64,000 nt of DNA. Source: Eubacterium sp. Lineage in GTDB: Bacteria; Bacillota; Clostridia; Oscillospirales; Acutalibacteraceae. The DNA is taken from positions 62,001 to 126,000 of the forward strand of contig JAFUEH010000036.1 of assembly GCA_017463985.1 (NCBI GenBank), written 5' to 3'. Positions 1 to 64,000 of the stretch are shown here, in pieces. Position 1 is the stretch's first letter, and every line of letters begins with the position of its first letter. The notes under the pieces are model-generated. The model worked only from the letters and a program-made list of their open reading frames with translations, searched no databases and was not told the DNA's origin. Both the position numbers and the translations under genes were made by a program.

Positions 1-236
1 TGTATCTCATTAATTTTGTCATCAGAAATGAAGCGTTGCCATCTAATGACAAAAAGACAGTTAAGAGAAGTAATACTCTAAAAGCTCTTCTCCTTTCCGG
101 AAAGGAAATTCGATGCTTGAAGCTGAGCACCCTGCCGTTGCATATTAAGCTTCTGTTTCTCGCAATAAATTTTCAATCAGCTTTAATGTTGTCACTATAT
201 AGGGAATTGATGAAAAAACATATTAACAACAGGTGA
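1..236 (+). CDS. Probable GT2 glycosyltransferase, 3' end only
   Basis: This is the tail of a gene that starts before the window. The frame beginning at base 3 is open to the TGA at 234-236, giving 77 visible residues. The visible part is basic, carries a hydrophobic stretch (LPLHIKLLFLAINFQSAL) and ends in a lysine/arginine-rich tail. That is the layout of the C-terminal ends of the three GT2 enzymes at 1043, 3063 and 4012. LicD starts four bases after the stop, so the two are probably translated from one message. No catalytic motif is visible, so the assignment rests on this resemblance and on context alone. Confidence 0.5.
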   Translation, partial: YLINFVIRNEALPSNDKKTVKRSNTLKALLLSGKEIRCLKLSTLPLHIKLLFLAINFQSALMLSLYRELMKKHINNR

Positions 237-240
237 TTTT

Positions 241-1035
241 ATGGAAAATAAAAGGTTATCCTTACAAGAAATTCAACAAGTTACACTTGGAATATTGCTT
301 GAATTCGATAAGCTTTGCCGGCAGTATCATTTACGCTATTCTTTAGCTTATGGAACATTGATCGGTGCCGTACGTCACAAAGGTTTTATTCCGTGGGATG
401 ACGACATTGATGTTGTGATGCCCCGTGGTGATTATGAAAAATTGTTAAAAATCCGCTATCAAAGCGAACGCTATGAAATCAAAAATTATAACATTTCGGA
501 CGACTATTATTATGCTTTTGCAAAAATGGTCGATAAAGATACAACAGTTATCGATGAAGGACGATGTGAAAAGCATATAGAATTATTTGTTGATATTTTT
601 CCGATGGATTTTTTTGTAGCAGATTCTCCAAACGAACTGATTCCGTACGGGAAAGCTGGCGTAAGAAGACAATTTTTTGCACGCACTATAGGTATTGCAC
701 CATTTTGTTATCGACGACTTCGTTACTGTGTTCGTTCAGTTATTAAATTGGCTTTGTTCCCGTTTCGAAACAAGATTTTCGATAATCTAAATAGCTTAGG
801 TAGCCCTGAAAAGGAGTCAAATTATTGCTCATTAGTGATTCATAATGATAATTTTCCGGAATTTTTTGATGCCAATATATGGAATAATTTGATTGATGTT
901 GAGTTTGAATCTCATTATTTTCCTGTTTTTTCAGAATATGATAGTTTTTTAACCACGATATACGGCGATTATATGACGCCACCCCCAAAAGAGCAGCAAG
1001 TCTCTGTTCACGGATTAGAAGCTTATATGAAATGA
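241..1035 (+). CDS. LicD-family phosphotransferase
   Basis: This 264-residue protein belongs to the LicD family, whose members transfer a phospho-alcohol such as phosphocholine or phosphoribitol from a CDP-activated donor onto surface glycans. The family signature is clear: GTLIGAVRHKGF at residues 38-49, then the aspartate cluster WDDDIDV at 52-58 expected to bind metal and nucleotide, and a later ELFVDIFPMDFF segment near 117. It is cytosolic, with no signal peptide. It sits between GT2 genes, so a glycan under assembly is the likely acceptor. The donor is not shown by the sequence. A fused cytidylyltransferase-kinase at 27693 in the same locus is a candidate source of it. Confidence 0.9.
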   Translation: MENKRLSLQEIQQVTLGILLEFDKLCRQYHLRYSLAYGTLIGAVRHKGFIPWDDDIDVVMPRGDYEKLLKIRYQSERYEIKNYNISDDYYYAFAKMVDKDTTVIDEGRCEKHIELFVDIFPMDFFVADSPNELIPYGKAGVRRQFFARTIGIAPFCYRRLRYCVRSVIKLALFPFRNKIFDNLNSLGSPEKESNYCSLVIHNDNFPEFFDANIWNNLIDVEFESHYFPVFSEYDSFLTTIYGDYMTPPPKEQQVSVHGLEAYMK

Positions 1036-1042
1036 ATTGCTT

Positions 1043-1999
1043 ATGAATGATCTAGTTTCAATTATTATTCCTTGTTACAATGTCGAAAAGTATTTAGACA
1101 GATGTCTAAACTCTGTTGTCAACCAAACCTATCAAAATTTGGAGATTATCCTGATTGATGACGGCTCTACTGATAATACGCCTGTGCTGTGCGATGAATG
1201 GACAGTAAAAGATAAACGTATTAAAGTTATTCACAAAGCGAATGACGGGCTTGCTAATGCGCGCAATACCGGCATTGAAGTGTGCACAGGCGATTATGTT
1301 ATGTTCACCGATAGTGACGATTATGTCGAACCGGATACAGTTGAATTTTTGCTTTCCTTGTCGCTAAAATATAATGCGGATGTTTCGCGTTGCGGCTTCT
1401 ATTATGATTACGACGACGGGCGGGTGGAAGCGGTCAATAATAACGACGAAATTCTGCTTTTGAATAGTGACGAACGGATGATTGATTTAATTGCTGGAGC
1501 TTACATGAGCGGCGTTGCCTGGAATAAGCTATATAGTAGGGATATCATAAAAAAACACCCTTACAGTAAAGAAGATGGCTGTTCCGAGGATCTCATGCAT
1601 AATTTCCGTGTGTATCAGGATATTCATACCTCTGTGTTTTGTAATCAGCCTAAATATCACTATGTGGAAAACGGTGCTTCTATCACGCATTCTGAGTTTG
1701 GCTACGGCGCATTCGATATCATCCGAGCACGCAGCATTATGCTAGAGCACTTTAAAAACGATGAAGGGATTTATCCACACGCCTTGGAATGGTATATTAA
1801 AACATCACTGGTTGTCTTGACTGGGTGTGTTATCAATAACGCTTGCAGGGATCAGTACGAAACGTTAAAACATGAGCTTCGTCAATATAAACTGTATGTC
1901 TTTAAATGCGGGCAGTTTAAGAAAAAATACCGAATAAAATATCTTATGTTCTGCTATTTGCCCTATGCATTTAACCGATTGATACGGAGATTTGTCTAA
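1043..1999 (+). CDS. GT2-family glycosyltransferase
   Basis: This inverting GT-A glycosyltransferase uses a nucleotide-sugar donor to extend a polysaccharide repeat unit on the inner membrane face. The N-terminal motif SIIIPCYNVEKYL, the VNQTY..LEIILIDDGS nucleotide-binding stretch (DDGS near 39-42) and the DSDD metal-binding motif near residue 90 are all intact. The C-terminal 40 residues are basic and hydrophobic and probably touch the membrane. The frame opens earlier at a TTG (1037), but the ATG at 1043 is the better start. The stop overlaps the next start by one base (TAATG), which suggests translational coupling. Sugar specificity cannot be read from the sequence. Confidence 0.9.
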   Translation: MNDLVSIIIPCYNVEKYLDRCLNSVVNQTYQNLEIILIDDGSTDNTPVLCDEWTVKDKRIKVIHKANDGLANARNTGIEVCTGDYVMFTDSDDYVEPDTVEFLLSLSLKYNADVSRCGFYYDYDDGRVEAVNNNDEILLLNSDERMIDLIAGAYMSGVAWNKLYSRDIIKKHPYSKEDGCSEDLMHNFRVYQDIHTSVFCNQPKYHYVENGASITHSEFGYGAFDIIRARSIMLEHFKNDEGIYPHALEWYIKTSLVVLTGCVINNACRDQYETLKHELRQYKLYVFKCGQFKKKYRIKYLMFCYLPYAFNRLIRRFV

Positions 2000-3066
2000 T
2001 GAAACAAAAACAGTTACATAATCCTGATGGACGTATTGAATATATTGATTTAGCACGCGGTATTGCGATTGTAGCTGTTTTATTCGGACATATATCATTG
2101 ATTAAGGATTCTCCGTTCCAAGATAATTACAGTATGGTACAATCAGTAATATATTCGTTTCACGTGCCATTGTTCTTTTTCATTTCCGGTTTGTGCTTCT
2201 CAAATAGGACAGTAAATTTTTCGGAATTTTTATTAAAAAAACTTAGAGCATTCGGAATTCCTTATATTACCTTTTCTTTCTTATGGTATATATATGAGCT
2301 TGCAACGGCAATCATCATTTATCATAAGCAGATGACAGTGCAATTCCTTGCGGGTAAAGCGTTAAAATATATTCTGCAAATCCGCTATCTTCCATTATGG
2401 TTTCTTACTTGTTTATTCATCGTTGAGCTGTTGTTCTATTGGATCCTGCGTATATCAAAAGAGAAGAAGCTGTTAATGCTTGCGATGACGGTTGGCTTTT
2501 TTGCTGTTGGTATTGTGTATCGCTTACATGTGGGAAAAGACTTGATCTGGAATGCGGATTTATCGTTGCTACTGCTCCCGTTTACCGTGGTAGGCTTTTT
2601 GCTGAAGTCTGCGAATTTAAAAAGTTTACGTCGCGAAAGACTGTTGTTTGCAGCGATTCTTTTATTCGTTATCGGACAGCTGACTAACTATTTCAATACT
2701 AAATACTTTTCTCCGCATTATGTGGATATAATGTATAACTGTTACGGTAGCTTTGTTCTTTTCTATTTATCTTCATTTTTAGGAATAGCTTCTGTTATGC
2801 TGTTTTCAATATTTTTTGAGAACAAGGGAAGTATTCTAAAGTATTTGGGACAAAACACTTTGATGATCTTTGCTCTTCATCAGATTATTTTCAGAGTTTG
2901 TGAGTCCGTTTTATTACGCTATTCTTTCAGCAATTTGCAACTTTATTTAATTTGGGGAATGATTATTGTACTGACACTGGCGATTTTTATCGGTGTTACC
3001 TATATTGTAAATCATACACAACTATGTGTATTAATCGGCAAAAGGTATGAAAGGAAAAAATTATGA
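1999..3066 (+). CDS. Acyltransferase 3 family membrane protein (O-acetyltransferase-like)
   Basis: This 355-residue polytopic protein with about ten membrane segments belongs to the acyltransferase-3 (OafA/NolL/WecH-type) family, which O-acylates sugars of surface glycans. The family start motif is present: YIDLARGIAIVAVLFGH at residues 15-31, with the arginine and the histidine thought to be essential. A conserved PLWFLTCLF segment lies near residue 131. It overlaps the previous gene by one base and the next by four (ATGA), so it is embedded in a coupled glycosyltransferase operon. The acyl group and acceptor sugar are unknown; acetyl is most common in this family. Confidence 0.88.
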   Translation: MKQKQLHNPDGRIEYIDLARGIAIVAVLFGHISLIKDSPFQDNYSMVQSVIYSFHVPLFFFISGLCFSNRTVNFSEFLLKKLRAFGIPYITFSFLWYIYELATAIIIYHKQMTVQFLAGKALKYILQIRYLPLWFLTCLFIVELLFYWILRISKEKKLLMLAMTVGFFAVGIVYRLHVGKDLIWNADLSLLLLPFTVVGFLLKSANLKSLRRERLLFAAILLFVIGQLTNYFNTKYFSPHYVDIMYNCYGSFVLFYLSSFLGIASVMLFSIFFENKGSILKYLGQNTLMIFALHQIIFRVCESVLLRYSFSNLQLYLIWGMIIVLTLAIFIGVTYIVNHTQLCVLIGKRYERKKL

Positions 3067-4004
3067 AAGAACCACTCGTTTCAGTGATCGTTCCTGTTTA
3101 TAATGTAGAAAAATACCTTGATCAGTGCGTGGAAAGTATTGTTAATCAAACCTATATGAACCTCGAAATTATTCTTGTTGACGACGGTTCACCGGATGGC
3201 TGCCCGCAATTATGTGATGCCTGGGCGGCAAAGGATTCACGCATTAAGGTTATCCATCAGCCGAATGGTGGCGTATCGGCAGCAAGGAATGCAGGTCTTG
3301 ATATTGCTACCGGCGACTATATTGGCTTTGTAGATAGTGATGATTTGATTCCTGAAGATTATTACGAATTTCTATTTAACCTATTAAAAAAAGAAAAAGC
3401 AGATATTGCTCGCTGTGCACATTACTATTTTGATGATAACGGCTTTTCCCATAATTGTGACGAAATCATCGAATCGCCGTTTGTGATTGAGGGTAGCGCT
3501 GCGCTGATGGAAGATATTAAAAACAGCGGTAATAAAAGTGTAGTGATTTGGAACAAGTTGTTTAAACGTTCAGTTATCGACAATGTTCGTTTTGATGGTT
3601 TGCTTTCTGTCGGCGAGGACACTGTCTTTCTGTTTAATGTTTACAAGAACGCAAATAGCATGGCTTGTTATGATTTACCAAAGTATGGCTATAATATTCA
3701 CGATGATCGAAGCTGGTCACGTAATGATTATAATTTCCAAGCCTCCCGTTCGATGAAAAGAATAATCGACGATCCGGTGTGTCCTGTTGCTGTTTATAAG
3801 AAGTATTTTACTTTTGCAACAATGGCCTTACACGATATCGTTGTTAACGGTTTTGATTATAGTTTCAGCGATTTGAGGAAAGAAATTCTCAGATATAAAA
3901 AAGAAATAAAAAAAGCGCTTTCAAATGACAAACGTTCGCGACTAAAATTTTTATTGATTTCAAAGTTACCAATGCTCTATAGAATAATTCTTAGGCTCAG
4001 CTGA
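3063..4004 (+). CDS. GT2-family glycosyltransferase
   Basis: This 313-residue GT-A type glycosyltransferase closely resembles its neighbours at 1043 and 4012. It has VSVIVPVYNVEKYLDQCVES at the N-terminus, DDGS at residues 40-43, the WNKLFKRSVI segment typical of this subfamily near 160, and the metal-binding DSDD at 91-94. The C-terminus is basic with a short hydrophobic patch. The ATG overlaps the stop of the acyltransferase by four bases. It is probably a tandem duplicate of the adjacent GT2 genes that has taken on a different linkage. Confidence 0.9.
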   Translation: MKEPLVSVIVPVYNVEKYLDQCVESIVNQTYMNLEIILVDDGSPDGCPQLCDAWAAKDSRIKVIHQPNGGVSAARNAGLDIATGDYIGFVDSDDLIPEDYYEFLFNLLKKEKADIARCAHYYFDDNGFSHNCDEIIESPFVIEGSAALMEDIKNSGNKSVVIWNKLFKRSVIDNVRFDGLLSVGEDTVFLFNVYKNANSMACYDLPKYGYNIHDDRSWSRNDYNFQASRSMKRIIDDPVCPVAVYKKYFTFATMALHDIVVNGFDYSFSDLRKEILRYKKEIKKALSNDKRSRLKFLLISKLPMLYRIILRLS

Positions 4005-4011
4005 AAGGAAA

Positions 4012-4998
4012 ATGATGGAAAATCCGCTGATTAGTGTAATAATTCCCGTGTATAAGGTGGAAGCGTACCTTGACCGATGTGTAGAAAGTGTAGTTAATCA
4101 GACCTATCGCAACCTTGAAATTATTCTTGTCGACGATGGTTCACCCGACAACTGCCCGTTAATTTGTGATAATTGGGCGAACAAAGATAATCGAATTGTT
4201 GTTATCCATAAGCAAAATGGTGGGTTATCTGACGCAAGAAACGTCGGACTCGATATTCACAAGGGTGAATGGGTTGTTTTTGTTGATAGCGACGACACAA
4301 TTTCTACTGATATGATTGAATTATTGCTTTTATCAGTTCAAGAAAACCTTTCTTCCATTAGTGTATGTGATTTTACAATGTTGTATGACAATGGTGACAA
4401 GAGGGTTCGTTCATATTCTACAACTACCAGTACACTATCGTCGGAAAAAGTATTAAGTGAATATTTTGAACATGCTAGCTACTTTATAATGGCATGTAAT
4501 AAATTGTTCAACTCCAAACTTTTTGATAATATTCGTTTCAAAAAAGGGATAATATATGAGGATGCCAATATAATGTATCAACTCATTTTTGCGGCAGGCT
4601 CTTTGTCTATAGTTAATACTCCGCTATACAATTATTTCATTAGAAACGGAAGCATTACAAAATCTGCTTTTAGCAAAAAGCAATATGGCATTATTGATAC
4701 TATTGAAGAATTTCAGCAGTTTATGATAGAGCATAATTATAACAAATCTTATATTAATTCATTACCTATGTATATGTATCGCTTAAAGGCAGCTGTTTAT
4801 TATACAAGCACGGAAGGCGGAAAAATCAAGTATAAGACTTACCGACAAAAATTGCTTAACGCTCTTTGTCTACATTTGAAATATATCAAATCAATTGATA
4901 TTGATTATTCACAGCGGGAACTCTTTAGAAGTGTGATTATGCTGATATCACCAAAGCTTTATCGTTTGATTTATAAATCAAAATACATTGATTTGTAA
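4012..4998 (+). CDS. GT2-family glycosyltransferase
   Basis: This is the third complete GT2 enzyme in the block, 328 residues. It has ISVIIPVYKVEAYLDRCVES at the N-terminus, NLEIILVDDGSPDNCP around 34-48, the metal motif VDSDD at 91-95, and the MACNKLFNSKLF acceptor-domain segment near 160. Two in-frame ATGs open the gene (4012 and 4015), and AAGG lies just upstream. It differs from its neighbours mainly after residue 110, the region that usually sets acceptor specificity. It runs into the pyruvyl-transferase gene with 13 bases between them. Confidence 0.9.
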   Translation: MMENPLISVIIPVYKVEAYLDRCVESVVNQTYRNLEIILVDDGSPDNCPLICDNWANKDNRIVVIHKQNGGLSDARNVGLDIHKGEWVVFVDSDDTISTDMIELLLLSVQENLSSISVCDFTMLYDNGDKRVRSYSTTTSTLSSEKVLSEYFEHASYFIMACNKLFNSKLFDNIRFKKGIIYEDANIMYQLIFAAGSLSIVNTPLYNYFIRNGSITKSAFSKKQYGIIDTIEEFQQFMIEHNYNKSYINSLPMYMYRLKAAVYYTSTEGGKIKYKTYRQKLLNALCLHLKYIKSIDIDYSQRELFRSVIMLISPKLYRLIYKSKYIDL

Positions 4999-5011
4999 TG
5001 GGGGCATTTGC

Positions 5012-6058
5012 TTGACTAATAAATTACCAAAGCCGATTTTCACTTTTTTACGGCGTGTAAAGAATTTCTTCTTTTCTCTTCAACTTTTAATTAAAACAAA
5101 AGCTTCTACAAATAAAAGTCGAGTGTTTTTAATGCTAACGCCCGAACATAACAATATGGGAGATCATGCAATTGCCTATACTGAAATAAAACTGTTATCG
5201 CAATTTTATGAGGTTGTTGAACTGACTGAATGGCAGCTTAACAGACTGACTGACTTTCCGTTTTTATTTAAACTGTTGGTCGGCCGTTCAAAAATCTATA
5301 TTAACGGTGGTGGCTTTTTAGGAACGATTTGGTATCCTGCTGAGCTTATATTTAGGAAAGTATTGACATATTTTAAAGATAATATTATATGCGTGTTTCC
5401 TCAGACAATTTATTATGAGTCATCTCTGTTTGGTAAAGAAGAATTTGATAAATCAAAGCAGATTTACAATGCTTGTGAACATTTAATTTTAACTGCACGA
5501 GAAAAATACTCCTATGACATTATGTTAAAGGCGTATAAAAATGTATATTTTATTCCGGATATTGTTCTTTTTTCTGATATAACTATTTCATCGCAAGGAA
5601 GGCATGGTGTACAGATTACGTTTCGTAATGATATTGAAAAAACTCTTGACGAAGCAATAATAAAATCGGTTATTGATAGGGTTTCTTTGATGTATGACAA
5701 GATTTCATATTTGGATATGTGTATTGATCAAAATGTAAAGAGTGCAGAAAGAGAAAACGCTTTATTTTCACATTTTGAAAAATTTAGTCAGTCTGAGCTG
5801 GTTGTTACAGACCGTTTACACGGCATGATTTTTTCGGCTATTACCGGAACCCCGTGCGCCGTCTTTAACAGCATGAGTCCGAAGGTAAAGGGAGTTTATG
5901 AATTGGCTTTTTCTGATTGTGAGTATATTAAGATGATTAATAGTGTTGAAGAGTTAGATGATTTTATTCAGCGCGTTAAAGGAAAAAGCTATGTGTATGA
6001 CAAATCTTATTTAGCACCATATTATAAAAAATTACTGGAACTGTTTGTTGAGGATTAA
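5012..6058 (+). CDS. Polysaccharide pyruvyl transferase family protein
   Basis: This family adds ketal-linked pyruvate from phosphoenolpyruvate to hexoses of surface glycans (CsaB/WcfO-type). The motifs seen are NNMGDHAIAYTE near the N-terminus, INGGGFLGT in the middle, and VTDRLHGMIFSAITGTP in the C-terminal half; the last is the strongest family signature. The frame extends back to a TTG at 4988 inside the previous gene. The TTG at 5012 follows the GGGGG at 5000-5004 and is the more likely start, giving 348 residues. Pyruvylation would add negative charge to the polysaccharide made by this locus. Confidence 0.85.
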   Translation: MTNKLPKPIFTFLRRVKNFFFSLQLLIKTKASTNKSRVFLMLTPEHNNMGDHAIAYTEIKLLSQFYEVVELTEWQLNRLTDFPFLFKLLVGRSKIYINGGGFLGTIWYPAELIFRKVLTYFKDNIICVFPQTIYYESSLFGKEEFDKSKQIYNACEHLILTAREKYSYDIMLKAYKNVYFIPDIVLFSDITISSQGRHGVQITFRNDIEKTLDEAIIKSVIDRVSLMYDKISYLDMCIDQNVKSAERENALFSHFEKFSQSELVVTDRLHGMIFSAITGTPCAVFNSMSPKVKGVYELAFSDCEYIKMINSVEELDDFIQRVKGKSYVYDKSYLAPYYKKLLELFVED

Positions 6059-6065
6059 TTGAGAA

Positions 6066-7598
6066 ATGCAGGGAAGAAGTGTTAAGTCTACAAGAAATAT
6101 GTTAGCCTCCTTTCTAAGCCGTACACTCGGCTTAGTGATGACCTTTGTGTCGAGAACAATTTTTATTAAGGTTTTCGGCGCAGAAATGCTTGGAATCAGT
6201 GGTTTATTTACCAATATATTATCATTTCTTTCTCTTGCAGATTTAGGCTTTTCAACTGCAATGACGTATAGTTACTATAAACCGATCGCCGAGCGTGATG
6301 AAGCAAAAATTGCAGCGTTAAATCATTTTTATAAAAAGGTATATTTAACAATTGCCGGTGCTATAACTGCTATTGGCCTTGTGCTGGTTCCGTTCTTAGA
6401 TTATTTTGTTAATCTTGAACAGAATGTTGATCATCTGTACCTGTTTTATATTCTCACGCTTTCCAAAACCGTTATTTCATATTTGTTTGTTTATAAAACT
6501 ACGGTTCTTCATGCACATCAGGAAAGCTATATAGTAACTCGCTATAACCTGATTATGGAAGTCCTTTCAGTAGCTGTTCAAATTATTTTTATGCTGCTGA
6601 CAAAGAATTATATTGTTTATTTGGTAGTTGCCATTCTTTTTACTTTTATAAACAATTTATACATATCTCATATCGCTGATAAGCGGTATCCATTTATAAA
6701 AAACAACCGATCGCTATTGTCAAAGGATGATAAAAAAGGGATTTTTAATAATCTAGGCTCCGTATTTTTGTATAAGGTTTCATCTGTATTGATTAATAGT
6801 ACCGATAATCTGATTATCTCTAAAATGGTCGGTACTATCTATGTTGGCTACTATGCAAATTATTTAACAATTATTAATACAGCATCTTCCTATATTAGTA
6901 TAACGTTTTCTTCTTTAACGGCAAGTATAGGGAATCTTATGGTGAAAGAGGATGAGAATAAACAAATACATGTTTTTAAGGAAATACAGGTATTAAGTGC
7001 ATGGTTTGCTATTGTTATAGTTACCTGCGTATATCTCTTAATTAACGATTTTATTACAATTTGGTTAGGTAATAATTTTTTGTTAGATAATCTTACTGTA
7101 ATAGCCATTGGCGTTAATTTCTTATTGCTGTGCGTTTTAAATCCTATCTGGATATTCAGAGAAGCTGCCGGCATCTATCGAAAAACAAAATATATTATGC
7201 TGATATGCGCTATATTGAATATAGGCTTGTCAATAGTCCTAGGTAAGTTAATCGGTCTATCGGGAATCCTTTTTGCATCAGCGATTGCGAAACTCTTAAC
7301 TTATGTTTGGTATGAGCCGAATATTTTGTTTAAATCGTATTTTAAAACCTCGCCTAAAAGCTTTTTTACTTCCATATTAATGATTTCTTCTGTTACATTT
7401 GTTCTTTGTATTGCAGGGTATTTTCTTCTTTCGAATATTCATTGGCAAGGTATTCCCGGCTTTATAATAAAGGGCGTTATTTGTTTTGCAATTACTAATA
7501 TAATATTTTTAGCTATCTATGGAAGAAATGAATATTTTAAAACTTTAGTGAAAAGAATACGCGACTTGATTCAAGGTTTCCTCAAGAAAAAAGCATAA
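6066..7598 (+). CDS. Polysaccharide export flippase, Wzx/MATE-like
   Basis: This 510-residue integral membrane protein with 12-14 hydrophobic segments is of the MOP/Wzx superfamily, which flips polyprenyl-linked repeat units across the membrane. The N-terminal NMLASFLSRTLGLVMTFVSRTIFIK-type segment and the following GAEMLGISGLFTNILSFLSL stretch are typical of the Firmicutes lipopolysaccharide-biosynthesis flippase family. A short loop with SSVLINSTDNLIIS lies near residue 245. It is the last gene of the first glycosyltransferase block and ends in a terminator hairpin. No Wzy-type polymerase is recognisable next to it. Confidence 0.87.
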   Translation: MQGRSVKSTRNMLASFLSRTLGLVMTFVSRTIFIKVFGAEMLGISGLFTNILSFLSLADLGFSTAMTYSYYKPIAERDEAKIAALNHFYKKVYLTIAGAITAIGLVLVPFLDYFVNLEQNVDHLYLFYILTLSKTVISYLFVYKTTVLHAHQESYIVTRYNLIMEVLSVAVQIIFMLLTKNYIVYLVVAILFTFINNLYISHIADKRYPFIKNNRSLLSKDDKKGIFNNLGSVFLYKVSSVLINSTDNLIISKMVGTIYVGYYANYLTIINTASSYISITFSSLTASIGNLMVKEDENKQIHVFKEIQVLSAWFAIVIVTCVYLLINDFITIWLGNNFLLDNLTVIAIGVNFLLLCVLNPIWIFREAAGIYRKTKYIMLICAILNIGLSIVLGKLIGLSGILFASAIAKLLTYVWYEPNILFKSYFKTSPKSFFTSILMISSVTFVLCIAGYFLLSNIHWQGIPGFIIKGVICFAITNIIFLAIYGRNEYFKTLVKRIRDLIQGFLKKKA

Positions 7599-7619
7599 GC
7601 AGCTATGCTGCTTATGCTT
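7591..7619. terminator. Bidirectional intrinsic terminator
   Basis: A 13-base perfect stem (AAGCATAAGCAGC / GCTGCTTATGCTT) with a TAT loop lies between the convergent flippase gene and the DUF1919 gene. A-rich sequence (GAAAAAAG) on the left gives a U-run for the minus strand, and TTATTTTTTG follows on the plus strand. Confidence 0.85.
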
Positions 7620-7627
7620 CAAATGAA

Positions 7628-8320
7628 TTATTTTTTGTTAAGGAATGCAACGTAATCAAATTTCTTCTCGTAGGCTCTGATGCCAAAGATGTCAAAGTCA
7701 AAATATTTTCGCTGAAAACGACTGTTGCCGTTGGGCTCAATATAATGTGCATACGGTTTTTTGCAATCAGGATTACGCGTGAGCAATACCTTATTATTAC
7801 AAGGGAATGCCTCCAGTAATTTTAAGTCCTCTTCTTTAGCATAGCCGTCGACGTTATACCCGTTTTCGCAGTCGTACATAATAACATAAATATTGTCCTT
7901 ATTAATACGCTCTTTTCGTTCGTTCCATTTTTGTACACCTTCCTCAAAGGTTTTGTAATGGACGAATTCCACGAAAATATCCGGTAAATTTTCCGAGGCC
8001 GTTGCTAATCTGTCACCCTTTAAAATGCCACACGGCTGACCGTTTTGATTGAAACCCGCTTCTTCGAATTCACTGTTTAAGTAAAAATCCAAATTGGCAA
8101 GAAAGCAACAAAACTGATGCGTATCGTCAATTGAAAGATTAACGGTCGGAGAATTAAATCGCTGTCCTAGCCGGTGACAAATGGTGCCGCCAATACAGTT
8201 AGTACATAAAATGGTAAAGTTTTCGTTTGTTAATTTTTTGCGAAGCTGATTGTTAAAATGACGTTCATAGAACTTATACACGGGAGAATGAACCCAAACA
8301 TTTTTTAATTTTGATAACAT
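7628..8320 (-). CDS. DUF1919 protein (exopolysaccharide-biosynthesis-associated), copy 2
   Basis: This 230-residue protein belongs to DUF1919, a family of unknown function often found in capsule and exopolysaccharide loci. It is recognised by the core NFTILCTNCIGGTICHRLG, the following FNSPTVNLSI, the HYKTFEEGVQKWNERK stretch near 125-140, and LLTRNPDC in the C-terminal third. It has no signal peptide or membrane segment. It is a diverged tandem duplicate of the gene at 8331-9014, on the strand opposite the flanking glycan genes. GGAG lies at good spacing before the ATG at 8318-8320. The W-N-E-R-K and C-N-N-K segments are kept in both copies, so they are good candidates for functional residues. 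Confidence 0.82.
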   Translation of the reverse strand: MLSKLKNVWVHSPVYKFYERHFNNQLRKKLTNENFTILCTNCIGGTICHRLGQRFNSPTVNLSIDDTHQFCCFLANLDFYLNSEFEEAGFNQNGQPCGILKGDRLATASENLPDIFVEFVHYKTFEEGVQKWNERKERINKDNIYVIMYDCENGYNVDGYAKEEDLKLLEAFPCNNKVLLTRNPDCKKPYAHYIEPNGNSRFQRKYFDFDIFGIRAYEKKFDYVAFLNKK

Positions 8321-8330
8321 TTTTAACTCC

Positions 8331-9014
8331 TTACTTTTGATTTAAAAAATCCACAAAATCAAATTTGCCTTCATATCCCTGCATACCGAAGATATTACTG
8401 TTGAGGTATACCAGCGGATACGGTTCATTATAATGTGGTTCGATATAGAACGAATGAGCTCTGGTACAGCTGGGGTTTCTTGTCAATAAGATCTTGTTGT
8501 TGCAGGGGAAGGCTTCAAATTTAGCGAAATCTTCGTCGCTGATATAGCCGGCGTCCTTCGGATCTTCGGCGTGCATATTATCAATATCATAAGCAATAAC
8601 GTACATATTGTCCTTGACAATTCGCGTTTTTCGCTCATTCCATTTTTGGCGTCCGGCCTCAAAGGTTTTATAATGAATAAAGTCGAGAATTATGTCGGGA
8701 CAAGCTTCGTTCCCGCAAATTTTTCCTCTTGGAACACCGTCCTCTCGCGGTTCCGTAATGACCGGATCCTGCGAAAGGTAATAGTCGAGGTTCTCTAAAA
8801 AGCTGCAGAAATCGCCGGTCGTCATGGAAAGGTTAACCGTAGGGGAGTTGAAGCGTTGCCCCAAGCGGTTACAGATTACCCCGCCAATGCAGTTTGGGCA
8901 CAGAATGGTAAAATCGGAATTCGTAAGCCTTTTTTGAAAGCTTTTATCGATATGCTTTTTAATGCCCTTGAAAACAAACGAGTTTTTCCAAAATTTTTTT
9001 AATTTAGAAATCAT
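8331..9014 (-). CDS. DUF1919 protein, copy 1
   Basis: This is the upstream member of a tandem DUF1919 pair, 227 residues from the ATG at 9012-9014. The frame extends to 9062 but AAGGTG sits at proper distance before the inner ATG. Shared with copy 2 are DFTILCPNCIGG, CNRLGQRFNSPTVNLSM, the HYKTFEAGRQKWNERK segment and LLTRNPSC. It differs in carrying a longer middle with FICGNEAC-like cysteine sequence and a DAGYISDEDF insert. The function of the family is not established; glycan modification or phosphotransfer is only a guess from the genomic company it keeps. Confidence 0.82.
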   Translation of the reverse strand: MISKLKKFWKNSFVFKGIKKHIDKSFQKRLTNSDFTILCPNCIGGVICNRLGQRFNSPTVNLSMTTGDFCSFLENLDYYLSQDPVITEPREDGVPRGKICGNEACPDIILDFIHYKTFEAGRQKWNERKTRIVKDNMYVIAYDIDNMHAEDPKDAGYISDEDFAKFEAFPCNNKILLTRNPSCTRAHSFYIEPHYNEPYPLVYLNSNIFGMQGYEGKFDFVDFLNQK

Positions 9015-9030
9015 TTTTATCACCTTATTC

Positions 9031-9059
9031 AATTTATCATAAAACTGTATCAGAGTCAA
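9031..9059 (-). promoter_or_regulatory. Probable sigma-A promoter for the DUF1919 pair
   Basis: Read on the minus strand, TTGACT (9059-9054) is followed after 17 bases by TAAATT (9036-9031). The -35 is near consensus and the -10 is weak. It is placed just upstream of the ATG at 9014. Confidence 0.45.
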
Positions 9060-9082
9060 CAAGCAGTATGCGGAGATGAAAT

Positions 9083-10150
9083 ATGAAAAAAATTCTTTTT
9101 ATCGGGAATACCCCGTATCAGATTCTTTTAGCCACCTGGATTAAGTATCATTATTTTTCGCAGGATTCAGCTGATATTTTAATCCATGACAGACTGAAAG
9201 GTTATGAAGCCGTGAAGGCAAATATAGAAACGCTCTCCGTGTTCGATCAGGTTATTGTTCAGCCAGATCATTATAAGAAAACAAAATTAGGTAGAGTAGG
9301 ACGAATTGTTAGAGAGTATCAGTTTTCTAAAAAAAGGTTTCATCGTTCTTTTTACGATGAGCTATTCTTTGCTAATTTCGGATTTTCATCACAGCGTATT
9401 TTCGATGTGTTAAAGCGAAATAATTTCAACTTGCGTACGCATTATTTTGAAGACGGCATTCTTTCATACAGTCAAAAAATAAGCTATTTTTATCATCGCT
9501 TATCTAAACCTTCTTTTAAAACGCTTACGCATGATAATGCGCTTATTAAGCATTACGTTTGTGGCGAACTGAATGATTTTTGGTTGTTTACGCCATCGCT
9601 TTTGGAATGGAATCCGGATGTTGAAGCAATAAAAGCTATCGATAAAATTGATCAAGCTGACGCTGAATTTAAAAAAATCATCAATTGCATTTTTGATTTC
9701 GATCAATTAGAGGATATCTATTCCCAAAAGTATATCTTTTTTGAGGAATCTTATTTTCAGGACACCGGCTATATGGAGGATGTTCAACTAATTGATGCGC
9801 TGGCAGATGAGGTCGGCAAAGAGAATTTAATGATTAAGATTCATCCGCGCAATCAAGTCAACCGCTTTCGTGAACGAGGTTATCAGACCAATACCAATAC
9901 GGTCATCCCGTGGGAGGTGCTGGCGCTGAATCTTGATTTAGATAATAAGGTATTGCTTACGATTGCATCCTCGAGTATCGTTAATCCTGCTGCCATGTTT
10001 GGCTGTAAAGCGAAAGCCTATTCTCTTATGAACTGTTTGGCGAATAAGCCTTATCAGCTCAATAGCGATTACAGTAAAACGGTGAGCAATTTTTTTGAAT
10101 ATTTCGATTGTATTAAATTGTGTGAGGATCTTAAGGAGGTAACTAAATGA
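9083..10150 (+). CDS. Sialyltransferase-like glycosyltransferase (GT52/polysialyltransferase type)
   Basis: This 355-residue GT-B-like enzyme probably transfers a CMP-activated ulosonic acid. It opens with IGNTPYQILLA, the start seen in GT52-type sialyltransferases. It has all three hallmark motifs of bacterial sialyltransferases: an acidic EDG at residues 123-125, HP at 254-255 (KIHPR), and a serine run SSS at 296-298 (ASSSIVNPAAMFG). The next two genes encode a CMP-sugar synthetase and an aldolase, which fits this donor class. The family call is mine from motifs; overall similarity could not be measured. The acceptor and exact donor are unknown. It overlaps the next gene by four bases. Confidence 0.7.
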   Translation: MKKILFIGNTPYQILLATWIKYHYFSQDSADILIHDRLKGYEAVKANIETLSVFDQVIVQPDHYKKTKLGRVGRIVREYQFSKKRFHRSFYDELFFANFGFSSQRIFDVLKRNNFNLRTHYFEDGILSYSQKISYFYHRLSKPSFKTLTHDNALIKHYVCGELNDFWLFTPSLLEWNPDVEAIKAIDKIDQADAEFKKIINCIFDFDQLEDIYSQKYIFFEESYFQDTGYMEDVQLIDALADEVGKENLMIKIHPRNQVNRFRERGYQTNTNTVIPWEVLALNLDLDNKVLLTIASSSIVNPAAMFGCKAKAYSLMNCLANKPYQLNSDYSKTVSNFFEYFDCIKLCEDLKEVTK

Positions 10151-10806
10151 AGGTTGTTGCAGTTGTTCCGATGAAATTAACAAATCAGAGGCTTCCTCAA
10201 AAGAACACGCTTCCGTTTACAAACGGCAAGCCTTTATGCTATTATATTTTAAAAACACTTTTAAGCATAGAAACAATTGATGATGTATATGTTTATTGCA
10301 GCAACGAAGACATTATTAATTACATCCCCGACGGTGTTAAGTTTTTAAAGAGAAGCACTGTGTTAGATACCAACACTGCCTCTATGACGGATGTATTAAA
10401 AGCCTTTGCCAAAGATGTAACGGCAGATGTCTATGTTATGACGCATACTACTGCTCCTTTTATTTCGGCTGAAAGCATCCAAGAGGGTGTTAATGCGGTG
10501 ATCAGTGGCGAGTATGATTCTTCGTTTGCTGCTAAAAAGCTTCAGGACTTTTTATGGCAGGACGGTAAGCCGTTTAATTATGACTTGGATAATATTCCGC
10601 GCACTCAGGATCTGAAACCCTTGTATGAGGAAACCAGCGGTTTCTATATTTATACAAATGAGGTTATTTCAAATCTCGGAAGGCGCATTGGCATCAACCC
10701 TTATGTTGTCGAAGTCGATGAGATACAAGCTATTGATATTGATGAAAAAGAAGATTTTTTGATTGCAGATGCTATCTATAATTTTTTAATGCGTGGTGAG
10801 GATTAA
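10147..10806 (+). CDS. Acylneuraminate cytidylyltransferase family protein (CMP-sugar synthetase)
   Basis: This 219-residue protein activates a 2-keto-3-deoxy sugar acid with CTP to a CMP-sugar, as NeuA and KdsB do. The N-terminal nucleotide-binding signature VVPMKLTNQRLPQKNTLPF matches the family pattern of a basic residue, R-x-P and K-N. A later TTAPFISAESI and YEETSGFYIYTN also fit the family. It starts within the last codons of the sialyltransferase-like gene and ends directly at the aldolase gene. No neuB-type synthase is near; the sugar acid would have to come from the adjacent aldolase or from outside the window. Confidence 0.82.
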   Translation: MKVVAVVPMKLTNQRLPQKNTLPFTNGKPLCYYILKTLLSIETIDDVYVYCSNEDIINYIPDGVKFLKRSTVLDTNTASMTDVLKAFAKDVTADVYVMTHTTAPFISAESIQEGVNAVISGEYDSSFAAKKLQDFLWQDGKPFNYDLDNIPRTQDLKPLYEETSGFYIYTNEVISNLGRRIGINPYVVEVDEIQAIDIDEKEDFLIADAIYNFLMRGED

Positions 10807-11573
10807 TGAAGGAATCTCTATATAAATTCAGAACGTTGATTAGCGACGGAAAATGCGTTTACGGTCCGTTCATGAAAACTTCTGATCCCATGTTTGTTGA
10901 AGCTGTCGGATTAGCAGGATTTGATTTTGTAATTTTAGACACTGAACACGGTCCGGCTGAAATTGAAACACAACAGAACAATATTAGGGCTGCTGAGGCA
11001 AGAGGAACCGTACCGATTATTCGACTAAAAGATAAAGCCGAAAACACCATCGGCAGAGCCTTGGATATTGGCGCTTACGGTATTCAGGTGCCGCAGATTT
11101 CAAATGCCATGGAAGCACGTGATGTTGTAAAATATGCAAAGTTTTATCCACACGGCATGCGTGGCGTATGTCGGTTTGTTCGAGCAGCTGATTATTCAGC
11201 CATGGACCGGTATCAGTTTTTTGATGCATCAAATGATCTGATTATTATTCTTCAGTTAGAAGGTATTGATGCTATCAAAAATATTGACGAAATCCTTGAG
11301 GTTGAGGGCGTGGATATACTTTTTATTGGCCCCTATGATTTGTCGCAATCCCTTGGATTGCCGGGTCAGGTCAATAACCCTGTTGTTGTTGATGCAATGA
11401 TGAAAATAGTTGATAAAGCGAAAGCAAAAAACAAAGTGATTGGCTGTTTTGTTGATACTCCCGAGGACCTAAAAATGTGGAGAGAGCTTGGACTGCAATA
11501 TCTGAGCTATTCTGTTGATGTCGGAATTTTTATGGATGCCTGTAAAAAAATTCAAGAGAGCTGTATTAGATAG
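10806..11573 (+). CDS. HpcH/HpaI-family class II pyruvate aldolase
   Basis: This 255-residue TIM-barrel metal-dependent aldolase joins or splits pyruvate and an aldehyde to give a 4-hydroxy-2-oxo acid. Active-site residues are in place: H48 in DTEHGP (general base), R73 in PIIRLKDK (pyruvate carboxylate), and the metal ligands E152 in LQLEGID and D178 in GPYDLSQSLG. Characterised relatives act on 2-keto-3-deoxy-L-rhamnonate or 4-hydroxy-2-oxoheptanedioate in catabolism. Here it is translationally coupled (one-base overlap) to a CMP-sugar synthetase, so a biosynthetic role making a 3-deoxy-2-ulosonic acid is likely. That role is an inference from position. Confidence 0.87.
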   Translation: MKESLYKFRTLISDGKCVYGPFMKTSDPMFVEAVGLAGFDFVILDTEHGPAEIETQQNNIRAAEARGTVPIIRLKDKAENTIGRALDIGAYGIQVPQISNAMEARDVVKYAKFYPHGMRGVCRFVRAADYSAMDRYQFFDASNDLIIILQLEGIDAIKNIDEILEVEGVDILFIGPYDLSQSLGLPGQVNNPVVVDAMMKIVDKAKAKNKVIGCFVDTPEDLKMWRELGLQYLSYSVDVGIFMDACKKIQESCIR

Positions 11574-11576
11574 ACT

Positions 11577-12467
11577 ATGCACGCATATATGATCATCGCT
11601 CATCATCAGTTTGAGCTACTAGAAAAGTTAATATTGGCGCTGGACGACGAGCGTAATGATATTTTTGTGCACATTGACGCCAAGGTTAAGTCTTTCGATT
11701 TTGACCGATTTCGGAACTTGACAAAATATTCACGCGTTATTTTTACCAAAAAGCGTGTTAACGTTACTTGGGGTGATTTCAGCCAGGTGCAGTCGGAGAT
11801 GGTTCTTTTGCAGACGGCTGTTGCGCATGAAAACGCAGAGAAACCGTACGCTTATTTTCATTTGATTTCCGGCGTGGATTTACCGATCAAATCGAATGAC
11901 GAAATCCATCACTTTTTTGACACCCATAACGGCAAGGAATTTATTCACTACACCAGTAATAAGGTGGAACAGCTTTCGGTTAATCGTCTGCAGTATTACC
12001 ATCTTTTCCGCAGAAGACGGAACACCTTTACGAAATACTTGGCGCAGCTTGCGTTGCGTCTGCAAAAAAAGCTTGGTGTTAACCGATTGAAGGATACCGA
12101 CTTACGCGTGCAAAAAGGGAGTAACTGGTTCAGCATTACAGGAGAATTGGCGCATTATATTATCGCTGATATAAAACAGTACGAAAAGGTATTTTGTTAT
12201 TCCTACTGCGGCGATGAAACCTTCGTACAAACCATCGTTGAAAGCAGTCCCTATAAAGAGAATTTATATATGCCCGATTGCAATAATAATCATGAGGCTT
12301 GTATGCGTCTGATCGACTGGGACAGGGGAAATCCCTACGTATGGCGGTCGGCTGATTATGATGAAATAATGGGGTCACCCTGTATGTTTGCACGTAAATT
12401 CGATTTAACAGTTGATGCCGCAATTGTTGACAAAATTCTTATCGGTCTCGACAAGTATAATTATTGA
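11577..12467 (+). CDS. GT14-family (core-2/I-branching type) glycosyltransferase
   Basis: This 296-residue protein is related to beta-1,6-N-acetylglucosaminyltransferases and xylosyltransferases. Typical segments are AYMIIAHHQFELLEKLI at the N-terminus, DIFVHIDAK, YFHLISGVDLPIKS near 94-107, the KGSNWFSIT motif near 180 and CGDETFVQTIV near 210. It lacks membrane segments, so it would work on the cytosolic face. It follows the aldolase gene with three bases between, which places it in the same transcript. In bacterial glycan loci this family usually adds a branch or side sugar; the donor is not clear here. Confidence 0.85.
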   Translation: MHAYMIIAHHQFELLEKLILALDDERNDIFVHIDAKVKSFDFDRFRNLTKYSRVIFTKKRVNVTWGDFSQVQSEMVLLQTAVAHENAEKPYAYFHLISGVDLPIKSNDEIHHFFDTHNGKEFIHYTSNKVEQLSVNRLQYYHLFRRRRNTFTKYLAQLALRLQKKLGVNRLKDTDLRVQKGSNWFSITGELAHYIIADIKQYEKVFCYSYCGDETFVQTIVESSPYKENLYMPDCNNNHEACMRLIDWDRGNPYVWRSADYDEIMGSPCMFARKFDLTVDAAIVDKILIGLDKYNY

Positions 12468-12513
12468 GGCGTATTCAATCGTGTAATGATATGTTGATGA
12501 GGAGTAGGAATAA

Positions 12514-14169
12514 ATGACTATTAGCAAAAGAAGCTACATGCGTAAAACTATTATTCTTTTACCTGTGATGGTTACAATTATATGTTTGCTGATTGGATTA
12601 GTGAATGGAAGTCGTGTCGATGATGTATTCATGATGAAAATCGCAGAAAGTTTCCGGACGAACAGTCACAGCGAACAGTTGATGTTTATTAGCGAGATAT
12701 ATGGTTTTTTATTGAAATTTTTGTATAATCTTATTCCGGCTGTTTCTTGGTATTGGGTATTACAAGTTGCCATTTTAACATTGGCTTTCGTTTGTATGTA
12801 TATGATTGTAACTCGCTATGAGTATGATTATATTATTTTTTGCATATTAGTTTTGCTTCAATGTTACTTCTTAGCTTTCCTCAATTTTACTTCAACCGCT
12901 TTCTTGTGTGCCGGTGTAGGCGTGATATGGTATTTGTCTTGTGTGGACAAAATCTGTAAGAAAAACATAAAGCATATTGTTATCTCTTTCCTGCTATTAT
13001 TACTTGGATTTTCCATGAGATACGGAAGTGTATATTTTTGCATTATTCTCATGTTTGTTCCGATATTTGTTTTGAACATTAAACAGAAGAAGGCAACATT
13101 ATCTGCTATGCTACTTTTGGTTCTTTTATGTACGTGCTCCAATTATTTATGTATCGGTATTCATAGAATGTATAATGAGCATATTCCGTCAAGTATGTAT
13201 TATAACGAATTTCAAAGCGTGAGAAGTAATGCAAGCGATGGCGGATTGTTTGAATATGACCAAACGTTAGATACTGTTGGGATATCCCAAAACGATTTTG
13301 ATATTTTTCAAAAGTATGTTTATGCCGATATTAATGTTTATAATTACGGTTCTGTAAAAACTATTGGAGAAGCGAGAAGCCTTGAAAATCGTTACACTTT
13401 AAACATAAGTGACTTCTTCAAAGATTTTGCATCTCAAACTAAACGTTTTTATGTGTTTTTACTTCTATATTTTGTTTTATTTTCCTACATTGTCGCACGT
13501 AAGAGAGAATCTTATCTATCCGTGATAGCATTTTCGGCTTTTGTTTTTGGTGCTGTTGGTTTTCTGTTCTTCAGAAGACGAGCGGTGTTAGATATTGTTC
13601 TGGCAATTATCACAGTTGGAATGTTTTATTTGCTGACAATAATTTCTCGAAAGAAGTTTTTTACACCTAAAAAAAATATTACTAAAATTATTATTATTGG
13701 TCTATGTATATGCTCAATATGTTTTCAGGGCGTATTCCTTTTTAAAGCCAACAACGACTTTACTACCGAGCATGATATTACTACTGTGGAAGAGTATGTT
13801 TCTTCAAATCCAGACAAAATATATGTATGTGATCCCTTTTGCAATAATCAGTATGAACAGCAAAAGCAAAATCATAATTTGCTTAAAGCCGATTATCAAA
13901 CTTCTCATTTATATTCGATTTTAGGAGATTGGTATATATATTCATATTATTGGTATGATCTTTATCAAAATTTAGGAGTTAGTGAATATGCACAAAATGG
14001 TATGCTTTTACTACTTGATGACAGGGTGAGTCTTGCTACTAAGTCAATTAAGCCTACCATGGTGGTAACGTACTTTTTAGAGAATTATAATATTAAAGTT
14101 GAGTATACCATTGAAAAAACTTTTGATGATTGTAACATTGTGATATATGATTTTGATATTGTTAATTGA
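12514..14169 (+). CDS. Polytopic membrane protein, possible GT-C glycosyltransferase (paralogue 1 of 3)
   Basis: This 551-residue protein has about eleven membrane segments and two large outer loops. It shares an ordered set of motifs with the proteins at 14296 and 24807. These are an acidic DD pair just after the first membrane segment followed by a TN.HSE motif, a loop with FQ.xRS.A.DGG, FLFFRRR near the middle, and a C-terminal D.YIYSYYWYDL...LLLDD region. An acidic pair in the first outer loop is the usual catalytic feature of GT-C enzymes that use polyprenyl-phosphate sugars. I cannot name a family with certainty. The gene is clearly more AT-rich than its two paralogues, which suggests separate origin. 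A GAGGAG site precedes the ATG. Confidence 0.7.
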   Translation: MTISKRSYMRKTIILLPVMVTIICLLIGLVNGSRVDDVFMMKIAESFRTNSHSEQLMFISEIYGFLLKFLYNLIPAVSWYWVLQVAILTLAFVCMYMIVTRYEYDYIIFCILVLLQCYFLAFLNFTSTAFLCAGVGVIWYLSCVDKICKKNIKHIVISFLLLLLGFSMRYGSVYFCIILMFVPIFVLNIKQKKATLSAMLLLVLLCTCSNYLCIGIHRMYNEHIPSSMYYNEFQSVRSNASDGGLFEYDQTLDTVGISQNDFDIFQKYVYADINVYNYGSVKTIGEARSLENRYTLNISDFFKDFASQTKRFYVFLLLYFVLFSYIVARKRESYLSVIAFSAFVFGAVGFLFFRRRAVLDIVLAIITVGMFYLLTIISRKKFFTPKKNITKIIIIGLCICSICFQGVFLFKANNDFTTEHDITTVEEYVSSNPDKIYVCDPFCNNQYEQQKQNHNLLKADYQTSHLYSILGDWYIYSYYWYDLYQNLGVSEYAQNGMLLLLDDRVSLATKSIKPTMVVTYFLENYNIKVEYTIEKTFDDCNIVIYDFDIVN

Positions 14170-14233
14170 AGTGTTAAGAACCCTTCAAGATTACTTAGTC
14201 ATATCACAAAAATGTGCCTTTACATATAACATA

Positions 14234-14262
14234 TTGACTTTTTAATTTTTAAACACTATCAT
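14234..14262 (+). promoter_or_regulatory. Sigma-A-type promoter inside the glycan locus
   Basis: TTGACT (14234-14239), a 17-base spacer and TATCAT (14257-14262) lie in the 126-base gap before the second GT-C-like gene. It would start a transcript covering the amino-sugar part of the locus. Confidence 0.6.
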
Positions 14263-14295
14263 ATTAAAAAATATTTTGGTAACATCAAATTGATT

Positions 14296-15978
14296 ATGAA
14301 GTTAAAATCCGCAAAAAAAAAGCTTGTTCTTTTGATTCCGCTGTTGTTGACCGGCTTTATGCTGGCGACACATACCGTACGCTTTATCGTGAATGACGAT
14401 ATTGCAATGATGCGCATTGCCGAGAGCTATGCCACGAATGCACATAGTGAACACTTGATTTTTATGAACATCTTTTATGGCTATCTGCTGAAAGGGCTGT
14501 ATCATATTCTTCCGAATGTCAACTGGTTCGTTTGGCTGGAGCTGGCAGTATTGAACATCGCCTTTGTGTCTTTGTTTAATATCGCTGAGCATTTTAAAGC
14601 CAAAGTGCTCCCTTATTTTGTACTCACGGCGTGCGAGCTGTTTTTCCTCAGCAATCTGACCTTTACGGCTATATCATTTATCTGTTCCGTTACCGCAATG
14701 CTGTGGTTAGTTACTTATGTGGACAAGCTCAGTAAAGCGAACATCAAGCATTTAGCTTACGGTTTATGTTTATTCCTTTTGGCGTATGCAATGCGTAACG
14801 GCAGCGCTTTCTACTTCACCGTACTGCTGAGCGCGCCTATTTTGTTTTTTGGCTTTGTACGCAAAAGAAATTCCTTTGCTGCCGTCGCTGTGTTTTTGGT
14901 TCTCTGCACGGTAGCCAACTATTCCTTGCTATTCGTTCAGCAATCATATAAATCGCAGATTCCGGAAGATATGTATTATACGCAGTTTCAGGAATATCGC
15001 TCGGACGCCAACGACGGCGGTCTCTTTGACTATGAACGGCACAGCGAGGAGCTGGCGGCGAAGGGGATTTCTGCGAATGATTATGATCTGCTGATTCACT
15101 GGATGTACGGTGATAAGGAATATTTTGATGCCGACTTTATGAAGGCGATTGCTGAAAGCCGTGACTTTGATGAAAAATATAATACGGATGTGTTTGATAT
15201 TTCCGATAACCTGGATGAAAAGGCAACGCTGTTGCCGCTGTTGGTGACCGCGTTTGTCATCGCTTTTGTACTATTCCTGTTGTCGCCGAAAGCCGGCGTG
15301 GAAGGCGCCTTGTCATTCCTTGCAACGCTTGCTGCGGTAATATTCCTGTTTTTCCGGCGCAGAGGGTTAGAGCGTGTAGCTAATCTGGTGGTAATATGCA
15401 ATATCGTGTTACTGCTGTTTGTTTATCTGTTGTATCAAGGGGAAATACAGCAGCGGTTACGTCCGTTCACCGGCCAAAGACACGCTGTTTCAACGCTTGT
15501 GTTAGTCTGTGTTTTGACTATCGGATTAATGTTCAACAGTTCCTATACAGATGCTGTACATACGGAAGCAAAATATGAATATTTGACCCGTATTGCCGCG
15601 TATGTAAAAAATGACACCGAGCACGTTTATTTTGCTGATGTCGACACCTTTAATAACTATAAGACGACTTATATTAACCATAATATTTTGAAGCCGTATA
15701 CGAATAACGATATTCCGGCTTATTCTTTCTTGGGCGGCTGGACGATTTACTCGTATTATTATTACGACACGATGGACAATCTGGAGCTATCAGAATATGA
15801 GGATTCTGTCATGTCGGCAGTATTGGATGATCATGTCTATTTTATCGCTACCGGCTTCCATACCGAACGGTTTGAAGATTTCTTTAGAGAACATTACGGG
15901 ATAGAGGTGTCGTACAGAAAGCTGAAACAATTTGACGGTACGAATACCGCCGTTTATGATTTCTATGTTGTGGAATGA
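14296..15978 (+). CDS. Polytopic membrane protein, possible GT-C glycosyltransferase (paralogue 2 of 3)
   Basis: This 560-residue relative of the proteins at 12514 and 24807 carries the same landmarks in the same order: NDDIAMM after the first membrane segment, TNAHSEHLIF, NIKH between early membrane helices, FQEYRSDANDGGLFDY in a large outer loop, FLFFRRR, and GGWTIYSYYYYDT near the C-terminus. It is closer in sequence and in base composition to the 24807 copy than to its direct neighbour. The ATG at 14296 is preferred over a TTG at 14290, though no strong ribosome binding site is visible. It probably acts outside the membrane on a lipid-linked sugar. The family is not recognised with certainty. 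Confidence 0.7.
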   Translation: MKLKSAKKKLVLLIPLLLTGFMLATHTVRFIVNDDIAMMRIAESYATNAHSEHLIFMNIFYGYLLKGLYHILPNVNWFVWLELAVLNIAFVSLFNIAEHFKAKVLPYFVLTACELFFLSNLTFTAISFICSVTAMLWLVTYVDKLSKANIKHLAYGLCLFLLAYAMRNGSAFYFTVLLSAPILFFGFVRKRNSFAAVAVFLVLCTVANYSLLFVQQSYKSQIPEDMYYTQFQEYRSDANDGGLFDYERHSEELAAKGISANDYDLLIHWMYGDKEYFDADFMKAIAESRDFDEKYNTDVFDISDNLDEKATLLPLLVTAFVIAFVLFLLSPKAGVEGALSFLATLAAVIFLFFRRRGLERVANLVVICNIVLLLFVYLLYQGEIQQRLRPFTGQRHAVSTLVLVCVLTIGLMFNSSYTDAVHTEAKYEYLTRIAAYVKNDTEHVYFADVDTFNNYKTTYINHNILKPYTNNDIPAYSFLGGWTIYSYYYYDTMDNLELSEYEDSVMSAVLDDHVYFIATGFHTERFEDFFREHYGIEVSYRKLKQFDGTNTAVYDFYVVE

Positions 15979-15986
15979 GGTAATAT

Positions 15987-17093
15987 ATGAAAAAGCTGGT
16001 TATCATCGGCGCTAATGATTTTCAAAATCAGCTGATATTAAAAGCAAAAGCCCTCGGTTACGAAACGCACGTGTTCGCTTGGGAGGAGGGCGCTGTCGGT
16101 AAGGATACTGCGGATTACTTTTATCCGATCAGTATTGTGGAAAAGGAAGAAATCTTGGCGCGTTGCCGGCAGATTCAGCCTGACGGTGTGTGTTCTATTG
16201 CTTCTGATTTGGCGACCGTTACCGTCAATTATGTTGCAGAGCAGCTGCAGTTACCGTGTAATAAGACGGCTTATGCGCTGATACAGACTAATAAATATGC
16301 CATGCGTCAAGCCTTGCAGCAGGGCGGACTGCCTTGTCCGCGTTTTTTGGCTACCGATAAAAATGTTGATTTGTCGCTACTTTCCGATTTTTCGTTTCCT
16401 TTAATCGTCAAGCCGACCGACCGTTCCGGTAGCAGGAACATCATGAAGCTAAGCTCGCCCGATGGCGTGACAGAAGCTGTTGCCGCTGCTTGTGCAACCT
16501 CCTTTGAGCATAAAGCGATCGTGGAGGAATACCTTGAAGGCGACGAGTACAGTATGGAAACAATCACGCAAAACGGTAACCATTACTACTTGGCGACTAC
16601 TAAGAAGTATACTACCGGCGCGCCGCATTTCATCGAAACAGGTCACCGTCAGCCGAGTGACTTATCGGAGGCAGTCAATCAAAAGGCAATCGATACGGTG
16701 TTTAAGGCCTTGGATGCGCTCCATGTTGAAAACAGTGCCGGTCACAGCGAGTTCAAGGTCGACCGGGATGGCAATATTAAAATTATAGAAATCGGGGCGC
16801 GCATGGGCGGCGACTGTATCGGATCTGACTTAGTATATCTCTCTACCGGCTTTGATTTTATGAAAGCTGTCATTGATGTGGCCGTAGGCAATCCAATTAC
16901 TGTTATCTGCAACGGTAACGGTATGGCAGAAATCCGTTTCTTGTTTACGGAAGCGGACATTGCAACAATGCAGCAATACGCAAAACAGTATCCGGATAAG
17001 ATTTACCGTATCAGTGATATTGAATATGAGAACCTTGGAAAGGTGATAGATAGCGGGTCACGGCTCGGTTATTATATAATTAAGGAAGGCTAA
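15987..17093 (+). CDS. ATP-grasp carboxylate-amine ligase-like protein
   Basis: This 368-residue ATP-grasp enzyme has an N-terminal Rossmann-like domain (KKLVIIGANDFQNQLI), an ATP-binding domain with FPLIVKPTDRSGSRNIMKL near 141-159 and the AIVEEYLEGDEYSMET hinge near 175-190, and a C-terminal metal-binding stretch IIEIGARMGGDCIGSDL near 263-279. The layout is that of carbamoyl-phosphate-synthase-like ligases that join an acid to an amine through an acyl phosphate. It is followed nine bases on by a second ATP-grasp gene. A sensible but unproven role is to attach an amino acid or other acid to the 4-amino sugar made by the downstream rfbA/rfbB/aminotransferase genes. Confidence 0.82.
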   Translation: MKKLVIIGANDFQNQLILKAKALGYETHVFAWEEGAVGKDTADYFYPISIVEKEEILARCRQIQPDGVCSIASDLATVTVNYVAEQLQLPCNKTAYALIQTNKYAMRQALQQGGLPCPRFLATDKNVDLSLLSDFSFPLIVKPTDRSGSRNIMKLSSPDGVTEAVAAACATSFEHKAIVEEYLEGDEYSMETITQNGNHYYLATTKKYTTGAPHFIETGHRQPSDLSEAVNQKAIDTVFKALDALHVENSAGHSEFKVDRDGNIKIIEIGARMGGDCIGSDLVYLSTGFDFMKAVIDVAVGNPITVICNGNGMAEIRFLFTEADIATMQQYAKQYPDKIYRISDIEYENLGKVIDSGSRLGYYIIKEG

Positions 17094-17101
17094 TTATTTC
17101 T

Positions 17102-18298
17102 ATGGACAAAAAGCGAATTATGGTACTTGGCGCAGGCCGAGGACAGGTTGATTTGATCAATGCCATCAAGCATTACGGTCATACAGCAATCGTTGCCAGT
17201 ATTCCCGGCACGTATCCCGGTTTTAAGGCAGCAGATGAAACCTGCTATGTGAATATTGCTGATCCTCAGGCGGTTTGTCAGGCAGCAAAGGAGCTGCACG
17301 TGGACGCTGTGACCACTGCTTGCCTTGATACCGGTATTACTGCCCTTGGTTATACCTGTGAACAGCTCGGGCTGTCAGGCTTGTCTGCCGGTGCAGCAAC
17401 TCTCTCCGGCGACAAGCTGCTGATGAAGCAGGCGTTTATGGATAACGGTGTGTCTACTGCGCGTTATCTGTGTGTTCATTCAGAGGAAGAATTATCGGCG
17501 GCACAGCGCAGCCTTCATTATCCGCTCATTGTGAAGGCGATCGACCTGCAGGGCAGTCGCGGTATTAATATTGCTCACGATGAGAAGGAATTATTCGATG
17601 GCTTCCATAATACGATGCAGGAAACCGGTAAGGATTACTGTATTGTTGAGGAATTTATTGAGGGCTATGAATTCGGTGCGCAGGCCTTTGTATACGATCA
17701 TGAGGTACTGTTTGTTATGCCGGCAGGGGATATTACCTTCCGCGGCAATACAAATATCCCGGTAGGTCATTATGTTCCGCTGGCGCTGGACACTGATATG
17801 CTAGGGCAGGTCGAAAAAGAGGTAAAGCTTGCTATCAAGGCCATTGGTCTTAATAACTGCGCCGTGAATGTGGATATGATTTATAAGGACGGCCGTGTAT
17901 ATATGATTGAGCTGACCGGCCGTATCGGCGCGAACTGTCTCCCACAGCTTACTTCCATTTATTACGGCATTGATATCTATAAAATGATTATTGATGCGGC
18001 GCTAGGCGTGAATCCGAAATCTTATTTTAACACGCATAAAAAAGCACCGTCAGCCGGCTATGCCAAAATGCTTTTCTCTGATCAAAACGGTGTGCTTAAG
18101 GCTATTGTCAATGACAATCCAAAAGAGGATCCTGCCATCAATGAGGTGACCTTCTTTGTGCAGCCGGGCGATACAGTAAGGCGGTTTACGAACTCGAGAG
18201 ACTGTCTTGGTCAAATTGTTGTGAACGGTGCGGATGCAGAGGCTTGTCAAAAAGCGCTCGAGAGAGCAGAGAAAAAGATTCAGTTTATGTTGGAGTAA
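17102..18298 (+). CDS. ATP-grasp carboxylate-amine ligase-like protein
   Basis: This second ATP-grasp ligase has 398 residues. It has a Rossmann-like start (KRIMVLGAGRGQVDLINAI), YPLIVKAIDLQGSRGINIAH in the ATP lid near 139-158, the CIVEEFIEGYEFGAQAFV hinge, and IELTGRIGANCLPQLTS as the metal-binding segment near 282. It ends in a roughly 90-residue C-terminal domain like that of PurK/carbamoyl-phosphate-synthase-type enzymes. It is only moderately similar to its neighbour at 15987, so the two probably use different acids or act in sequence. Substrates are unknown. The acetyltransferase gene starts nine bases after its stop. Confidence 0.82.
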   Translation: MDKKRIMVLGAGRGQVDLINAIKHYGHTAIVASIPGTYPGFKAADETCYVNIADPQAVCQAAKELHVDAVTTACLDTGITALGYTCEQLGLSGLSAGAATLSGDKLLMKQAFMDNGVSTARYLCVHSEEELSAAQRSLHYPLIVKAIDLQGSRGINIAHDEKELFDGFHNTMQETGKDYCIVEEFIEGYEFGAQAFVYDHEVLFVMPAGDITFRGNTNIPVGHYVPLALDTDMLGQVEKEVKLAIKAIGLNNCAVNVDMIYKDGRVYMIELTGRIGANCLPQLTSIYYGIDIYKMIIDAALGVNPKSYFNTHKKAPSAGYAKMLFSDQNGVLKAIVNDNPKEDPAINEVTFFVQPGDTVRRFTNSRDCLGQIVVNGADAEACQKALERAEKKIQFMLE

Positions 18299-18306
18299 TC
18301 AGTGCT

Positions 18307-19035
18307 ATGAGCCAGTATATAGATAAAACCTCACTTGTAGAACGCTGTTCGCTCGGGCAGGACGCAAAGGTATATAAGGAGTGTCGGGTGACTGATTCGT
18401 CGCTGAGTGATCATGCGACGGTGGGTGACTTTTCCCGTGTTGCCGATACAGCACTTGGTGAACACGTGTCGCTGCAGCGCTATGCCATGCTGTTCCATGT
18501 CAGCCTTGGGCGCTATACGTACACCGGTAAAAATTTTACCGCATGGCATTGTCAGATCGGCAGCTTTTGCTCAATCTCATGGAACGTCAGTATTGGCGGT
18601 GCCAATCATGATTATTCCCGTATTACAACGCACGCGTTTCTATATTCAGGCGACTTTGGGCTGCTGGGTGATGAAGCACCGTTATATGATCGCTTTACGG
18701 ATCAATGCGTGATAGGGAATGATGTATGGATCGGCTGCGGAGCGACGGTTTGCCGCGGAGTGACCGTCGGTGATGGCGCGGTGATCGCCGCCGGTGCTGT
18801 CGTAACGCACGACGTTGCTCCCTATACGATCGTAGCCGGTGTACCCGCAAAGCCGATTAAAAAACGGTTCAGCGACGATGTGATTGATCTACTGCTGCAA
18901 AGTCAGTGGTGGACGCTTCCAGCAGATGTGATACGCCAAAATGCAGCGCTGTTTTCTGCAAAAGCAGATAAAACGGCAGCGCTGAAAATATTAGCACTTA
19001 AGCAGCAAAATGATGAGGAGAAAAACAAATGTTGA
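18307..19035 (+). CDS. Left-handed beta-helix (hexapeptide) acetyltransferase, CatB-like
   Basis: This 242-residue acyl-CoA-dependent acetyltransferase has hexapeptide repeats from about residue 15 to 175. It ends with the CatB-type run VIGNDVWIGCGATVCRGV, AVIAAGAVVTHDVAPYTIVAG and the cap WWTLPADVI. The histidine expected to act as base lies in the FTAWHCQIGSFCSIS and GGANHDYS region near 77-105. The ATG at 18307 was chosen over an earlier frame opening inside the previous gene. It lies among genes for a 4-amino-4,6-dideoxyhexose, so N-acetylation of that sugar is plausible; O-acetylation of the glycan is the alternative. Confidence 0.85.
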   Translation: MSQYIDKTSLVERCSLGQDAKVYKECRVTDSSLSDHATVGDFSRVADTALGEHVSLQRYAMLFHVSLGRYTYTGKNFTAWHCQIGSFCSISWNVSIGGANHDYSRITTHAFLYSGDFGLLGDEAPLYDRFTDQCVIGNDVWIGCGATVCRGVTVGDGAVIAAGAVVTHDVAPYTIVAGVPAKPIKKRFSDDVIDLLLQSQWWTLPADVIRQNAALFSAKADKTAALKILALKQQNDEEKNKC

Positions 19036-19976
19036 TTTCGATCGCCATTCCGTGTTATAATTCGTCCAAAACCCTGCGAACGGTCGTCACAGAAATCAAA
19101 GACGTATTCAGGCAAAAAATCGGTTACGATTATCAGATTATTCTAGTGAATGATAATTCACCGGATAAAACGTATGATGTGATCCGCTCGCTCTGTGCAG
19201 AGGACAGACGGATCATTGGCGTTGATCTTTCAAAAAATTACGGTCAGATTTCGGCTCAGATGGCAGCTATTCGCTTTATTAAGGGCGAGGTTGCTGTTTT
19301 CATGGACGATGACGGACAGCACGCGCCGGCCGATCTTTTTCAGCTGGTGGACAAGGTGCTTGACGGCTCTGATCTGGTGTTCGCTTCGTTCGGTAAAAAG
19401 CAGCACAGCTTCTTAAAAAAAGCGACCAGTGCTATGAACGCGAAGCTGCTCGAGATGACGAACCGTAAGCCAAAAGGAATTACTATTTCAAGCTTCTTTG
19501 CCTTGAGCAGAACAGCGGTGGACTCACTGAAGGATTACAAAAGTCCGTATCCGTCGATTTGCGGTTATTTGCTGCAGATTACCAGTAAAATATCGAATGT
19601 TGAGCTGCAGCACCGCGACAGATTGGCCGGTCACAGTAATTATTCGCTGAGTAAGCTGGTTAAGCTGTTTCTGCAGGGCTTTACTAACTTTTCGATCGTG
19701 CCGCTCAGGGTGTCGTCCTTTATCGGCATATTCAGTGCGTTTATTGGCTTTATTATCGGTATTTACTATATCATCCGGCGTTTGTTTATCCCCGGTACGG
19801 TCAGTGGCTTTACGGCTAATATTTCCGCCACGCTGTTTATTGGCGGACTGATTATGCTGATGCTCGGTATGCTGGGTGAATATATCGGTCGTATTTATAT
19901 TTTGCTCAGCGATATGCCGCAATATAATATCAGAGAGACAATTAATGAGGACAAAAATGGAACAAAAGAAAAGTAA
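19029..19976 (+). CDS. Polyprenyl-phosphate glycosyltransferase, ArnC/DPM1-like
   Basis: This 315-residue GT2 enzyme transfers a sugar from a nucleotide to polyprenyl phosphate. The catalytic domain shows ISIAIPCYNSSKTL, ILVNDNSPDKTY near 38-49, LSKNYGQISAQMAA, the metal motif MDDDGQH near 92-98 and HRDRLAGHSNYSLSKL near 195. Two C-terminal membrane helices (about 225-248 and 258-283) follow, as in ArnC. It overlaps the acetyltransferase gene by seven bases. It is directly followed by two small SMR-type membrane proteins, the same gene logic as ArnC with ArnE/ArnF. The sugar is probably the dTDP-linked amino sugar made downstream. Confidence 0.88.
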   Translation: MLISIAIPCYNSSKTLRTVVTEIKDVFRQKIGYDYQIILVNDNSPDKTYDVIRSLCAEDRRIIGVDLSKNYGQISAQMAAIRFIKGEVAVFMDDDGQHAPADLFQLVDKVLDGSDLVFASFGKKQHSFLKKATSAMNAKLLEMTNRKPKGITISSFFALSRTAVDSLKDYKSPYPSICGYLLQITSKISNVELQHRDRLAGHSNYSLSKLVKLFLQGFTNFSIVPLRVSSFIGIFSAFIGFIIGIYYIIRRLFIPGTVSGFTANISATLFIGGLIMLMLGMLGEYIGRIYILLSDMPQYNIRETINEDKNGTKEK

Positions 19977-20313
19977 CAGTATTATCTATTATATTATTCT
20001 TCATGCGCTGCTGTTTGTTTACTCCTTTTCCGGTGTATGCTCCAAGATGGCGTCGGGTGAGAAGTTTTTATCGTTTAAATTTATTCTGTTTTACGGCGGT
20101 ATTATTGCCATCCTGGGCGTTTATGCCATTGTATGGCAGCAGATCTTAAAGCACATTCCGTTAACCACAGCCTTCTGTAATAAAGCTGTCGGCATTATTT
20201 GGGGGATCGTATGGGGTGTGGTTATTTTTAGGGAAACCGTTACCTGGAATATGTTAGTGGGTGCAGTCATCGTCATTATCGGCGTGATCATAGTGGTGAA
20301 GGCTGATGAATAG
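19957..20313 (+). CDS. SMR/EamA-like small membrane protein, ArnE/ArnF-like flippase subunit
   Basis: This 118-residue protein has four membrane helices and resembles half of an EamA domain or an SMR subunit. GAGG at 19947-19950 sets the start at ATG 19957, so it overlaps the ArnC-like gene by 20 bases. The C-terminal helix with WNMLVGAVIVIIGVIIVVKADE is typical of the family. The preceding KHIPLTTAFCNKAVGIIWGIVW segment matches the glycan-lipid flippase branch rather than drug exporters. With the next gene it would form a two-subunit carrier moving a polyprenyl-phosphate sugar to the outer face. That role is inferred from the ArnC-ArnE-ArnF arrangement. Confidence 0.8.
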   Translation: MEQKKSNSIIYYIILHALLFVYSFSGVCSKMASGEKFLSFKFILFYGGIIAILGVYAIVWQQILKHIPLTTAFCNKAVGIIWGIVWGVVIFRETVTWNMLVGAVIVIIGVIIVVKADE

Positions 20314-20650
20314 TAAAATTCTTTTTGTATTGATCTATATTGCCGGCGTATTTGTGTCTGCTGTTGCTCAGATTTTACTGAAAAAGAGCGCCGGTAAAAC
20401 TTATGAAAGCAAAATCAAGGAATATCTGAACCCGTATGTGATTATTTCTTATGCTATCTTTTTCGGCGCCACCTTCTGTACAATCTATGCGTATAAAGAG
20501 GTGCCGCTCTCACTCGGCCCGATCCTTGCCGCTTCAGAATATATATTTGTTGCGGTGCTCAGCAGACTGGTTTTGAAGGAACATATCAGCCTTAAGAAGT
20601 TTATCGGTCTGTCAGTCATCGTTGCCGGTATCATTGTTTATTCATTATAG
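20306..20650 (+). CDS. SMR-family small membrane protein, second flippase subunit
   Basis: This 114-residue protein has four membrane helices. ILFVLIYIAGVFVSAVAQILLKKSA opens it, KEVPLSLGPILAASEYIFVAVLSRLVLKEHIS covers helix three and the loop, and SVIVAGIIVYSL ends it. The conserved glutamate of helix one used by drug-exporting SMR proteins is not at the expected place, which argues against a drug pump. It overlaps the preceding SMR gene by eight bases, so the two are made in step, as expected for a heterodimer. Confidence 0.82.
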   Translation: MNSKILFVLIYIAGVFVSAVAQILLKKSAGKTYESKIKEYLNPYVIISYAIFFGATFCTIYAYKEVPLSLGPILAASEYIFVAVLSRLVLKEHISLKKFIGLSVIVAGIIVYSL

Positions 20651-20665
20651 GATAGAAGGATGTCT

Positions 20666-21715
20666 ATGAAGTTTGACGTCAGGCAAACCAATATTGTTAA
20701 GGGAACTGCGCTGTTGCTTTTGCTGTGCCATCACCTTTTCCTGACTACGGCTGACCGTTATATTTCGGTGCTGATGCTGGGGGATGTTCCGTTTGAGCGG
20801 CTTTTTGCCGAATACGGCAAATGTTGCGTGGCGATGTTTATGTTCTGCTCCGGCTACGGCTTGTACAAAAGCTATACCGCTTTTTTACAGAAAAGGCAGG
20901 ACAAGCCGATTTGGAAAACGGATATCGTTTTTGTCAAGAATCGGCTGTTGAAGCTCTTGGCGAATTACTGGGTCGTATTTATCCTTTTTGTTCCGTTGGG
21001 GCTGCTGTTTGGCCGGCGATTTTACGAGATATACGGCAGCGATCCGTTGCATTACCTGGCCGATATTTTTGGTGTTTCTTATTTGTTTTATGACATCAAT
21101 TACACGATGAATGCCACTTGGTGGTATATGGGCATTATCATCTTATATTATCTGCTGTTTCCGCTATTGATGAAGCCGTTTATGCGATTGCCTACCTTGG
21201 TGACCGCGATAGCAATTGCCATTGCTTTCCTTCCGCTTCATCTAAAACAGACCTACCTTGGCGCCTTTCTTCTGGGAGCGTATTTTGCCAACAAGGCTCT
21301 GTTTGAAAAGGTGGACAAAGTACTGCACAGTCTTTGGCTCAAAATACCGCTGTTGCTAGTAATGCTTGCCGTCGTTTCCGTTGTTCGCTTTCACTTGAAT
21401 CAAATCAGTATGCTGAGTGCTATGCGGTTTGATGCTATCTATGTCATTCCGGTGATATTGATTTGTTATCTTTTACTTTCCCGTGTTAAGGTTCTAGGCC
21501 GTTTTTTGGAAGCACTCGGTCAGAAAAGCGGACTGATATTCCTGTTCCACACTTTTATTACTTATTATTATTTTCGTGACCTGCTGTTTTCTGTAAAGCA
21601 GTCTACGTTGATATTTGTGATTGCTCTGGCAGTTTGCTGGCTGATTGCCTGGCTGCTGGAGTGGCTGATGAAAATCACCGGCTATCAAAAGCTTGTCAAA
21701 AAGCTTACATCTTAA
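20666..21715 (+). CDS. Acyltransferase 3 family membrane protein
   Basis: This is the second O-acyltransferase-like membrane protein of the locus, about 349 residues and ten helices. It has a shortened family start motif (NIVKGTALLLLLCHHLF, with the histidine pair near 21-22), FMFCSGYGLYKSY near 57-69, and ATWWYMGIIILYYLLFPL near 150. AGAAGGA before the second ATG (20666) makes it a better start than the ATG at 20660. The usual D-x-x-R ahead of the first histidine is replaced by K-G, so catalytic activity deserves a check. It probably acylates the sugar chain while it is membrane bound. Confidence 0.82.
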   Translation: MKFDVRQTNIVKGTALLLLLCHHLFLTTADRYISVLMLGDVPFERLFAEYGKCCVAMFMFCSGYGLYKSYTAFLQKRQDKPIWKTDIVFVKNRLLKLLANYWVVFILFVPLGLLFGRRFYEIYGSDPLHYLADIFGVSYLFYDINYTMNATWWYMGIIILYYLLFPLLMKPFMRLPTLVTAIAIAIAFLPLHLKQTYLGAFLLGAYFANKALFEKVDKVLHSLWLKIPLLLVMLAVVSVVRFHLNQISMLSAMRFDAIYVIPVILICYLLLSRVKVLGRFLEALGQKSGLIFLFHTFITYYYFRDLLFSVKQSTLIFVIALAVCWLIAWLLEWLMKITGYQKLVKKLTS

Positions 21716-21727
21716 GAGGAGAAACAA

Positions 21728-22627
21728 ATGAAAGGTATTATTTTAGCAGGCGGCAGCGGTACAAGGCTGTATCCGCTCACCATGGTGACCTCGAAGCAGC
21801 TGTTGCCGATCTATGACAAACCGATGATTTTTTATCCGCTGAGCACACTGATGCTTGCCGGAATCAGAGATATCCTGATTATCTCAACGCCGACGGATTT
21901 ACCGAATTTTGAAAAGCTGCTCGGGGACGGGTCGCAGTACGGTGTATCGCTTTCCTATAAGGTGCAGCCCTCTCCGGACGGCTTAGCCCAAGCCTTCATC
22001 TTAGGCGAGGAATTTATCGGTGATGATTGCTGCGCCATGATCTTAGGTGATAATATCTTTTACGGTGCCGGCTTCAGCAAAATCCTGAGTGACGCTCGCA
22101 TCAACGCCGAGGAAAACGGCAGAGCGACAGTTTTCGGCTACCACGTAGAGGATCCGCAGCGTTTCGGCATCGTCAGCTTTGATAAGAACGGAAAAGCGGA
22201 GACGCTGGAGGAAAAGCCGGAAAACCCGAAATCACCGTGGGCAGTAACCGGACTGTATTTTTATGATAATCGCTGCGTTCAGTATGCAAAAAGTATCCAG
22301 CCTTCACCGCGTGGTGAGCTGGAAATTACTGACTTAAATAAAATGTATCTCGAAAGCGAGGAGCTGGATGTAAAACTGCTTGGCAGAGGCTTTGCTTGGC
22401 TTGATACCGGTACGATGGAAAGCTTGATCGACGCTGCTGATTTTGTCAAAACAATTCAGAGCCAGCAGGGTATCCGGATTTCTGCGCCGGAGGAGATTGC
22501 TTACCGCTTTGGCTATATCGACAAAGCCAGGCTGCTTGAAAGCGCTGAAAAATACGGAAAATCGGATTACGGTAAATACCTGCAGCGACTCGCGGAGGAT
22601 GAAACGATCGGAGGATACAGAAAATGA
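21728..22627 (+). CDS. rfbA: Glucose-1-phosphate thymidylyltransferase
   Basis: RfbA/RmlA makes dTDP-glucose from glucose-1-phosphate and dTTP, the first step toward dTDP-deoxysugars. At 299 residues it has normal length. The pyrophosphorylase signature [11 protein letters not shown] at residues 8-18, [11 protein letters not shown] near 26-36, the LGDNIFYG metal motif near 108 and WLDTGT near 220 are intact. AAGAGGAG precedes the ATG. It overlaps rfbB by four bases. No rmlC or rmlD follows, so the product is not dTDP-rhamnose through genes in this window; the path turns to an amino sugar through the WecE-like enzyme. Confidence 0.95.
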
Positions 22628-23646
22628 CGATTATTGTTACCGGCGGTGCCGGTTTTATCGGTTCTAATTTTATATTTTATATGTTGAAAGCGCATCCTGA
22701 CTACCGGATCGTATGTTTGGATAAGCTGACGTATGCAGGCAATCTGTCTACGCTGGCGTCTGTGATGGAGGATCCTCGCTTTCGCTTTGTGAAGGCGGAT
22801 ATCTGTGACAGGGAGGCTGTATATCAGCTGTTTGAGGAGGAACATCCGGATATGGTGGTCAACTTCGCAGCTGAAAGCCATGTAGACCGCTCCATTGAGA
22901 ATCCGGACGTCTTTTTAAAGACCAATATTATGGGTACAGCCGTCATGATGGATGCTTGCCGCAAGTTCGGTATTGAACGTTATCATCAGGTTTCTACGGA
23001 TGAGGTTTACGGAGACCTGCCGCTTGATCGGCCGGATCTGTTCTTCACTGAGGAGACGCCGATCCATACCAGCTCGCCTTATAGCTCGTCTAAGGCCGGC
23101 GCGGATCTCTTAGTACTGGCTTATCACCGCACCTATGGATTGCCGGTCAGCATCAGCCGCTGTTCGAATAACTACGGTCCGTATCATTTTCCGGAAAAGC
23201 TGATTCCGCTGATGATTGCGAATGCACTGAACGATAAGCCGTTGCCGGTATACGGTGAGGGATTGAATGTACGCGACTGGCTGTATGTGGAGGATCACTG
23301 CAAAGCGATCGATTTAGTGATCCATAAGGGACGTGTCGGTGAAGTCTATAATATCGGCGGGCATAACGAGATGCGTAATATCGATATTGTGAAGCTGATC
23401 TGTAAAGAACTTGGCAAGCCCGAATCCTTAATTACTTATGTTGCGGACCGTAAGGGTCATGATATGCGCTATGCGATCGATCCGACAAAGATCCACAATG
23501 AGCTGGGCTGGCTGCCGGAGACAAAATTTGCTGACGGTATTAAAAAGACGATCGACTGGTATCTGAATAACCGCGAATGGTGGGAAACGATTATTAGCGG
23601 CGAATATCAGAATTATTATGAAAAAATGTACGGTAACAGAGGTTAA
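22624..23646 (+). CDS. rfbB: dTDP-glucose 4,6-dehydratase
   Basis: RfbB converts dTDP-glucose to dTDP-4-keto-6-deoxyglucose with bound NAD. The 340-residue protein shows the Rossmann motif [11 protein letters not shown] near 5-15, [15 protein letters not shown] near 79, the STDEVYGDL segment that carries the catalytic Asp-Glu pair, and the Y-x-x-x-K of SPYSSSKAG. The length and motifs are those of a complete enzyme. The ATG lies inside the rfbA stop (ATGA). Its product is the substrate of the aminotransferase encoded nine bases downstream. Confidence 0.95.
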
Positions 23647-23654
23647 GTTTTACA

Positions 23655-24797
23655 ATGATATTATTCAATCAATGCTCCATTACGGATTTAGAAGAAAAAT
23701 ATATGCTCGACGCACTGCATCATAAGCAATGCGGTGACGGCAGTTATACGAAAAAGGTTTACCAGCTGTACGAAGAAAAGCTTGGTATCAAGAATATGCT
23801 GTTGACCACCTCCTGTTCAACGGCGCTGGATATGACGGCAATACTGGCCGATATAAAGGAAGGCGACGAGGTTATTCTTCCGTCCTACACTTTTGTTTCC
23901 ACTGCCAATGCCTTTGTGCTGCGCGGTGCAAAGCCGGTGTTCTGTGAGATCGATCCACGGACGATGAACATTGACGCTGATAAGATAGAAGCGTTGATTA
24001 CCGACCGTACGAAGGCGATTTATCCGGTACATTATGCCGGTGTGATCTGCGATATGGATAAAATTATAGCGCTGGCAAAACGCTATCATCTCACTGTCAT
24101 TGAGGACGCGGCGCAGGCGGTCGGCTCCGTTTATCAGGGAAAATATCCTGCCGGCACCATTGGCGATATGGGCTGTTTTTCTTATCACGAAACGAAAAAT
24201 TATACAATGGGCGAGGGCGGTGCCTTGATCGTCAAGGATCCGGAGCTGCTCAAAAAAGCAGAGATCATCCGAGAAAAGGGAACGGACCGTTCTAAATTTA
24301 TCCGCGGAGAGATAGACAAATATTCCTGGCAGACAGCCGGTTCCTCCTATTTACCGTCGGATATATTAGCGGCGTTATTACTGGCACAGACGGAACGCTT
24401 TGATGAAATTATGGAAAAGCGAATGCACGTCTGGAACGCCTACCATGAAGCTTTTGCTGACTTAGAAGCTGACGGTAAACTGATTCGACCCTATATTCCG
24501 TCGTATTCGACGCATAATGCACATCTTTACTATTTCTTCGTAAAGAATGCGGCAACACGTAATGAAATGCTGGATTATTTGAAGCAAAACGGTATCGGTG
24601 CCGTGTTCCATTATATCCCGCTTCACACTTCACCGATGGGTGAACGCCTCGGCTATCATAAGGGCGATTTACCGCTGACGGAGGAGTATGCTGCCAGACT
24701 GATCCGCTTACCGCTGCACGCCAATTTGACGGATGGGGAAATTGAATACATCATTGATAAGGTAAAAGCAGTTCTTGATCACGATCAAACGGTATAA
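23655..24797 (+). CDS. wecE: dTDP-4-amino-4,6-dideoxygalactose transaminase, WecE-like
   Basis: This 380-residue DegT/DnrJ/EryC1 family PLP enzyme best resembles WecE/RffA, which aminates dTDP-4-keto-6-deoxyglucose to dTDP-4-amino-4,6-dideoxygalactose. PLP-binding K181 lies in HETKNYTMGEGG, and D151 and Q154 in EDAAQAVGS. The N-terminal FNQCSITDLEEKYM and GDGSYTKKV are close to the WecE pattern, as is HYIPLHTSPMG near the end. It follows rfbB directly. A product with the gluco configuration (Qui4N) cannot be ruled out from sequence. The gene symbol is given for the family. Confidence 0.85.
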   Translation: MILFNQCSITDLEEKYMLDALHHKQCGDGSYTKKVYQLYEEKLGIKNMLLTTSCSTALDMTAILADIKEGDEVILPSYTFVSTANAFVLRGAKPVFCEIDPRTMNIDADKIEALITDRTKAIYPVHYAGVICDMDKIIALAKRYHLTVIEDAAQAVGSVYQGKYPAGTIGDMGCFSYHETKNYTMGEGGALIVKDPELLKKAEIIREKGTDRSKFIRGEIDKYSWQTAGSSYLPSDILAALLLAQTERFDEIMEKRMHVWNAYHEAFADLEADGKLIRPYIPSYSTHNAHLYYFFVKNAATRNEMLDYLKQNGIGAVFHYIPLHTSPMGERLGYHKGDLPLTEEYAARLIRLPLHANLTDGEIEYIIDKVKAVLDHDQTV

Positions 24798-24806
24798 GGA
24801 CAACGT

Positions 24807-26495
24807 ATGAAACGGTTTTTAAACAGGTTTTATTGGATATTATTGCCACTCCTGATTACAGCCGTACTGCTATTGCTGAAGGCTGTTCAATATGATTCTG
24901 CAGATGATGTTTTCCTGTACGAAATGGCCAATAGCTTTGCGACGAACGCACATAGCGAGCACTTAATGTTCATGAGCGTGCTATACGGCTATTTGTATCG
25001 GGCTTTCTATTTGATTATGCCGACTGTTAACTGGTTCAGTCTGTCTTATCTTACACTGCATTGCTGTCAGTTCATGATGCTGTACAAAACAGTACAGCGA
25101 CACGGCTCGTATCTTCCGTTTGTTACCGTCTTGGCCGGTTTAGAGGTGTATTTACTGCACAGAATATCGTTTACCGGTCTATCCTTTATCGGTGTTACCG
25201 TGGGGATTATATGGCTTCTTGACCGTGTTGACAGTATTTCCAAAAAGAATATAAAGCATATTGTCCTTTCCTTTGTCATGATCGGCTTATCCTTTGGTAT
25301 GAGAAGCGGCAATACCTTCATTTTTGCACTGCTGATCTTTATGCCGATCAATGTGATGCTGCTTATTAGAAATAAAAAGAGATTGCCGGTAATCGCTGTG
25401 TTGCTCGTTTTGCTGACAGTGGCCAATTATACGGTTCAGGGCATACAGAAATATTATGTCTCCACTATACCGGCAGACAGTTACTATGCTGAGTTTCAGG
25501 AATACAGAAGTGCGGCAACAGACGGCGGCGTATATGATTATGATAACCATCGTGAAGCGTTGGAGGCCGCCGGCGTCAGTGAAAACGACTATCAGTTATA
25601 CCGAAACTATATCTATTTAGATAAAACCGCTTTTTCAAAGGATAAAATCAAAGCAATCAGCGAACGTGATTTTTCTGAACAGTACGATACGGATAAAACG
25701 CATTTATGGGAAAAGCTGCAGGAGTATGATATCAAAAAGGGTAATTGGTATCATTTCCACCATTATCTGTTGTATTATTTTCTCTTTGCGCTGATTCTGT
25801 TTGTGCTGCATAAGAATAAACGGCTTGACATCTTTTTGTCCGCTGGCTTTACTGCTGCCGCCGAGCTATATCTGTTTTTCAGACGACGTCCGGTGCCGCG
25901 CGTTGTGAACCCAATCGCCATTCTCGGCATGATCATACTACTGTTTATTGTACTTGATGATAAGGGATACCTGCAAAGTTTGAAGGCAGCGGATCAACTG
26001 TCTAAAAAACGCATTTACCGGTGTAGTGTGCTGATCTTACTTGCCGTCACGACCTTCTTAAGCGGACTGAACATCTATATACAAAAGACGACGGAACCTG
26101 CCAGTTACGAGGAGCTCTATCAAACGATCGATGAAGATACAGAGCATATATACCTGTCGTATTCGCAAACACGCAATCAGTTGATGGACAAGCATCTCAC
26201 GCTGTCTGCCGCCTCGTATCGAAAGATTCCGATCAATATGATTTTTGGTGATTGGCAAGGCTATACGTATTATTGGTATGATCTATTACAATGCCTGGAG
26301 CTGGAGGCGTATGCCGATCATTCAATGGAGGCATTACTGGATGATCGGGTGCTGTTTGTCTGTAAGAATAAGAGCATTCCTGATTATCTTGTTGAATACT
26401 TTAAGGAGCACGAGGATTTGAACGTCTCTTATGTGACAGTTTCGACAACGGCGGATGGAAGCCTGACAGTTTATGATTTTAACGTAGAGGTATAA
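24807..26495 (+). CDS. Polytopic membrane protein, possible GT-C glycosyltransferase (paralogue 3 of 3)
   Basis: This 562-residue membrane protein has about eleven helices. It has the same landmarks as the proteins at 12514 and 14296: SADDVFLYEMANS after helix one, TNAHSEHLMFM, KKNIKH, FQEYRSAATDGGVYDY in the large outer loop, LYLFFRRR, and GDWQGYTYYWYDLLQ with EALLDDRV near the C-terminus. It sits directly after the aminotransferase, which ties it to the amino-sugar pathway. A transferase that moves a polyprenyl-phosphate-linked sugar on the outside of the cell fits the acidic pair and the presence of the ArnC/SMR genes. The exact family is not certain. Confidence 0.7.
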   Translation: MKRFLNRFYWILLPLLITAVLLLLKAVQYDSADDVFLYEMANSFATNAHSEHLMFMSVLYGYLYRAFYLIMPTVNWFSLSYLTLHCCQFMMLYKTVQRHGSYLPFVTVLAGLEVYLLHRISFTGLSFIGVTVGIIWLLDRVDSISKKNIKHIVLSFVMIGLSFGMRSGNTFIFALLIFMPINVMLLIRNKKRLPVIAVLLVLLTVANYTVQGIQKYYVSTIPADSYYAEFQEYRSAATDGGVYDYDNHREALEAAGVSENDYQLYRNYIYLDKTAFSKDKIKAISERDFSEQYDTDKTHLWEKLQEYDIKKGNWYHFHHYLLYYFLFALILFVLHKNKRLDIFLSAGFTAAAELYLFFRRRPVPRVVNPIAILGMIILLFIVLDDKGYLQSLKAADQLSKKRIYRCSVLILLAVTTFLSGLNIYIQKTTEPASYEELYQTIDEDTEHIYLSYSQTRNQLMDKHLTLSAASYRKIPINMIFGDWQGYTYYWYDLLQCLELEAYADHSMEALLDDRVLFVCKNKSIPDYLVEYFKEHEDLNVSYVTVSTTADGSLTVYDFNVEV

Positions 26496-26505
26496 CGGAG
26501 TAGCT

Positions 26506-27681
26506 ATGAACGCTCAAAAGGAATATTTTATTGCATTGCTTTCCTGCTTTTTGAGCGGAACCAGACCGCAGGGCAGGGAAGCCGATTTTGAAGAACTGTA
26601 CCGTCTGGCGGATATTCATGACGTAGGCGCTATCATTGCGACGGAGTTAAAAGAGGTTGCGCCGGCGTTTCAGCCGCAGGGCAAGTTGGCATCGCACTTT
26701 ACCCAAGCGATTGGGTTGACGCTGCGCGAATTTCAACACCGCGAAACAGCGCAGCGAATTGTGAAAGCGCTGCTGGACGGTGAACATATTGATCATCTCT
26801 TCGTGAAGGGTGCTGTGATTAAATCGGACTATCCCGTACCGGAGCTGCGTACAAGCGGCGATATTGACGTGATCGTTCGTAAAACCGATTTTGAAAAAGT
26901 CGTCTCACTTGCTGAGCATACTGCGGTACCGCTGACCGTGAAGGAGCAGACAAGCGAAGTCGTGACATGGAAGCTGAACGGTATTGATGTTGAAATCCAC
27001 AGCACAGCTGATGTCAGCTCTGATTATTTTAATGATATCATGGCTTTAGCTATCCGCCAAGACGGCTATACCTACCGCTTGAGCGATACCGACCATCTCC
27101 TGTACATTATCTGTCATCTGGCGAAGCATCTGGCTTACCGCGGCGCCGGCATCAGAATGCTGATGGATGTCGATGTCCTTGTGCGAAAGCTGCAGCCCTT
27201 CGATCAGTCAGGCTTCTTGATCCTGTGTGAGAACGCCGGTTGCAAAAAGACGGCGGAAGCGCTGTTATCGCTGGCGGCATTTTGGTTCGGCACGCCTGTT
27301 ACAGCGACGGTGGACTACCCGTCGAATCCTTTGCTGCTGCAAAGCTTTGAACGCGTTATGCTCGATGGCGGCAGCTTTGGCTATGAGCAAAACGCCATTC
27401 CGGTCCGCTATCTTGACCACGACGGCAGTACCGAAGAAAGCCGCTTAAAAATACTGTTAAAAATGGCCTTTCCGAGTAGGGAATACCTGAAGCTGTGCTA
27501 TCCGTATTATCAAAAATACGCTTTTCTCTATCCGGTGGCGCGTTTGAATCGGCTGGCAGACGGCCTATTTAAAAAGCGTAAGGCTGCTGCTGATGTATTA
27601 CAGCAAGTCAAGACGGATGGCGGCAATGCCTCTGTTCAGCTGGCACTGATCCGTGAGCTGGAGATCAATTATAAAAAATAG
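26506..27681 (+). CDS. Putative nucleotidyltransferase (NTP_transf_5 family)
   Basis: This 391-residue cytosolic protein is related to the uncharacterised nucleotidyltransferase family NTP_transf_5. The key motif is RTSGDIDVIVRKTDFEKV near 121-138, in which the D-x-D of SGDIDVIV would bind metal, with a third acidic residue in DVEIHST near 163. The LFVKGAVIKSDYPVPELR stretch before it is also typical. The remainder is alpha-helical. Members occur in glycan and peptide-modification loci but no reaction is established. Its gene is adjacent to the fused cytidylyltransferase-kinase (11-base gap to the ATG), so the two may act on the same small molecule. Confidence 0.78.
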   Translation: MNAQKEYFIALLSCFLSGTRPQGREADFEELYRLADIHDVGAIIATELKEVAPAFQPQGKLASHFTQAIGLTLREFQHRETAQRIVKALLDGEHIDHLFVKGAVIKSDYPVPELRTSGDIDVIVRKTDFEKVVSLAEHTAVPLTVKEQTSEVVTWKLNGIDVEIHSTADVSSDYFNDIMALAIRQDGYTYRLSDTDHLLYIICHLAKHLAYRGAGIRMLMDVDVLVRKLQPFDQSGFLILCENAGCKKTAEALLSLAAFWFGTPVTATVDYPSNPLLLQSFERVMLDGGSFGYEQNAIPVRYLDHDGSTEESRLKILLKMAFPSREYLKLCYPYYQKYAFLYPVARLNRLADGLFKKRKAAADVLQQVKTDGGNASVQLALIRELEINYKK

Positions 27682-27692
27682 TGGTGAACTGC

Positions 27693-29243
27693 ATGAATAT
27701 TGTTGCTATTCTTGCCAACGGTGTTGGCGAGCGGTTCGGAAGCAATGTTCCGAAGCAATTTCATAAAATTAACGGTAAGATGGTTATCGAATACGTTATT
27801 GATTCTATCTTGACCTCTACAAAGCTTGACAAGCTGGTGATCGCTACCAATATCGAAGCGAACAGCGTTTATCTTGAGGATATATGCAAAGCGCATCATA
27901 TCGCGCTTGTGGAGGGCGGCGCTACGCGTAACCAAACGCTGAAAAATGTGATCGATTATATCGCTGAGAATGAGCAATGCGACAGCCTGATCGTGTGCGA
28001 TGCTGTCAGACCGATGATCACCGGCGAGCTGATGGATACGTACTTTACGCTGCTGGAGGATAATGACGCTGTTGTTACAGCGCAGAAAATTACGGATTCC
28101 CTCGGATGCTATGATACGCATCAGGTACGCCGCGAGCGTTATTACCTCATGCAATCGCCGGAGGCTTTCCGTTTTCCTCTGCTTGCTGACTCGTTTGACG
28201 CAGCTTCACCGTTAACAGAGGTAACGCAGCAGCTGCCGCAGGACAGTAAGATTTATCTATATTTCGATTTTAATAATAACTTTAAGCTGACCTATCCTGC
28301 TGATTTAAAATATCTTGAAGCACTGATTAAGGCAAGAGATAATACGGTCGACTTTTCTGATATTCTCAGCCAGGTCGAACGGCTGAACCGCTTTTTAGCG
28401 GTTTATCATCCGGTCGAGGCACGTGAGTGGCGTTTAGAGCTGGAAAGATCCATTCCTGTGTTGTTAAAAAACTGGCAGATAACAGATTACAGACTGATCA
28501 AAACCTCACATTTCGGTATTATTTTCATTGCGAAATCTGTTCAGTACGGCCGCTGTGTGCTGAAAATCATTCCGCCTTTTATTGGCCGCTACCTGCCGGA
28601 AAGCACGGCTTACCGAAAAATTAATTCGCAAATCATGTGTGAGCTTTATGACTATGACGATCGTTGCTCTGCAATTTTACTCGAACGCTGCGAGGAAGCT
28701 GATGTTGCTTTTCACGGAAACGATGAAAGATTAGTGACCTTCTTTGAACAGGTGATGAACGGATATGCCTGTGAAACCGGCACCGCTTTTCATGATTATG
28801 AAGTGACGCTGCGTCATAAGCTGACAGAAACGGATTTTAAATATAAAAAGTCGCAGATCATGGATTATGTTCAGGCAGCGGTGACGCGTTTTGAAAATAC
28901 CTTTTCAAACAGTAACCGCGTGCTGATCCACGGCGACCTGCACCGTTATAATATTATGAGCCGTGGCGGTAGCCTTTGCGCCATTGACCCGATTGGCTAT
29001 CTTGCGCCAAAGGAATTTGATATTGCGCGCTATATCGGTACGGAGCTGACAGATTCCGATGGCGATAAGCAAGCGCTTTACGCGTCGCTTTTATCGTGCT
29101 TTTCTTCTTTATGCGATGTGAATAAGCTGCGCGCCGCTGTTTTTATCGATATTGTTTTTCGCCTGCATAACAGCCTTTTTGAAAACGACAATTATGATTT
29201 GACGGATAAATGGCTGACTGTTTTGGAGGAAGCTGTCAACTAA
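27693..29243 (+). CDS. Fused IspD/TarI-like cytidylyltransferase and APH(6)-like kinase
   Basis: This protein of about 516 residues has two domains. Residues 1-230 resemble IspD/TarI cytidylyltransferases: ILANGVGERFGSNVPKQF near 5-22, EGGATRNQTLKNVI near 72 and CDAVRPMIT near 100. From about 240 onward is a kinase fold of the aminoglycoside/hydroxyurea phosphotransferase (APH(6)) type, with the catalytic loop LIHGDLHRYNIMS (H413, D415) and the metal segment AIDPIGYLAPKEFDIARYI. A kinase and a CTP transferase in one chain would turn a free alcohol into a CDP-alcohol, as LicA plus LicC do for choline. The ATG at 27693 is preferred over GTGs at 27681/27684. The substrate is unknown. Confidence 0.85.
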   Translation: MNIVAILANGVGERFGSNVPKQFHKINGKMVIEYVIDSILTSTKLDKLVIATNIEANSVYLEDICKAHHIALVEGGATRNQTLKNVIDYIAENEQCDSLIVCDAVRPMITGELMDTYFTLLEDNDAVVTAQKITDSLGCYDTHQVRRERYYLMQSPEAFRFPLLADSFDAASPLTEVTQQLPQDSKIYLYFDFNNNFKLTYPADLKYLEALIKARDNTVDFSDILSQVERLNRFLAVYHPVEAREWRLELERSIPVLLKNWQITDYRLIKTSHFGIIFIAKSVQYGRCVLKIIPPFIGRYLPESTAYRKINSQIMCELYDYDDRCSAILLERCEEADVAFHGNDERLVTFFEQVMNGYACETGTAFHDYEVTLRHKLTETDFKYKKSQIMDYVQAAVTRFENTFSNSNRVLIHGDLHRYNIMSRGGSLCAIDPIGYLAPKEFDIARYIGTELTDSDGDKQALYASLLSCFSSLCDVNKLRAAVFIDIVFRLHNSLFENDNYDLTDKWLTVLEEAVN

Positions 29244-29256
29244 TGAAATAATTTGC

Positions 29257-29285
29257 TTGCAGTTTTTTACAAAATCCGCTATACT
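29257..29285 (+). promoter_or_regulatory. Sigma-A promoter for the gtrA-family gene
   Basis: TTGCAG (29257-29262), 17 bases, TATACT (29280-29285), 31 bases ahead of the ATG at 29316. It overlaps no coding sequence, so the GtrA gene has its own start of transcription. Confidence 0.65.
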
Positions 29286-29315
29286 GTTAATAGATTATAC
29301 GGAAGGAATGATTTC

Positions 29316-29861
29316 ATGAGTAAATTTAAAGAATTTACGGAAAAACACGCAGAGATATGGAAATTTATTAAATTCACCTTTGCAGGTACCTCCTCGTCGA
29401 TTGTTCAGTATGCCGTTGATGTGCTGTTCCATTATGTCGTCTTTGCCGGCCTAAAAGGGCAGACGGTTGATAATGCTGTTTTCCGTTTTCTCGGCATTGA
29501 TAGCCAGATGGACGCGGCGTATGCTTATTTTGTTGCCGCCACGGTCGGTTATGCCGTCGCCTTTATTATGAACCGTAAGGTGACCTTCCAGGCCAATAAC
29601 GGCTTAACTGCCGGCATCGTGATCTATATTATCATGGTGGTCGCAACCATATTTATCACCGCTTGGATGAAAGGCGTGTTCTTCGGCTTTGCCGTTGAAA
29701 AGGGCTATGACAACGCCTTTGTCGATTTCCTGATTGATTTGGCGGTTATCATTATTCCGTTTGTATGGACTTATCCGCTGCAGCGCTTTGTGATCCATAA
29801 AAAATCCGTGCCTGCTGATGAAGCTACGGAAGAAGCTAAGACAGAAGTCGTCAGCGAGTAA
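29316..29861 (+). CDS. GtrA-family membrane protein
   Basis: This 181-residue protein has four membrane helices of the GtrA type, which are thought to help move polyprenyl-phosphate-linked sugars across the membrane. The first segment with FIKFTFAGTSSSIVQYAVDVLF is the family signature, along with AATVGYAVAFIMNRKVTF near 87-104. The tail after residue 160 is acidic. GGAAGGA precedes the ATG at 29316, and a longer open frame starts at 29253 without support. It has its own promoter and ends in a terminator, so it is a separate unit from the polysaccharide operon it follows. Confidence 0.88.
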   Translation: MSKFKEFTEKHAEIWKFIKFTFAGTSSSIVQYAVDVLFHYVVFAGLKGQTVDNAVFRFLGIDSQMDAAYAYFVAATVGYAVAFIMNRKVTFQANNGLTAGIVIYIIMVVATIFITAWMKGVFFGFAVEKGYDNAFVDFLIDLAVIIIPFVWTYPLQRFVIHKKSVPADEATEEAKTEVVSE

Positions 29862-29890
29862 CTAATTAATCAAATGCAATTTCAATAAAA

Positions 29891-29917
29891 ATTACCTCTG
29901 CGTTAAGCAGAGGTAAT
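29891..29917. terminator. Bidirectional intrinsic terminator
   Basis: Stem ATTACCTCTGC / GCAGAGGTAAT with a short loop, flanked by AATAAAA on the left and TTTCTTTT on the right. It sits between the convergent gtrA-family and VanZ-like genes and should stop both. Confidence 0.85.
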
Positions 29918-30727
29918 TTTCTTTTCCAGCTTATGATGCCGGAGGATCTCTTCACACAGCAGGCCAACGAAAAAGCCCAGCCAGTTCAGCAGCAGATCGT
30001 CAATATCCACATTGCCGCAGTTAAAGATGTATTGATACCCTTCGACGGCGATCGGCAACAAAAGCCCGATTGCGCCTAATACCCAATACGGCGCCTTTTG
30101 CAAACAGTTGCGCAGGATAAACGGCAGCGGCGCAAAAATCAGGATATTGCCGACGCAGATCAGCGCCATATAAGCGTCGCCGGGATGCTGCAGTACATAG
30201 CGAAAATACTGTAGTGTTCCTTCTCCGATATGTGTGTTGACGGACATTGTAAAGGAGTTGGGACTGCGGATGAAGGAAATATATAACGTATACAGATATT
30301 CACCGCTGACAGCAAACCAAAAAATTCGGTAAAAGCGCCGGTAATCATCTTTGAGAAACAGGGTAGCGCTGAGAAAAACAGCGGCATTGGCTACAGTGAT
30401 TGCGGCGCATAGCCATAAGCTTAAATAATAGTTGTACATAAGGTGGTGCGTGAACAGGTGATCGATCAGCATCATAGCGGTCAGAACACCCATCACGGAC
30501 GGAATGTAGATACAGAGGAAGTGCTGATTGTTTTTGTTCATCCGTGTCAGTATGAACAGTAAAATAAAAATGACGATATACCGTGTGAAAATAAAGACGC
30601 CGTTGTAGTTATAAAAGTAATTCCATAGCATACCGTCAAACTTGTGGTCATAAGAGGACGAGATACACGCGAAAGGATAGATCACCGCAAACAGAGCGGC
30701 CGCTAATCCATTATAAAATTGCTTCAA
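29903..30727 (-). CDS. VanZ-like family membrane protein
   Basis: This 274-residue protein has seven or eight membrane helices. The C-terminal VEGYQYIFNCGNVDIDDLLLNWLGFFVG (about 231-258) is the VanZ-family signature, in which the asparagine/aspartates of VDIDDLLLNWLG are conserved. VanZ itself gives low-level teicoplanin tolerance, but most relatives have no known role in resistance; here nothing suggests a van operon. Its stop lies inside the terminator stem region shared with the gtrA-family gene. A promoter reads it from 30771-30799. Confidence 0.85.
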   Translation of the reverse strand: MKQFYNGLAAALFAVIYPFACISSSYDHKFDGMLWNYFYNYNGVFIFTRYIVIFILLFILTRMNKNNQHFLCIYIPSVMGVLTAMMLIDHLFTHHLMYNYYLSLWLCAAITVANAAVFLSATLFLKDDYRRFYRIFWFAVSGEYLYTLYISFIRSPNSFTMSVNTHIGEGTLQYFRYVLQHPGDAYMALICVGNILIFAPLPFILRNCLQKAPYWVLGAIGLLLPIAVEGYQYIFNCGNVDIDDLLLNWLGFFVGLLCEEILRHHKLEKKITSA

Positions 30728-30770
30728 TACCTCACCTCATTATGTATAATTATCAATTTATATGCACTAT

Positions 30771-30799
30771 ATTATAAAATATTCATTTTCATTTTTCAA
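30771..30799 (-). promoter_or_regulatory. Sigma-A promoter for the VanZ-like gene
   Basis: On the minus strand TTGAAA (30799-30794), 17 bases, TATAAT (30776-30771), 44 bases before the ATG. The -10 is perfect consensus. Confidence 0.7.
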
Positions 30800-30880
30800 T
30801 ATTTATGAAAGCTTCTTATTCTAAATAGACAAAAATCACTTCTGATATTTAGTGATATTGTTAAAAATAAAAGAATCTTA

Positions 30881-30909
30881 TTGACAGAACTGCAAAATTA
30901 TTATACAAT
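30881..30909 (+). promoter_or_regulatory. Sigma-A promoter for the EF-G-like gene
   Basis: Consensus TTGACA (30881-30886), 17 bases, TACAAT (30904-30909). The 5' leader to the ATG at 30942 is short and carries only the TTGGAGG binding site. Confidence 0.75.
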
Positions 30910-30941
30910 TTTACCAATGACTTTAATTTGGAGGAATGTTT

Positions 30942-32939
30942 ATGAGTATAGTAAAAAATGTGACGCTCTTAGGTCACGCCGGCAGCGGTAAAACCACTCT
31001 TTCGGAAGCAATGCTTTATGCCGCCGGTATCACAGAAAGAATCGGTAATGTTGCTAACGGCAATACGATTTCTGACTTCGACGCTGAGGAAAAGAAAAGA
31101 GGCGTCAGCATTTCAACTGCGGTGCTTCAGTTTAATTATGGCGGTGCTAAGCTGAACGTAATTGACACCCCGGGTCTGTTTGACTTTGCACTCGGCCCGA
31201 ACGAGGGACTGCGAGCGGCTGACTGTGCCCTGATCGTGTTATCAGCCAGATCCGGCCTGTCTGTCGGTGCTGAGAAAGCCTATAAAAATGCGGCGAAGAA
31301 GGGTATTGCAAGAGCTTTTGTCGCTACAAAGATGGACGATGAAAGAGCTGATTTCTTTAAAGTATTTCATGAATTGCAGGATAAATTCGGTTCTTCCGTT
31401 TGCCCGGTAGTGGTTCCGATGCCGAACGGCGGTTTCTATAATCTGTTAGAGGATAAGGCTTATACCTATAACGGCATTAAGAGAAGCGACGCGGCTTTGG
31501 ACGACGACGGCACAATCGAAGAGCTGATTGAAGCCTTTAACGAAGCGGTTGCCGGTGCTGACGACGAGCTGATGGAAAAGTATTTTGAAGGCGAAGAGCT
31601 GACGCATGAGGACAAGGTTAAGGGTATGACGCTCGGCGTTGCTGACGGTTCTATCGTACCTGTCTTTGCTTGCTCCGGCGTTGACGGCAGAGCGGTTGAT
31701 CTGCTCCTTGATTTCATCAAGAATGCAGCACCTGCAGCACAGGAAGAGGGCGACTGTAAGGTAGACGCCAATGCACCGCTGGCTGCAATCTGCTTCAAAA
31801 CGATGGCCGATCCGTTTATCGGTAAGCTGAATTTCTTCAAAGTGATCAGCGGCAAGATTACCCAGGGTACTACAGTTAAAAATGCACGCACCGGTGATGA
31901 AGAAAGAATCGGTAAGATCGTGAATGTGCTTGGCGCAAAGCAGACGGATATTAAGGAATGTCCGGCCGGCGATATTTGTGCCATTGCTAAGCTGAATACC
32001 TTTAAGACCGGTGACACAATGTGCGCACAGGGTTCTTCTGTTGAGCTTGACCGTGTGGACATCCCGACGGCGACGTATTCGATGGCGATTTTTGCCGACA
32101 AGAAGGGTGAAGAAGAAAAGGTTGCTACGGCTGCCAACAGAATTATGGAAGAAGATCCTTCTATTACCTTTGTGAACAACACGGAAACCCGTCAGACGAT
32201 CCTTTCCGGACTTGGCGAGCAGCATTTGGATGTTTGCCTTTCTAAGATGAAGGAAAAGTATAAAGTCGGTGCTTCTTTGGTACAGCCGAGAGTCGCTTAC
32301 AGAGAGACCATTACGAAGATGGTTCAGGTACAGGGCAGACATAAGAAGCAGTCTGGCGGCCACGGCCAGTTCGGTGATGTTTGGATCGAATTTGAGCCCT
32401 GTGACAGTGATGAGCTGGTATTCGGTGAGAGAGTTGTCGGCGGTTCCGTACCGAAGAACTTCTTCCCGGCAGTTGAAAAGGGCTTAAGAGATGCGATGGA
32501 AAAGGGCGTTATTGCAGGCTATCCGATGGTTGGCGTTAAGGCAACCCTTTATGACGGTTCTTACCATCCGGTTGACTCAAGCGAAATGGCGTTCAAGACC
32601 GCTGCTTCCTTGGCGTTCAAGAACGGTATCCCGAAGGCCGGTCCTGCGCTCCTTGAGCCGATCGTTACGCTGAACGCTTACTGTAATGACGAGGCGATGG
32701 GCGATATTATCGGTGATATTAATAAGCGCCGCGGCAGAGTGCTCGGTATGAACCCGCTTGGGGACGGTATGCAGGAAATCGTTGCAGAGGTTCCGCAGGG
32801 CGAAATGACCACCTTCTCGACGGCGATGCGCCAGATCACCCAGGGCAGAGGTCACTTTACCACTGAGTTTGCAAGATATGAAAGATGTCCTGAAAACATT
32901 AAGGAAAAGGTAATGGCAGACGCTGCTGTTGAAGATTAA
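30942..32939 (+). CDS. EF-G-like translational GTPase (FusA2 type)
   Basis: This 665-residue protein is related to elongation factor G but of the shorter, FusA2-like branch. It has GHAGSGKTTLSEA (P-loop, about 11-23), the switch I region DFDAEEKKRGVSI, the IDTPGLFDF switch II, and TKMD in place of the usual NKMD base-specificity motif. Domains II-V follow, including the GHGQFGDVWIEFEP segment of domain IV. A second, canonical EF-G is expected elsewhere in the genome with rpsL/rpsG. TTGGAGG fits the ATG at 30942 and not the one at 30936. The role of this branch is not settled; it is not a tetracycline-resistance protein by its motifs. Confidence 0.9.
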   Translation: MSIVKNVTLLGHAGSGKTTLSEAMLYAAGITERIGNVANGNTISDFDAEEKKRGVSISTAVLQFNYGGAKLNVIDTPGLFDFALGPNEGLRAADCALIVLSARSGLSVGAEKAYKNAAKKGIARAFVATKMDDERADFFKVFHELQDKFGSSVCPVVVPMPNGGFYNLLEDKAYTYNGIKRSDAALDDDGTIEELIEAFNEAVAGADDELMEKYFEGEELTHEDKVKGMTLGVADGSIVPVFACSGVDGRAVDLLLDFIKNAAPAAQEEGDCKVDANAPLAAICFKTMADPFIGKLNFFKVISGKITQGTTVKNARTGDEERIGKIVNVLGAKQTDIKECPAGDICAIAKLNTFKTGDTMCAQGSSVELDRVDIPTATYSMAIFADKKGEEEKVATAANRIMEEDPSITFVNNTETRQTILSGLGEQHLDVCLSKMKEKYKVGASLVQPRVAYRETITKMVQVQGRHKKQSGGHGQFGDVWIEFEPCDSDELVFGERVVGGSVPKNFFPAVEKGLRDAMEKGVIAGYPMVGVKATLYDGSYHPVDSSEMAFKTAASLAFKNGIPKAGPALLEPIVTLNAYCNDEAMGDIIGDINKRRGRVLGMNPLGDGMQEIVAEVPQGEMTTFSTAMRQITQGRGHFTTEFARYERCPENIKEKVMADAAVED

Positions 32940-32950
32940 TGATGAATAGA

Positions 32951-32974
32951 ATAGGAGGGCGTCGTCCCTCCTAT
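32951..32974 (+). terminator. Probable intrinsic terminator
   Basis: Stem ATAGGAGGG / CCCTCCTAT around CGTCGT, then TTTGAT. The T-run is short, so it may be leaky, letting transcription reach the DUF308 gene 20 bases on. Confidence 0.5.
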
Positions 32975-32993
32975 TTTGATAGGAGATGTTGTC

Positions 32994-33593
32994 TTGGTTA
33001 AGCTAATTGATAAAGTTAAAAAGATTTCGATCGTTACGATCATCCTAGCTGTTTTAGGCGGTATCGCTTTGATTGCGCAGCCGGAGGCTTGTCAAAAATA
33101 TCTGTCACTTTTTATTGGTATCGCCTTCGTCGCTGTTGGCTTGACGGGTATTGCTGTTTCGCTGCTGGGGAATAAGTCTTATCTGCTTATGACGCTCAGC
33201 GTCCTTATATTGATCGGCGGTGTGATCATCTGTGTTATGTATAAGCCGATTACTTCACTCATTATTATGGTGATTGGTATCTTTATGATCGTGTCCGGCG
33301 TAACGGATTTCTTTACTTCGCTAAAGGTCCTAGGCGGCAACCGCTTTTTCGGTATTTTAAGTATGCTGCTCTCGGTTCTGACGGCTGTGTTCGGTTTTAT
33401 TGCGGTATTCCATTCCTATTCCGTTCAGGCGTCGCTCATTCAGTTCCTTGGCGTCGCGCTGCTGGTTTATGCCGTGCTGGACATCATTGCCTTTATTGAA
33501 GTTAAGACCTTGGTAAGAAAGGTTAAAAAGGCGGTAGATGAGGCTGAAAATGCTGATCAGGAAATTGAAACAACCGGTGAAATCATAGAGTAA
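32994..33593 (+). CDS. DUF308 (HdeD-like) membrane protein
   Basis: This 199-residue membrane protein has six helices in three hairpins of the HdeD/DUF308 type. The first pair covers IVTIILAVLGGIALIA, the middle one SLIIMVIGIFMIVSGVTDFF, and the last LIQFLGVALLVYAVLDIIAFIE, each with the small-residue GIxxxxxG pattern. The C-terminal 30 residues are charged and cytosolic. AGGAGA before a TTG at 32994 sets the start; the frame opens earlier at 32976. The family is linked to acid or stress response in enterobacteria, but its molecular role is unknown. Transcription may end in a hairpin that overlaps the next gene's ribosome binding site. Confidence 0.75.
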   Translation: MVKLIDKVKKISIVTIILAVLGGIALIAQPEACQKYLSLFIGIAFVAVGLTGIAVSLLGNKSYLLMTLSVLILIGGVIICVMYKPITSLIIMVIGIFMIVSGVTDFFTSLKVLGGNRFFGILSMLLSVLTAVFGFIAVFHSYSVQASLIQFLGVALLVYAVLDIIAFIEVKTLVRKVKKAVDEAENADQEIETTGEIIE

Positions 33594-33606
33594 ATCGAAT
33601 GCACTT

Positions 33607-33655
33607 ACACCTTATCCTTGCATAGTATGAACTACAAGGGTAAGGTGTTTTTTAT
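33607..33655 (+). promoter_or_regulatory. Hairpin with U-run that buries the DUF3343 ribosome binding site
   Basis: ACACCTTATCCTTG (33607-33620) pairs with CAAGGGTAAGGTGT (33635-33648), 14 positions with one G-U pair, 14-base loop, followed by TTTTTT (33648-33653). The 3' arm contains AAGGTG (33642-33647), the binding site for the ATG at 33654. It could act as a terminator, an attenuator or a translation switch. Confidence 0.65.
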
Positions 33656-33872
33656 GTTATACAGATTAAGACTTGGTTCGATTACCAACGCGCAGAGGGC
33701 GAAGCGTGTGTTGCTTGAAAACGGGTATCATGCTTATATTACAAGGGTGGAGAATCCAACAGCTAATGATGGGTGCGGTTATGCCGTCAGACTGCATTGC
33801 GATAGCATGGACGGCGTCACCCGATTGTTGAAGGAAGCCGGTATACGCCTGATCGGAGCAGATGTTCTGTGA
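33654..33872 (+). CDS. DUF3343 family protein, putative Se/S carrier-like
   Basis: This small protein has 72 residues with the DUF3343 fold pattern: an N-terminal RLGSITNAQRAKRVLLENG helix, the conserved DGCGYAVRL (C41), then a C-terminal helix and strand. The family was proposed to carry sulfur or selenium on its cysteine. This one has a second cysteine at 49. It is coupled by a four-base overlap (GTGA) to a cysteine desulfurase gene, the partner expected for such a carrier. The ribosome binding site lies inside a stable hairpin, so expression is probably conditional. A longer open frame starts at a TTG at 33618 in the hairpin itself and is not likely used. Confidence 0.75.
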   Translation: MLYRLRLGSITNAQRAKRVLLENGYHAYITRVENPTANDGCGYAVRLHCDSMDGVTRLLKEAGIRLIGADVL

Positions 33873-35005
33873 TTTATTTTGATAATTCCGCTACCTCCTA
33901 TCCAAAGCCTGTTGGTGTCGCCCGCCAGTGTATGAGGGCTTTGCGTTTCTATTCTTTTAATAGCGGCAGGGGCGGATACCGCGAGTCCTTGCGAGCGGCA
34001 GATAAAATTTATGAGGTGCGTGAGCTGATCGGTTCGCTGGTGAATTTCCCACCGGAGAATATTGTGTTTACGAAAAACTGCACAGAGGCGCTGAATATTG
34101 CAGTAAAAGGGCTCGCGAAAGCCGGCGGTCACGTCATCATCTCTTCCTTGGAACATAACAGTGTCAGCCGTATTGTGCAGTCGCTTAGTGATCAGGGAAT
34201 AATCGATTACGATATTGCGCGTTTTTCCTCAGATGAGACGGAATGTACCCGTGCATTTGCAGCGCTGATAAAGGAGAACACCTGTGCAGTGATCTGTATG
34301 CACGCCAGTAATGTATTCGGTGTAACTTTTCCGATTGCTGCCATCGGTGCGCTGTGCAGGGAAAAGGGGATTCCGTTTATTGTTGACGCTGCGCAGAGTG
34401 TCGGCGCGCTCGATTTGGACGGTTTTTCAGATCAGATCGACGTCCTTTGTGCGCCGGGACATAAATGCCTGATGGGACCGATGGGAACCGGCTTTTTAGC
34501 TGTCCGAGACGGTATCAGCCTAAAACCTTTATGCGAAGGCGGCACCGGCAGCGCTTCTCTCAGTCTGCAACAGCCAGCGGAGCTGCCTGACCGCTTAGAG
34601 TCCGGCACATTAAACAATCCCGGCATTATTGCGCTGGGTGAAGGGATACGCTTTATCAATACGTTTGGTATCAAGCATATTTATAACCACGAAATGAAGC
34701 TTTCTGCGCTCCTTTATGATGCGCTGTGTGAGATGGATAAGGTAAAGCTTTATACCGGCAGACCGGAAGTGGGAAGAACAGTACCGATTATTTCCTTTAA
34801 CGTTGAGGGCCGCTCGAGCGAAGCAGTTGCCGCTTACTTAGCTGAGCATAATATCTGTGTCAGAAGCGGCTATCACTGTTCCTATCTAGCGCACCGTCAT
34901 TTCTGTACGCTCCAGACCGGCACGGTGCGGCTGAGTTTAGGCTATTTTAATACGGAGGATGAGTGCGAAAGATTTTTAAATGTTTTAAAAAAGTTTGTAA
35001 ATTAA
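33869..35005 (+). CDS. Cysteine desulfurase family protein (class V aminotransferase)
   Basis: This 378-residue PLP enzyme is of the NifS/CsdA-like class. The PLP lysine K199 lies in APGHKCLMGPMGTG. The catalytic cysteine C337 lies in VRSGYHCSYLAH. The cofactor region FTKNCTEALNIAV and substrate region DAAQSVGALDLDGF are also intact. It would take sulfur (or selenium) from cysteine and hand it to a carrier, here most simply the DUF3343 protein encoded upstream with a four-base overlap. No tRNA-thiolase, iscU or selD gene is next to it, so the pathway served is not shown. The GTG start is set by that overlap. Confidence 0.85.
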   Translation: MIYFDNSATSYPKPVGVARQCMRALRFYSFNSGRGGYRESLRAADKIYEVRELIGSLVNFPPENIVFTKNCTEALNIAVKGLAKAGGHVIISSLEHNSVSRIVQSLSDQGIIDYDIARFSSDETECTRAFAALIKENTCAVICMHASNVFGVTFPIAAIGALCREKGIPFIVDAAQSVGALDLDGFSDQIDVLCAPGHKCLMGPMGTGFLAVRDGISLKPLCEGGTGSASLSLQQPAELPDRLESGTLNNPGIIALGEGIRFINTFGIKHIYNHEMKLSALLYDALCEMDKVKLYTGRPEVGRTVPIISFNVEGRSSEAVAAYLAEHNICVRSGYHCSYLAHRHFCTLQTGTVRLSLGYFNTEDECERFLNVLKKFVN

Positions 35006-35074
35006 CTTTATTTATACCGTAAAGTATGGTAATATATAAACTGATAATATATAAATATTGAGTGGGATGTTTCA

Positions 35075-35998
35075 ATGTTTTCATTATATGAGCTCGAATT
35101 TCATTTTCGATATGTCAAAAATCTTTGGAATTCTATTGTCGATTATTTCAATCAGGTGAAGGGGCTGTTTGCTTCCTTCAAGTTTATTGACGCCATCGAT
35201 ATATTTTTCGTGGCGATCGTGCTTTATCTCGTGATTCGTATTATCAGAGAAACCCGTGCCATTCAGCTGATCAAGGGCGTTATCTTCTTTGCCGTTCTCT
35301 ATTTCCTTGTTTCTTTTTTAGGAATGGGTGCGTCCAGCTATATCTTAAGAGCGATCTTTTCCAATATCCTGCTGATCGTCGTTGTGCTGTTCGGTCCTGA
35401 AATCCGTAACGTATTGGAACAGGTTGGTAAAGGGGCGGCACGAACAAGCCTGCGTACAATCCTGAACCCGGGTGTTGCTGTTGAAGCAAACGAAATGCGC
35501 AAAACGATCGACGCAACCTGTAAAGCCTGCGTAGAAATGAGCGACGCAAAAATCGGCGCCCTGATTGTTTTTGAGCACGAGACGCTGATCGGCGACATCA
35601 TCGCCAGCGGTACGGTGCTGAAGGCGAAGGCTTCGCGTGAGTTGATTCAGAATATCTTTTTCCCAAAATCTCCGCTGCATGACGGCGCGCTGATCGTCCG
35701 TGACGGAGTGGTTTATGCCGCCGGCTGTATCCTGCCGCTGTCGCACGATAACAGTATCTCCTCCGATCTCGGCACAAGACACCGTGCAGCGATCGGTATT
35801 ACGCAGCAGAGTGACGCCATCGCTATTGTCGTCAGCGAAGAAACCGGTGCCATCAGTATCGCTAAAAACGGGTCGCTGCAACGTAACCTCACCAGCGGTG
35901 ATATACGGGATATTTTAACTGAAGCCTTTATCGACAGCACTGCTTCCGAAGGCGGTATTCTTGGGAAGCTGGTAAGGAGGAATAAGAACAATGGCTGA
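35075..35998 (+). CDS. cdaA: Diadenylate cyclase CdaA
   Basis: CdaA makes cyclic di-AMP from two ATP at the membrane, a signal for potassium and osmotic balance and cell-wall integrity in Firmicutes. Three N-terminal helices (about 35-105) are followed by the DAC domain with the catalytic motif D203-G204-A205 (LHDGALIV) and R235-H236-R237 (GTRHRAAIG). The length of 307 residues is a little longer than Bacillus CdaA because of an extended amphipathic N-terminus. It overlaps the regulator gene cdaR by eight bases. There is no glmM following, unlike the Bacillus operon. Confidence 0.95.
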   Translation: MFSLYELEFHFRYVKNLWNSIVDYFNQVKGLFASFKFIDAIDIFFVAIVLYLVIRIIRETRAIQLIKGVIFFAVLYFLVSFLGMGASSYILRAIFSNILLIVVVLFGPEIRNVLEQVGKGAARTSLRTILNPGVAVEANEMRKTIDATCKACVEMSDAKIGALIVFEHETLIGDIIASGTVLKAKASRELIQNIFFPKSPLHDGALIVRDGVVYAAGCILPLSHDNSISSDLGTRHRAAIGITQQSDAIAIVVSEETGAISIAKNGSLQRNLTSGDIRDILTEAFIDSTASEGGILGKLVRRNKNNG

Positions 35999-37274
35999 GA
36001 AAAAGAAATCTTTTTCGTTACAGCGCATGATCTCTAACGACAAATCGCTGATCGTTGTCGCTCTGTTGCTGGCTGTGCTGGTATGGATCGTTGTCTCACT
36101 GAATATCGGTACCGATGAAACGAAAACCATTACGATCAATGCGCCGATTACGTTGTCGGACGAGCTTTCTCAACAGATGGGCATGCAATATTATACGCTG
36201 CAGGATAATGTAGAGCTGAGCGTAACGCTGTCCGGTCCTAAGTATGTGATCGGACAGGTGACCGAGGATGATTTGTCCGTCAAGTTTGATACAACGAACG
36301 TTAACAGAGCCGGTGCACAAACCATTCCGATTTTAGTGACGAATAAATCTAAAACCTTGGATTTTGAGGTGACGTCTACTTATCCTTCTGCGATCGACGC
36401 CTATTTTGATGTTGCCGCTACCAAGACGTATGATCTCTATTTGAATTATGATGCTGATGCGGTGGCAGACGGCTATATGTTCGGTACGCCGGTTATGAGC
36501 GAGGATCGCGTCGTTGTTAACGGTCCGAATACGTATATCGAAAAGCTGGAACAGTTAAGCGTGAATGTTGACCTTTCTGATCGCGAACCGCTGACAGAAG
36601 CTTATAATACAGATTGTGAAATCGAATTTGTCGGACTTGGTGCAGAGGCAAGGTACCTCACCGTTACCTCTAGGAATGACACCGCCACGCCGATCAGTAC
36701 CGTTAATGTGACATTGCCGGTTTTGAAGGTAACAGACTTACCGGTTGCGGTCAATTTTGAGGATATGCCGGCTGATCTGCCGGAAGATGCGCTGGATATT
36801 AAGTATTCCGTACGGCAGCTCCATGTCGGTGTTCTGAACAATGCTAATATTTCAAGCGCTATCGTTGGGACGATTCCGTTCAGCTCACTGTATACCGGTA
36901 CGAATACCTTCTACTTTAAAGCGTCTGATGTACAGGGCGTTACGCTGCTTGATGAGGATGTAAAGGATATTTCCGTTGAAGTGACGGTTGCTTCTGATTA
37001 TCAGGTAGTGAAGGTACCGTTGGCGGCAGCCGATGTCGAAGTGGATAATGTGCCGGAGGGGTATACTGCTACTGTAAAGTCAGTTGACTTTACAAACGTG
37101 TGGATCATCGCACCGAACGGCACTGCTGTCACGGCTGCGGACCTTTCTGCGGAATGTGATCTCAGCGCCGCTGCGGAGGACGGTACGTATCCGGTTGAGC
37201 TGACGGTTAACAATAATAGCTGCTGGATCTATGGCGCCTATAACGCCACGGTTGCCCTGAGCGCAAATGATTAA
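35991..37274 (+). CDS. cdaR: YbbR-domain regulator of CdaA
   Basis: This 427-residue membrane-anchored extracytoplasmic protein has one N-terminal helix (about 20-40) followed by tandem YbbR repeats of about 80 residues. CdaR binds CdaA and tunes c-di-AMP output. The start overlaps cdaA by eight bases, which fits joint production of a complex. The repeats are visible as recurring stretches such as ELSVTLSGPKYVIGQV, and GYMFGTPVMSEDRVVVNGP. A terminator follows the stop by about 15 bases. There is no sign of a truncation. Confidence 0.9.
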   Translation: MAEKKKSFSLQRMISNDKSLIVVALLLAVLVWIVVSLNIGTDETKTITINAPITLSDELSQQMGMQYYTLQDNVELSVTLSGPKYVIGQVTEDDLSVKFDTTNVNRAGAQTIPILVTNKSKTLDFEVTSTYPSAIDAYFDVAATKTYDLYLNYDADAVADGYMFGTPVMSEDRVVVNGPNTYIEKLEQLSVNVDLSDREPLTEAYNTDCEIEFVGLGAEARYLTVTSRNDTATPISTVNVTLPVLKVTDLPVAVNFEDMPADLPEDALDIKYSVRQLHVGVLNNANISSAIVGTIPFSSLYTGTNTFYFKASDVQGVTLLDEDVKDISVEVTVASDYQVVKVPLAAADVEVDNVPEGYTATVKSVDFTNVWIIAPNGTAVTAADLSAECDLSAAAEDGTYPVELTVNNNSCWIYGAYNATVALSAND

Positions 37275-37288
37275 TGCTTATATATGCT

Positions 37289-37318
37289 AAAAGACATCTT
37301 CGCGTGAAGATGTCTTTT
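37289..37318. terminator. Bidirectional intrinsic terminator
   Basis: Stem AAAAGACATCTTC / GAAGATGTCTTTT with a GCGT loop, between the convergent cdaR and PfkB genes, with A-run left and T-run right. Confidence 0.85.
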
Positions 37319-37327
37319 AATTATTGT

Positions 37328-38227
37328 TTAAAATTGATTGAAGCGCAGCAAGAGCTCTTCCTCGGTGCAATAAGCGCTGAGTGCGCCGTTCGCTGTGACC
37401 GCCTTGCCGCCGGTGATATTACCGAGCATAATACATTCTTTAAAGGCGTAATCATGGAAAAGACCGTAGACAAAGCCGGCTAAAAAGGCGTCGCCTGCGC
37501 CGGTGGAATCCACGTGTGTGAAGTCGTTGATAGGCGGCACTAAAAACAGCTCGCCGTTTTCCAGTCCGTAGCATCCGTTCCGATCCGCTTTGACGATTAC
37601 CTTTTTAAAATAAGCCTGAAGTTGAAACGCGGCCTGCTCCGGAGAATCTGTACCGGTGAGTTTCATTGCTTCCTTTTGATTAGGCGCATAATAATCTGCC
37701 AGCGACAGCAGCGGTTCCATATGTTGCAGACTCATATCGTCATTCCAGCCTGTGTCATATACCAGCACCGTACCCTCGCGCTTCAACTGACGGTAAACAT
37801 CCGCCAGCTCTTCATTTTCGATATAACAAATCGCGGCGCCGGTTGCCATCTGATAAAAAGCTTCCTGATCCTCAGCCGTGATTTTTATCAGCTCACCGTA
37901 AGAAATGAACGAGCGGTCGTCTTTCAGGATGATTGCCGAGGTAATATTCACGGGAAGGTTTGTTCCGTGATGAAAGTTATGTACCTCAATATGAGCCTTT
38001 TCAAATTCTCTCTTTGCATAGTCAGAGAAAAGATCATCTCCTAAAAAAGTTCCTAGCCGAACAGGAACGTTTAACCGCGCCAGATTCACGAGCGTTCCGG
38101 GGAGGCCGCCTCCAAGCTGTACAGAAAAGCTGTCGGCATAAATCTCTTCACCGACGTTCGGGATACGCTTCATGTCAGCATATAATAAGTCTACATTGGT
38201 TTTACCGATACCGGCGATGAAGCTCAT
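37328..38227 (-). CDS. PfkB-family carbohydrate kinase
   Basis: This 299-residue sugar kinase is of the ribokinase fold. The second PfkB signature HVDSTGAGDAFLAGFVYG near 237-254 carries the catalytic aspartate, and the N-terminal VQLGGGLPGTLVNLARL near 36-52 is the substrate-lid region. It phosphorylates a hexose or nucleoside with ATP. It follows the GH4 gene on the same strand with three bases between them, so the two are co-transcribed. The partner suggests a sugar released by, or made available to, a family-4 glycosidase. No transporter gene is seen in the operon, so the substrate source is unclear. Confidence 0.9.
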   Translation of the reverse strand: MSFIAGIGKTNVDLLYADMKRIPNVGEEIYADSFSVQLGGGLPGTLVNLARLNVPVRLGTFLGDDLFSDYAKREFEKAHIEVHNFHHGTNLPVNITSAIILKDDRSFISYGELIKITAEDQEAFYQMATGAAICYIENEELADVYRQLKREGTVLVYDTGWNDDMSLQHMEPLLSLADYYAPNQKEAMKLTGTDSPEQAAFQLQAYFKKVIVKADRNGCYGLENGELFLVPPINDFTHVDSTGAGDAFLAGFVYGLFHDYAFKECIMLGNITGGKAVTANGALSAYCTEEELLLRFNQF

Positions 38228-38229
38228 AG

Positions 38230-39594
38230 TTACCTCCAGTCTTGTGTATAATCTTGGTTCAATGATAAATATTCGTCGATCAGAGCGGTCGCCAGTGAAT
38301 AGGAATTAACGAGCGGATGCAGCGTCAACGCCTCTACTGCCTTTTGACGGTTTTTTTCGCACAAGGCCTGAGAAGCCAAGCGTTCGTACATTTTAACGCG
38401 CCTTACAAGCTCTGCGTTCTGCTCGTCAACATTGCTGAAACAGTGGGGAATCGCTTCACCGTTGACAATATCACAAGTGATCTCCACCACGTCACTGTCA
38501 TTCAGGAACGGGAGCGCACCGTTATTGACAGTACAAAGGATCATGGTGCCTTGCTGTCCCGACTGCGCTATTTCCATGAACTTCAGCGCAACGCCTGCAT
38601 AGCCGCCGCTGTCCTTTTGGTACAGATCAAAATGAAATTTGTTTTTTCGTACAACGCCGGTTTCGCTGGCCATATAATTATTTTCCCGCTGACCGTACCA
38701 GTATTCAAAAATAGCCAGCGCCTTCTCAAAATCGTTATCAATATCAACGCCGGACAGCGCTTCGGTCATCGCTTTATTGATTGCCGCAATCTGTTCGCCG
38801 CGCGTCATTTCTGCGCGTTGAATATTGGCAAGCGCTTTCTCGGAATAATAAAAATAGTACAGGTATTCATTCAAAATAGCATGACGCTCACGCAGTAGCT
38901 GTTTCTCAAAATAACGCATATCTGTTTTTTGATACGCGTCGTCATTTTCGATCAGCTCCTGCAGCATCTCCTCGCCGTCGATCGTAACGGAGGTGAAGTA
39001 GCTCAGATGATTTAATCCGTAAAGCTCACCGGTAGCACTGTCCTCCTCCTTACCGTATAGCTTGGCAAAGGAGCGCAGCATACCGGACGGTGCGTCGCAG
39101 ATGCCGTAGGTGAAATCATAACCCATATCGCGCAAGGTCTGACTGACAACGCCGGCAGGATTGGTGAAATTAAAGACCTTACAATCCGGCTTGGAATACT
39201 TCTTAATTAGCTCACAGTATTCTTTAAGAACATAAACTGACCGCATCGCAAAGGAAAAACCTGCCGCACCGGTTGTTTCCTGACCAAGTACGCCGTGCGA
39301 CAGTGCGATACGCTCGTCCTTTACGCGCATTTCGTCACCGCCCTCACGTATCGTGGTAATGACATAGTCCGCGTCCCTTACCGCCGCTATGGCATCGCTC
39401 GTCAGCTCTACACACATGGACGGCGCCAGCAGGTATGCCGTTCGCTTTGCCATTTTACCGTAGGTGCGCAGCTTTTGTTTATTATTGTCCATTAATACCA
39501 AGGTATCGATCTGCAATGCTTCGGCTTTTTGCGCGATGCTTTTTGCTAAAAACAGAGAGCGCACACCGCCGCCTCCGATAACAGTCAGCTTCAT
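38230..39594 (-). CDS. Glycoside hydrolase family 4 protein (6-phospho-glycosidase-like)
   Basis: This 454-residue NAD- and metal-dependent glycosidase belongs to family GH4, which cleaves glycosides by oxidation-elimination. The Rossmann motif TVIGGGGVRSLFL is at the N-terminus. The metal ligands C in GICDAPSGML and H in LNHLSYFTSV are visible near 171 and 203. The FNFTNPAGVVSQTL segment near 143 is also typical. Many relatives use 6-phosphoglucosides. The gene is read divergently from ligA from a promoter that shares its -35 box. The next gene encodes a PfkB kinase, giving a two-gene sugar-use unit without a visible PTS. Confidence 0.88.
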   Translation of the reverse strand: MKLTVIGGGGVRSLFLAKSIAQKAEALQIDTLVLMDNNKQKLRTYGKMAKRTAYLLAPSMCVELTSDAIAAVRDADYVITTIREGGDEMRVKDERIALSHGVLGQETTGAAGFSFAMRSVYVLKEYCELIKKYSKPDCKVFNFTNPAGVVSQTLRDMGYDFTYGICDAPSGMLRSFAKLYGKEEDSATGELYGLNHLSYFTSVTIDGEEMLQELIENDDAYQKTDMRYFEKQLLRERHAILNEYLYYFYYSEKALANIQRAEMTRGEQIAAINKAMTEALSGVDIDNDFEKALAIFEYWYGQRENNYMASETGVVRKNKFHFDLYQKDSGGYAGVALKFMEIAQSGQQGTMILCTVNNGALPFLNDSDVVEITCDIVNGEAIPHCFSNVDEQNAELVRRVKMYERLASQALCEKNRQKAVEALTLHPLVNSYSLATALIDEYLSLNQDYTQDWR

Positions 39595-39622
39595 ATTCTG
39601 TCTCCTTTCAATTGATGCTAAT

Positions 39623-39651
39623 ATTATAATTTATAAATTATTATATTGCAA
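39623..39651 (-). promoter_or_regulatory. Promoter for the GH4-PfkB operon, sharing its -35 with ligA
   Basis: On the minus strand TTGCAA (39651-39646), 17 bases, TATAAT (39628-39623). TTGCAA is its own reverse complement, so the same six bases serve the divergent ligA promoter. Confidence 0.75.
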
Positions 39652-39674
39652 CTATATTGTTAAAATGATATAAT
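39646..39674 (+). promoter_or_regulatory. Promoter for ligA, sharing its -35 with the GH4 operon
   Basis: TTGCAA (39646-39651), 17 bases, TATAAT (39669-39674), with TGA directly before the -10 giving an extended TGnTATAAT. ATG of ligA follows 30 bases downstream. Confidence 0.8.
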
Positions 39675-39697
39675 AAACCGAATAACGGAGACGGTGA

Positions 39698-42507
<2,810 letters not shown>

Positions 42508-42511
42508 TTGT

Positions 42512-43942
42512 ATGACACCGTCTGAAAAATTATTAGCGACGCTCACCGGTAAAAAGGTGGCGTTCGTCGGTATGGGGGTTGCTAACACCCCCTGTGCGGA
42601 ATTTTTAGCAAAGCGCGGCATTGAGGTGTATGCCTGCGATCAACGTGATAAAGATTATATCGGCCGTGAGGTTTGCGAGAAGCTGGCTTCGCTCGGCGTG
42701 CAATTTTCTTTAGGAGAGGATTATCTGTCGGTTTTACCGAAGATGGATGTCGTATTTCGTTCGCACGGTATTTTGCCGTTCCAAAATCCATGGATCGGTG
42801 AATGTATTCGGCGCGGTCAGGTCGTAACCACGGAAATGGAGATGTTTTTCCGTTACTGTCCGTGTAAAATCTATGCTGTCACCGGGTCTAACGGTAAAAC
42901 AACAACGACTACCTTGATCGCCAAAATGCTGGAGGCAGAAGGCAACAGGGTGTTTTTAGGCGGCAATATCGGCAAGGCCTTAATGCCTGTGCTGGAGGAA
43001 ATCACCGATCAGGACCTCGCCGTGGTTGAGCTTTCGTCCTTCCAGCTGCTGACGATGGGTAATCTTGTTAACCAACCGGATGTTGCTGTCGTGACAAATA
43101 TTGAGTGTACGCATCAGGATCACCATATTTCACTGGATGAATATGTTGACGCAAAGCGTAACCTTTTAATTTACCAGAACAGCGAGCAGCGCACGGTGCT
43201 GAACGCCGACTGCGACTATTCAATCGGCCGTTCTGTCTATCACGATATGCGGTACGATGTCAGAGGAAAGCTCTTTCAGTTTTCTATCCGTCACGCACTT
43301 GAAAATGGCGCTTATATGGATCCTGAGAGCGGTATGATTTATTATGCACAGGACGGTGTCAGAACACCTGTCATGCATCGTAGCGATATTGCGATACCCG
43401 GCGATCATAATATTGAAAACTACTGTACGGCTATTGCTGCTGTTTGGGGCGCTGTCAGCGTTGATACGATACAGAAGATCGCGCGCACCTTCGGCGGTGT
43501 CGAGCACCGTATTGAGTTCGTGAGAGAATACAACGGTGTGCGCTATTATAATGACTCGATCGCGACGTCTCCGTCACGCGTGATCAGCGGCTTGAAGGCG
43601 TTCGGTGAGCGGATCATTGTGATCATGGGCGGTTCCGATAAGGGCAATGATATGAGCGAAATGGTGCCGTATATTTTGAAGTATGTTAAGCTGCTGGTGC
43701 TGAACGGCGCTACGGCTGATAAAATTTATGAAGCAGTGGTGAATGACGAGGGCTATCAGGACAGCGGCTTGGAGATCGTGAAGGTGACGACGCTGCAGGA
43801 GGCGCTGACTGCTGCAAAAAATGCGGCAAAGCCCGGAGATATCGTTTCTCTTTGCCCGGCTTGCCCAGCCTTTGACCAGTTCAAAACTTTTGAATACAGA
43901 GGCAGAGAATTTAAAAGAGTAGTCAATGAATTTGAGGATTAA
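42512..43942 (+). CDS. murD: UDP-N-acetylmuramoylalanine--D-glutamate ligase
   Basis: MurD adds D-glutamate to UDP-MurNAc-L-alanine in peptidoglycan synthesis. It is 476 residues from the ATG at 42512, which follows GAAAGG; an earlier GTG at 42494 would overlap the previous gene. The N-terminal UDP-binding domain has KVAFVGMGVANTPCAEFL, the ATP P-loop is VTGSNGKTTTTTLI, the carbamylated-lysine and metal region is near NIECTHQDHH and the C-terminal domain carries RIEFVREYNGVRYYNDSIATSP and VIMGGSDKG. It is separate from any mra/dcw cluster here and follows a repair gene, so its placement is not standard. Confidence 0.93.
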   Translation: MTPSEKLLATLTGKKVAFVGMGVANTPCAEFLAKRGIEVYACDQRDKDYIGREVCEKLASLGVQFSLGEDYLSVLPKMDVVFRSHGILPFQNPWIGECIRRGQVVTTEMEMFFRYCPCKIYAVTGSNGKTTTTTLIAKMLEAEGNRVFLGGNIGKALMPVLEEITDQDLAVVELSSFQLLTMGNLVNQPDVAVVTNIECTHQDHHISLDEYVDAKRNLLIYQNSEQRTVLNADCDYSIGRSVYHDMRYDVRGKLFQFSIRHALENGAYMDPESGMIYYAQDGVRTPVMHRSDIAIPGDHNIENYCTAIAAVWGAVSVDTIQKIARTFGGVEHRIEFVREYNGVRYYNDSIATSPSRVISGLKAFGERIIVIMGGSDKGNDMSEMVPYILKYVKLLVLNGATADKIYEAVVNDEGYQDSGLEIVKVTTLQEALTAAKNAAKPGDIVSLCPACPAFDQFKTFEYRGREFKRVVNEFED

Positions 43943-43944
43943 AT

Positions 43945-44970
43945 ATGGATACTGTTGCTTTACTAAAAGAGCTGACATCGGCTATTGGCGTCAGCGGTGC
44001 AGAAAATAATATTACAGAAGTCCTTTGCCGCTTGCTGGCACCGTACGGCGAGGTTTCTGTTGACGCAATGAATAACGTTTATTGTACGTTTGGTGAAGGC
44101 TATCACTTCTTACTGGACGCGCACCTTGACGAGATTGGTATGATCGTCAAGGCGATCACAGACGACGGCTTTATTAAGTTTGATAAATGCGGAGGCCTTG
44201 ATGCAAGAATGATGCTGGCCAGCGAGGTGTCTGTATGGTGCGCTGACGGCAAAGAGCTGCGAGGCGTGATCTCTACACTGCCGCCGCATTTACAAAAGGA
44301 CGGTGACGATACCAAAGCGCCGGAATTCAGCGATCTTGCTATTGATGTCGGACTGAACAGGGAAGAGGCTGAAAAGCTGATTGCTCCCGGCGATCGTATC
44401 ACCTTCCGACGTAATTTTACGAAGCTGCTTGGAACGCAGGTTTCCTCCTCGGTGTTGGACGACCGTTCCGGCTGTGCAGCGTTGATTTTAGCGCTTGAGA
44501 AGCTGCAGGGCATTAATGCCAAGGTAACGGCGATGTTCTCTTCACAGGAGGAGGTCGGCACCAGAGGCGCCAAGATCGGCCCTTACGGAAAACGGGCGGA
44601 TGAAGCCATTGCTGTTGATGTCTCCTTTGGCCATTCGCCGCTGTGTAAAAAAACGGATTGCGGTGAACTTGGCAAGGGCGGCATGATCGGTTTTTCACCG
44701 ATTTTAGACAGAGAGATGAGCAAAAAGCTCGTTGCGGTTGCTGAAAAATACGGTATTCCGTATCAGCCAGAGGTCATGGGCGGCGGCCATACCGGCACGA
44801 ATGCTGATGTGATCTCTGTTTCAGAAAGCGGCATCAGAACGGCGCTTGTATCCATCCCTGAAAAATATATGCATTCTCCGATCGAGGTCATCGACACGGA
44901 GGATGTTGAAAACACGGCGGCATTGCTGGCCGCTTATGTCAGAGAAAGGGCCGGTGAATGTCATGCTTAA
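43945..44970 (+). CDS. M42-family metallopeptidase
   Basis: This 341-residue di-zinc aminopeptidase of the M42 (glutamyl/deblocking aminopeptidase, or TET-type) family has all metal and catalytic residues: H and D in LLDAHLDEIGMI near 53-64, DD in VLDDRSGCAAL near 171-181, EE in SSQEEVGTRGA near 198-208, D in AVDVSFGHSP and H in KYMHSPIE near the end. It probably trims peptides in the cytosol and forms a large oligomer. It starts two bases after the murD stop and shares an eight-base overlap with a second M42 gene. The substrate preference is not visible. Confidence 0.9.
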   Translation: MDTVALLKELTSAIGVSGAENNITEVLCRLLAPYGEVSVDAMNNVYCTFGEGYHFLLDAHLDEIGMIVKAITDDGFIKFDKCGGLDARMMLASEVSVWCADGKELRGVISTLPPHLQKDGDDTKAPEFSDLAIDVGLNREEAEKLIAPGDRITFRRNFTKLLGTQVSSSVLDDRSGCAALILALEKLQGINAKVTAMFSSQEEVGTRGAKIGPYGKRADEAIAVDVSFGHSPLCKKTDCGELGKGGMIGFSPILDREMSKKLVAVAEKYGIPYQPEVMGGGHTGTNADVISVSESGIRTALVSIPEKYMHSPIEVIDTEDVENTAALLAAYVRERAGECHA

Positions 44971-45970
44971 AACGCTTTGTTTATTAAACGGCACTTCTGG
45001 TGACGAGCGCCGTGTAAGAGAGTATATTATTGAACAAATCAAGGATCATTGCACGTATCATGTTGACGCGCTTGGTTCTGTCATTGCTTTTAAAAAAGGT
45101 GAAAAAACGCCTGAAAAAACTGTCAGCTTTAATGCGCATATCGATGAGGTTGGCTTTATTATTACCCACATCACGGAGGACGGATATCTGCGCTTTGCGC
45201 CTGTCGGCGGCATTGACGTGCGTGTTTGTCTGGATCGGGTCGTTACGATTGGCGAGCAAGGAATTAAGGGTGTGATCGGTGATAAGGCCTTTCATCTGCT
45301 GGAAAGCGAGGAGCGCAAAAGCTGTCCTTCCTTTGATAAGCTGCTGATCGACATCGGTGCCACCTCAAAAGAAGAAGCTGCTGCGGTTGTTTCGCCCGGC
45401 GATTTTGCTTATTTTGACTCGGATTACATCACCTTTGGAAACGGTTTTATTAAAAGTAAAGCTCTTGACGACAGGATCGGTTGTATGCTACTCATTAAAC
45501 TGATACAAAGCGATCTGCCGTATGATACCTATTTTTGCTTCAATACGCAAGAGGAGGTTGGACTGCGCGGTTCGACCTGTACGTCTTATGCCGTTCAGGC
45601 GGATGTTGCTGTGATTTTAGAAGCAACCACCGCGGCGGATTATGACGGCGTCAGCGGTGCAGACAGGGTGTGCGTATTGGGTGAGGGACCTGTTATTTCC
45701 TTTATGGATAGACGTACGATTTATGATCGGGAGCTGTATCGGCTTGGCATGACCATGGCAAAGGAAAATCAAATTCCGGCGCAGACGAAAACAGCAGTCG
45801 CAGGCGGCAATGATGCCGGTGCGATTCAAACCTCCGGTAACGGCGCCAGAGTGATGGCCATATCCGTACCGAGCCGGTATATCCATTCGGCTGCCAGCGT
45901 TGTCAAGCAGTCCGATATTGAGAACACAGAAAAATTGATAAGGGTATTACTGAATAAGCTATATGATTGA
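44963..45970 (+). CDS. M42-family metallopeptidase, second copy
   Basis: This 335-residue M42 peptidase begins at the ATG at 44963, eight bases before the stop of the first copy; the frame extends further back within that gene but has no support. Ligands are intact: SFNAHIDEVGFII, SKALDDRIGCMLL, NTQEEVGLRGS, LEATTAADYDG and RYIHSAASV. The glutamate in LEATTA replaces the aspartate of the first copy at the same position. The two are clearly diverged paralogues and may form a mixed complex or serve different peptides. Confidence 0.9.
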   Translation: MLKTLCLLNGTSGDERRVREYIIEQIKDHCTYHVDALGSVIAFKKGEKTPEKTVSFNAHIDEVGFIITHITEDGYLRFAPVGGIDVRVCLDRVVTIGEQGIKGVIGDKAFHLLESEERKSCPSFDKLLIDIGATSKEEAAAVVSPGDFAYFDSDYITFGNGFIKSKALDDRIGCMLLIKLIQSDLPYDTYFCFNTQEEVGLRGSTCTSYAVQADVAVILEATTAADYDGVSGADRVCVLGEGPVISFMDRRTIYDRELYRLGMTMAKENQIPAQTKTAVAGGNDAGAIQTSGNGARVMAISVPSRYIHSAASVVKQSDIENTEKLIRVLLNKLYD

Positions 45971-46682
45971 GAAAATTGAGTCAGCCCAGCAGCTGGCTGA
46001 CTGGACAAAACGGGATCTTTTTTCGGTAAGAATACTGGCGCTGCTGGCTTCTTATGGCTGTCAGTATCGGTTTTGCAGCTTTTATCGGCAAACAGAGGGA
46101 GAGCAGATTACCGCTATTATCGGCAAATTGGACGGTAATATTACGTTAGCGCTCAGCGATGCTTATGACCGCGAGGAGCTGGTACGCTTTTTATGCCTGA
46201 CGGGATATACCAGCGTGCTATGTGCCGATACGTTTGAGCTGAATCCACGTTATTCACAGGGAGTTGTGATGTCCTGTAAACGTAAGCCTGCGTTGGTACC
46301 GACGGATGCAGCGATCGATGAATATCCTAAACTGATGGACCTGTTTAATTTTATTGATTATGCCGAGCAGGATTTTAAAGCATGGTATGTGGACATCAGC
46401 CACCGTGTGCGCCACAATACGGCAAAAGCGTATGCGCTCCTTATTGACGGTGAGATCATCTCTACCGGTATATTGTCGTCATTATATGACGGTGACGCGG
46501 TGCTGTCGGCTGTCAGGACAGGCGACGCTTACCGTAGGAAGGGTTATGGCTCTGCGCTGGTGCGAGCGATCTGTAACGACGTCAGCGGCACAGTATGGCT
46601 AATGCGCGATGAAGATAAAAATGAAGCCTTTTACCGTCAGATAGGCTTTGAAAATACAGGAAGATGGAGAATGTATCAATGA
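45963..46682 (+). CDS. GNAT-family N-acetyltransferase
   Basis: This 239-residue protein has a C-terminal GNAT domain. The acetyl-CoA loop is YRRKGYGSALVRAI near 190-203, preceded by strand segments with AYALLIDGEIISTGI and AVRTGDAY. DKNEAFYRQIGFENTGRWRMY is the usual GNAT C-terminal end. The N-terminal 110 residues form a second, degenerate GNAT-like half with RFLCLTGYTSVLC. It overlaps the peptidase gene by eight bases and the next gene by four, so it lies in a tight operon. Its substrate is not known. Confidence 0.85.
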   Translation: MIEKIESAQQLADWTKRDLFSVRILALLASYGCQYRFCSFYRQTEGEQITAIIGKLDGNITLALSDAYDREELVRFLCLTGYTSVLCADTFELNPRYSQGVVMSCKRKPALVPTDAAIDEYPKLMDLFNFIDYAEQDFKAWYVDISHRVRHNTAKAYALLIDGEIISTGILSSLYDGDAVLSAVRTGDAYRRKGYGSALVRAICNDVSGTVWLMRDEDKNEAFYRQIGFENTGRWRMYQ

Positions 46683-47950
46683 ATCCCTTTTTTAATATTG
46701 ATCCGCAAATTGAGACAGCTGCAGCGAAAGCGCAGACGCTTTGCCGTGATCAGTTTTCGGAAATCGAGGCCATTACGGAATATAATCAATTTAAGGTACA
46801 GCACGCCTTTGTAGAGCACGGCATTTCCGATACGCATTTTGCTACCTCAACCGGTTACGGATACGGCGATAGAGGACGGGAAACGCTTGATAAAGTGTGG
46901 GCACAGGTGTTTGGCGCTGAGGACGCGCTGGTGCGCCATAATTTCGTTTGCGGAACGCATACCTTAACGGTTGCTCTGTTCGGCGTGCTGCGGCCGGGCG
47001 ACGCTATGCTTTGCGTTACCGGAACGCCTTATGATACCATTCACGGCGTCATCGGTATCAGCGGCAGCGGAATGGGCTCGCTGAAGGATTTTGGCGTCAG
47101 GTACAGCGAAGTGCCGCTGAGAAACGACAAGCCTGATTTACCGGCCATCGAAGCGGCAGTACAGGACGATACGACAATGGTGTATATTCAGCGTAGCCGC
47201 GGTTACGAGCTGCGACCATCGTTGACCGTCGAAGAGATCGGTGAGATCGTCCGTACTGTGAAAGCAAAAAATCCGAACGTGATCGTGATGGTAGATAATT
47301 GCTACGGCGAATTTGTACAGCGGCAGGAACCGACGGAGGTTGGCGCCGATCTGATTGCAGGCTCTCTGATAAAAAACGCCGGCGGCGGTATTGCCACGAC
47401 AGGCGGTTATATTGCAGGTCGTCATGATTTAGTGGAAAAATGTGCCTACCGACTGACAACACCGGGGCTCGGCAAGGAGGTTGGCGCAACGCTGGGCATG
47501 AACCGCGAGCTTTATATGGGTCTTTTTTATGCGCCGCATACAGTAGGCGAAGCGCTGAAAAGTGCCGTTTTTATTGCCGCATTATTTGCGCGGTTTGGGT
47601 ATGACACAACGCCGAGGTATAATGCTGTTCGTGGCGATATTGTACAGTCCTTGGGACTGGAAAATGAGGAAAGTCTGGTGGCCTTTTGCCAGGGTATTCA
47701 AAGCGGTAGCCCGATCGACAGCTATTTGCTGCCTGAGCCTTGGGATATGCCCGGCTACGACAGTAAGGTAGTCATGGCGGCCGGTGCTTTTACGCTGGGC
47801 TCTTCGATTGAGCTTTCTGCTGACGCGCCGATCCGTGAACCGTTTTACGCCTGGATACAAGGCGGTCTGAATTATCATTCTGCAAAGCTGTGCGTGATGC
47901 TGGCTGCGCAAAAGATGTTGGAAAAAGGATTGTTAAAAAACCATGAGTGA
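46679..47950 (+). CDS. Methionine gamma-lyase-like PLP protein (YnbB/aluminium-resistance family)
   Basis: This 423-residue PLP enzyme is of the Met_gamma_lyase family, often labelled aluminium resistance protein. The PLP lysine lies in GSLIKNAGGGIATTGGYI. The N-terminal STGYGYGDRGRETLDKVWAQ and VRHNFVCGTHTLTVALFG, and later VDNCYGEFV, are the family's conserved blocks. GGAGA places the start at ATG 46679, which overlaps the GNAT stop as ATGA. Aluminium resistance is an old label with little support; a sulfur amino-acid lyase is likelier. In Bacillus it lies near glnR and hfq, which is not the case here. Confidence 0.87.
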   Translation: MNPFFNIDPQIETAAAKAQTLCRDQFSEIEAITEYNQFKVQHAFVEHGISDTHFATSTGYGYGDRGRETLDKVWAQVFGAEDALVRHNFVCGTHTLTVALFGVLRPGDAMLCVTGTPYDTIHGVIGISGSGMGSLKDFGVRYSEVPLRNDKPDLPAIEAAVQDDTTMVYIQRSRGYELRPSLTVEEIGEIVRTVKAKNPNVIVMVDNCYGEFVQRQEPTEVGADLIAGSLIKNAGGGIATTGGYIAGRHDLVEKCAYRLTTPGLGKEVGATLGMNRELYMGLFYAPHTVGEALKSAVFIAALFARFGYDTTPRYNAVRGDIVQSLGLENEESLVAFCQGIQSGSPIDSYLLPEPWDMPGYDSKVVMAAGAFTLGSSIELSADAPIREPFYAWIQGGLNYHSAKLCVMLAAQKMLEKGLLKNHE

Positions 47951-48656
47951 ATATAATTATCAGGGCATTCGACCGGAAAGTATTGAATTGTTATGTCTCA
48001 ACCGTTTTCAGGACTCTAAGCCCTTTTACGAGGAACATAAGGAAGCATTAAAGCAGGGAATCACGGTACCGATGCGACAGATGGTACTGGATCTCTCCGA
48101 TGTGCTGTATGATATTGATGAGAAGATGTATCTTGACCCTGTTCGTGCGGTATCCCGTATACACCGTGATACACGCGGTAACCGGTCTAAAATCAAGTAC
48201 AGAGAGAATATGTGGACCTTTTTCAGGCGGTATAAAAAGGATTATCCGCAGGCTCCCTTTTATTATTTTGAATTTTATCCCAATCGCTTCGGCTACGGCT
48301 TAGTTTTTTGGTTATGGCGACCGACTTATTTTCAGACGGTTCACCAGATGATCTTGGAAAATCCGAAGCGCTTTATGGAGGCTGTGAACGCCTGTGCGGA
48401 CGCCGGATTTGAATTCAGCTGTACTGATTTCTATAAGACTGACCGTTTTCCGGATGCACCGGCGGAGCTGAAGCCGTTCCTTGCAGCTAAAAACATGGCT
48501 TTCTCTTATGATTGTTATGATATGGACAGGCTGAATACACCGGCGCTCATCGATGAAATGCGCCTTGCCTTTGATATTGCCAGGCCGATGTACGAATTCT
48601 TTATTGAAGCGCATGAGCGTATGATGCAGGAGGGCCTGATCAAGCCGGAGGATTAA
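47943..48656 (+). CDS. DUF2461 family protein
   Basis: This 237-residue protein of the TIGR02453/DUF2461 family has a FxxxNRFQDSKPFYEEHK-like start (LCLNRFQDSKPFYEEHK), RAVSRIHRDTRG near 66, FYYFEFYPNRFGYGLVFWLW near 101 and a basic CTDFYKTDRFP region near 160. The family is broadly spread and structurally characterised in outline but has no assigned function. It begins in the last codons of the preceding gene (eight-base overlap) and ends two bases before addB, so it is read with them. Confidence 0.88.
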   Translation: MSEYNYQGIRPESIELLCLNRFQDSKPFYEEHKEALKQGITVPMRQMVLDLSDVLYDIDEKMYLDPVRAVSRIHRDTRGNRSKIKYRENMWTFFRRYKKDYPQAPFYYFEFYPNRFGYGLVFWLWRPTYFQTVHQMILENPKRFMEAVNACADAGFEFSCTDFYKTDRFPDAPAELKPFLAAKNMAFSYDCYDMDRLNTPALIDEMRLAFDIARPMYEFFIEAHERMMQEGLIKPED

Positions 48657-48658
48657 TC

Positions 48659-51600
48659 ATGCTGCAGCTAGTTTTAGGTAGAGCCGGTAGCGGCAAAACA
48701 GAATATATTTTTCAAACGGTGCGCCGTCTGGTGGAAGAGGGTGAGAAAAACCTGCTGCTGATTGTTCCGGAGCAGTTTTCCTTCATCTCAGAAAAAAGAC
48801 TGCTGACCGATTTGGGAGAAGCAAAGGTAAACGAGGTAGCTTATGCCTCGTTTTCTCGCCTTGCAGAGGAAATTTTAAAGCAACATGGCGGCGATAGCCT
48901 TCCATCGCTGTCTGCCGGCGCAAAGGCAGTCCTGATGAAACAGGCGATCGAGGCGGTACAGGATCAGCTAACGCTTTTTGAGCATCACCTGTTTACGCCT
49001 TCCTTTATCCAGTCGGTTATCAGCATTTATGACGAAATGAAATCCTGCCGTGTGTCAGTGGAGGATATTCTCTCTGCCGGTGAGAATACCGAAAAGGAAT
49101 TACTTTCCCGTAAGCTGGGGGATATTGCGTTGATGATCGGCGCTTATGATGCACTGCTGCAGGATACGTACTATGATCCGGCCAATGAACTTACACGGCT
49201 GTATCATCAACTGCTTAAGATGGACTATTTTACCGACAGAACGGTCTTGATCGACGGCTTTTCCGGCTTTGTGGCGCAGGAATATAAAATCCTGGAGGTT
49301 ATCTTAAAGCAAGCAAAAAAGGTGTATATTACCTTCTGTACCGATTCCTATACAAATACAGATCGGTACGATTTGTTTTCTTATGTCAATGCGAATATCG
49401 CTATTTTAAAAGGCGTTGCGCGAGAGCAGGGCTGTGAGCTGCTGCCGCCGATCCTGCTGCAAAAAAATTACCGTGCAAACGACGCTGCTTTGGCGGCTGC
49501 AGAACAGTATACATTTTCTGATGTGTTAGAGGAATTCCCTGATGAACCGTCTGCGATCCGTCTTTATTCCGCTAAAAATGTGACGGATGAATGTGACCGA
49601 ACCGCGCTCGAAATTGCTAAGCTGCTGCGGAGCGGCTACCGCGCCGGAGAGATCACGGTGATCTGCCGTGATATGACGCTTTACGAGCGCGAGCTCCGCT
49701 TTGCTTTCCAAAAATACCGTATTCCGTATTTTGACGATGAACGGCAGCCTGTCAATACGCAGCCGCTGATGATGTTTGTTTCCTTCCTTTTACGGGCTGT
49801 CATGTATTCTTACCGTTCCGAGGATATTTTTTCGATGCTGAAAACCGGTCTGACAGGACTGGACGACAGCCGGATCAATGCGCTGGAAAATTACTGCTAT
49901 CTCTGGAGTATCAACGGCGCAGCTTGGAAAACAGAATTTACTCGAAGCACGAAGGGCTTTACCGAGGAAATATCAGAGAATGACAAGGAGCAGTTACAAC
50001 AGCTTAATGCTTCGCGCAGCTATGTGATGCAGATTCTGCATTCCTTTTCCGCTGCCTGCCGTCATGCTACTGTTAAGAAGATTTGCGAGGCATTATATAA
50101 AACACTGATACGCTTCTCCTGTGATAAACAGCTTTTGCTTTTAGCACAAGGGCTGGAAAAGAACGGCAAAACAGCCTTGGCGATGGAGCAGGGCAGAATA
50201 TGGGATATGCTGATGGAACTGCTGGACAAGCTGGTGCTTGTCAGCGGTGATAAGCCCTGCACGGTTAAGGAGTTTTATCAGCTATTCAGCCTGATGCTTG
50301 CCAACGAAGATTTAGGCACGGTGCCGGTTGGCCTTGACAATGTACAGCTCGGGAGCGCTGACCGTATCCGCTGTGATAATCCGCTCGCTGTATTCATTGT
50401 CGGCGCGAATGAGGGAGAGTTCCCCAAAAGCGTGGTCTCAGCAGGCCTGCTGACGGAAAATGACCGTATCACGCTGATCAATAATCATTTTAAGCTGTAT
50501 TCTTATGGAGCAGCGCTCAATGCACAGGAAAGGTATTTTGCCTATATGGCGGTGGCTTCGGCACGCGAAAAGCTGTATGTTTCCTACCGCGGCGGCGCTG
50601 ACAGTGCCGGTGAGTCTGCTATCGTCAGAGGGCTGCGCGCGGTATTTCCTCATTTAACGACGCAGGTTTATTCCGACCGAGTAACACTTGACCGGCTGGA
50701 AACAAAGGACAACGCCTTTGATCTGCTGGCCGCCGGCTACGGTGACGGTGATGTATTCATAGCTTCTCTCGGACGTTATTTTGAGGAAGAGCCTGCTTAT
50801 GCCGGCCGTCTAAATGCGGTGAAGAATCTGACGGCAAATCACGACATTGTTATTACCGACAGACGTCTTTCTACCGCTCTGTTTAAAAAGAATATGTATC
50901 TTTCCGCCTCACGGATCGAGGACTATTACAACTGTGCTTTCCGCTATTTTTGTAAGTTCGGCCTTGGCGCACGACCGCGTCAAAAAGCACAGATGGACCC
51001 GATGCAGACCGGCACGGTTATCCATTACGTATTGGAGCAGGTCATTAAGGAAAAGGGAAGCCGAGGACTTTCCGCCTTGGACGACGAGGTGATTTCACTG
51101 CTTGTGAATACCTACCTGACAGATTATCTGACAACGAAAATGGGGGACGCTGAGCAATTTACGCCGCGCTTTAAATACCAGTTTATGCGGCTTTCTAAAA
51201 TGCTCGTCAGCGTTTTGCAGCGATTGCGCGACGAGTTTGCACAGTCTGACTTTGAGGCCAGAGCTTTTGAGTTAACGATCGGTGACGGCTCAAACGGCGA
51301 AAGTGTTGCGTCACGGAAATTGATACTTCCTGACGGCGGCACTATTGAGATCAAGGGCGCGATTGACCGTGTGGATGTCTATACAGAACAGGATGTTCAA
51401 TATGTTCGCGTTGTGGATTATAAGAGCGGAACGAAGGAGTTCAACCTCAGCGACATCATGAACGGACTGAACCTTCAGATGTTTATTTATCTGTTTACTC
51501 TCTGCCGTAGCGAAAGCGAGCTTGCAGGCGTTGAGAGCGGCGTACTGTATATGCATTCTGCAAGAAAAATGTTTTCTTTAGATCGGAACAGCGGAGCAGA

Positions 51601-52015
51601 TGCGGTCGGTAAGGAAACCGATAAGCTTTATAAAATGAAGGGGTTAGTGCTGAATGACGATGATTACGAGATCGCTAAGCACATGGAGCATGATTTACGC
51701 GGTAAATATATTCCGGTAAAATATGTTAAATCAAAACATGCTGTTACCGGTAATATGGCCACACTGGCGGACCTCGGCCGTTTGTCTCAAAAGATCGATC
51801 AATTGATCAGTGATATGGGTGTGTCGCTTCATAACGGAGAGATCTTCCAGCGACCGATCAACGGTAAAAATCACGATAAGACCTGTGAATTTTGCGATTA
51901 CAGGGATGTCTGCCGCAACCGCAAAGAGGTGACGTCGCGTGAAATGAAGGAAATGACGAATGACGAGGTTTTTGCCGCCCTAAAGGAGGAATTCGATGAC
52001 AAAGTGGACAACTGA
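48659..52015 (+). CDS. addB: ATP-dependent helicase/nuclease subunit B
   Basis: AddB forms with AddA the Firmicutes counterpart of RecBCD, which resects double-strand ends and recognises Chi. The 1118-residue chain has an N-terminal Walker A (LGRAGSGKTEY, 6-16), degenerate helicase motifs, and a C-terminal RecB-type nuclease with VRVVDYKSGTKEF. The iron-sulfur ligands are a single cysteine in YYNCAFRYFC and the cluster CEFCDYRDVC near the end. It overlaps addA by 20 bases. The inactive helicase of AddB explains the poorer conservation of motifs II-VI. Confidence 0.95.
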   Translation: MLQLVLGRAGSGKTEYIFQTVRRLVEEGEKNLLLIVPEQFSFISEKRLLTDLGEAKVNEVAYASFSRLAEEILKQHGGDSLPSLSAGAKAVLMKQAIEAVQDQLTLFEHHLFTPSFIQSVISIYDEMKSCRVSVEDILSAGENTEKELLSRKLGDIALMIGAYDALLQDTYYDPANELTRLYHQLLKMDYFTDRTVLIDGFSGFVAQEYKILEVILKQAKKVYITFCTDSYTNTDRYDLFSYVNANIAILKGVAREQGCELLPPILLQKNYRANDAALAAAEQYTFSDVLEEFPDEPSAIRLYSAKNVTDECDRTALEIAKLLRSGYRAGEITVICRDMTLYERELRFAFQKYRIPYFDDERQPVNTQPLMMFVSFLLRAVMYSYRSEDIFSMLKTGLTGLDDSRINALENYCYLWSINGAAWKTEFTRSTKGFTEEISENDKEQLQQLNASRSYVMQILHSFSAACRHATVKKICEALYKTLIRFSCDKQLLLLAQGLEKNGKTALAMEQGRIWDMLMELLDKLVLVSGDKPCTVKEFYQLFSLMLANEDLGTVPVGLDNVQLGSADRIRCDNPLAVFIVGANEGEFPKSVVSAGLLTENDRITLINNHFKLYSYGAALNAQERYFAYMAVASAREKLYVSYRGGADSAGESAIVRGLRAVFPHLTTQVYSDRVTLDRLETKDNAFDLLAAGYGDGDVFIASLGRYFEEEPAYAGRLNAVKNLTANHDIVITDRRLSTALFKKNMYLSASRIEDYYNCAFRYFCKFGLGARPRQKAQMDPMQTGTVIHYVLEQVIKEKGSRGLSALDDEVISLLVNTYLTDYLTTKMGDAEQFTPRFKYQFMRLSKMLVSVLQRLRDEFAQSDFEARAFELTIGDGSNGESVASRKLILPDGGTIEIKGAIDRVDVYTEQDVQYVRVVDYKSGTKEFNLSDIMNGLNLQMFIYLFTLCRSESELAGVESGVLYMHSARKMFSLDRNSGADAVGKETDKLYKMKGLVLNDDDYEIAKHMEHDLRGKYIPVKYVKSKHAVTGNMATLADLGRLSQKIDQLISDMGVSLHNGEIFQRPINGKNHDKTCEFCDYRDVCRNRKEVTSREMKEMTNDEVFAALKEEFDDKVDN

Positions 52016-55000
52016 ACAGCAAAATGCCATCGATGCGCGCGGCAGTAATATCCTGGTAAGCGCTGCAGCAGGCTCCGGTAAAACCGCAGTGCTGGTAGAG
52101 CGTGCGGTCAGGCTGATTACGGACGAGGTCAACGGGACGGATATCGACCGTCTGCTGATCGTTACGTTTACAAATGCAGCAGCGGCAGAAATGAAGGCGC
52201 GTCTTTCCAAGTCCCTTTCGCAAATCATTCGAGAGCACCCGAATAATACGAATGCACTGCGCCAGCTTTCGTTGCTGCCTAATGCCAGAATCGGTACGAT
52301 TGACAGCTTTTGCATGAATTTGGTGAGGGAAAACTTTTTTAAACTGAACCTTGCACAGGATTTTACGATTTTAGATAACTCTCAGGAGCAGTTGATCGAG
52401 CAGACAGCGATCGACGGCATTGCGGAGGAGCTTTACCAAGAAAATCGCCAGGAGTTTAAGGAACTTGTGGAGCTTCTCTCAACCACGAAGAATGACGATG
52501 ACCTGATCAAAACGGTGAAGCGTGTTTACCATTATCTTTCAGCGCAGCCGTTTCCGTTCGATTGGCTCGAGGAGGTCGCTTCTGTTTACGACCCGTCCGT
52601 TTCGTTCGAAACCTCGCCGGTTTATGCCGCTTTAATGGAAGAAATCGCTCGACAGCTCGATTACTGCCGTCGTCTGATAGCAGACGCGCGCGCAGTGCTC
52701 ACACCGGACGACGAAATGTTCAGCGCCTATCATGCGATGCTGTCGGAGGATGAACAGGCACTGTCTGCGATTGAAACAGCCGTGCCGAAGGGCTGGAATT
52801 CACTGCTGCGAGCCATAGAAACAACGAGCTTCCTACGCGCTCCAAGCTCACCGCGCGGTTATGTTTCCGATCAAAAAGAGGTGGTAACAGCTAACAGAGA
52901 GCTTTATAAGGACGTTGTTAAAAAAGACATGACAGCGCTCGTTGCAATTTCTGCAGAGGATATTCAAGCGGATAATGAACGGTTATATCCGCTTTTTCAG
53001 GAGCTGATTGCGATCATACGACTGTACAGTGATCGAATGATGGCTATGAAGCGTGAAATGAATGCGTATTCTTTCTCTGATATTGAGCATTTTGCGATCG
53101 AATTGCTGCTCGAAAAAGACGGGCATGGCGAAATTGTCCGGACGCCGCTTGCCGAATCGCTCGCGGCTGATTTTGATTATATCATGGTGGATGAATACCA
53201 GGATACGAATGCGCTGCAGGATCTGTTGTTTAAGATGCTGTCCGACGGTACGAACCGATTTATGGTAGGTGATGTGAAACAGAGCATTTATCGGTTTCGT
53301 CTGGCAATGCCTCAGATTTTTACCGATAAGAAGAACCGCTATGCGCCGTATCAACCCGACAGCCGCGCGCTTAGCCAAAAAATCATTTTGGATAAAAACT
53401 TCCGTTCAAGAGAGGGTATATGCTCGCTGACGAACTTTTTGTTTTCTAATCTGATGAGTGAAGCGGTAGGCGGTCTGCAGTATACAGAGGAGGAATACTT
53501 AAATCCACAGGCTTCTTATCCTGAAACCGCCGTGCCGTCGGCACAGCTAAAGCTCATCGATCTGCCAGCCGATTGTGATCCTGATGAATATGAAGCTACG
53601 CTCTTAGCGGCGGAAATCGTAAAAAAGATCGAAAGAAAAGAGCAAATTAAGGACGGCGACGGAACGCGTGATATTTGTTATGGAGATATGGCGGTGCTGT
53701 TCCGTTCTTCCAAAAACAGAATGCCGCTCTACGCCAAGATTTTTGCGCAGTATGGTATTCCGACCGTCTCCAATAACCGTATCAACCTGTTTGAGAATAA
53801 TGAGGTCGCTATTTTGGTTTCCTTGCTGCGCGTGATCGACAATCCGGTGCAGGATGTGCCGCTGCTGGCGACGTTGATGTCACCGTTTTACGGCTATACG
53901 CCGGACGATATTGCCGCCGCCCGTGTTGCGTTTAAAGCGCCGAATCTTTATTCCTCTGTTGCTGCTGATCAAGAACGCTTTTCAGCGTTCACAGCCGATT
54001 TAGAAAAATACCGGAAGTATGCCGCCTCTATGAGCGTTGAGTGCCTGCTGCGCCAGATATTAGGGGATACCTCCTATCTTTCTGTTATTGCTGCAATGGG
54101 TAACTATGAGCAAAGAAGGCTCAATGTGATGAAGCTCATCGAGCTAGCCAAACGGTTTGATGCCGGTGAAAGCATCGGGCTGACGGCGTTTGTGCGTTAT
54201 CTGGACGCTGTCATAGAGTCAAAGCTGGAGGTGGAAAGCGCTGATATTTCCTCTGCCGGTGATAACTGTGTGACGCTGATGTCAGTGCATAAATCGAAAG
54301 GACTGGAATATCCCATTATCTTCTTGGCCGGCAGTGCGCATCGGTATAATATGGATGACCTGCACGCACCGGTGCTGCTGAACAGCAAGCTAGGCGTTGG
54401 CCTGAAAATCAACGATGAAGCGCTGCTCTACCGTTATAACTCCGTGCAGTATACCTGTATGAGATGCCTGAATCACTATGAGCTGATGAACGAAAATCTG
54501 CGCGTGCTGTATGTTGCTGTCACTCGCGCGAAGGAACAGTTTATCGCTTATGCCGCTTATAAAAATTTGGAGGGACATATTGATAAGCTGTCCAAGAAAA
54601 TAATTGACGGAACGGTTGCTCCGTATACCGTGAAGGGAATATCAAACGACGGTGATTTGCTACTATTGTGCGCTTTGCTTCATCCGGATGGTCGGGAGCT
54701 TCGCCGTTGCTGTTCAAAACGAGTACTGCCGCAGTCAGTGGATTTTCCGCTGGATATACAGCTGATTTCTGACAGTGTCGCAACGGAAGAGCCGCTCGTG
54801 ATCAATGCCGCTCCGGATCCTGATTTAGTAGAGGCGATTCGCCATAAGCTCAGCTTTACCTATCAAAAAGCGGCGCTATCAGGCTTTGCCGCCAAGCGGA
54901 CGGCTTCCTCTTTAGATGAAACTGAGCAAAGCTATCGCTTCTTTGCGACGTCTAAGCCTGCTTTTATGACAGGCGATACGATGACAGGAGCAGAGAAGGG

Positions 55001-55481
55001 AACAGCGATGCATCAGTTTATGCAGCACTGCGATTTTAAGGCTGCGGCCGTTGATATAGAGACGGAGATCAATCGGTTAAAAGAACACGGTTTCCTTTCC
55101 GAAAAGCAGTCCGATGCCTTGAACAGAGAGAAGCTGCAAGCCTTTTTTTGCGGCGAGCTGGCACGGCGCATTCGTCAAGCCGATCGTGTTTACCGAGAGT
55201 TCAAGGTGGCTTCCTTTGTTCCGGTGAACGAGCTGGAGCCAACGGAAGAAACGGAACCGGTACTGGTACAGGGTATCGCCGACTGTGTGTTTGAAGAAAA
55301 CGGTGTATTAATTTTAGTGGATTATAAGACGGATGTGGTTAGCAAGGAGGAAGAACTGCTTTCGCTGTATCGGAAACAGGTGTCCTTTTACCGCAGTGCT
55401 GTCGCCAAAACGCTGCAAATGCCGGTGAAGGAAGCGATGCTCTATTCGTTTTCACTGTCAAAACCGTGTGTTTATAAATAA
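51996..55481 (+). CDS. addA: ATP-dependent helicase/nuclease subunit A
   Basis: AddA is the active UvrD-type helicase and nuclease partner of AddB. It is 1161 residues. Walker A is at 21-31 (VSAAAGSGKTA), Walker B is FDYIMVDEYQDTNALQD, the helicase motif VGDVKQSIYRFR follows, and MSVHKSKGLEYPIIFLAG is motif V. The C-terminal nuclease domain has GIADCVFEENGVLILVDYKTDVV with the expected D and D-Y-K. The start lies inside addB, so the two subunits are made at a set ratio. A promoter for rpmE begins about 15 bases after the stop. Confidence 0.96.
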   Translation: MTKWTTEQQNAIDARGSNILVSAAAGSGKTAVLVERAVRLITDEVNGTDIDRLLIVTFTNAAAAEMKARLSKSLSQIIREHPNNTNALRQLSLLPNARIGTIDSFCMNLVRENFFKLNLAQDFTILDNSQEQLIEQTAIDGIAEELYQENRQEFKELVELLSTTKNDDDLIKTVKRVYHYLSAQPFPFDWLEEVASVYDPSVSFETSPVYAALMEEIARQLDYCRRLIADARAVLTPDDEMFSAYHAMLSEDEQALSAIETAVPKGWNSLLRAIETTSFLRAPSSPRGYVSDQKEVVTANRELYKDVVKKDMTALVAISAEDIQADNERLYPLFQELIAIIRLYSDRMMAMKREMNAYSFSDIEHFAIELLLEKDGHGEIVRTPLAESLAADFDYIMVDEYQDTNALQDLLFKMLSDGTNRFMVGDVKQSIYRFRLAMPQIFTDKKNRYAPYQPDSRALSQKIILDKNFRSREGICSLTNFLFSNLMSEAVGGLQYTEEEYLNPQASYPETAVPSAQLKLIDLPADCDPDEYEATLLAAEIVKKIERKEQIKDGDGTRDICYGDMAVLFRSSKNRMPLYAKIFAQYGIPTVSNNRINLFENNEVAILVSLLRVIDNPVQDVPLLATLMSPFYGYTPDDIAAARVAFKAPNLYSSVAADQERFSAFTADLEKYRKYAASMSVECLLRQILGDTSYLSVIAAMGNYEQRRLNVMKLIELAKRFDAGESIGLTAFVRYLDAVIESKLEVESADISSAGDNCVTLMSVHKSKGLEYPIIFLAGSAHRYNMDDLHAPVLLNSKLGVGLKINDEALLYRYNSVQYTCMRCLNHYELMNENLRVLYVAVTRAKEQFIAYAAYKNLEGHIDKLSKKIIDGTVAPYTVKGISNDGDLLLLCALLHPDGRELRRCCSKRVLPQSVDFPLDIQLISDSVATEEPLVINAAPDPDLVEAIRHKLSFTYQKAALSGFAAKRTASSLDETEQSYRFFATSKPAFMTGDTMTGAEKGTAMHQFMQHCDFKAAAVDIETEINRLKEHGFLSEKQSDALNREKLQAFFCGELARRIRQADRVYREFKVASFVPVNELEPTEETEPVLVQGIADCVFEENGVLILVDYKTDVVSKEEELLSLYRKQVSFYRSAVAKTLQMPVKEAMLYSFSLSKPCVYK

Positions 55482-55495
55482 TTTAAAAAAAGACT

Positions 55496-55523
55496 TGCAT
55501 TTTTTGTCACGGTTTGTTATAAT
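55496..55523 (+). promoter_or_regulatory. Promoter for rpmE
   Basis: TTGCAT (55496-55501), 16 bases, TATAAT (55518-55523) with an extended TGT directly before. A small GCTGG/CCAGC hairpin follows in the 5' leader at about 55543-55559. Confidence 0.75.
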
Positions 55524-55577
55524 GTTCGCGTTACTAAATAAGGCTGGCTGTTACCAGCTGTTTGAGAGGTGAAAATC

Positions 55578-55781
55578 ATGAAGGAAGGAATCCATCCTAA
55601 GTACGAAACCTGTACGGTTAGATGCGCTTGCGGTGCTACTTATGAGACCAAGAGCACAAAGGGCGACATGAAGGTTGATATTTGCTCTAAGTGTCATCCG
55701 TTCTACACCGGCAGACAGAAGCTTGTTGATACCGGCGGACGTGTTGACCGCTTCAACAAGAGATTTGCCAAGAAAGGCTAA
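55578..55781 (+). CDS. rpmE: Ribosomal protein bL31
   Basis: This 67-residue bL31 is of the zinc-binding (C+) type. The four metal ligands are C16 and C18 (RCACG) and C36 and C39 (CSKC); C12 is extra. [11 protein letters not shown] and [23 protein letters not shown] are typical. GAGAGG precedes the ATG at 55578; an in-frame GTG at 55569 lies too close to it. L31 sits on the large subunit and helps the inter-subunit bridge. Zinc status often decides between this form and a cysteine-free copy elsewhere in the genome. A terminator follows directly. Confidence 0.95.
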
Positions 55782-55794
55782 TGTCATAAATTCA

Positions 55795-55826
55795 AGGACG
55801 GCTATTGCGGCCGTCCTGATTTTTTT
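55795..55826 (+). terminator. Intrinsic terminator after rpmE
   Basis: Stem AGGACGGC / GCCGTCCT with a 7-base loop, followed by GATTTTTTTG. Confidence 0.88.
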
Positions 55827-55848
55827 GTATAATAAGTGCGGTGATAGT

Positions 55849-56469
55849 ATGAAGGAATATAAAACAGTGGAGAGGGAAGCGGAGGATTTCTTTATTGAAA
55901 AGAAATCTCGCTTTATTGGTTATGCAATACCGGTAAAGACGCAGGAGGAGGCGGTTGCTTTTATTAACCGTATCCGAACAAAGCACTGGGACGCAACGCA
56001 TAATGTATATGCTTATGTACTGCGCGACAATAATATCCAGCGCTATTCTGACGACGGCGAACCGAGCGGCACTGCCGGTGTGCCGGTGCTGGATGTTTTG
56101 CTCAAAGAGGAACTGACGGATGTCTGCGTGGTGGCTACACGGTATTTTGGCGGCACCTTACTCGGCGCAGGCGGCTTAGTCCGTGCGTATTCTCACACCT
56201 CAAAAATCGCTGTTGAAGCAGCCGGTATTATCACGATGGCGCAGTGCAGTATCTTCGAAGCTGTTATCGATTACAGCTTTTACGATCGCTTTTTATTGTT
56301 ACTGCAGGAGGTCGGCGCCAATGTGCTCAATACGGCTTATGCTGACGCTGTTACGCTCATGCTTTCGATCAAGGAGCAGTATGCCGCTCGCTTACAAGAC
56401 AGGTTGACAGATGTCAGCAACGGTAAATATACCCTGCGTTTTCTTCGCAGTGAATTTGCTAAGGCATAA
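55849..56469 (+). CDS. YigZ/IMPACT family protein
   Basis: This 206-residue protein has the YigZ (UPF0029) domain followed by a small ferredoxin-like C-terminal domain. The conserved blocks are SRFIGYAIPVKTQEEA, HWDATHNVYAYV, SDDGEPSGTAGVPVLDVL near 66-83 and ATRYFGGTLLGAGGLVRAY near 96-114. The family is related to eukaryotic IMPACT, which links to translation control, but the bacterial role is unclear. An open frame runs back into rpmE; the ATG at 55849 lies after the rpmE terminator and suits the family length. Confidence 0.9.
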   Translation: MKEYKTVEREAEDFFIEKKSRFIGYAIPVKTQEEAVAFINRIRTKHWDATHNVYAYVLRDNNIQRYSDDGEPSGTAGVPVLDVLLKEELTDVCVVATRYFGGTLLGAGGLVRAYSHTSKIAVEAAGIITMAQCSIFEAVIDYSFYDRFLLLLQEVGANVLNTAYADAVTLMLSIKEQYAARLQDRLTDVSNGKYTLRFLRSEFAKA

Positions 56470-56472
56470 TAA

Positions 56473-56506
56473 AACAGGGACGCTTCTTAAAGGAAGCGCC
56501 CCTGTT
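56473..56506. terminator. Hairpin terminator between convergent genes
   Basis: AACAGGG-A-CGCTTC / GAAGCG-C-CCCTGTT with a six-base loop and one mismatch. The T-run is weak on both sides. Confidence 0.6.
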
Positions 56507-56531
56507 CTTATGTGAGGTTCTTGTATTTTGA

Positions 56532-58067
56532 TTACGGTCTGCCTTGCATACCGCCCGGGCCGCCCTGCATTCCTCCTGGACCGCCTTGCATACCGCCCAT
56601 GCCCATACCGGAGCCGGAACCGTAGATATAGTCGTCCAGAGTGACTGTCTGGTATTCGTCACCGACGGAGACGGTATACGTTTCGCCCTTCTTCAAATCC
56701 GGCGAGCTGACAACGACGCTGTTAAAGCTCTTGCTTGCCGTGAAGGTGAGCAGGACGTTACCGTTGCTGTCTGTTACAGTGACATCGCCGCCGTTGAAGC
56801 TTTGTGTGAAATTCACCATGATCGCACCCTGTGTCGCCTCCGTAAAGTTTTCTGCCATGCTGCTTGCGCCAACTGCAACGATCGTACCGCCGGTAATAGT
56901 GGCTGTACCGTTGTAATCTAAAGCACCGTTACCGCCGTTCGTCGGACCGTCAACGGTGATCGTACCGCCGCTGATTTCAAGGTTGCCGTTAGAATCAATA
57001 CCGTCGCCCTCTGCATTGATATAAAGCGTGCCGCCGGAGATCGTAATCATTGCATTTTCATCGGCCGCAAATTCGTCCATCATGCTGCCGTAACCGCTCT
57101 GGTCGTTACCGCCGGCAGCGTTCAGTCCGTCGTCGCTTGCTTTCAATGAGATCGTACCGCCGGTGATCGTAACAGCCTGACCTTCAATGCCCTCATAGCT
57201 TTCGGTAATATCCACCGTGCCGCCGCTGATCGTTGTTTCTCCGTCGGAGTGAATACCGTCGTCACCGCTTGATAAGGTGAAGCTGCCGCCGACGATGGTG
57301 GTATAACCGTTAGAGTGGATGCTGTCATCTTCGGAAGTGACGGTGTAGGTGCCGTCAGCAATACGAATACTATCGTTTGCTTCTAGGCCTTTGCCGCTGA
57401 CATCGACCTGATAAGTTCCCAGCGTGAGCTTCAGATCGTCCTTTGAGGTAATGCCGTTGCCGTAAGCTGTGCTGACGGTCAGTGTGCCTTGTCCGCAAAG
57501 GGTCAGATCGGATTTTGAAAAGATCACTGCGTCTACGTTTGTATCACCGTCCGCAACGAATTCACCGGTCTCGGTCAACGTGTTATCGCTGTTTTCTGCT
57601 GTTGTGATAAATACCTTGTCGGCTTCCTTGACATAAATCGCTGCTGTGGCGGTACTGTTCAACGTAACGCCGTCAAGCACCAGCTGAATTTTATCACTGT
57701 CTTCGGCTTCTACAATGATCTGACCGTCGGATAGGCTGCCGCTGATAAGATAGACGCCCTCGTCAGTGATCGTGATCACATTACCGTCAACGGTGACGTT
57801 TTGACTGTCAGCAGCGGTAGCGTTATCCGCCAGAGTGATCTTGATCGCTTCGTTTTCATCGTAGCTCGGGTCTAAATCTCGGTTCGTAAATAATTCTGAT
57901 AATGCTTCGTCACTGACTTCTTTGACTGTCGCGGTGGCAACGGTTGCAGTATCAGTATCACTGTCGGTATTTTCTGTTTGTGTGCCGGCCTTGCAAGCGC
58001 TGAACATCAGCGCTGTGCAGGCGATGACAGCGATGATCGCCATTAATTTCTTATGCTTAAAGTTCAT
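56532..58067 (-). CDS. Beta-helix lipoprotein (Cthe_2159/DUF4353 carbohydrate-binding type) with glycine-rich tail
   Basis: This 511-residue secreted lipoprotein has a signal peptide ending in ALMFSAC (C25 lipid-anchored), a 40-residue acidic/threonine linker, then repeated beta-helix rungs such as SEDDSIHSNG, SGDDGIHSDGETTISGGT and EGDGIDSNGNLEISGGT, as in the Cthe_2159 carbohydrate-binding family. The C-terminal 30 residues are methionine-glycine-glutamine repeats (GGMQGGP, three copies). It shares four bases or so with the DUF4956 gene (11-base overlap at 58057-58067), which is followed upstream by a VTC polymerase. Binding to an anionic polymer at the surface is a reasonable guess. The function in this cluster is unknown. 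Confidence 0.85.
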   Translation of the reverse strand: MNFKHKKLMAIIAVIACTALMFSACKAGTQTENTDSDTDTATVATATVKEVSDEALSELFTNRDLDPSYDENEAIKITLADNATAADSQNVTVDGNVITITDEGVYLISGSLSDGQIIVEAEDSDKIQLVLDGVTLNSTATAAIYVKEADKVFITTAENSDNTLTETGEFVADGDTNVDAVIFSKSDLTLCGQGTLTVSTAYGNGITSKDDLKLTLGTYQVDVSGKGLEANDSIRIADGTYTVTSEDDSIHSNGYTTIVGGSFTLSSGDDGIHSDGETTISGGTVDITESYEGIEGQAVTITGGTISLKASDDGLNAAGGNDQSGYGSMMDEFAADENAMITISGGTLYINAEGDGIDSNGNLEISGGTITVDGPTNGGNGALDYNGTATITGGTIVAVGASSMAENFTEATQGAIMVNFTQSFNGGDVTVTDSNGNVLLTFTASKSFNSVVVSSPDLKKGETYTVSVGDEYQTVTLDDYIYGSGSGMGMGGMQGGPGGMQGGPGGMQGRP

Positions 58068-58746
58068 TGACTGCTACCTCCTGATTTGATACAGAAATTT
58101 CCAGATTGCCGTTGCGGCAACGCAGCTCGTCGATCATTTCTTTTTCTTTCGATTCGTCCTTGAGCACAATGTTATATTTAAGCTTGTAAAGTGAACCCAT
58201 GTTGGCGGTTCTGACGCTGACGGTTTCTACGCTGCTTGTGTATTTGTCAAAAACGTCATTGAAGATGCCGGAATAATCGAGGTCCTCAGGAATGGTGATT
58301 TTCAGTACCTTTTCAACGCTTTCTTTTTTTGTAAAGACCTGCAGATTGACAAGGATCATAACGATTCCCATGATGAGTACGTAAAGCGCTGCATAAGCTA
58401 AGTAACCCATACCGGCGATCAAGCCTGCGCCCATTGCTAAGAAAATCGTAGCAATATCCTTTCCGTTACCGGGAGCGCTTCTGAAGCGTACCAGGCTGAA
58501 CGCGCCGGCTACGGCTACGCCAGCACCTACGTTACCGTTGACCATCATGATCACCACAGCCACCACCGCCGGCAGCAAACCGATCGTGATCTTAAAGCTT
58601 TTAGAAAGCTTCGCCTTGAATGCACACGCCCAGGTCAGGAAAGCGCCGATGCCGAGCGATACGGCGATGCAGATAATAAAATTCAAAACAGAAATGGATG
58701 ATTCTGTAGTCGTTTCAAAAATGCTTGAAAAAAGATTGCTTAACAT
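58057..58746 (-). CDS. DUF4956 membrane protein
   Basis: This 229-residue protein has four helices and the family signature GAFSLVRFRSAPGNGKDIATIFLAMGAGL-type segment near 82-108, then a cytosolic ferredoxin-like domain from about 145 to the end (VLKITIPEDLDYSGIF). Homologues commonly neighbour VTC-domain polymerases and a CotH kinase. This copy sits directly between a VTC gene and a beta-helix lipoprotein. Translocation or membrane anchoring of the polymer made by VTC is the usual guess. It overlaps the lipoprotein gene by 11 bases. Confidence 0.87.
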   Translation of the reverse strand: MLSNLFSSIFETTTESSISVLNFIICIAVSLGIGAFLTWACAFKAKLSKSFKITIGLLPAVVAVVIMMVNGNVGAGVAVAGAFSLVRFRSAPGNGKDIATIFLAMGAGLIAGMGYLAYAALYVLIMGIVMILVNLQVFTKKESVEKVLKITIPEDLDYSGIFNDVFDKYTSSVETVSVRTANMGSLYKLKYNIVLKDESKEKEMIDELRCRNGNLEISVSNQEVAVNEL

Positions 58747-58773
58747 AATTGTTTCCTCCTTAATGATGACTGA

Positions 58774-59499
58774 TTATGCACTGATTTTTTGCTGTTTCTT
58801 TTCCGCTATTATTTTTCGCTGCTTTGCCGCGTAAGCGTTACCGTATTTGGAAAACGAGGTCTTATACAGCTTCATATCCGTTAATATTTCTACAAACCAA
58901 AGCGGCATTGCCCCTGGACATTTTACTTCCATCAGCACCTCGTTGCTTTTTAGGATCGGCGTACCGTAAACGCCCTTGCTCAGCGACAGATCGCTGTCAC
59001 GCCACAGAATGTTGCGGTCGAAGGTGACACGGAATTCGCCGTCATCCTCTGCGTAGAAGGCCTCTCGGTCGTACGAAAGAAATACGGCCGGCTCCAGTCT
59101 GTCATAGCGCCTGATAAAGTAAAGAATTTCCTTCGTGATCTGGTCCTGCGTTGTTGGCGTGATGCCCTTACACAGTGCCGTTGCCAGCCTTTCACTGGTG
59201 TTAATTCTTCTTTTATAAACAACGCCGTCGAATTTTTTCTTGATTTCAACGAACACCGGTGTATTTTCTTTTGCAATGCCGTAGCTTCTTAAACGAAGCT
59301 TTTCCTTGTACATTGGCTTATCGAGTGACCGCCTGATCAGCAGGCTGTCCGGCGTATCATAATATATATTACAGATCGTGCTCTTGCCGTATTCGTCGCC
59401 CTTAATGTGTGACGCTGCCCGTTGTAAGAGCTCCTCCATCTGCTGTGTTGTCAGCAAATATTTCAGCTCATATCGCTTAAATACATTTGTGAATGCCAT
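58774..59499 (-). CDS. VTC-domain polyphosphate polymerase-like protein
   Basis: This 241-residue protein is a single VTC tunnel domain, which makes polyphosphate from ATP in yeast. Catalytic features remain: KRYELKYLLT at 8-17, KLRLRSYG, VEIKKKFDGVVYKRR, SYDREAF, FRVTFDRNI and the E/K of LMEVKCPG near 206. There is no SPX domain and no membrane segment, so it must rely on the DUF4956 partner for location. GGGAG before ATG 59499 sets the start; the longer frame to 59529 has no support. The reaction in bacteria of this type is not proven. Confidence 0.87.
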   Translation of the reverse strand: MAFTNVFKRYELKYLLTTQQMEELLQRAASHIKGDEYGKSTICNIYYDTPDSLLIRRSLDKPMYKEKLRLRSYGIAKENTPVFVEIKKKFDGVVYKRRINTSERLATALCKGITPTTQDQITKEILYFIRRYDRLEPAVFLSYDREAFYAEDDGEFRVTFDRNILWRDSDLSLSKGVYGTPILKSNEVLMEVKCPGAMPLWFVEILTDMKLYKTSFSKYGNAYAAKQRKIIAEKKQQKISA

Positions 59500-59521
59500 A
59501 CGCTTCACTCCCTTCGTTGGC

Positions 59522-59545
59522 TTAAGCATAACGGCCGAAGCTTAA
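59522..59545 (-). repeat. Inverted repeat upstream of the VTC operon
   Basis: TTAAGC at 59522-59527 and GCTTAA at 59540-59545, 12 bases apart, just upstream of the VTC binding site. It could be an operator or leader hairpin. I see no clear promoter in this gap on the minus strand. Confidence 0.3.
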
Positions 59546-59590
59546 ACGAAAGTTAAAAATCGAAGGAATTTGAAAATTTTTTCAATAAAT

Positions 59591-59619
59591 AAATCATGGC
59601 ACAAGCTGTACCATGATTT
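59591..59619 (-). terminator. Intrinsic terminator for the metallophosphoesterase gene
   Basis: AAATCATGG-C-ACA / TGT-A-CCATGATTT palindrome followed on the minus strand by TTTATTTATTG. It lies 15 bases past the phosphoesterase stop. Confidence 0.7.
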
Positions 59620-59633
59620 CAGTGTGTCGGTAT

Positions 59634-60491
59634 TTATTTTTCTAATTCCCTTGTTACCGTGATGATATTGATTTCAGGATGGTTGAACAGTCGAAAGGGG
59701 AATTCTGCATTGCCGATTCCGCGACTGACAATCAGCATTGGTTTTTTGCCAAAAGAACCCTTAGCATACTGCGGACGTAAGCCTTGACCGGGCGAAAAGA
59801 CAGGACCGATGAACGGCAGATTGAACTGGCCGCCATGCGCATGACCGGAAAGCTGTAGATCAAAACCATATTGAGAATAGTTGTTTTCTTTTACAGCCGC
59901 AAAGTTTTCCGGATAATGAGAGAGCACCAGCTTGAAGCCGTTCATTACCTCCAGCTCCTGAAAATACGGCGCCATATCTTGATAAACAAAGGTGTCTGCT
60001 TTGCGCGCCTTGTAATCGTCAAAATTCGCTTGGTTTTCGTCCAGACCGAGAATAGCAATTTCGTTATCTTCTATTGTCAGCTGTGCCGTTTCGTTTAAAA
60101 GGACGTGAAAACCGATATTCCGCAGCTCCTCCATCAGCGTATCAAACGAAGCCAGTCGGCGTTCATGGTTACCGGTGATATAGTATACCGGTGCCAGTGC
60201 CAACAGGGCCTTACCGAAGGAAAGCATTTTTTCTTTATTTTTTTCGTGATCGTTGATATAATCACCGGTGATCACGATCAGATCCGGATGCTGCTCCTTG
60301 AGCTTATCGATCACCTCGTAAAAAGGCTTTGAGTGCAGATCGCTGAGATGAGCGATCTTAAAACGGCTGTTAACAGAGGCGCTGCGCAGCTTATATTTCG
60401 TCACATCAATATAATTATTTTCAATGTATAAAAATACCGCAAGCAGCAGCAACGCAAGGAGAACCGCCTGTATGATAAAGAATGTTTTCAT
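59634..60491 (-). CDS. Membrane-anchored metallophosphoesterase (calcineurin-like)
   Basis: This 285-residue protein has one N-terminal helix (FFIIQAVLLALLLLAVFLYI) and a calcineurin-like phosphoesterase domain on the far side or inner face. Metal ligands are in order: D and H in HLSDLHSKPF, D in TGDYIND, N and H in TGNHERR, H in LSHYP and H in SGHAHGGQF. It resembles the YkuE/YaeI class thought to act on lipid A precursors or cell-wall lipids. AGAGGTGG before ATG 60491 sets the start; the frame reaches 60560. It has its own promoter at 60511-60539. Confidence 0.9.
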   Translation of the reverse strand: MKTFFIIQAVLLALLLLAVFLYIENNYIDVTKYKLRSASVNSRFKIAHLSDLHSKPFYEVIDKLKEQHPDLIVITGDYINDHEKNKEKMLSFGKALLALAPVYYITGNHERRLASFDTLMEELRNIGFHVLLNETAQLTIEDNEIAILGLDENQANFDDYKARKADTFVYQDMAPYFQELEVMNGFKLVLSHYPENFAAVKENNYSQYGFDLQLSGHAHGGQFNLPFIGPVFSPGQGLRPQYAKGSFGKKPMLIVSRGIGNAEFPFRLFNHPEINIITVTRELEK

Positions 60492-60510
60492 AACGCCACC
60501 TCTTATAAGA

Positions 60511-60539
60511 ATAATAATATTAATTAAAAATTTAGTCAA
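60511..60539 (-). promoter_or_regulatory. Sigma-A promoter for the metallophosphoesterase gene
   Basis: On the minus strand TTGACT (60539-60534), 17 bases, TATTAT (60516-60511), 20 bases ahead of the ATG at 60491. Confidence 0.65.
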
Positions 60540-60622
60540 GAAAAAAGAGGGAATATGCATAAAATAGTGTATATGTTAAATGAATAATATATTTTGTTGG
60601 CTTAGATGAAAAGGAGAGTCCT

Positions 60623-61624
60623 GTGGCAAAAAGTATCCGTGAATGCTATGAAGAAAAAGAAAAAATACTTTTATCCGATAAGGCGTGCTTGTCCGCCGAC
60701 TCTAAAGGACGGCTCGTACCGGAGGAGCCTGACGAGATACGCACCTGCTTTCAGCGCGACAGAGACAGGATCATCCACTGTCAGGCTTTTCGTCGACTGA
60801 AGCATAAAACGCAGGTTTTTTTGGCGCCGACCGGAGACCATTACCGTACGCGTTTAACGCATACCCTGGAGGTAGCGCAGATTGCCAGGACGATCGCCAG
60901 AGCCTTATCACTCAACGAGGATCTGACGGAGGCGATTGCGCTCGGTCACGACCTCGGCCATACACCGTTTGGTCATGCCGGTGAACGTGCGCTTGACGCG
61001 CTGTGTCCGGAGGGTTTCCGTCATTACACGCAAAGCGTCAGAGTGGTTGAACGGCTGGAAAAGGACGGTAAAGGACTGAATCTTTGCGATGAGGTGAAAA
61101 ACGGTATCCTTTGCCACACAAGAGGGGAAGAGGCCTATACGCTGGAAGGACAGATCATCCGTATTGCCGATAAGATCGCCTATATCAATCACGATATCGA
61201 CGACGCCGCCAGAGCCGGCGTGCTGTTTGAGGAGGATATTCCGCTCGAGCTGCGGTTGAAGCTCGGTATGAGCAAGAGCGCGCGTATTAATACGATGGTG
61301 CGCGATGTGATACAAAACAGCGACGATAAAATACGCATGAGCACAGAGTGTTATCAGCTATTTTGTGAGCTACACGATTTTATGTTTTTCGCTGTGTACA
61401 AGAACCCTGTCTGCAAAAGCGAGGAGGTCAAGGCGGTTGCCATGATTGAAAAGCTCTATCGCTATTATACAGAAAATCCGGATAAAATGCCGGAGGAGTA
61501 CCGAGTGATTGCGGCTGAGGACGGCGTGGAGCGCGCTGTCTGTGATTACATAGCAGGCATGAGCGACAATTATTCCGTAAGGGTGTTTAACCGCCTGTTT
61601 GTGCCTGAATTTTGGATCGAATAA
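60623..61624 (+). CDS. dgt: dGTP triphosphohydrolase-like HD protein
   Basis: This 333-residue HD-domain protein of the dGTPase family removes triphosphate from deoxynucleotides. The HD motif set is complete: RLTHTLEVAQIARTIA near 73-88, HDLGHTPFGHAGERAL near 110-125 and DKIAYINHDIDDAARAG near 178. Q-A-F-R-R-L-K-H-K-T before it binds substrate. It begins with a GTG after AAAAGGAGAG. Its position ahead of dnaG and rpoD is common in Clostridia, where it stands in for rpsU of the enteric macromolecular-synthesis operon. Substrate range cannot be read here. Confidence 0.9.
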   Translation: MAKSIRECYEEKEKILLSDKACLSADSKGRLVPEEPDEIRTCFQRDRDRIIHCQAFRRLKHKTQVFLAPTGDHYRTRLTHTLEVAQIARTIARALSLNEDLTEAIALGHDLGHTPFGHAGERALDALCPEGFRHYTQSVRVVERLEKDGKGLNLCDEVKNGILCHTRGEEAYTLEGQIIRIADKIAYINHDIDDAARAGVLFEEDIPLELRLKLGMSKSARINTMVRDVIQNSDDKIRMSTECYQLFCELHDFMFFAVYKNPVCKSEEVKAVAMIEKLYRYYTENPDKMPEEYRVIAAEDGVERAVCDYIAGMSDNYSVRVFNRLFVPEFWIE

Positions 61625-61653
61625 GACGACGCAACTGATAAAGAGGTGAAAAT

Positions 61654-63420
61654 GTGGCTCTGAACGATAATTTTTTACAAGAGCTAAAATTAAAAACGGA
61701 TATAGAAGATATTGTATCAACTTACGTAACGCTAAAAAAACGAGGCAGCACGTATGTCGGGCTTTGTCCCTTCCATAATGAAAAAACGCCTTCCTTTACC
61801 GTATATCCCGAAACGCAGTCCTTTTACTGCTTCGGCTGCGGCGCCGGCGGCGATGCTGTCAGCTTTATTAAGCGTATCGAAAATCTTGATTATATAGATG
61901 CTGTTAAAACGCTTGCCCAGCGTGCCGGTATGCAAATGCCGGAGGATGGCTATGACGACAGCCTCGGCAAAAAACGGCGCAGAATCTTAGAGATCAACCG
62001 TGAAGCGGCTCGCTTTTATCATGCTTATATGATGAGTGAGGAGGGCAAGGCCGGTTTGGATTACTTTTTATCACGCGGTCTGACGCCGAAAACAATTACC
62101 AAGTTCGGTCTTGGCTATGCGCCTGACGCGTGGGACAAGCTGCGTAAGCACCTGACGGAAAAGGGCTTTTCGGTTGGTGATATGCTCGATGCCGGTGTGC
62201 TGCGTCGTACGCAAAAGGGCAATGTGATCGATCTTTTCCGCAACCGTGTGATGACGCCGATCATTGATATCCGCGGCAACGTGATTGCTTTTGGCGGCAG
62301 GGTATTGGATGATTCTAAGCCGAAGTATATCAATACGAATGAAACGCTGGTCTATAAAAAGACGAATGAACTGTTTGCGATGAATATTGCGAAGGATCAC
62401 GGTGCTGCTTCTCTGATTTTGTGCGAAGGGTATATGGACGTGATCGCTATGCATCAGGCCGGTTTTACGAACGCCGTTGCCGGTTGCGGTACGGCACTAA
62501 CGGAGGAGCAGGTACGGTTGATCAGTCGCTATACCGGCGAAGTGATATTGTGCTATGATAACGATGATGCCGGCAGGAAGGCGCTGAATAAAGCGATAAG
62601 CCTGTTTAAAAAAACGGATGTCAAGGTCAGGATACCGGCACTGAGCGGCGGAAAGGATCCTGATGAGATTATCAAGAAGCTTGGCAAGGAACGCTTTGCT
62701 GAGATGCTGAACACCTCTTCTAATGAGATTGAGTATAAAATTGTCAGCCTTCGGCAGCAGTTTAATTTAAATTCTACCCAAGGAAAGGTTGACTTTTTGA
62801 CGGAAGTGATTAAAATATTGGCAGACGCTTCTCCGATTGAACAGGATCTGTATGTGTCCCGTCTGGCGGAGGAGCTAAGCGTGGAAAAGGACAGCATTAA
62901 AGCCCAGCTGAACCGATACACGCGCCGCAGCCGTCATTTTCAAAAGCAGCGTGCGGTGAATCAGGAAGCGACTGCCGGTATGGCAGAGCTTGAACGGCGC
63001 AGTCATACGGAAGCGGCCACGCCAAAAACGATCAAGGCACAGGACAGGCTGATCGCATTGTTGATTAAATATCCTAAATGCGCGAAGCAATGTCAGGATT
63101 TTGATCCGGAACGCCTGAGCAGCGCGTTTATGAAAAAGGTTTACCGACTGACCGTATCGCTGATCAATGACGGCAGAGATACGGACCTGATCAACTATTC
63201 CGGTGAGCTGAGCGATAGCGAGCTGGGACGGCTGTCCGGCATCATAGCCAGATTCAATGACAGCAGTGATTATGCAGCTGAATTTCAGGACTGTCTGCAG
63301 GTCATCAATGATGCGTACGACGGCCTCCAAAGCGTGAATGCCGAAGCGTTTGACGGCGATGATTTTAACGCACTGTTTAAGAAACTGGCGGATAAACAAA
63401 ACCGCGGAAATAATACATAA
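61654..63420 (+). CDS. dnaG: DNA primase
   Basis: DnaG makes RNA primers at the replication fork. At 588 residues it is complete. The zinc finger has C38, H41, C59 and C62 ([11 protein letters not shown] ... CFGCG). The RNA-polymerase domain carries [19 protein letters not shown] near 212-230. The TOPRIM core has [15 protein letters not shown] with the catalytic glutamate and [11 protein letters not shown] with the aspartates. The C-terminal 130 residues bind the helicase. The start is a GTG after AAAGAGG, 29 bases after dgt. Confidence 0.96.
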
Positions 63421-63467
63421 CCGGCAGTCTTTCATCGGTACTGACGGTCAGAATGAGGAGAATAAAT

Positions 63468-64000
63468 ATGGCTAACAACAATAATGAAACAAACACACCG
63501 GAAACCAAGCTCGAAGAAAAAAAGCTCAATGCCTTTAAAAAGCTGATTGATAAAGGTAAAGCTGCCGGCAACTTGACGGCGCAGGAGATCGACAATCTGA
63601 TCGTTGACCTTGATCTGGATGTTGACGAGCTGGAAAAGCTGAATGAAATGATCGACGCCGCTAACGTCAATATTATTGACGACTTTTCTGCAGAAGCGCT
63701 CAGCGGTATTCCGCTGGAGGTAGACCTTCCGAAGGAAACGGACGCCGCCGATACGATTGCTGTGAATGACAACGCAGCGATGGACGATCCGGTTAAGGTA
63801 TATTTAAAGGAGATCGGTACGATCCCGCTGTTGACCGGTGAGGAAGAACAGGTGCTCGCTATGAGTATAGCCGAAGGCGATGAAAATGCTAAGCAAAAGC
63901 TGGCGGAGGCTAATTTGCGTCTTGTTGTCAGCATTGCAAAGCGGTATGTCGGCAGGGGAATGTCCTTCCTGGATCTGATTCAAGAGGGTAACCTCGGTCT
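63468..64000 (+). CDS. rpoD: RNA polymerase primary sigma factor, 5' part
   Basis: The gene is cut by the window end after 177 codons. The visible part has a charged, acidic region 1.1 with the usual [20 protein letters not shown] helix, then region 1.2 ([21 protein letters not shown]) near 104-124, and the start of region 2 ([34 protein letters not shown]). That is the housekeeping sigma-70 (SigA). GAGGAG is seven bases before the ATG. It sits 47 bases after dnaG with no terminator, so the dgt-dnaG-rpoD operon is intact. Confidence 0.95.

Follow-up and report, generated by a model that had tools for sequence, protein, structure and literature searches.

Three overlapping genes at positions 9083 to 11573 of the 64,000-nucleotide stretch of Eubacterium sp. 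DNA that we analyzed (the window) probably form a self-contained CMP-ulosonate module of a surface polysaccharide locus, in which a pyruvate aldolase would feed the synthetase and which would be one form of a wider arrangement. The routes to CMP-sialic acids and CMP-Kdo rely on PEP-dependent synthases, and genome annotation uses NeuB and KdsA as markers of ulosonate-containing glycans. In the open-access literature that we searched, we found no PEP-independent aldolase route to a CMP-ulosonate.

All three genes are on the plus strand, and the matches of their products to Pfam exceed the curated cut-offs. The first gene (9083..10150, 355 aa) encodes a sialyltransferase-like glycosyltransferase of the alpha-2,8-polysialyltransferase family (PF07388 A-2_8-polyST, 40.4 bits, E = 3.5e−10, cut-off 23.3), a proposed CMP-ulosonate transferase. 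It overlaps by 4 bases the second gene (10147..10806, 219 aa), whose product matches PF02348 CTP_transf_3 (67.9 bits, E = 1.5e−18), has PpNeuA as its best PDB match (9t4z, E = 7.5e−16), and is a predicted NeuA/PseF-like CMP-sugar-acid synthetase (cytidylyltransferase). A 1-base overlap connects this gene to the third (10806..11573, 255 aa), which encodes a class II pyruvate aldolase of the HpcH/HpaI family (PF03328 HpcH_HpaI, 109.8 bits, E = 1.5e−31, cut-off 25), the proposed ulosonate-forming enzyme in the place of NeuB or KdsA. Because neither the synthetase nor the aldolase reaches any NCBIfam equivalog cut-off, the two proteins remain without a curated name: the best NCBIfam match of the synthetase is PseF (TIGR03584, 62.7 bits against a cut-off of 205.7), and the aldolase falls far below the cut-offs of the GarL/HpaI/RhmA equivalogs (167.6, 166.1, 166.3, and 122.5 bits against 393, 368.8, 406.75, and 441, respectively). 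Upstream of the triad and outside it, a gene on the plus strand (6066..7598) encodes a flippase-like polysaccharide export protein that provides locus context (PF01943, 19.6 bits, below the cut-off of 28.2; weak NCBIfam WZX_like match).

The initial annotation had described three coupled genes of these families, with EDG, HP, and SSS stretches in the first protein and a complete active site in the third, and the coordinates, strands, Pfam matches, and residue comparisons agree with that description. In an alignment of 11 transferase homologues, E123, G125, H254, P255, and S296 are invariant, while EDG is replaced by EEG in two of them. A set of 12 synthetase-paired aldolases keeps the metal-binding and catalytic residues of the window aldolase (D45, H48, R73, Q150, E152, and D178) without exception, and Escherichia coli GarL and YfaU have them too.

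No PEP-dependent synthase that could serve the module was found in the window genome, which is 97.26% complete. Neither NeuB (PF03102) nor KdsA (TIGR01362) has any match in the whole genome, and the sole PF00793 match passes the DAHP-synthase cut-offs, lies on another contig, and is housekeeping-like; on these results we reject a NeuB or KdsA elsewhere in this genome, and the expectation that no neuB or kdsA homologue would be close by holds genome-wide. Across 23 module-bearing genomes, KdsA is over its cut-off in none, and a true NeuB is present in one (G298, 231.6 bits), elsewhere in the genome. NeuB-profile matches occur in 16 of the 23 genomes, but we do not count them as NeuB, since all except that of G298 coincide with KdsA-profile matches below the cut-off; two that were scanned are DAHP synthases.

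The pairing of synthetase and aldolase recurs at many loci and is therefore not due to chance. We compared 80 loci, each with a gene closely related to that of the window synthetase; in 73 of them, as in the window itself (there by gene overlap), a pyruvate-aldolase-type gene lies within 1 kb of the synthetase gene (62 DRE-TIM and 11 HpcH/HpaI). The distance is at most 150 bases for 56 DRE-TIM and all 11 HpcH/HpaI genes, with the fusion described below counted, and 6 more DRE-TIM genes fall within 1 kb. The aldolase is more than 1 kb away in 2 loci, and 5 loci (L085, L112, L121, L090, and L126) have none in the stretch examined, which counts against the proposed explanation: the L085 stretch stops just past the synthetase, L112 is close to a contig end, and L126, from Azomonas agilis, has a NeuB-domain protein (PF03102, 155 bits) directly before a synthetase of the same clade. 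A neighboring gene at L038 is masked by an antisense open reading frame (ORF), and a sixth distant match (G137) was left out of the loci examined. Because most relatives have a DRE-TIM aldolase in this place, HpcH/HpaI is the minority form and the window represents the rarer arrangement.

Co-occurrence elsewhere had been set beforehand as a check on the initial annotation, and the synthetase-HpcH/HpaI pair passed it, being present in the 11 loci and in one more that was found from the aldolase side (L206). At L078 the two proteins are fused in a single 508-aa frame that contains both Pfam domains and retains no start codon at the junction; a point against is that the records with HpcH/HpaI loci come from metagenome-type assemblies and that a single one of them supplies the fusion. 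Linkage, recurrence, and the missing NeuB and KdsA together support the proposal that a pyruvate aldolase lies where a PEP-dependent synthase is expected. Recurrence of the full triad was borne out in part: the PF07388-type transferase accompanies the pair in 2 of the 11 HpcH/HpaI loci (L050 and L073), whereas the other 9 carry a GT42-like transferase instead.

The window aldolase and 12 other synthetase-paired aldolases form one clade in the tree, and the closest aldolases outside the module (66% identity) have no adjoining synthetase, another point against the proposed explanation. The bit-score gap between paired and other HpcH/HpaI proteins is partly circular because the profile was built from synthetase-paired proteins, and the tree is the better test. 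Several separate recruitments of HpcH/HpaI were also considered, as a quick tree requires 4 changes, but the likelihood improves when the 12 rows are constrained to group together (AU test, P = 0.834). Given this constrained tree and the single aldolase clade, we prefer one recruitment, which fits the trees.

The PF07388 match predicts a transferase of CMP-sialate type in the window triad, and a sequence search with this protein gave no solved relative. Near the 80 synthetase loci, CMP-sialate-type transferases are GT42-like in 35, PF07388-like in 17, and GT52-like in 9; the GT42-like type, whose profile finds CstII-type sialyltransferases among PDB entries (best E = 3.7e−8), is thus the commonest, yet it is found at under half of the loci. 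None of the three types is present at 22 of the 80 loci, which counts against the explanation proposed here.

We infer a synthetic direction for the aldolase, pyruvate as its donor, and the following order of steps and product. From pyruvate and an aldose (or its phosphate), the HpcH/HpaI aldolase would form a 3-deoxy-2-ulosonic acid, a sugar acid of the 2-keto-3-deoxy type; the cytidylyltransferase would convert this acid and CTP to a CMP-sugar, the pyrophosphate released at this step pulling the reversible aldol reaction forward; and the PF07388-type transferase would add the sugar onto the growing polysaccharide. In the wider arrangement, the place of NeuB or KdsA would be taken by a pyruvate aldolase that is more often a DRE-TIM protein of the 4-hydroxy-2-oxovalerate aldolase type. 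We regard this as the best explanation because two unrelated aldolase families fill one place that NeuB can also fill, because synthetase and aldolase are linked and once fused with CMP-sialate-type transferases nearby, and because the DRE-TIM gene adjoins KdsB-type synthetases while KdsA is over its cut-off in none of the module-bearing genomes and the window genome, when searched, has no DRE-TIM relative. It also draws on chemistry described in one report, in which HpcH/HpaI enzymes formed such products in vitro from glyceraldehyde and erythrose and, less selectively, from ribose (PMC7610986). No gene supplying the aldose was recognized, which counts against it: among the 25 commonest families of 92 flank proteins at the 11 HpcH/HpaI loci, no aldose kinase or isomerase is named, and arabinose 5-phosphate (Ara5P) is not supported as the acceptor, since KpsF/KdsD (TIGR00393) is over the cut-off in none of the 23 genomes, the window genome included.

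The same genes could instead serve salvage or disposal, with the synthetase activating an acid that is made or imported otherwise and the aldolase cleaving surplus free ulosonate. Such a role would suit the catabolic setting of an HpcH/HpaI aldolase outside the module (L210), which sits among mannonate/galactonate-type dehydratase, KDG-kinase-like, and KDPG-aldolase-like proteins, as well as two more outside aldolases (L213 and L214) that adjoin ferredoxin-type oxidoreductase genes (judged by eye) and the KDG-kinase-like gene close to the DRE-TIM gene in 16 of the 80 loci. We nevertheless consider it unlikely, given that the genome lacks a NeuB or KdsA as a source of the acid; that no sugar-acid dehydratase, kinase, or transporter was recognized among the scanned window neighbors at 241 to 22627 (a scan that left out ORFs 14290-15978 and 19876-20313 and in which ORF 12514-14169 matched no family); that the neighbors of one synthetase clade are aldolases of two unrelated families and, in a single species, NeuB; that the L078 aldolase is fused to its synthetase; and that at L043 and L145 the DRE-TIM gene has a KdsC-type phosphatase gene as its neighbor. 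An aldolase that only cleaves an unrelated catabolite, the remaining condition set beforehand against the initial annotation, is also conceivable; relatives outside the module look catabolic.

The other two alternatives concern the acid itself. With hydroxypyruvate, 2-oxobutyrate, or oxaloacetate as the donor, the ulosonic acid would be branched or not 3-deoxy, and the in vitro report has several HpcH/HpaI enzymes accepting the first two (PMC7610986). The solved relatives closest to the window aldolase, however, are 2-keto-3-deoxy sugar acid aldolases named for pyruvate-releasing substrates, and the DRE-TIM partner is closest to a pyruvate-type aldolase, so that another donor seems distinctly improbable to us. 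We give hardly any credence to the idea that the CMP-activated acid is dephosphorylated 3-deoxy-D-arabino-heptulosonate, to which the aldolase would be unrelated. The window genome does have a DAHP synthase, and a synthetase that is only distantly related (L046, 28% identity) adjoins a KdsC-like gene and a synthase that passes the DAHP-synthase but not the KdsA cut-off; yet the location and housekeeping-like character of the window genome's own enzyme speak against this origin, which also leaves the linkage and fusion of the aldolase unexplained.

The aldolase-fed module that we propose shares with the CMP-sialate, CMP-legionaminate, and CMP-pseudaminate systems (NeuB-NeuA, LegI/PseI type) a NeuA/PseF-kind cytidylyltransferase, a sialyltransferase-like enzyme, and a surface polysaccharide locus, but it has a class II pyruvate aldolase adjoining the synthetase and, in the window, no PEP-dependent synthase. 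From the CMP-Kdo pathway (KdsD-KdsA-KdsC-KdsB), related loci keep a KdsB-type synthetase and, at L145, also a KdsC-type phosphatase, whereas the place of KdsA is taken by the DRE-TIM aldolase and KdsD, like KdsA, is over its cut-off in none of the 23 genomes. The window aldolase has the fold family and the metal and catalytic residues of the HpcH/HpaI enzymes of sugar-acid catabolism (GarL, RhmA/YfaU, and HpaI), from which its synthetase-paired clade sets it apart.

Loci with the 14 best PF02348 scorers of the order, intended as a negative control, contain a DRE-TIM gene in 7 cases, NeuB in 2, and neither in 5. Because 7 of these 14 loci also have DRE-TIM, the aldolase association is not special to the clade of the window synthetase. 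In 5 of the 7 that were scanned, the adjoining synthetase is of KdsB type (3 exceed the kdsB cut-off and 2 fall just short of it), and the KdsC phosphatase beside the pair at L145 is over its cut-off. On balance, we favor the view that DRE-TIM and HpcH/HpaI aldolases replace NeuB and KdsA in a third, PEP-independent CMP-ulosonate route in polysaccharide loci of many Firmicutes, some Bacteroidota and Spirochaetota, and an archaeon, where they would supply synthetases of two kinds, NeuA/PseF-like and KdsB-like; for the HpcH/HpaI form, the product would be a 3-deoxy-2-ulosonic acid new to glycans, possibly C6 to C8. If this is true, many gut-type bacteria, including Gram-positive ones, have ulosonate glycans that are being missed, a CTP-driven reversible aldol step is a new way to build surface sugar acids, and the aldolases are new catalysts for ulosonic acid synthesis.

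The earlier reading, which had been made from sequence alone, did not include the DRE-TIM aldolase with which most relatives occupy this position. These proteins (PF00682) are unrelated to HpcH/HpaI; the closest named family is 4-hydroxy-2-oxovalerate aldolase (DmpG/BphI type), with which they share the LRDG and HxH motifs, both invariant. They differ from it in scoring below the family cut-offs and in their length of about 530 aa, which includes an extra C-terminal domain. A GT42-like N terminus of the Azomonas NeuB protein was considered and set aside as weak (24.8%, and 0.95% against the DRE-TIM C terminus). The extra C-terminal domain of the DRE-TIM proteins may itself be GT42-like, as suggested by profile comparison (hhalign probability of 85%, against 0.3 and 1.7% for controls).

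The triad consists of three plus-strand genes that overlap by 4 bases and 1 base and whose products each match their Pfam family above the curated cut-off: a PF07388 sialyltransferase-like protein (9083-10150), a CMP-sugar-acid synthetase (10147-10806; PF02348) and an HpcH/HpaI aldolase (10806-11573; PF03328). Neither enzyme reached an NCBIfam equivalog cut-off (best for the synthetase, PseF, 62.7 vs 205.7 bits; best for the aldolase, GarL/HpaI/RhmA, ~122-168 vs 369-441 bits). The closest solved structures are NeuA-type synthetases for the former and 2-keto-3-deoxy sugar acid aldolases for the latter. In the aldolase, the residues for metal binding and catalysis (D45, H48, R73, Q150, E152, and D178) are common to Escherichia coli GarL and YfaU and are invariant in an alignment of 12 paired aldolases, i.e., HpcH/HpaI proteins whose genes adjoin, or are fused to, a synthetase gene of the same clade. 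By our reading of the numbering, R73 and H48 would correspond to Arg70 and His45, named as important for class II HpaI in a published study (PMC8560999).

The surroundings of the triad are a polysaccharide locus, which also encodes LicD, GT2 enzymes, acyltransferases, and pyruvyl transferase-like and flippase-like proteins within the window, with RmlA-type and RmlB-type genes and a dTDP-4-amino sugar transaminase farther on; an initiating sugar transferase, which exceeds the cut-off of its family, lies 8 kb before the window begins. Directly behind this transferase is a second, divergent HpcH/HpaI-family gene (L243:4007-4822, equivalent to contig C26:54006-54821 and likewise ~8 kb ahead of the window; PF03328, 37.8 bits).

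The genome of the window organism (2.58 Mb, 41 contigs, 97.26% complete) yielded zero matches to NeuB and zero to KdsA. Its one DAHP/KdsA-type enzyme passes DAHP synthase cut-offs, and its two PF03328 matches are the triad aldolase and the divergent protein. No relative of the DRE-TIM protein (a PF00682 product that fills the aldolase place in most relatives) was found there, in a search run without a positive control in the same genome.

Among 300 genomes of the family, 22, the window's own included, carry a synthetase homologue (E ≤ 1e−15), 16 of them at ≥48% identity. We fetched 20 neighborhoods, comprising the 15 other close loci and five of the six distant ones. A PF00682 protein adjoins the synthetase in 13 of the 15 close loci and an HpcH/HpaI aldolase in one, from the same genus (G231); in the last, L038, the place beside the synthetase is masked by an antisense ORF and the neighbor was not assigned. 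Among the five distant relatives (26-34% identity), NeuB adjoins one and a DAHP-type synthase another, and our profiles detected no aldolase or synthase in the other three. The set at L046:2899-5807, this second distant synthetase with its stand-alone DAHP-type synthase and a KdsC-like gene, may encode a CMP-heptulosonate route.

The synthetase alignment, run against 84,980 species genomes, returned 270 relatives, the best 80 of which were examined (three are loci already seen in the family search). A DRE-TIM gene lies within 150 bases of the synthetase in 56 of these 80 loci and farther away but within 1 kb in six; an HpcH/HpaI gene lies within 150 bases in 11, one of them as a fusion. One locus (L100) has the DRE-TIM gene 5.4 kb away, and another (L095) has both aldolase kinds, 1.6 and 2.5 kb away. 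Neither kind was found in the stretch fetched for five loci (L085, L112, L121, L090, and L126); the L085 contig stops just past the synthetase, and L112 is close to a contig end. In L126, from Azomonas agilis, a 510-aa NeuB-domain protein immediately precedes the same-clade synthetase. By record titles and tree labels, the 80 loci are mostly from Bacillota, with Bacteroidota, Spirochaetota, one Thermoplasmatota archaeon, and Azomonas also represented. Named isolates with DRE-TIM loci include Sporolactobacillus spathodeae, Ruminococcus flavefaciens, Acetatifactor muris, Anaerostipes butyraticus, and Lactococcus hodotermopsidis; the titles of the 11 HpcH/HpaI loci are uncultured, bin- or CAG-type, or name no cultured strain. 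Two or three different cytidylyltransferase genes stand in a row in L078:7861-9319, L050:4142-4957, L095, and L121:7708-8451, which suggests more than one CMP-sugar per polysaccharide.

The fusion (L078) is a single 508-aa frame containing both Pfam domains. In contrast to the related L073, its junction DNA keeps no aldolase start codon, which argues against a plain frameshift error, although the fusion is known from one metagenome-type assembly.

All six DRE-TIM proteins scanned match PF00682 above the cut-off; for all three compared with NCBIfam, the nearest family is 4-hydroxy-2-oxovalerate aldolase, below its cut-off. The closest solved structure to one of them is the "putative aldolase" 3dxi (9.3e−34), followed by 4-hydroxy-2-oxovalerate aldolases. 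The LRDG motif and the HSHNN histidines H194 and H196, which serve metal binding and catalysis in DmpG, are invariant in 36 aligned rows. Most of the proteins are ~530 aa long, with an extra C-terminal part that aligns with GT42-like transferases at 85.5% probability (hhalign; unrelated control alignments, 0.3% and 1.7%). A 338-aa version in L043 is followed by a KdsC-type phosphatase above the cut-off.

In the synthetase tree (93 rows), HpcH/HpaI-paired rows nest inside DRE-TIM-paired rows, and a single origin of the HpcH/HpaI pairing is not rejected and fits better (AU P = 0.834). Of 391 genomes from the class, 64 have a match (E ≤ 1e−30) to a profile of the paired aldolases. Besides the window, a same-clade synthetase adjoins three of the 39 listed aldolase places examined (L073 and L078, both already known, and the new L206) and is absent within the ~4 kb examined at the other 36. 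Paired proteins score at least 470 bits and others at most 423, on a profile itself built from paired ones. In the aldolase tree (51 rows), the 13 paired aldolases and that of L095 form one clade (SH-aLRT 98) within a branch of unpaired ones. The near relative L210 sits among mannonate/galactonate dehydratase-type, KDG-kinase-like, and KDPG-aldolase-like genes. Judging by these neighbors, the ancestors of the module aldolase seem to have cleaved 2-keto-3-deoxy sugar acids.

An intended control, the 14 loci with the best PF02348 scores in 147 genomes from the order, contained a DRE-TIM gene in seven loci, a NeuB-family synthase in two (PseI and NeuB, above cut-off), and neither in five. Synthetases of five of the seven DRE-TIM loci were scanned; all passed a KdsB-subfamily cut-off and three also the kdsB equivalog, so that DRE-TIM aldolases adjoin two kinds of CMP-ulosonate synthetase. 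L145 lines up a KdsB-type synthetase (194.8 bits against a cut-off of 155.2), a DRE-TIM protein, and a KdsC-type phosphatase (165.7 against 106.95), and its genome (G370) has no KdsA above the cut-off. DRE-TIM aldolase-like genes adjoin KdsB-type synthetases throughout L145-L151, in genomes with no KdsA above the cut-off, and may provide an aldolase route to Kdo or a Kdo-like acid. Across 23 module-bearing genomes (16 NeuA-type and seven KdsB-type), neither KdsA nor KpsF/KdsD was found above the cut-off. PF03102 exceeds it in 16, where all but one match coincide with sub-cut-off KdsA-profile places; the two such places scanned are DAHP synthases rather than NeuB. In the exception, G298, a genuine NeuB is encoded on a different contig from the module.

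In the stretches fetched for the best 80 loci, GT42-like transferases occur in 35, PF07388-like in 17, and GT52-like in nine (three loci have two kinds), and all three are absent from 22. Matches of the GT42-like profile in the PDB include sialyltransferases of the CstII type (2x63, 3.7e−8; 1ro7, 9.9e−8). Because nine of the 11 HpcH/HpaI loci have a GT42-like and two a PF07388-like transferase, the exact triad of the window is the rarer version.

Most likely, the aldolase joins pyruvate to an aldose or aldose phosphate; class II HpcH/HpaI enzymes are reported to perform such aldol additions in vitro on glyceraldehyde and erythrose and, with lower selectivity, on ribose (PMC7610986). Where needed, a phosphatase would follow, in the window organism a housekeeping one because KdsC matches in its genome are all below the cut-off. 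The synthetase would then make the CMP-sugar, thereby pulling the aldol reaction, and the transferase would use it. Activation and transfer are of known types, and the C-C bond-forming step differs from the known one; our searches of open-access papers listed no aldolase-fed CMP-ulosonate pathway. KDG-kinase-like genes in 16 of the best 80 loci could, as a guess, point to a C6 acid or a phosphorylated acceptor. Among the 92 proteins flanking the 11 HpcH/HpaI loci, the 25 commonest families include glycosyltransferases, flippases, acyltransferases, and Radical SAM/SPASM proteins, and no aldose-supplying enzyme. The Radical SAM/SPASM proteins account for eight of the 92 (L049-L078); none was recognized among the window genes scanned.

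Within the window, a tandem DUF1919 gene pair (7628-9062) lies right before the triad on the minus strand, opposite to the locus. Two adjacent, similar membrane-type proteins of ~550-560 aa are encoded at 12514-14169, with no Pfam family match, and 14290-15978. At 27681-29243 and 241-1035, an IspD-type cytidylyltransferase domain precedes a weak phosphotransferase/kinase-like region of the same protein, perhaps, in this LicD-bearing locus, a fused phosphocholine-type activation enzyme.
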